Shown: positions 1-22,969 of the stretch, piece by piece
Layout of the letters: each line of letters starts with the position of its first letter
Position numbering within the stretch: the stretch's first letter is position 1
Assembly (NCBI RefSeq): GCF_000003605.2
Contig: NW_003135348.1
Location: 298,520-321,488 of the forward strand
Direction of reading: 5' to 3'
DNA length: 22,969 nt
Source of the DNA: Saccoglossus kowalevskii
Lineage: Eukaryota > Hemichordata > Enteropneusta > Harrimaniidae
Notes under the pieces: model-generated
The model's database searches: none
What the model was told of the DNA's origin: nothing
The model's input: the letters and a program-made list of their open reading frames with translations, nothing else
Position numbers and translations under genes: made by a program

Positions 1-174
1 CTATCAATAATGAGTTGCGTTACCGAGAAATTTTACTGTTTACTGTTTTCTTGATGATGAACAACTACATAACCAAACAACAGTCTATATAAATGACTGC
101 TTTCATTCATATACATCATTTTGACATCAGAGAAGTTTTCCATCATGCGAAAGAGCATAACTTGTACGATTTAC

Positions 175-3100
175 CTGAATGGGAAATATTCCAGGAATAA
201 TAGGCACTACAATACCAATATCTCGACAGTCTTTAACAAACTTGAGAAATGTTTGTGAATCAAAGAATAGCTGAGTGATTATGAAGTCTGCACCTGCATC
301 CACCTTTTCCTTCAAATGTCTGATATCATCCTCGTAACTTTCAGCATCAGGATGTCCTTGTGGGTATCCTTTAAAAAAATTAAGAGAATGTAGTTCGAAA
401 TACCTTTTGTAATTTTTGCTATGTGGTATTGTTTGTCAAAGTGAATTTGTAAATTGTTTAGTCTACTAGAACATAAAATACGTTAAGTTTAATTTTCACT
501 GATAGAAATTTCTGCATTTTAATGATTCTATGATATTTATGAAGACAAAATTCACGTCCTAGGACCCCCAGAGAAATTTTCACAGACTCACAAAATTTGT
601 CGGTTGCGAAATTTAAATGGTTTACAATAGTCCTCCAAAGAGGGTTATCGATATAGCCAGAAAATGCCTACTGATATTTGAAATCTATATTGAAATGCAA
701 GATATTTGTTGCTGGGTTGAAGCCACAGACTGGTAGTCTATTTTTTGTGGATCAATTAACTGTAAATTTTCAATCAAAAATTGGCAGGTTTGTAGAAATT
801 TATCCTGTCAAATCAAATTTTGGGTCTGTGTAAATTGTAGAGTGCCTATATAAAATCACAGGCAGAAAAGTGGCTGGCTGCTAAAAGCCCGACTCCAAAT
901 GTATTTCTGTTATACAACTGTACTGATAGTACTTGAAATTAATAGTAACTCAAGGTACTCTAACAGTACTTGTGCTGAGGCTAACATTTTCCAAAATAGT
1001 AGCCCAGAAATTAGATTACACAAAATTTAAAAATAAACAAGTCATTGTCAATGACACGTCCCCGTTCCGTTCATATTTGAGTGACATATACATTCAAAGC
1101 AGCAACAATATGGATGTTGAACTGCATTCAGTAAAACAAAATAGCCACCAGTCAGCCATTTTCAACACAATCCAAAAAAAAATTTAAACTAAATTTGCCC
1201 ACGCATGACATAGATTCAGTTCCGGTATGGTGAAAATGTGCAATTTTTGTGAATTTTTTACCTTAAAAGGACTGGCCCAAATGCACAGGCATATGTATGA
1301 TATAATGTATGATGTGTATGTGAAGTTTGAACTTGATCTGTCCAGGCATGTCCGAGATATGGATCGAAAACTAAATTCTTTAAAACAAAATGGCTGCCAG
1401 TTGGCCATTTTGAACATGATCCGAAGAAAAATTGGTATGCATCAAGCTTATATTATACTTACTATATGCACTAAATCTGAACAAAATCCATCCATGCATG
1501 ACTGGGATCCGGTTCCGGAATTGTGAAAATACGTGATTTTGATGCATTTTCATTCAGCTATTGTTAAGCGGATCATGAAACAAATGCACATATCTATTTG
1601 TGACATGATGTACCATGTGTGTGTGAAGTTTGAACTCGATCAATCCAGGCATGTCTCAGATACGGATCCAGAACTGAATTCTTTAAAACAAAATGGCCGC
1701 CAGTCGGCCATTTCGAACATAATCCAAAAAAAATGACGTGCATAAAGGTCCTAGTATGTTTAATGTATGTACCAAATTTGAACAAAATCCGTTCATGCAT
1801 ATTAAAAACTGAGATCTGGGTCCGGAATGGTGAAAATGTGCGATTTCAATGCATTTTTGGCCTTAAAGCGGCCGCCATTTGGCTATCGTTAATGAGATCA
1901 TGAAACAAATGCACATACATATTTGTGACATGATGTACCTTATGTGTGTGAAGTTTGAACTCGATCAATCCAGGCATGTCTCAGATACGGATCCAGAACT
2001 GAATTCTTTAAAACAAAATGGCCGCCAGTCAGCAATTTCAAGCCCGATCCAAAAAAAAAATGACGTGCATCAAGGTCCTATTATTTTTAATGTATGTACC
2101 AAATTTGAACAAAAACCATCCATGCATAACTGAGATCCGGGTCCGGAATGGTGAAAATGTGCGATTTTGATGCATTTTCGGCCTTAAAATGGCCGCTATT
2201 CGGCTATCGTTAATCGGATCATGAAAAAAATGTATGTGCATATGTCCCATATAATGTGTGATGTATGAGTGAAGTTTGAACTTAATCGGTCCATGCATGT
2301 TCGAGATACAGGTGATCATGGACGCACGGACGCACGGACGCACACAGGGCAAAACATAAGTCCCCGTTTTCGGACTACGTCCGAACGGGGACTAAAAATG
2401 TCTATCAAATGATACTCTAAAAGAACAGAGACTGTTAATTGTTCTACATGTATTGGTTATTTCCATGTATTCACAATTGTGCCACATTGTGTCACCTCTC
2501 GTAAAATAAATCTACCTATTTTTTTTCATATTTTCAAAAATCTTGATCAAGACCTGTAAGCTGATAGGAAATAATGTCCATGAGATAAAAAAATTAACAA
2601 AAAAATAGGGAAAACACGTTTAAATGTTAAAAATTAAAATATTTAGTGGGAATAATTTAAGTACCACAACACTGATGGATTATCCCCGGTACCCAACATT
2701 ATTATCCAGCTACCAGCTTGCAAGCCTTGTAAATATAGCCATTTGACAGATGTACATGTACACAACACAAGCCAGGAACTACACATCGTGTAACTACACA
2801 TAGTGTAACTACACATCGTGTAAATCAACTTATCCTGCAAGTCGCCATTGTAGTAACAGAATAATCCTCGCTTGAATTATATTACTGGGAAATACGCAAC
2901 ACTGATGAGCAAAGTGTTGGGTTGCATTGCACTCTAACACAAGGATGATTCACAGCCAACACATTTCTAGAATATGAATTTTGTGAAACTTTCCTAATTA
3001 ATCCTTGCAATTGGTTCCAAAGACATATTTTTGGGCACCTGAATAATGAATCTAATTAGTTTGCATTTTCCAATCCAAAATGTCTGCCAAATTTTGTGAG

Positions 3101-6100
3101 GTTTAACATGACAGAGAAAACGCCATAGTCCCTGTTTCCATGCAAGTCCAGGTGATGTTTATTTGTTTTTGTTGTTATTTATTTACTGGAACCTTTTGCT
3201 TGGTAAAATATCAAGCTAGTCAGACCAAAAACTCGAACAGGAAAAAATCTGATGACTGATCGCACCGTTTTTAATCGCACCTAACTCGGTGCGGAGAGAA
3301 ACAAGACTGGCTTGGAAGTTAATATGGCGCCGCCTCATTACCTCGGTCACGTAGTTCGTGACTCGTGATGTAAAGGGAAAATCTTGAGGTCATGGGGCTT
3401 CCCCTGACCTAGATTTCTCTCTCCGTCATTGTCTGAATTGCAGATTAATGCCGACAGTTCAAAATAGTCATTTTGGTGTTTGGTAATTGAACGTAGTGAA
3501 TTTGTCTTGCTTGTGCGCCACTTATCCTTGTGTAACAACAAATCCAAGAACACTGCTCTCTTTCTTTAGGTTTTTACTGCAGCAATCACATCAGCTTTCT
3601 TTTTAATGTCTATATTACTTTTCACTTGTATGCGTTATATACTGTTAAAAACAATTCCATGATTAAATCTTCAACAAAGTAAACATAATATGGGTTTGCC
3701 AGATTAGTTGTGCATTTTCAGAAGACAAGAACTAATTTACCGGTAATAAACCATGTTGATTGTAACAGAAGAAATATCTATTTACCTGCCACAGCAATGA
3801 CAAAATAATCACCAAACTCATCTCGGACATGTTTGACTAGATCAGTAGCATAGTTGAAACCATTCTCCAATTTCTGCCACTCATCACCATTTATAGGGTC
3901 TGAAAAACATTTAAAAAATATTTATTACATACAACAACAACAACAACAACAAAAATCACTGTGCAAAACAAAATAATCACAATGTTATTTTCTCTCTCAG
4001 ACAAAGCCAAGGAAAATTAGTACAGTTTCTGTGTTCTAAAATTGACCATTACCTAGCATATTCTATTTTATGTTCATATTTTAAACTGGATTATTACATT
4101 CAAAGAAACATTCTGGCTACTATATTAGGTGGTTGAAGCTGATCAAAAAACCAAAATATTGAGAAATTTGAATTGTCTGATTCACAAAGGTATATAAAAT
4201 TTAAAATTGAATACTCAAAATATTAAGTGTGTACAGAAGGGAGAATTGCTGTTAAGTGGGTTACAATTGAAACTGGGTATTATTTTACACAACAGTCAGT
4301 TTACATTCCCAGGTTACACAAGGTTGGTTTAAACAGTCTTCTAGTTTATAGTGTCAGGTTAAGGGTTAAACAGGTTTCCAGTTTACGCTGTGTTGGGTTG
4401 GGTTTACACAATATTTTGTTTTAGGTTGGATCTAGATAGAATCCTCTACTTACCTCCACGCAGAGCAAGAATACTTCTGATACCTTGATTCTTTGCTTTG
4501 ATCAAATATTTTGTAATTTGTTCTTTATTTAAGTTAGCACATGTAATATGCAGCATAGTGTCTAAACCGCAATAGTTGAGAGCAGCACTTGCAATCATCA
4601 TAGAACTGGTTGGAGAATTGCCAGCAGGATTGCCAGCCGGGTGCCATGTTATATCACAAAACAGGGGCTGACCCAGGGCCATACGATCAAACCTGGAAGA
4701 TATGAAAACACAACACATGTGCTAACACTAGGGGTTTGGCTATCAGAAACTCAGGGGAGGACCAGGGGCTTCAAATTTTGAGGAGAAAAATCTGTATAAA
4801 GATAATTTGAAAAGAACTACTAATTGTGCTGAAATTTGCAGAAACAAATAATTACACAGCAGCATCCTGATATAAAATCTGAAGGAAAACATTTTGCTTT
4901 TCTATTTCATAGTTTTTAATGTCTTGAATGCCACCATTCCTCCCACAAAGATTCTGGTAAAACATTTTGCACATTGTTTTGTATTGGTCTCCCATTTCTC
5001 AACAAATTTTGGGCAAAATGGATATACTAGTATTGAACTAAAAAAAATCTAAAAAAAAATATGTGGGCTTATATTGTGAAAAATAACAGTTGGTGTTCAA
5101 TAGAGTTATAATTCCAACCATCTGGTACACTTGTCAATGCGAAACCCTGGATACAAAGGATTTAATCCCAGTCACAAATAGTATTGAATTCATATTACAA
5201 AAATAACCCAGTTTGATTGATATTATACATGTATCTACAAGGACATTTACAAAGCTGATCAACATCTTGAAAATACACTTCATGCTATAATGCCAATCAT
5301 ACATAAATAGCAATATTGACAAGCAAATACAAGAATACCATGCCATTTGTAAACAGAGACTGCAGGTTTCAAACGTTAACATACTTGAAGACCACAAAAT
5401 GGCTTTTAATATTCACTCATTTCAAATATTTGGAAATTGAGCTGACTATCATAAACTAAGCCACAGAATCAAGGCCTATAAAAGTCATCTTTAAAAGGCA
5501 GTGATTATTGCCTATAATCAAATTTTGAGCAATTCACCTAGATAGAGGAGCATTCAAGGGACTCATACACAGGTGTTCTTTATATCCAGGACGGATTACC
5601 GGGTACTCTTTTTTTTATTGACTGCTAACTCGTACATTTGAAACTAATATTTGCCCAAAATATAACAAGATAGTACTGTTGCACACAAAAAACGATGATT
5701 GAATCAAAGTAAAATTGTTTTGTAAACAGAATATTAATTTATATTACGCATTTTTGTCTCTAAAGAAAGACTAATCTGCAAAAAATAATGCTGAATTTGA
5801 AAGAGTTGTCACACTAGACCCATGCTCCATACATTGCACATACATTATGCCTTAGAACTGCCTAAAAGTGGTCACTATAGGAAAGTGGTCTTCATACAGA
5901 GAGGGTTTCTAACACGGGTTTGACTGTTCAAGACTCGTATTAAACACACAATGCCATGACAACAAAAACTTCAAATATTTCAAAAAGATAGAGTATGTAC
6001 AGCTATTGAGATACCTTGAAACCAGGTTAACTGCACCATTGGCTGTCCTAGGTGGAAAAAACTCCAACGAAAAAAATTTCTCCTTTGAATTGATTCGTTT

Positions 6101-6247
6101 CTGTATACGATCAATCAGTCTTGTGTATCCTTTTGAAACTGGACGAGGAATATCAGGAGTGAGTTCTCCACTAACCATACCACTTATACTTCCATGAGAA
6201 CTGCATCTACCTGGGGTACTTTTCCCATTGAATGAATGCACACTCAT
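175..6247 (-). CDS. MTHFR: Methylenetetrahydrofolate reductase, first four coding exons (partial)
   Basis: This cytosolic flavoprotein reduces 5,10-methylenetetrahydrofolate to 5-methyltetrahydrofolate with NADPH and supplies the methyl group for methionine synthase. Coding exons are 6247-6015, 4692-4454, 3899-3786 and 368-175. All introns are GT-AG with phases 2, 1 and 1, and together they encode residues 1-260. Visible motifs are [10 protein letters not shown] with Glu62 (equivalent to human Glu63 and E. coli MetF Glu28), the TSSMMIAS and NYCGL segments, ALRGD across the exon 2/3 junction (Asp158), [22 protein letters not shown] and PGIFPIQ. Ala222 is the residue altered in the human A222V variant and is unchanged here. 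The ATG at 6247 is the first in-frame Met after an upstream in-frame TGA at 6286-6284. The N-terminus is Ser/Thr-rich, as in vertebrate MTHFR. Exon 4 ends in phase 0, so the C-terminal part of the barrel and the AdoMet-binding regulatory domain lie beyond the left edge. The family call is certain; the exact 5' start is less so. Confidence 0.97.
2319..2343 (+). repeat. Short tandem repeat GGACGCAC
   Basis: Three tandem copies of an 8-base unit (GGACGCAC) sit between the last long repeat unit and the terminal hairpin, so they probably belong to the same mobile element. Confidence 0.8.
2359..2393 (+). repeat. Terminal hairpin of the array
   Basis: The left arm AGTCCCCGTTTTCGGAC pairs with the right arm GTCCGAACGGGGACT around the loop TAC, with a two-base T bulge. 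The stem ends in GGGGACTAAA, so a CTAA tetranucleotide directly closes it, which fits the CTRR terminus of Helitrons. Confidence 0.8.
2777..2821 (+). repeat. Three 15-base palindromic tandem units
   Basis: The unit AACTACACATCGTGT occurs three times head to tail; the middle copy has ATAG in place of ATCG. The core TACAC-ATC-GTGTA of the first and third units is itself an inverted repeat with a 3-base loop. Confidence 0.8.
3900..4453 (-). other. MTHFR intron between coding exons 2 and 3
   Basis: This phase-1 intron has a consensus gtaagt donor at 4453-4448 and the acceptor ttttcag at 3900. It holds an (ACA)n microsatellite at 3931-3952 and, at about 4240-4430, a T- and G-rich stretch with irregular GGTTTA/GGTTAA words. 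I see no gene in it. Confidence 0.9.
3931..3952 (+). repeat. (ACA)n microsatellite
   Basis: About seven ACA trinucleotides run in a row inside the intron, next to MTHFR exon 3. Confidence 0.9.
4693..6014 (-). other. MTHFR intron between coding exons 1 and 2
   Basis: This 1.3-kb phase-2 intron has a gtatct donor at 6014 and a tcttccag acceptor at 4693, and it interrupts the arginine codon before FDRMA. Human MTHFR has an intron at the same place (after NLIS). I see no gene or notable repeat inside. Confidence 0.9.
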
Positions 6248-7998
6248 CTCTACTACATGCACGCTGTATAAATAAGGACTTATTCAGGTGTTTGTTTTCT
6301 TGAATCTGAAAATAAATTAAGGCAAAATATTCATTATATGAAGTTTTACATTTTGAAAACAACTGATGTAGACAAGGACCAGAGACAATTTTTAGGCCTT
6401 AAAATTAGATTTCATTATTTCATGAGAGTGATTGTCCCTAAATTATAACATCATTTTACCCACACTGCTTGTAGACCAGAAATACACATACACTGACACC
6501 ATTTTATTTTGGTTTCTTAAAGCGTTCACTTATATAAATATAAAAAGGATTGGGTTGATTTTGATTACTATAACACTTTTATAGAAAGTGCACATTATCC
6601 AGTATCAGTACCTGCGAATGTATAGATTTAGGGCTTCAATGAGTTGAACGACATGCAGGAATTTCAGTTTCAATGAGAAAAATATGACAAAAAAAGCTAT
6701 AATGCAGTAATAGTTTCATTTAAGGCTACTTGAAAACCTCCAAAATGCAAAAGAAAAAACACAATTGATTGGATAGAACTTGAAAAACGATCACAAATTT
6801 AGTGTGACTGACTAAACAGACTAAATCAAAATGTAATTTTCACCTCACTGTGCTGTGCAGATCCTTGTTGAAAATTGAATAAAGTTGAATACAAATCCAA
6901 CATATCAACATACATTTGTATCAAAACTAAAGGCATACAATCATTTTGGAACACATTTTGGAAAAAATAATGATGGAATAAATTAAACATTTTTTTTGCA
7001 GATCACGGACGAGTCATGACTATGATGGTGTTTCCTAACAGAATATTGAGGAACTGGTTTAAATTTCTAAAAGTTGAGAATGTTTTTAAATATTTAAAAT
7101 CAAAGTCACAAAAATTTTTCAAACAGGTACTCTCTGTATATGTGTCAGAAGATTCCCTCAAAACTGGATTAGTTTTCACAGAAAGCCCACTCACTCTTGT
7201 GCAGGACTTCAAATTAACAGTAGCCCAAGGCACACAAACTACCAATTCTTGTCCTAAAAAATTGCAGTTTGTAACCATTATCCTGCACAAAGTAAGCAAT
7301 GTGGCATTTAAGATACTACTAAGCTAAGTCTGATGAACTAATTGATATTACAAGACTACATACACTGGTAGCCCACCAGACTTTCAAGAAATTTTGTTTA
7401 TTGAGAGTCCTGACTGATTATTCCAATATCATGTAGTTCATACATGTAGTGTAATTCAAAAAAAGTTGTTTGAGAATAATTGTATTAGACCAAACAGAAA
7501 ATAGATCTGTTCCTGATCCAAAGTTTCTTGGAAAAAAATCTTGGTTTTTTTTCTTTTTCACAACATGCATTTCTAATTGTTTAATTTTAACTGCATAGCG
7601 CCCTCAAGTGGTCACTATTAATTATAATTCTATTTATTTTCAACAATTCAAAAAATTAAAATGTATAGATAAAATCAAAAATATAGATTGTAGTTATCAT
7701 AAAATGAATAAATCTGATAGAGCTTGATTTTCTCAACATTAAAAATTATATCAAACATTTTCATTGTAATAAATAGCATCAGTAGTTAGGGAAAGAAACA
7801 AAACATGAATACAAATAAAACATGTTTATAAAAAAAAAAATATGTTCATATAATAATAATCCTGTGAAAATATAAAAGTATTTGTGTAATTGTGTTATGA
7901 AAAACATTTCATAAAGGCCAGGATGCTTATAGTTATTGACCACTAAAACAGCTGAAATAAACTTTTTTCAGTGTGGGGTGATTTAAAGTGGACATTGA

Positions 7999-8016
7999 CC
8001 CCCCCCCCCCCCCCCC
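7999..8016 (+). repeat. Poly(C) run, 18 bases
   Basis: Eighteen consecutive C residues follow GACATTGA. Its minus-strand transcript would be poly(G) within the MTHFR leader region. Confidence 0.95.
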
Positions 8017-8773
8017 ATGATGTAAATATGCCTGATGAAACACTTGCCTAAAATCAAACACAAAAATATCACATGATGATTACGTGCAACTTGGCACTGA
8101 TCTACCTGTCAATTTAGATAGGTTAAATTTCAACAAGTCTATTCACTAATTTGCAAAATAAATAATCGCCAAAAAAAGATTTAAAAAAAGTTTTTAAAAT
8201 AAGAAATTTTTCATTTCTGGCTATAACCATACAACTTAAAAGTGCCTATTGTTATAGAGACAAGTAAACGCCATAAATCAGACCAAAACATTATAAATTT
8301 GTGTAGATAAATGTAGATTATTAAAATCAATATTATTAAAAACATTATAGCGTACAAGTGTATGAATTATCAATCAGGGTGAATCAAAGTACTGTACAAA
8401 CTAAATTTATGAGTCCTACACAGACTTTATATCACACAAAGATTTCTTGGGTTGCATTTTGGTACAATTTTAAAATATGGAATTGTTATCTGAAAGTTTG
8501 AATAATATAATTTTTATTTAGGGTGATATGTTTTTATTGGACAAGATTAACCAAAATGTCATGCAACATCCTTCACAATTTTATGTATTTTTCTATAGAA
8601 CCTGATAATTTTTTTCTAAAAGATGAGAAAAAAATTCTGGGGGATTAATTTTGATAAATGTGACCAAAATTTGGCAATGAAAGGTTTAATGGTGAAAATA
8701 AAGCCAGCAAGAAAGAAAAATCATACAGATAGCAACATTTGCCTAAACAATTCTGCACAGCTGCTCTAAACAA

Positions 8774-8786
8774 CCCCCCCCCCCCC
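8774..8786 (+). repeat. Poly(C) run, 13 bases
   Basis: Thirteen consecutive C residues, the second C tract in this presumed intron. Confidence 0.95.
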
Positions 8787-8929
8787 ACTAATTTTAGAAA
8801 CACAAACTAATCTGATACAAATTATTTCTGGTTAAGGAAAATTTGAAAACTGTATGCGAGCTGATTTGCAAAATGTAGAGGTGAAGAGAAGAAAAAAAAA
8901 ATTCCTGTATGAAATGTAAAGAAAGAAAA

Positions 8930-8940
8930 GGGGGGGGGGG
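8930..8940 (+). repeat. Poly(G) run, 11 bases
   Basis: Eleven consecutive G residues follow an A-rich purine stretch. The orientation is opposite to the two C runs. Confidence 0.95.
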
Positions 8941-9243
8941 TTTATGAATAACAAATATGTTGTCACAACTTGCAGGAAAATTTTACTCAAAAGCCAAAAC
9001 AAATTTTAATTTAATCACATTGAGTGCATTTATGATGTTGAAATGCCTACAATGAAGAAAGATTATTAAACACAAAATTAGTTTTGTAGCAAGCATCGAA
9101 ACTTCAAATGCCCTGATCCACTCATCCCGAAACATTTGAAGTAAATAAACAGTGCGACAATTACGAGTAAATTGTCGAGGGATCTGGTATAAAATTAGGA
9201 CAAACATAAATTTATACTGCTAGAATATTCTGGTATACTAGTA

Positions 9244-9900
9244 CCTTCTCATGAGTGAAAGCAATATGTAAACACGACCTCGTAACCTGCAGGTTGTCAC
9301 CCCATGTTTTTTTTTACAATAAGAAGGCAGTACCCTCGGTAGTGTCCACGCAATGAAAGCGTGTATTGAACGAATGGAAGAAAACGTCGGTCCCAAGCCG
9401 TGACGATTTTCTACGAAATATCTGCAAAAATCTGCATATGCTCACTAAAAGCCAAACGTAAAATAGTGATCTGTATTGCAACTAGTAAAAGAAAGTGGAT
9501 ATTTTGTATTTTTTGACGGAATTGCATTCAATTTTGTCATTGTTTACATCGGTTGGTTCGCTGCATGTTTTAAGCTTTACTATACAACACTATGCAGTCG
9601 ACGGGGATCTAGTCAGAAATTCACTGCAGACAACTACAATTCTGGTGCAAACGCGAACATTTTGGGCAACATTACCTACATTGGTCATCCTCCACCGATA
9701 TATAACAATAAAATGTCGAAAATCCGTCAAGTTGTTTAGAGCCGAGGCAAAAATGACGGAGCTCCATTCTTACCGTAGCTCACTCGACGATGGTCTGAAT
9801 AAAAAGAGGCCAAACCATTATGAAGCTCGCAATTTATACCCAGCCAATCAGAGGTGAAATGCTAATCCCGGTCTTTAAAATGACGCTGGCCAATCAGAAA
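9244..9900 (-). promoter_or_regulatory. Candidate MTHFR promoter and non-coding first exon
   Basis: The sequence becomes less AT-rich here. Two CCAATCAG boxes lie at 9844-9851 and 9890-9897, 46 bases apart, matching NF-Y sites, which act in either orientation. On the minus strand a splice donor (AAG|gtacta) at 9243 could end a leader exon that joins the acceptor at 6263 just before the MTHFR start codon. A divergent plus-strand transcript is also possible: a 120-residue plus-strand frame spans 9495-9857, but it resembles no known protein. Placement is an inference without transcript evidence. Confidence 0.35.
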
Positions 9901-11570
9901 TCGTTTTTTTTATTCGTAGGTTGAGGGTCTATGAATAACTGCGATTTTAATCAAATCATGCCTATCGCAACCCATGATCATTCACGCAATCTACGCTGTG
10001 TATATATGAATCGATAGACTCACGAAATTCAACAAAACGACAAGATGGACGCGGTATTAGCGCCCTCTTACGATCATCATCAATCTTTGTGCTTTCGTTT
10101 ATGCAAATGAAGTTTAAATTACAAGCAAGCAGAAAAACAACCCCTTTCTCAGGCTCATAACACCCAGTCCCAACAAAACAATATGATATCGTTATCATTC
10201 AGATTACCCATAGCAATATACACGCCAATATAATCAGTGGCTGGTACACACTATTGACAATGAACTTAACCTACAGAACCATAATAACTATTTTTATCTT
10301 TTTTTCTGCTTTCCACCAGTCTTGTGACCCAGAATGATATATGTAATATCAGCCTTAATACATTGATTTGTATATATTTATACGCCACAGCATGTCGACA
10401 CGATTGATATCATGATGTCCCCAAAGCTATAATCTAAGTGGAGGAAATTATTTGACAAATAAAGAATGAAATTTAGGGCGAATCCCTACAATCAGATGAC
10501 ACTTAAATTTTTTTGCCTGCGATATATGTGTTTACACCAAAAATAATTCCCAACACCTGTTGGATAAACTTTCCAATATTATTTGTATTTTTTCTTAGAT
10601 GTATTTTCCCGGCGAGAATCATCTCTCATACCAAGTGAAGACGGGATATCTACTTTTAATATATCTTATCTTTTAGTTAAACATCATAATTTTAAACACA
10701 TAATTTTTTATCTTGATGAATCACATATTTTAAAAGTGGGAATACAACTTCAACTCTTTCAACGCCGAAGTAAAATGTTGTCATCATGATTCACGAATTA
10801 AAACTCCCATCATTTTTTCATATTCAAGTTTTTTCCTCAGTAATTTAATCACGACCTGTAACCAATACAAATATATTCACTCGATGTAAAATTATTTTAA
10901 AACATTGAAGAAAAATACATAAAATACAAAATGTTGGGCGGAAAAAAATATGTCACCCACCGAGGTTGAGATTCTTCCTGTACACCCGGGGATAACACTC
11001 GTTCCTTGTACCTTGCACCGTGATGATAAAATAATGTGATTTAATATGACTAAACTTTTACCCACATTTAAATATTTGGTAAACAGTACATAGCACCTTG
11101 ATTCCATTCCAACGTTTGTGCTCGTCGTGATGTCACCAGCCTGAGGGGCGTCAACGTTAACTCCATTGGAACAAAGGTACAGGGAATGATTTGTTTAACG
11201 AATGAGTTGGAAATTATAATGGAAGAAAATAAATAATAAATGATAATGTTAGTAAAAAAATACTGCATTAAGTCGCACCATGAATCATAGGCAGTACTAT
11301 ACTACACTGTCTATGCATAAACATACTCCAACCACGGTGCCATATCAACAACCTTTATTCGGCATGCCTTTGTTAAATTGCAGTGGAGTATTTTGAAATT
11401 TCATAATTAATGAGTAAATTTGCAAATATGAGTGAAATAATTTTCTAAGCTAATTTCAAATTTGATTACAGAATTATAACCCCCGCGGCTCCCGGTTAAT
11501 AAAAACAAATGTCGACTGTTACTGTGTACCTATGAATGTATATAATTCCCCTTATTGCTGGAACGACTAA
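9901..11570. other. Intergenic stretch, no recognised gene
   Basis: I see no gene that I can name. On the minus strand, the frame from about 11190 to 10892 stays open for about 99 codons with a more balanced base composition in its first third (residues such as DAPQAGDITTSTNVG), then turns AT-rich. No start, splice chain or family supports it. A plus-strand acceptor (tttttcttag) at about 10598 is followed by a short open frame beginning ATG TAT TTT CCC GGC, also unsupported. Confidence 0.5.
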
Positions 11571-11740
11571 CTCACACTTGTTGACAATAAACCCGGTTTT
11601 GGTTTGGCCACGGCATACGGGATATATTCACACTCAAACTTGTTGGCAATAAACCCGGCTCTGATTTGGCCATACGGGATATATTCACACTCAAACTTGT
11701 TGACAATAAACCCGGCTCTGATTTGAACATACGGGACAAT
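11571..11740 (+). repeat. Minisatellite, three units of about 57-62 bases
   Basis: CTTGTTGACAATAAACCCGG, or a one-base variant, begins at 11577, 11639 and 11696. Units share CATACGGGATATATTCACAC and CTCTGATTTG and differ by a few bases. A minus-strand open frame with repeated SLSVNISRM is produced by this periodicity and is not a gene. Confidence 0.9.
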
Positions 11741-11843
11741 ATGAATATAGTATCAAAACATAAATTATCCACTCTCAAATATTTTATTTGTGGAAACGTA
11801 ACGTTTTGGAAAAAAAAGGTAGAATAAAACCACACCCCTAGGG

Positions 11844-11901
11844 TATATAAAGCCAGTTCAAAACTTAACAGTGGTGGTGCATCAATCGCGACACTCTTTC
11901 G
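11844..11901 (+). promoter_or_regulatory. Candidate TATA promoter with short leader exon
   Basis: TATATAAAG at 11844-11852 is flanked upstream by CCCCTAGGG. A start site would be expected at about 11871-11876, and a good donor (TTTCG|gtaagc) follows at 11901/11902. A leader exon of about 30 bases fits. The downstream partner is unknown; the ATG-containing exon at 13933 is one possibility. No transcript evidence is available. Confidence 0.35.
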
Positions 11902-12474
11902 GTAAGCAATGTGAGGGCCATCGTGGAATTTTCCAATGAAATAAAAGTCAACATTTAAGCAAAATCATTGTGTTCAATATGTCAGGTAAAAATTAAATCT
12001 TATAAATTTACAAACAGGTGACCAATCGAAACAAGAACAAACATCACTCATATTCCGTTGGATTATCGGACAAATAAATTATCGGATGTTTAGCTTTACA
12101 CGCGGGCCGAGTTAAAAAAAAAATACTAATGCGAGTGATTCTGATTTTTCAGTGAATGATCATGAAAAGCTGGTGAAATTAACTGTTTATCACTGTCACT
12201 TATAATGGGGCCTTGGTGAGCATAGTTTAGATTACATTAGTATCTGACTCGTGGTAGCATCATAGAATGCGGGTAGCGTACTGTTCGGTGACCATAGCAA
12301 CAGGAGGTAACTTGAACACCGACGTGTACAAAATTAATCTGTGGTGTAGAAATTCCATGAACGTTACTAATCTATTTCTAATGTCTTTGCTATAACTACC
12401 TATACATCATCTGAAAGCTTAGATATATGAATATGGTATATGTTGTACCAATGTATGTTTGGAACACTATGAGC

Positions 12475-12639
12475 TTAAAGCGGGGGAGTCGTCACCTACC
12501 CATGCGTCAGGTGGCCATAGCGTGTCATTGTTTACAAACAAGCGTCTACCCATGAGCCTTCGCGTTTTTATCGTGTGTTGTTATCGTCGCTTGGGACTCA
12601 ATTCCCGAGCGTGCGCAGGTGACGACCATCCCGCTTTAA
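12475..12639 (+). mobile_element. TTAA-flanked MITE, family A, complete copy
   Basis: Both ends are TTAA followed or preceded by an inverted repeat: AGCGGGGGAGTCGTCACCT on the left and AGGTGACGACCATCCCGCT on the right. The element is 165 bases with the TTAA sites and has no coding capacity. TTAA target duplication with terminal inverted repeats fits a non-autonomous piggyBac-type element, though other superfamilies are not excluded. A second copy at 22816-22963 shares the interior, including CGTGTGTTGTTATCGTCGCT and TTGGGACTCAATTCCCG. The 108-residue frame crossing this copy is an artefact. Confidence 0.85.
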
Positions 12640-12903
12640 AGGCCCAATTCACTCGCGACTCGGTTTATTTTTTTCTGCAGTTGTTTTCTAGCAACGTCCA
12701 AATAACAACAGACATGCTACCAACAATCCGTTGTCAAATACTAGTATGCCAAAAGGCAGTAATTTTTTTACTGATTTTTATATAACGTATTGGGTAAAAA
12801 AGTAATAATTTTGGCAATGTCATTAAATAGGTCGATTGCTCGCGAATGACCTTCTTATAAAATAGAAGGTTAACATCATAAAAGTGTCTGATAAATGAGG
12901 ATG

Positions 12904-12909
12904 TTTATT
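12904..12909 (-). terminator. Candidate poly(A) signal AATAAA
   Basis: AATAAA on the minus strand lies about 80 bases beyond the TAG at 12988-12986. It supports the exon at 13075-12986 as a terminal exon. Confidence 0.4.
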
Positions 12910-12985
12910 AGTATAAAATATTGCATTGAGTCGCATTACTGTTAATATTTACATATATTATCGTGTTTGCCTAGGTCTAATAATT

Positions 12986-13695
12986 CTAGCTGGCAAGTGC
13001 ACTAACGTCCTTAAAAGTCGAAATAATTTTGTCGCGAACGAGGCTATCCACGTCGGTCGTCTTCTCTTCTTTCGCCTGAAAAAATAAACAGAAATAAAAT
13101 ATGTACACGTGTTGTGATGTCACAGTGGTTCCGATATCAGATGGTACATGTAGATATTGATTGTAGTTCACTATACTCAACAGCCTGATGTTTACACCAC
13201 CATGTTACCTCGATTTGAATAGGTTTTATCTCGATTATAGTTTTTTTTTATTCACCATCGCATTGATTTTTTTATTTGTTATAGTTTCTATCAGAAGTGT
13301 GCTTTTATATGATTTGTTTATACCACCCTTCTTTGGCGGAACGTAGGCAATTCTCAGATGTATCTTTTATCCAAATTTTTGACGTGGTTTTACGTGCCAT
13401 CTCGAAATCTAGTTTATCATCCGACGGTTTCTAAAATTAACAGCCAAAGAATGTTTGTTTCGGGTCACCCCTCCGTCGGTACCAGCAAACCGTACGATGC
13501 GGGCTATACTAGTATTTGACTTTTCACCTTTGTAAATAAATGATTCTCATCACGTACAATAGGACTGTGAACATTGTAATTTCAATGCTTTTTATTTACC
13601 TTTATGTCACTTACGTGTATGTGGGTCGTATTCAAATTTTTATGAGTCCCATATCGAACAGGAAGGCGGTGCGACAGGCACCCCTTTAAATGCAT
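12986..13695 (-). CDS. Candidate short two-exon gene, unknown product
   Basis: The better-supported part is the terminal exon 13075-12986. It follows a strong acceptor (tttattttttcag), encodes 29 residues rich in charged amino acids (containing DVDSLVRDKIISTFKDVSAL), is less AT-rich than its surroundings, ends in TAG and has AATAAA downstream. A phase-0 partner could be 13695-13615: ATG followed by 26 codons and a consensus donor (CAC|gtaagt). Joined, they would give a 56-residue protein. A competing exon at 13430-13305 (41 residues, acceptor ttaattttag, stop TAA) is also in phase with 13695-13615. I recognise none of these peptides. The candidate may be a real small gene, a fragment of a longer one, or chance. 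Confidence 0.25.
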
Positions 13696-13932
13696 GAAAG
13701 ATTATTACTGTAAAACAATATATTTTCACTATTTTGATGTTTTAGGCATATTCACTGGATTTTAAATTCTCGGATTTGTCAGAGAAACAATGATTTCTAT
13801 TTTATATTGTGATTTTCACGTAAACTTAATTTATTAGCGAAAATAACAAAATTAAAACGAACAATAAATTTAGTTGCTGCACTGTTACTATCCACGGCGG
13901 GTCTTCAAAGTAGGATCAACTTAACTGCCAAC

Positions 13933-14556
13933 ATGTCTAACCAGTATCGAGCTGTGTGCTCTTCGTAAGTTCATTGGATTAGATATTCCAGTGTCATGTC
14001 GAAAAAAAAAATCATTCGGGAAAACACACGTATATATTTCGGGGTAAAGTACGAGATCATTTACTCAAAATACGAAGTTCAGATTGCGTCATGTATTTTG
14101 TTCTGTTGTTATTGTACACTGCCTGGCAATAGATAACATATCGTTTATTGACCTGTCCCTGCGTACCTTATCGTTGCCTAGTTACTCAGCGTAGAGGCCG
14201 ACTTAGCTAGAGGGGTTGGCTGTATTGCTTTTCAGCGGACCCCCTAGCAAAACAGGTAGTCTACAAAGGCAGAATACCTGTGGTCCGACATGCTACATTA
14301 AACAGCATTAATGCATTTGAGAATAAATACTTTAGACGTTTTTAATAAAAAACAACAACAAGAACGCATGCGTGGCAATTATTCAAGTGTTTTAAGCTTC
14401 TAATTGATGAGATTGTAAAATGGAATCATGGGATACCACTGTTGTTGACACTAAATGGCCAGGACTTCCCCTGGAAATGATATGGGTGTGCCGCCAGCTT
14501 CTCATAACCCCTATCCTACCCACAGTCCCTCAACGGGTAGCCAAACACGAAAATGA
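13933..14556 (+). CDS. Candidate short two-exon gene, unknown product
   Basis: Exon 13933-13964 starts with ATG in a good initiation context (AACATGT), encodes ten residues and ends at a consensus donor (TC|gtaagt) in phase 2. Exon 14463-14556 follows ccag and continues in the matching phase with a Pro/Ser/Thr-rich run (SPGNDMGVPPASHNPYPTHS) to TGA. The joined product would be 41 residues. The 14463 acceptor lacks a good pyrimidine tract, which is the main weakness. The overlapping longer frame at 14420-14662 (80 residues) turns AT-rich and is less convincing. The ATG lies 237 bases from the minus-strand candidate start at 13695, so the two would diverge from a shared promoter. No family is recognised. 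Confidence 0.22.
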
Positions 14557-15012
14557 TGCACATTTTACAACATTCTTCGAACAATGTGTACCCCTTTATA
14601 TAATAGATTTTTATTTTGACATCAAATATGTGTCATTTACCCACATGATTAAGATTTTGTGAGTGAGTTTTGAGGAAGGAAGAGAGGTTATTTTAAAGCC
14701 TCGGTTTCAACGCTGCTAACGAAACATGGCGTCAGTATTGATATTAACCTATTCCTTGTAATATTAAAATAAAGTAATTAAATATAAAAAAAGATTGACT
14801 GACGTAACGTTGTGGTGGACTCTGTAATGAGGTGAGTGCGATACACACTTCGTGCCACTAAGGCCTGGATACAGTGCTAGTAATACTTCATTTATGTTTA
14901 TGCCAAGGCTATAATACCAATAGTATGTGTTCATTTGCCAGTTCGAAAGCTGTGCGCGGGGATTTCCCCATAATCACGCAATCAGCACGTGAATACATTC
15001 GTGTTAATGTCG

Positions 15013-15032
15013 TCAATCAATCAATCAATCAA
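15013..15032 (+). repeat. (TCAA)5 microsatellite
   Basis: Five perfect TCAA units. Confidence 0.95.
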
Positions 15033-15079
15033 CACCTCTAGCATACTAGTATCTATAGGCGATAGTGAAGTGAGGTATA

Positions 15080-15114
15080 ATCACCGTCCCTAAACACGGT
15101 GATGAGGGACGGTG
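15080..15114 (+). repeat. Overlapping alternative hairpins
   Basis: CACCGTCCCT (15082-15091) is the perfect inverse complement of AGGGACGGTG (15105-15114). ATCACCGT (15080-15087) also pairs with ACGGTGAT (15096-15103). The two stems share the left arm and exclude each other. Confidence 0.8.
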
Positions 15115-15576
15115 GAAATGATTTGAATACCGCATGTGACACTATAATTCACTATTTGTATTGAACGCAGCATTGTTTCATTTTTATTTAAATCTGTGTT
15201 CGCAAATTCTTCCCATAACCACGCGATCTCCAGGGTAAACTAATTCGCGTATCAACGATCGCAATATTAATAATACTACTAGGCATTGCAGTAAAATATT
15301 TTTTCAATAATCTTACCCAAGGAACGTCATTTTTTAATTACATAAAACACAAGTGATACAATTCAGGATTAGACAATACTTGGATTAGTTGATCTGTAAT
15401 TCGTTTATCCGTAATACGTGAATTACTAGTACCCTAACCATGCTCTAACGCCGATCTCAATGTGGTTGGCATTATTCATGTTGCCGCCAAGCTTCTAGAC
15501 TGTGGACAGTCCTCGGGTCTAATGTAGTTGTGTATCCTAGACATTCAATAATAACAGATTAATATTAGGTACGACC

Positions 15577-15590
15577 GACTGTCGACAGTC
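15577..15590 (+). repeat. Perfect 14-base palindrome
   Basis: GACTGTCGACAGTC is fully self-complementary. Its role is unknown. Confidence 0.85.
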
Positions 15591-15740
15591 TACCAAGCAC
15601 CGTAAACAACACTATAATCGACACTAGCAAATTGGACTCGATACCGCCGCGCTACTGTCACTCAGCCTGGTATTAAGAAGTGCCGTTGAGGGTATCCCAT
15701 CTGCCTCCGTCTGTTTTCTCAGCTGGGGTACGTTGAGGGG

Positions 15741-15786
15741 AATAGAAATAGAATATAATAGAATAGAATAGAAATAGAATAGAAAG
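15741..15786 (+). repeat. AATAG/AAATAG microsatellite
   Basis: Imperfect AATAG and AAATAG units repeat for about 46 bases. Confidence 0.9.
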
Positions 15787-16151
15787 GACAACCGACTATA
15801 TATGCCACGGCAGGCAGGGACAGAGACTGGAAATTGTGTCTAGCCTAGTAGCAACGTATCATGGTGATAGTGGAGTAAGGTATAACGAATGACACATCGC
15901 ACAGATTGTAGTGTTACACAGAAATCAACTACATGTAATTGTATGATTGAATACAGGGCAAAGTGCTATTTTATTTCAACTGTTAAAGCTATGTGTGGAA
16001 ATTTCCGTATTCTCGGGGCGGAGCTACGTCACGAAACGTTCGACGTTGCTAAGACGCGCACCATTGTACATGTATTTCTACGCAAGCTGCTGTGGAACGC
16101 TGGTCGACGAGCCGGTGAAAACAGCTGAAGTCGAGAAAATAGTACAAACTC

Positions 16152-16340
16152 TTAAAGGGAAGTGGTCGTCGCGCTGCGCATGTGCGACAACTATGTTGAT
16201 AAACATTGATTTTCCCACAATTTAATGCGCTCTTCTATTAAATGAAAATTACAAATGCGAGTTTTGACATGGGCGCGACTTGCAATAATTACTCCTTTGA
16301 TACCTTAAAGCTTGGAAACATCTCAGTTTGTCTGCGCAAC
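16152..16340 (+). mobile_element. Diverged MITE fragment, family B
   Basis: TTAAAGGGAAGTGGTCGTCG at the left matches the left end of the element at 21999-22309. Beyond it, the words TGATTTTCCCACAA and AATGCGAG have counterparts in the same order there. A matching right terminal repeat is not visible, so the copy is truncated or too diverged. Confidence 0.45.
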
Positions 16341-16800
16341 AGTCTAGTTAAACTGTTCAGGTAGCAGGATAGTCTTGTTGCTAGAAAAATGTTGACAGCT
16401 GTAATCATGACAATAATAACAAAACCCTATTAAAACCTATACATTTCTAGAAGGCATTTGAAATTTTCGAAAACACTTTTTTTGTGTAGACTATTTTTGT
16501 TTGTTAGTTTTTCGGTCACATAATCAACAGGTGCGATAAATTGCTGATGGTAGATTCACTGCCATGCTTGCTGTAAAAAAAAACAGCAACAAACACTGCT
16601 ATAAAGAATCCGGCATCAAGTATAAATGAGTTTAATGTTTTATCTAAAATTGTTTCCACCATTTCTAAAATGCTAATTACTTCTTCGCTATTTTTATTGT
16701 CATTGTGAGGTCACGGCTATTTTCGGAAGAGTTGTAGAAAATACAAAGGCGTATTCTTACAAAATTAAAATACTACTTAGAAGCTTATTTTCTAGACAGC

Positions 16801-16838
16801 CAAAAAAAAAACAAAAAAAAAACAAACAAACAAACAAA
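16801..16838 (+). repeat. A-run and (CAAA)n tract
   Basis: CA9 and CA10-type runs are followed by four CAAA units. Confidence 0.9.
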
Positions 16839-17169
16839 TCCAAAGCTGTTCAGGATTGAAAACGAAAAGAACGACTCTTGTGAATCTGTATTTTTCGCAA
16901 GACTCTGACTACTGGTGGTCTGATGGCAAGGTTATTTCCTGTTTAAACACTCCCAGTAAATTAGTTTAACGGTGAACAAATAATTTGAAACGTTGTTGTG
17001 GAATTATGATACGAATTTCCGTTGATATTTCAAATGAACAGTGTTGTTTTTTTACCGATTTCAGAGGACTTTCTCTTTTCCTTGGAAATAACTCGGATAA
17101 CAATAAAAAGATTATCTGAGGAAATAACTAGGCATTGCTTATATCTATAGGCGTCTGTAATTGACAACC

Positions 17170-17451
17170 ATGGGAGCTAATTCTCTTTCACACACACTTC
17201 AATGCATGCATTATATGGGTCCGAAAACTGGGGTAAGGAAAGTAAGAATACCAGTAAATGGGACCGTAGACCTCAGCAAGGTCATAGGACACATCAACAA
17301 CAGAAAAAAAAAATCATATAAAATTCAGGAAACAATTGTTTGGTCTAAATATATGAATCAATTTCCTCTGATAATAGATATAAAAGGGGGCCACGAACAT
17401 CGCAACAATTTCACAGTTTTTTGGGGCTGTCTAGAATATAAGCTTAAGTAG
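17170..17451 (+). CDS. Unassigned open frame, 93 residues
   Basis: ATG in a favourable context (AACCATGG) opens 93 codons ending in TAG. The middle is basic (KTGVRKVRIPVNG, NNRKKKSYK) and the end is aromatic-rich. There is no signal peptide, no known domain and no splice or poly(A) support. It may be a chance frame or the remnant of a mobile element. Confidence 0.15.
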   Translation: MGANSLSHTLQCMHYMGPKTGVRKVRIPVNGTVDLSKVIGHINNRKKKSYKIQETIVWSKYMNQFPLIIDIKGGHEHRNNFTVFWGCLEYKLK

Positions 17452-18099
17452 TATTTTGATTTTGTAAGAATGCGCCCAGTCCCATGTATTTTCTAAAACT
17501 CGCCCGAAAACACAGTTTTCCATTCCATGGGAAAGGAAGAAGCACCATTTGAGGGTCAAAACAAGTATCGTGATTCTCGTGATTCGAATGAGATCTCGTC
17601 GGCCATTTGCGTTTAGGACAAATGATATGAAGATCCATGCTTTATCGTTGCCTGACATGAGCCTGCGCCCTCACCGACGGATTCACTCAAACGCAAACTA
17701 GTAACTGTATCGCTAAATCCCCAATCACGGTTATTAGTAACCGTGCCCCAATGTGTCACATTTGTGATACTTTCATGATGCATCGCATCTAGAGGGATTA
17801 GCTTCAAACTTAAACAGCAGAGTGAGTTATTTCATCTCACAACACAAATTATTAAGTATAACGAGTGAAATGGGTGATGGGATATGGCGTCAGAAATGAG
17901 GTAGCGACACTCTTGGGATGTATGTGTGATTTATGAGCGTCCCTTTCAGATTACAATGACCTACAGACGCGAGCCAATGACCATGCTACACTGAGTGAAT
18001 GCCTAGCGCCAACACAAATAGTTGTTTCTGGTGGCAGTAATCACAGTCACCACTAAATACAGTACAACGAAATAAGTTGTTATATTCAGGCATCATTAT

Positions 18100-18105
18100 T
18101 TTATT
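18100..18105 (-). terminator. Candidate poly(A) signal AATAAA for the GH31 gene
   Basis: The first AATAAA on the minus strand after the TAA at 18354-18352 gives a 3' untranslated region of about 250 bases if the distal last exon is used. Confidence 0.4.
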
Positions 18106-18351
18106 TAAAACATATATAATGTATGCGTATGACCCATGAACCTGGAGTATAATGTACAAGCACGCGATTCGTGGTATTCTGATTAAAAGACGCTGAATCT
18201 TGATGAATATTTCTACCAGTAGGTGGCGCTATACAACTAGATATCTAAGCTTGTTACATAATTCGTTTAAAAAACGGCAATTAACAAATCAAAAATAAAA
18301 GTACACATGATGACATTGACGTAGATATGAAACACATATAACAATAAAATC

Positions 18352-18449
18352 TTAATACCCCGTAAAAAGGTATACCACTATGGTTGCCATGACAAAGTAA
18401 GCTGACCACGCCCACCGAGTTGTCCCTGGTGCGTTGCTGACCATTGCAA
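18352..18449 (-). CDS. Candidate distal last exon of the GH31 gene (membrane-anchor tail)
   Basis: A strong acceptor (ttttttcacag) at 18450 opens a frame needing one preceding base, exactly what the GH31 exon donor at 19829 (GAC G|gtaggt) leaves. Joining gives Val701 plus 31 residues: VSNAPG, then TTRWAW, then an uncharged hydrophobic run SAYFVMATIVVYLF and TGY before TAA. Small residues (Ser705-Asn706-Ala707), a short spacer and a hydrophobic C-terminus with no basic residues after it match a GPI-anchor signal; a C-terminal membrane helix is the alternative. The link to GH31 rests on phase, strand and distance only. Confidence 0.55.
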
Positions 18450-21400
18450 CTGTGAAAAAAAAAGATTTAAAAGTAAATAGTTGGCTTAGGGTCGTCCATT
18501 AGAAACTCTAAGAAGATGGTTTGGGGGAAATTGTTAGCACGGAGAGAGCATTTTAGAAAAAAACAACACTCACACAAATTTTCTCCAAACTATGCGAGAA
18601 AATATAATTTCCACAGTTTTTCTACCACCCTCGTTATTTCTAATGGCCGACCCCTTATCGTCACCAAAATAAACTCAAAGATAAATGACATGTTTATGAA
18701 ACTGCACCTTCAATGATGATATGTGTCACCAATGAAAACACGCGCCCGTAACGTGACGATCATACAAGTCGAGAGTTCCGGACGGTTTTAAAAATATAAA
18801 CGCTGAAATTTCTTTATTTTTAATTGCAGTTGCGACTGCCAAGTAGAATCTTTGTACTTTAGTACATGTATTCTGTTATAATTTTAATTGAATAGTTTGT
18901 GCTATGGTAATCCAAAATGAAATGCCAAGTCCCCGAATGCAATGATGACGTGTTGTGATCTGATTGGTGTACAGGTCTTGTGGTTAATACAGTTAATGAT
19001 ATAAACGTTCGTTTATAACAACAAGTTATTGGTTTATCGTAACTTAGGAGAAGTTGTGATAGCTACATTGTCTGATGAGACCAGTGTAATATCAACTGTA
19101 TAAATAATTACGGCAATTAACTCGCCAAACACCATAGATGTTAGTGATAAATTTTAGGATTTGTGGCAGCCCTCATTTTATTTTAATTATTTTTATTTTT
19201 ATTAGTAAATTTAGTTAACTACGTAGTTCACAAATTTATAGAAATCTTAAATTAAAAAATAAATCCGATTGTAGTTGTTTTCTTAGACTATAAACTACCA
19301 CATATTTGAACTGTCATATTGAATGCATGTTATCATATTACACTAAAATATGTACTGTTAAACGTAATTGTAATTTCCCTAATGATTTTTAGCTAATTTG
19401 AATAAGTTACATTCTAATAATGAAACGTTTGCCACTTTAGGTAAATTAAAATTTATTTAATTTATGCTTCAAGCTCAATTCGCTAAAATGACATGCAGCT
19501 ATTATAAAGTGTTTTGCAGTACGCATCGAAAAAGTTGTCTTGTATCGCCCCTCGATAATAATCTTTGGACTGGGTAAATGATGGCCATTCTTCTGTGAAG
19601 TCATTTAGGGACTCGTGTCTTATGGTAGTCTACCAGGAAAAAAATGGTAGATGTAAAACAGAGCAAATGTTCTCTGGTGTAACACAAATAAATGTTACAA
19701 TAATTGCACATTAAATCATTAACTGTATTAACCAGACAGACAGCGTGCCAATCGTAGTGCTCTGAATTCAACTCACCGAGTAGGGGCGCTGTTTAACTAT
19801 AATTCCGCTCGATAAGAGTGCCACCTACCGTCACTAAGTTGTTTAAATAAGTCCACCCAATCTGAAGACTTTCGATAGAATACCGGCGGGTAGCCGATGG
19901 GGGCGTCAACTTCCACGTATTCGCCATCAGATGATTGATCTTTGTTGTCCCATAAATATACCCACTCGTCTTTTGGTAGATACACCCTCCAGGTATCACG
20001 CCCTTCTTGTGCGACTGGCGCCACCAATAGATCACGACCGTAGAGATACTGATAAGCAATTCCAAAGGTTTCGTCGTCATCTTCATAATGAAGGAATAGA
20101 GGGCGCTGCATTGGAATGCTACTGTTGACGTTCTCTGATACTAAAAACTTGGTGTAGTCAGTCAAAGTGTGATGGAGGTGAGTAAGGCGGGCAAAGTTTC
20201 TGAGCGTGCTATCGCTTGAATAATACTGCCAGTTTTCTTTTGGGCGGTTTCCTTCGTGCGTTCTCATCATGGGGGTGAATACCGCCATCTCTGCCGAACG
20301 AAGGAGCAGCTCTTCTGATCGACTATAGCCGTAAAGGGCGGTATAACCACCAATATCGAAATGGGTCATTCCACAGCCAATCATCGACATCGACAAAGCT
20401 GCTGGGATGGTGGACGGGAGACCATCACTACGACTGAAATCTACAAACTGGTCGCCGGCCCACATTATTGTGCTATATTGCTGAGAACCTGTGTAGCCCG
20501 CCCTCATCCAGTACACTATTTCCCCTAACTTGCCACTTTCTTCTACAGCTTCTCTGTTCATCTTGGCCCAGAGAGCAGGCCAGGCGTTGTGCATCACTTC
20601 GGCGCTCTCCCCGCTATGGAGAACAACATCTTTAACTGGTAGGTACTCCCCGAAATCCGCCATCCATCCTGACAATCCCAACTCGATCATATTTTTGATA
20701 ATAATCTCGTTTTTATACCATTCATAGGCATCGGGATTAGTAAAGTCGAGAGTTCCACAGAAAAATTCTCCAAAATCAGCGACATAAGTATCACCGGCAG
20801 TGTTCTTTACGAAGTACCCAAGAGCGTCGCCTTCTTTGAAAAGATCGCCCTCTATGTTTAAGTACGGATTTACATATGTTAACACGCCAATTCCTTCGTT
20901 TTTTAGATTTTGTATTTCCTCTCTCAGATTGGGATAATGTTCTTCGTTCCACTTCCAGTTCCAGAATATTCTAGATCCAAAAGAAGTTGTAATCCGACCA
21001 GCCCAATCTTGAATCCACATCGCACTTAGTTCAATATCATACTCCTTGGCTTGGTCAACGTATGCCAGCATCGCGTCGGTACCCCCTTGTACGCCGAGAG
21101 TCGCCCCTCTGTATATCCACTCGGGCAGCTCCGGTTGTCGTCCCAGAAATCCACCAAGTTTTTGGACTAATTCTAGCATCGTGTCCGCAATGTCGAAATA
21201 AATTTCCCCGGGCTCCGCGCTCCATATTTCAACTTCGTGAAAATCGCGCGGTATGAAATTCAACACCGAGTACACGGTCGTGCTGAAGTGGCAGTAGTAC
21301 TTGCGAGAGGATACGAATGTAGGTTGCGGGAAGTACGTCGTGTGGTAGTCACCCCCGCCCCCGTCGGTGTTGTCTGCGTTGAACGTCGTGATAGTACTCT

Positions 21401-22723
21401 TGTTTCGACCAACTCCTTGTTCTCTCGTCCACAAAGGAAATTCGTTGCCACGGAGATCAAAGTAAGAGAACTGCTCACCTCCGCCGTAGACGTGCTCATC
21501 GTCTTCTGCTACAAATCTAACCCAGTAACGGTTAATTCCTGGTGGTGTTTGCATGAACCTCACAACATTGTTTTCATTGCTAAACGTGACGTTGGTCTAA
21601 AGAAATATAGAAATCATAAAGCAATAAATAATGTAAAAGAGGTAATAATTATTGGATAGAAAGACTGGAGCTAATATTGATATTTGATACGTAAACACAA
21701 GAAATCAATATACGTCAAATCAATAAATAATAAATTTGAAGTTACGAGTTTTGACGGATTTGGATTGTGGTGAAAACACAATGAATCACAGTCCTTCTAT
21801 AGAATCAACACAAATCTTGCACAAGCGCGGCACAGGAAAATTCACGATATTTTATTATCTCAAGTTATGACTCAGATTACATACTGTTCAACTGATTACA
21901 TAGAAGGGCAAGGATTTAAAAACATTAAAGCGGGAGAGTCGTCACCTGCGCATGCGTCAGATGGCCATGACGTTACATCGAAGGATGGCGGATTGTGTTT
22001 AAAGCGTGGTGGTCGTCGCACCGTGCTTGTGGAAACTTGCGTTGTTGAATAATGATTTTTCTACAACGTACCACGCTCTGCGGGTTTGGGGTGGGGCTTC
22101 TCAGTGTCGAGTATGAATGCGAGATTGATCTGGCCATAATGTGTACTAAATGCCGACTTTGTGACTTTTTAAGAGTATTTGACACGTTTCAATCATCTCA
22201 TGAATTGTCTAGTTATAACTTGGAAATGTAAAATCGCCGCGTCTGTTAACATGGGACCGGCGTCTTCTACATCACCCACGTGTGCAACGCGACGACCACC
22301 ACCTTTTAAAATCATCCCATACATAAGGCCGCACATGAAAAATTCCACTACTACGCAACAAAAGGGAGCCAACTCAAAGACGCTACTCACCGCATATTCC
22401 CCGTTTCTTGAAAACGACACAATATATTCTGGAATTTCGCTGTGGACGACAAAGTCTGTTAATGCAATTCTCTCAATCAGATACTCATCGATTTTAAAAT
22501 TGCCGTGGAGTTCATCGATGTCGGCTTCGGCGTTTCCAGTGTATAAAAACGGGGAGTCCTCAGTATGGTGTATCAACTCAATGTTGCCAATGGATACGGT
22601 TAGGGTGGATCCCGTATAATCGACGTTGAAGGTACTGTTTACGAACGTGTTGTGAGACAGGATAAACAAAATGCAGATCAGAAAAATCCTAGAAGCATTG
22701 TGCTGCAAAATAAACGGTGACAT
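18352..22723 (-). CDS. Secreted GH31 sulfoquinovosidase-like glycoside hydrolase
   Basis: The predicted reaction is hydrolysis of alpha-sulfoquinovosides such as sulfoquinovosyl glycerol, the head group of plant, algal and cyanobacterial sulfolipid. Exon 1 (22723-22391, residues 1-111) has a signal peptide with hydrophobic core IFLICILFIL at 13-22, then the beta-sandwich start with GNFKIDE and IALTDFVVH, matching E. coli YihQ. Exon 2 (21596-19829, residues 112-700) carries the whole barrel. The nucleophile is Asp425 (WMADFGEYLP, YihQ Asp405) and the acid/base is Asp493 (MWAGDQ, Asp472). All sulfoquinovose-recognition residues are kept: Gln281, Gln307, Arg320, Trp323 and Tyr529 (YihQ Q262, Q288, R301, W304, Y508). 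Sequons at Asn29, Asn113, Asn176 and Asn602 fit secretion. The C-terminus is uncertain: a distal tail exon (18449-18352, 732 residues in all), a nearer exon at 19629, or read-through to TAG at 19799-19797 (710 residues). YihQ has 678 residues. Family and specificity are well supported; the 3' structure is not. Confidence 0.9.
19452..19457 (-). terminator. Candidate proximal poly(A) signal AATAAA
   Basis: AATAAA on the minus strand lies about 145 bases beyond the TGA at 19603-19601 and is consistent with use of the proximal last exon. Confidence 0.3.
19601..19629 (-). CDS. Candidate proximal alternative last exon of the GH31 gene
   Basis: A pyrimidine-rich acceptor (ttttttcctggtag) at 19630 is followed, in the phase set by the donor at 19829, by DYHKTRVPK and TGA. 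This would give a soluble protein ending shortly after the domain, as YihQ does. AATAAA at 19457-19452 could serve it. The same exon in another phase stays open for 48 codons to 19483, so its true frame is unsettled. Confidence 0.3.
21925..21998 (+). mobile_element. Truncated MITE, family A, left end only
   Basis: TTAAAGCGGGAGAGTCGTCA and the following CATGCGTCAGATGGCCAT match the left ends of the copies at 12475 and 22816. No right terminal repeat follows; the match stops where the family B element begins at 21999. Confidence 0.75.
21999..22309 (+). mobile_element. TTAA-flanked MITE, family B, complete copy
   Basis: TTAA flanks a 303-base body with terminal repeats AGCGTGGTGGTCGTCGC (left) and GCGACGACCACCACCTT (right), which are inverse complements with small differences. 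It has no coding capacity. Its ends resemble family A (TTAAAGCG, GTCGTC), so the two may be mobilised by related transposases. The apparent plus-strand frame at 22179-22619 crosses this element and the antisense of GH31 exon 1 and is not a gene. Confidence 0.75.
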
Positions 22724-22815
22724 TTTTATTGTTTACTTTTGACACATAACATCGGTGCGGTATAACTGTTTAAAGAATATAATGTAATTATTATAGCATG
22801 GATTGTCACTGGTAT
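22724..22815 (-). promoter_or_regulatory. Short upstream region of the GH31 gene
   Basis: Only 92 bases separate the GH31 ATG from the MITE at 22816. The minus strand has an AT-rich CTATAATAATT at about 22796-22786, roughly 65 bases before the ATG, which might act as a weak TATA element. AACAATAAAAATG is the immediate start context, with A at -3. Confidence 0.25.
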
Positions 22816-22963
22816 TTAAAGCGGAGGAGTCGTCACATGCACATGCGTCAGATGGCCATAGCTTGTTATTGCTTACATGAGCCTTTGCGTTTTTAGCGTG
22901 TGTTGTTATCGTCGCTTGGGACTCAATTCCCGCACGTGCGCAGTGACATCCCTCCCGCTTTAA
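22816..22963 (+). mobile_element. TTAA-flanked MITE, family A, complete copy
   Basis: TTAA and AGCGGAGGAGTCGTCAC open the element; GTGACATCCCTCCCGCT and TTAA close it. At 148 bases it is about 17 shorter than the copy at 12475-12639, mainly through loss of an interior segment near TTTACAAACAAGCG. It sits directly upstream of the GH31 gene and could contribute promoter sequence. Confidence 0.85.
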
Positions 22964-22969
22964 TTTGAT

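What the first reader, a model, noticed from the sequence alone, without database searches (positions are those of the whole stretch)
19829..22723. Animal-type gene for a sulfoquinovosidase with the complete substrate-recognition set
The protein has a signal peptide and introns, so it is a genuine eukaryotic gene, yet it aligns closely with bacterial YihQ over its whole length. All five sulfoquinovose-recognition residues (Gln281, Gln307, Arg320, Trp323, Tyr529) and both catalytic aspartates (425, 493) are present at conserved spacing: 26 residues between the two Gln, 13 to Arg, 3 to Trp, and 36 from the acid/base to Tyr. This predicts an animal able to cleave dietary sulfolipid head groups itself, a step usually credited to bacteria.
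Basis: partly seen in the sequence, partly recalled or inferred. Interest (0 to 1): 0.8.

Follow-up and report, generated by a model that had tools for sequence, protein, structure and literature searches.

The report
Acorn worm gene for a sulfoquinovosidase
An acorn worm (a marine animal) carries in its own nuclear genome an intact, apparently secreted version of a bacterial-type enzyme that cuts the sulfur-sugar off plant and algal membrane lipids, a step credited mainly to bacteria; the activity itself has not been tested.

Summary
On the minus strand two exons (22723..22391, 21596..19797; GT-AG intron, 794 nt) encode 710 aa, with all seven named active-site residues at the stated positions. 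The protein is a GH31 sulfoquinovosidase (SQase): exon 2 scores 861 bits to the curated YihQ model (cut-off 553); it is 54% identical to the nearest of 80 bacterial relatives and 50% to E. coli YihQ; the QQRWY motif is complete; 110 of 114 columns invariant in 81 bacterial SQases are kept. MYORG and mammalian alpha-glucosidases score far lower. It is an animal nuclear gene: intron, hydrophobic leader absent from 81 of 81 bacterial SQases, MTHFR exons in the same window, 548-kb contig. The assembly's mitochondrial gene order and code fit the printed description of the acorn worm Saccoglossus kowalevskii. Rooted on KERWY-type SQases it nests among bacterial ones (100/97); with distant outgroups this is unresolved (AU p 0.069). 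E. coli YihS, YihT and YihV found no match in the genome. Best reading: a probably horizontally acquired enzyme of the secretory pathway that releases sulfoquinovose from algal sulfolipid glycosides. Activity, location and expression are untested.

The parts
22391..22723 (-). Exon 1, 111 codons: start ATG at 22723, hydrophobic leader (about residues 1-28), first part of the N-terminal domain
   Evidence: NF007746 positions 10-88, 34 bits; residues 4-23 absent from 81 of 81 bacterial SQases
21597..22390 (-). Intron, 794 nt, phase 0, GT...AG; holds a MITE-like repeat
   Evidence: splice sites TATGCG|GTGAGT and TTCTTTAG|ACCAAC; repeat family D7
19797..21596 (-). Exon 2, 599 codons plus stop: rest of the N-terminal domain, GH31 TIM barrel and C-terminal domain
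   Evidence: Pfam PF01055, PF21365, PF13802; NF007746 861 bits; PDB SQases
21087..21089 (-). Gln281, equivalent to YihQ Q262
   Evidence: Q in 75 of 80 relatives, K in 5; coordinates worked out from the exon 2 frame
21009..21011 (-). Gln307, equivalent to YihQ Q288
   Evidence: Q in 75 of 80, E in 5; coordinates worked out from the exon 2 frame
20970..20972 (-). Arg320, equivalent to YihQ R301
   Evidence: R in 80 of 80
20961..20963 (-). Trp323, equivalent to YihQ W304
   Evidence: W in 80 of 80
20655..20657 (-). Asp425, equivalent to YihQ D405 (nucleophile)
   Evidence: D in 80 of 80; catalytic role recalled
20451..20453 (-). Asp493, equivalent to YihQ D472 (acid/base)
   Evidence: D in 80 of 80; catalytic role recalled
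20343..20345 (-). Tyr529, equivalent to YihQ Y508
   Evidence: Y in 80 of 80

Best explanation
This is a nuclear gene of an acorn worm (Saccoglossus, very probably S. kowalevskii) for a GH31 sulfoquinovosidase of the YihQ (QQRWY) type. It most likely came from a bacterium, related to the Clostridium/Paenibacillus plus enteric YihQ group, and then gained an intron and a leader that sends the protein into the secretory pathway. Working as YihQ does, it would hydrolyse alpha-sulfoquinovosides (sulfoquinovosyl glycerol, and perhaps the intact lipid) by the retaining two-Asp mechanism (D425 nucleophile, D493 acid/base), with Q281, Q307, R320, W323 and Y529 selecting the sulfonated sugar. In a deposit feeder the likely site is the gut lumen, acting on algal sulfolipid; the sulfoquinovose released is probably left to gut microbes, since E. 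coli YihS, YihT and YihV found no match in the genome. Shown by sequence: gene structure, family membership, motif, animal host. Inferred: enzyme activity, secretion, gut site, diet, direction of transfer, fate of the product.
For: Intact two-exon frame and all seven residues. phmmer of exon 2 against PDB: 8r56 765 bits, YihQ 738 and 735, 6pnr 707, 5ohy and 5ohs 656 and 654; then 149 for the next GH31, MYORG 67, lysosomal alpha-glucosidase 61; 8r56 and 6pnr bear only general GH31 names there. NF007746 861 bits against cut-off 553. 54.2% identity to the nearest of 80 bacterial loci (blastp). 110 of 114 columns invariant in 81 bacterial SQases kept. Tree rooted on KERWY SQases: nested, 100/97. 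One SQase locus in the assembly; the other three matches are 25-26% identical. Animal context: contig of 548,376 bases, MTHFR exons in the window, SCO1 and IMS-domain exons in the flanks. Host: mitochondrial contig of 17,037 bases, genes named by eye, with COX1 inverted, ND2 before ND1, ND5 next to CYTB; ATA at conserved Ile sites and the one COX1 AAA at a conserved Lys site, conservation judged from recall; this fits the printed account of S. kowalevskii (PMC3121625 and PMC2697986, passages). E. coli YihV, YihT and YihS: no match in the own genome, while E. coli MetF found the MTHFR exon of the window.
Against: No activity, expression or localisation data. The protein departs from 17 of 191 columns that are at least 95% conserved in 81 bacterial SQases; the same count for each bacterial row left out in turn is 18 and 15 for the two highest and at most 10 for the rest. 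Two of the changes lie close to active-site motifs: S503F just before the DIGGY Asp, and R294I with an Arg one place earlier (YihQ numbering). With distant GH31 outgroups, a tree with the animal protein outside the 30 sampled bacterial SQases is not rejected (AU p 0.069), so transfer from bacteria is likely but not proven. The 80 relatives were the best by similarity to the query, which biases the trees; no other eukaryote could be sampled. No structure model was obtained.
Confidence: 0.78

Rival explanations
1. It keeps the SQase scaffold but has moved to a different substrate, for example another anionic or C6-modified alpha-glycoside made or eaten by the worm.
For: Long terminal branch (1.2-1.5 changes per column); 17 deviations at columns at least 95% conserved, including S503F and R294I near active-site motifs.
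Against: All five recognition residues and both catalytic Asp kept; 110 of 114 invariant columns kept. Two bacterial rows deviate about as often (L083 18, L027 15).
Confidence: 0.12
2. Same enzyme, but it works in the lysosome or ER rather than as a secreted digestive enzyme, for example clearing sulfolipid taken up with algal matter.
For: A leader only points to entry into the secretory pathway; four N-glycosylation sequons outside the leader, one of them at its likely end, would also fit a lysosomal protein; the C-terminus RAEL resembles, but does not fit, an ER-retention signal (motif recalled).
Against: No positive evidence for a retention or lysosomal signal; no localisation data either way.
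Confidence: 0.25
3. The gene was inherited vertically from an early eukaryote and lost elsewhere, not transferred from bacteria.
For: Placement outside the 30 sampled bacterial SQases is not rejected with distant outgroups (AU p 0.069).
Against: Rooted on KERWY SQases it is inside the bacterial QQRWY group, 100/97.
Confidence: 0.15
4. An ordinary animal GH31 (MYORG-like or alpha-glucosidase).
For: Same superfamily; the same genome has a MYORG-like GH31 ORF (L002: 455 bits to MYORG 7qqf) and many other GH31 exons (38 matches to PF01055 in all).
Against: 67 bits to MYORG and 61 to lysosomal alpha-glucosidase against 654-765 to YihQ-type structures; separate from L002-L004 and YicI in the trees; recognition residues missing in L002-L004.
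Confidence: 0.01
5. Bacterial contamination in the assembly.
For: High similarity to bacterial proteins.
Against: GT-AG intron interrupting the coding frame, MTHFR exons in the same window and other animal-type exons in the flanks, a repeat family shared by the intron and the rest of the window, contig of 548 kb; closest of 80 bacterial relatives only 54% identical.
Confidence: 0.01

Closest known systems
Escherichia coli YihQ (GH31 sulfoquinovosidase; PDB 5aed, 5aeg, 5oht)
   Same: Near full-length homology, 50% identity over 675 aligned positions, QQRWY motif, both catalytic Asp, same spacing.
   Different: YihQ lies beside YihR, YihS, YihT, YihU and YihV and lacks the leader; here a lone nuclear gene with a leader and an intron.
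PDB 8r56 (titled 'Glycosyl hydrolase, family 31'; that it is the Eubacterium rectale SQase is recalled)
   Same: Best structural match, 765 bits over 579 residues of exon 2.
   Different: A bacterial enzyme (recalled); no leader-bearing animal gene.
Agrobacterium-type SQase (KERWY; PDB 5ohs, 5ohy; organism and type recalled)
   Same: Same enzyme family, 654-656 bits; R, W, Y and both Asp also present in the 5 KERWY rows.
   Different: KERWY rather than QQRWY; the KERWY rows form a separate clade.
MYORG (animal GH31, PDB 7qqf) and the own-genome MYORG-like ORF L002
   Same: GH31 superfamily, animal.
   Different: 67 bits to the window exon; 24% identity of L002; no QQRWY residues in L002.
GH188 NAD-dependent sulfoquinovosidases (SqgA)
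   Same: Also release sulfoquinovose from its glycosides; homologues reported in plants and a red alga (PMC10755693, passages).
   Different: Another family with an oxidoreductive, NAD-dependent mechanism.

Membership tests
GH31 sulfoquinovosidase (YihQ family, NCBIfam NF007746) | Score above the curated cut-off of the YihQ model | tested here: met
   exon 2 alone 860.8 bits against 553
GH31 sulfoquinovosidase (YihQ family, NCBIfam NF007746) | Sulfoquinovose-recognition residues QQRWY (or KERWY); motif recalled | tested here: met
   Q281, Q307, R320, W323, Y529 align with YihQ 262, 288, 301, 304, 508
GH31 sulfoquinovosidase (YihQ family, NCBIfam NF007746) | Catalytic nucleophile and acid/base Asp | tested here: met
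   D425 and D493 align with YihQ D405 and D472, D in 80 of 80 relatives
GH31 sulfoquinovosidase (YihQ family, NCBIfam NF007746) | Phylogenetic placement with the SQases | tested here: met
   separated with them from YicI and L002-L004 at 99 SH-aLRT and 98/95; among QQRWY SQases at 100/97 when rooted on KERWY
GH31 sulfoquinovosidase (YihQ family, NCBIfam NF007746) | Hydrolysis of alpha-sulfoquinovosides | not testable with these tools
   needs expressed protein and substrate
E. coli-type sulfoglycolysis (sulfo-EMP) gene set | YihS, YihT, YihV in the same genome | tested here: inconclusive
   no match for any of the three; an indirect control, E. coli MetF, found the MTHFR exon of the window at 51% identity over 65 residues; diverged or heavily split genes, or genes in stretches reading N, could be missed
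MYORG / animal alpha-glucosidase GH31 | Best match to those enzymes | tested here: not met
   67 and 61 bits against 654-765 for YihQ-type structures
Genuine animal nuclear gene | Intron, animal neighbours, animal host | tested here: met
Secreted protein | Cleavable N-terminal signal peptide | tested here: inconclusive
   hydrophobic leader, residues 4-23 without counterpart in 81 bacterial SQases; no signal-peptide predictor on hand
Horizontal transfer from bacteria | Animal gene nested inside a bacterial clade | tested here: inconclusive
   nested with KERWY root; outside position not rejected with distant root, AU p 0.069; no other eukaryotes could be sampled

The most novel reading that the evidence does not exclude
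Acorn worms took a bacterial sulfoquinovosidase gene into their own genome and use it as a secreted digestive enzyme on algal sulfolipid: an animal-encoded gateway step of sulfoquinovose breakdown that feeds sulfoquinovose to the gut microbiota.
Probability: 0.5. Interest if true: 0.75.

Novelty: new member of a known kind. Interest (0 to 1): 0.6.

Why it matters
[quoted passage not shown] Another says that degradation was seen in plants and algae but the eukaryotic enzymes remain unknown (PMC9594981, passages). A 2025 study says it was unclear whether animals can degrade sulfoquinovose and finds that germ-free mice and a human cell line do not metabolise the free sugar (PMC12330013, passages). 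An animal with its own SQase would change where the first step of turnover of an abundant organosulfur compound can take place, and the question can be tested with one recombinant protein.

Tried and rejected
Contamination: rejected by intron, leader, neighbours and contig size. MYORG or alpha-glucosidase: rejected by scores and trees. A viral source: one scan of viral contigs gave one pattern match and no relative. Pathway genes: YihS, YihT and YihV searched in the own genome without a match; YihR, YihU and the genes of other sulfoquinovose pathways were not searched. Cysteine loss as a sign of adaptation to secretion: 3 Cys outside the leader against a bacterial mean of 10, but some bacterial rows have 4; sequons 5 in all against a bacterial mean of 1.7 but a maximum of 7; both weak and not relied on. 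Structure prediction: busy; accepted, unfinished at 105, 107, 109, failed at 111, ticket unknown at 113; not obtained, so no fold search was run. Whole-genome search busy. A first script for reading relatives out of the loci used a motif filter and lost 55 of 80; it was replaced (83 of 83 loci). Papers: Speciale 2016, Abayakoon 2018 and Simakov 2015 are not held, so what they say about eukaryotic SQases was not checked; from recall, the Speciale abstract calls sulfoquinovoside degradation widespread across the tree of life. Searches bearing on prior reports of an animal SQase: (40 papers with the word, all 40 listed; passages read in six of them: PMC12330013, PMC12890257, PMC7281551, PMC9594981, PMC10755693, PMC9061262) and the listings (10 to 15 papers shown of each); I saw none named there, but most papers of subscription journals lie outside the library. 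A compendium of metazoan gene transfers has no mention of Saccoglossus, hemichordates or glucosidase in its main text (PMC13342648, term search); its supplementary tables could not be opened.
Full report
OBSERVATION. The reading is right with small corrections. On the minus strand an ATG at 22723 opens exon 1 (to 22391), a GT...AG intron of 794 nt follows (22390..21597), and exon 2 runs from 21596 to a stop ending at 19797; the product is 710 aa. The two exons match consecutive stretches of one curated model, NF007746 positions 10-88 and 106-678, so the splice is well supported.

FAMILY. Exon 2 alone scores 861 bits to NF007746 (cut-off 553; next family 194 bits, below its own cut-off of 606). 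Among solved structures the first six distinct sequences are YihQ-type at 654-765 bits (8r56 and 6pnr bear only general GH31 names there); the next GH31 scores 149, MYORG 67, lysosomal alpha-glucosidase 61. The recognition motif is QQRWY in 75 of the 80 and KERWY in 5; both catalytic Asp and R, W, Y are present in 80 of 80. Of 114 columns invariant in 81 bacterial SQases (the 80 plus E. coli YihQ) the window protein keeps 110 (96%); each bacterial row left out in turn keeps at least 95% of the set so obtained. Of 191 columns conserved at 95% or more it departs at 17; the bacterial rows left out in turn depart at 18 (L083), 15 (L027) and at most 10. Two departures, S503F and R294I in YihQ numbering, are close to active-site motifs; what they do is unknown.

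TREE. All 86 rows, quick method: the SQases including the window protein are separated from YicI and from three own-genome GH31 ORFs (SH-aLRT 99). Sixty-one rows, careful method, rooted on the KERWY type: the window protein nests among QQRWY SQases in a clade of 18 rows, with Clostridium frigoris, a Paenibacillus and the enteric YihQ group (100/97). For that tree 25 of the 86 rows were left out beforehand: the 4 outgroup rows and 21 to thin redundancy, 16 of them enteric. Thirty-five rows rooted on distant GH31: the inner order is largely unresolved, and the alternative with the window protein outside all 30 sampled bacterial SQases is not rejected (AU p 0.069). Bacterial origin is therefore the better-supported reading, not a proven one, and the sampling was biased toward the query.

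HOST AND CONTEXT. The window is C2729:298520-321488 of a 572-Mb assembly of 4830 contigs, on a contig of 548,376 bases. MTHFR exons lie in the same window, and SCO1 and IMS-domain exons (REV1-like by eye) in the flanks; much of the flanks reads N. Contig C4830 is a 17,037-base mitochondrial genome; with genes named by eye, COX1 is inverted, ND2 stands before ND1, ND5 next to CYTB, and ND6 on the other strand. ATA falls at Ile sites and the single COX1 AAA at a Lys site, conservation judged from recall. PMC3121625 (passages) gives for Saccoglossus kowalevskii an inversion of COX1 plus transposition of ND1 or ND2 relative to Balanoglossus, ATA = Ile and AAA = Lys; PMC2697986 (passages) adds ND5 next to cob in the hemichordates. 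The host is thus an acorn worm of this genus, very probably S. kowalevskii; the name was not given by any tool. An enteropneust paper describes the group as benthic deposit feeders (PMC6315191, passages).

WHAT IT DOES. Mechanism, by homology to YihQ (roles of the residues recalled): retaining hydrolysis of alpha-sulfoquinovosides. The N-terminal leader (residues 4-23 without counterpart in 81 of 81 bacterial SQases, hydropathy peak at 13-23) points to the secretory pathway; secretion itself is inferred. The assembly holds one SQase locus and other, distant GH31 genes, of which L002 is MYORG-like. E. coli YihV, YihT and YihS found nothing there, while E. coli MetF found an MTHFR exon of the window (51% identity over 65 residues), so close homologues of those three are probably absent; other pathways were not searched. 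The likely product, free sulfoquinovose, would then be left to microbes.

KNOWN OR NOT. Printed statements place sulfoquinovose degradation in bacteria, call the eukaryotic enzymes unknown and animal capability unclear. GH188 SQase homologues are reported in plants and a red alga, a different family. The paper searches run here showed no animal GH31 SQase in what was listed or read, but the founding SQase papers are not held. The enzyme kind is known; the host, gene structure and leader are what is unusual, so it is filed as a new member of a known kind.

Noticed in passing
12475-12640, 21925 to about 22310, 22816-22963: A repeat family beginning TTAAAGCGG; two of the three copies end in CCGCTTTAA (by eye), so MITE-like. 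One member sits in the SQase intron and one just upstream of the gene.
   Followed up: partly
1108-2309: An array of diverged copies about 300-325 bases apart, between exons of the MTHFR gene.
   Followed up: no
19797-22723: The SQase coding sequence has third-position GC 0.51, against 0.24-0.36 in three ORF stretches that cover MTHFR exons in the same window.
   Followed up: no
19797-19811: The protein ends in RAEL (minus strand), near but not matching an ER-retention motif (motif recalled).
   Followed up: no
G000:C2830 and C4069 (L002-L004): Long open GH31 ORFs lie two to a contig on two contigs. L002 is MYORG-like, the others were not searched. In L002 and L004 the catalytic Asp columns align with other residues, so they may be inactive or misaligned.
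   Followed up: partly
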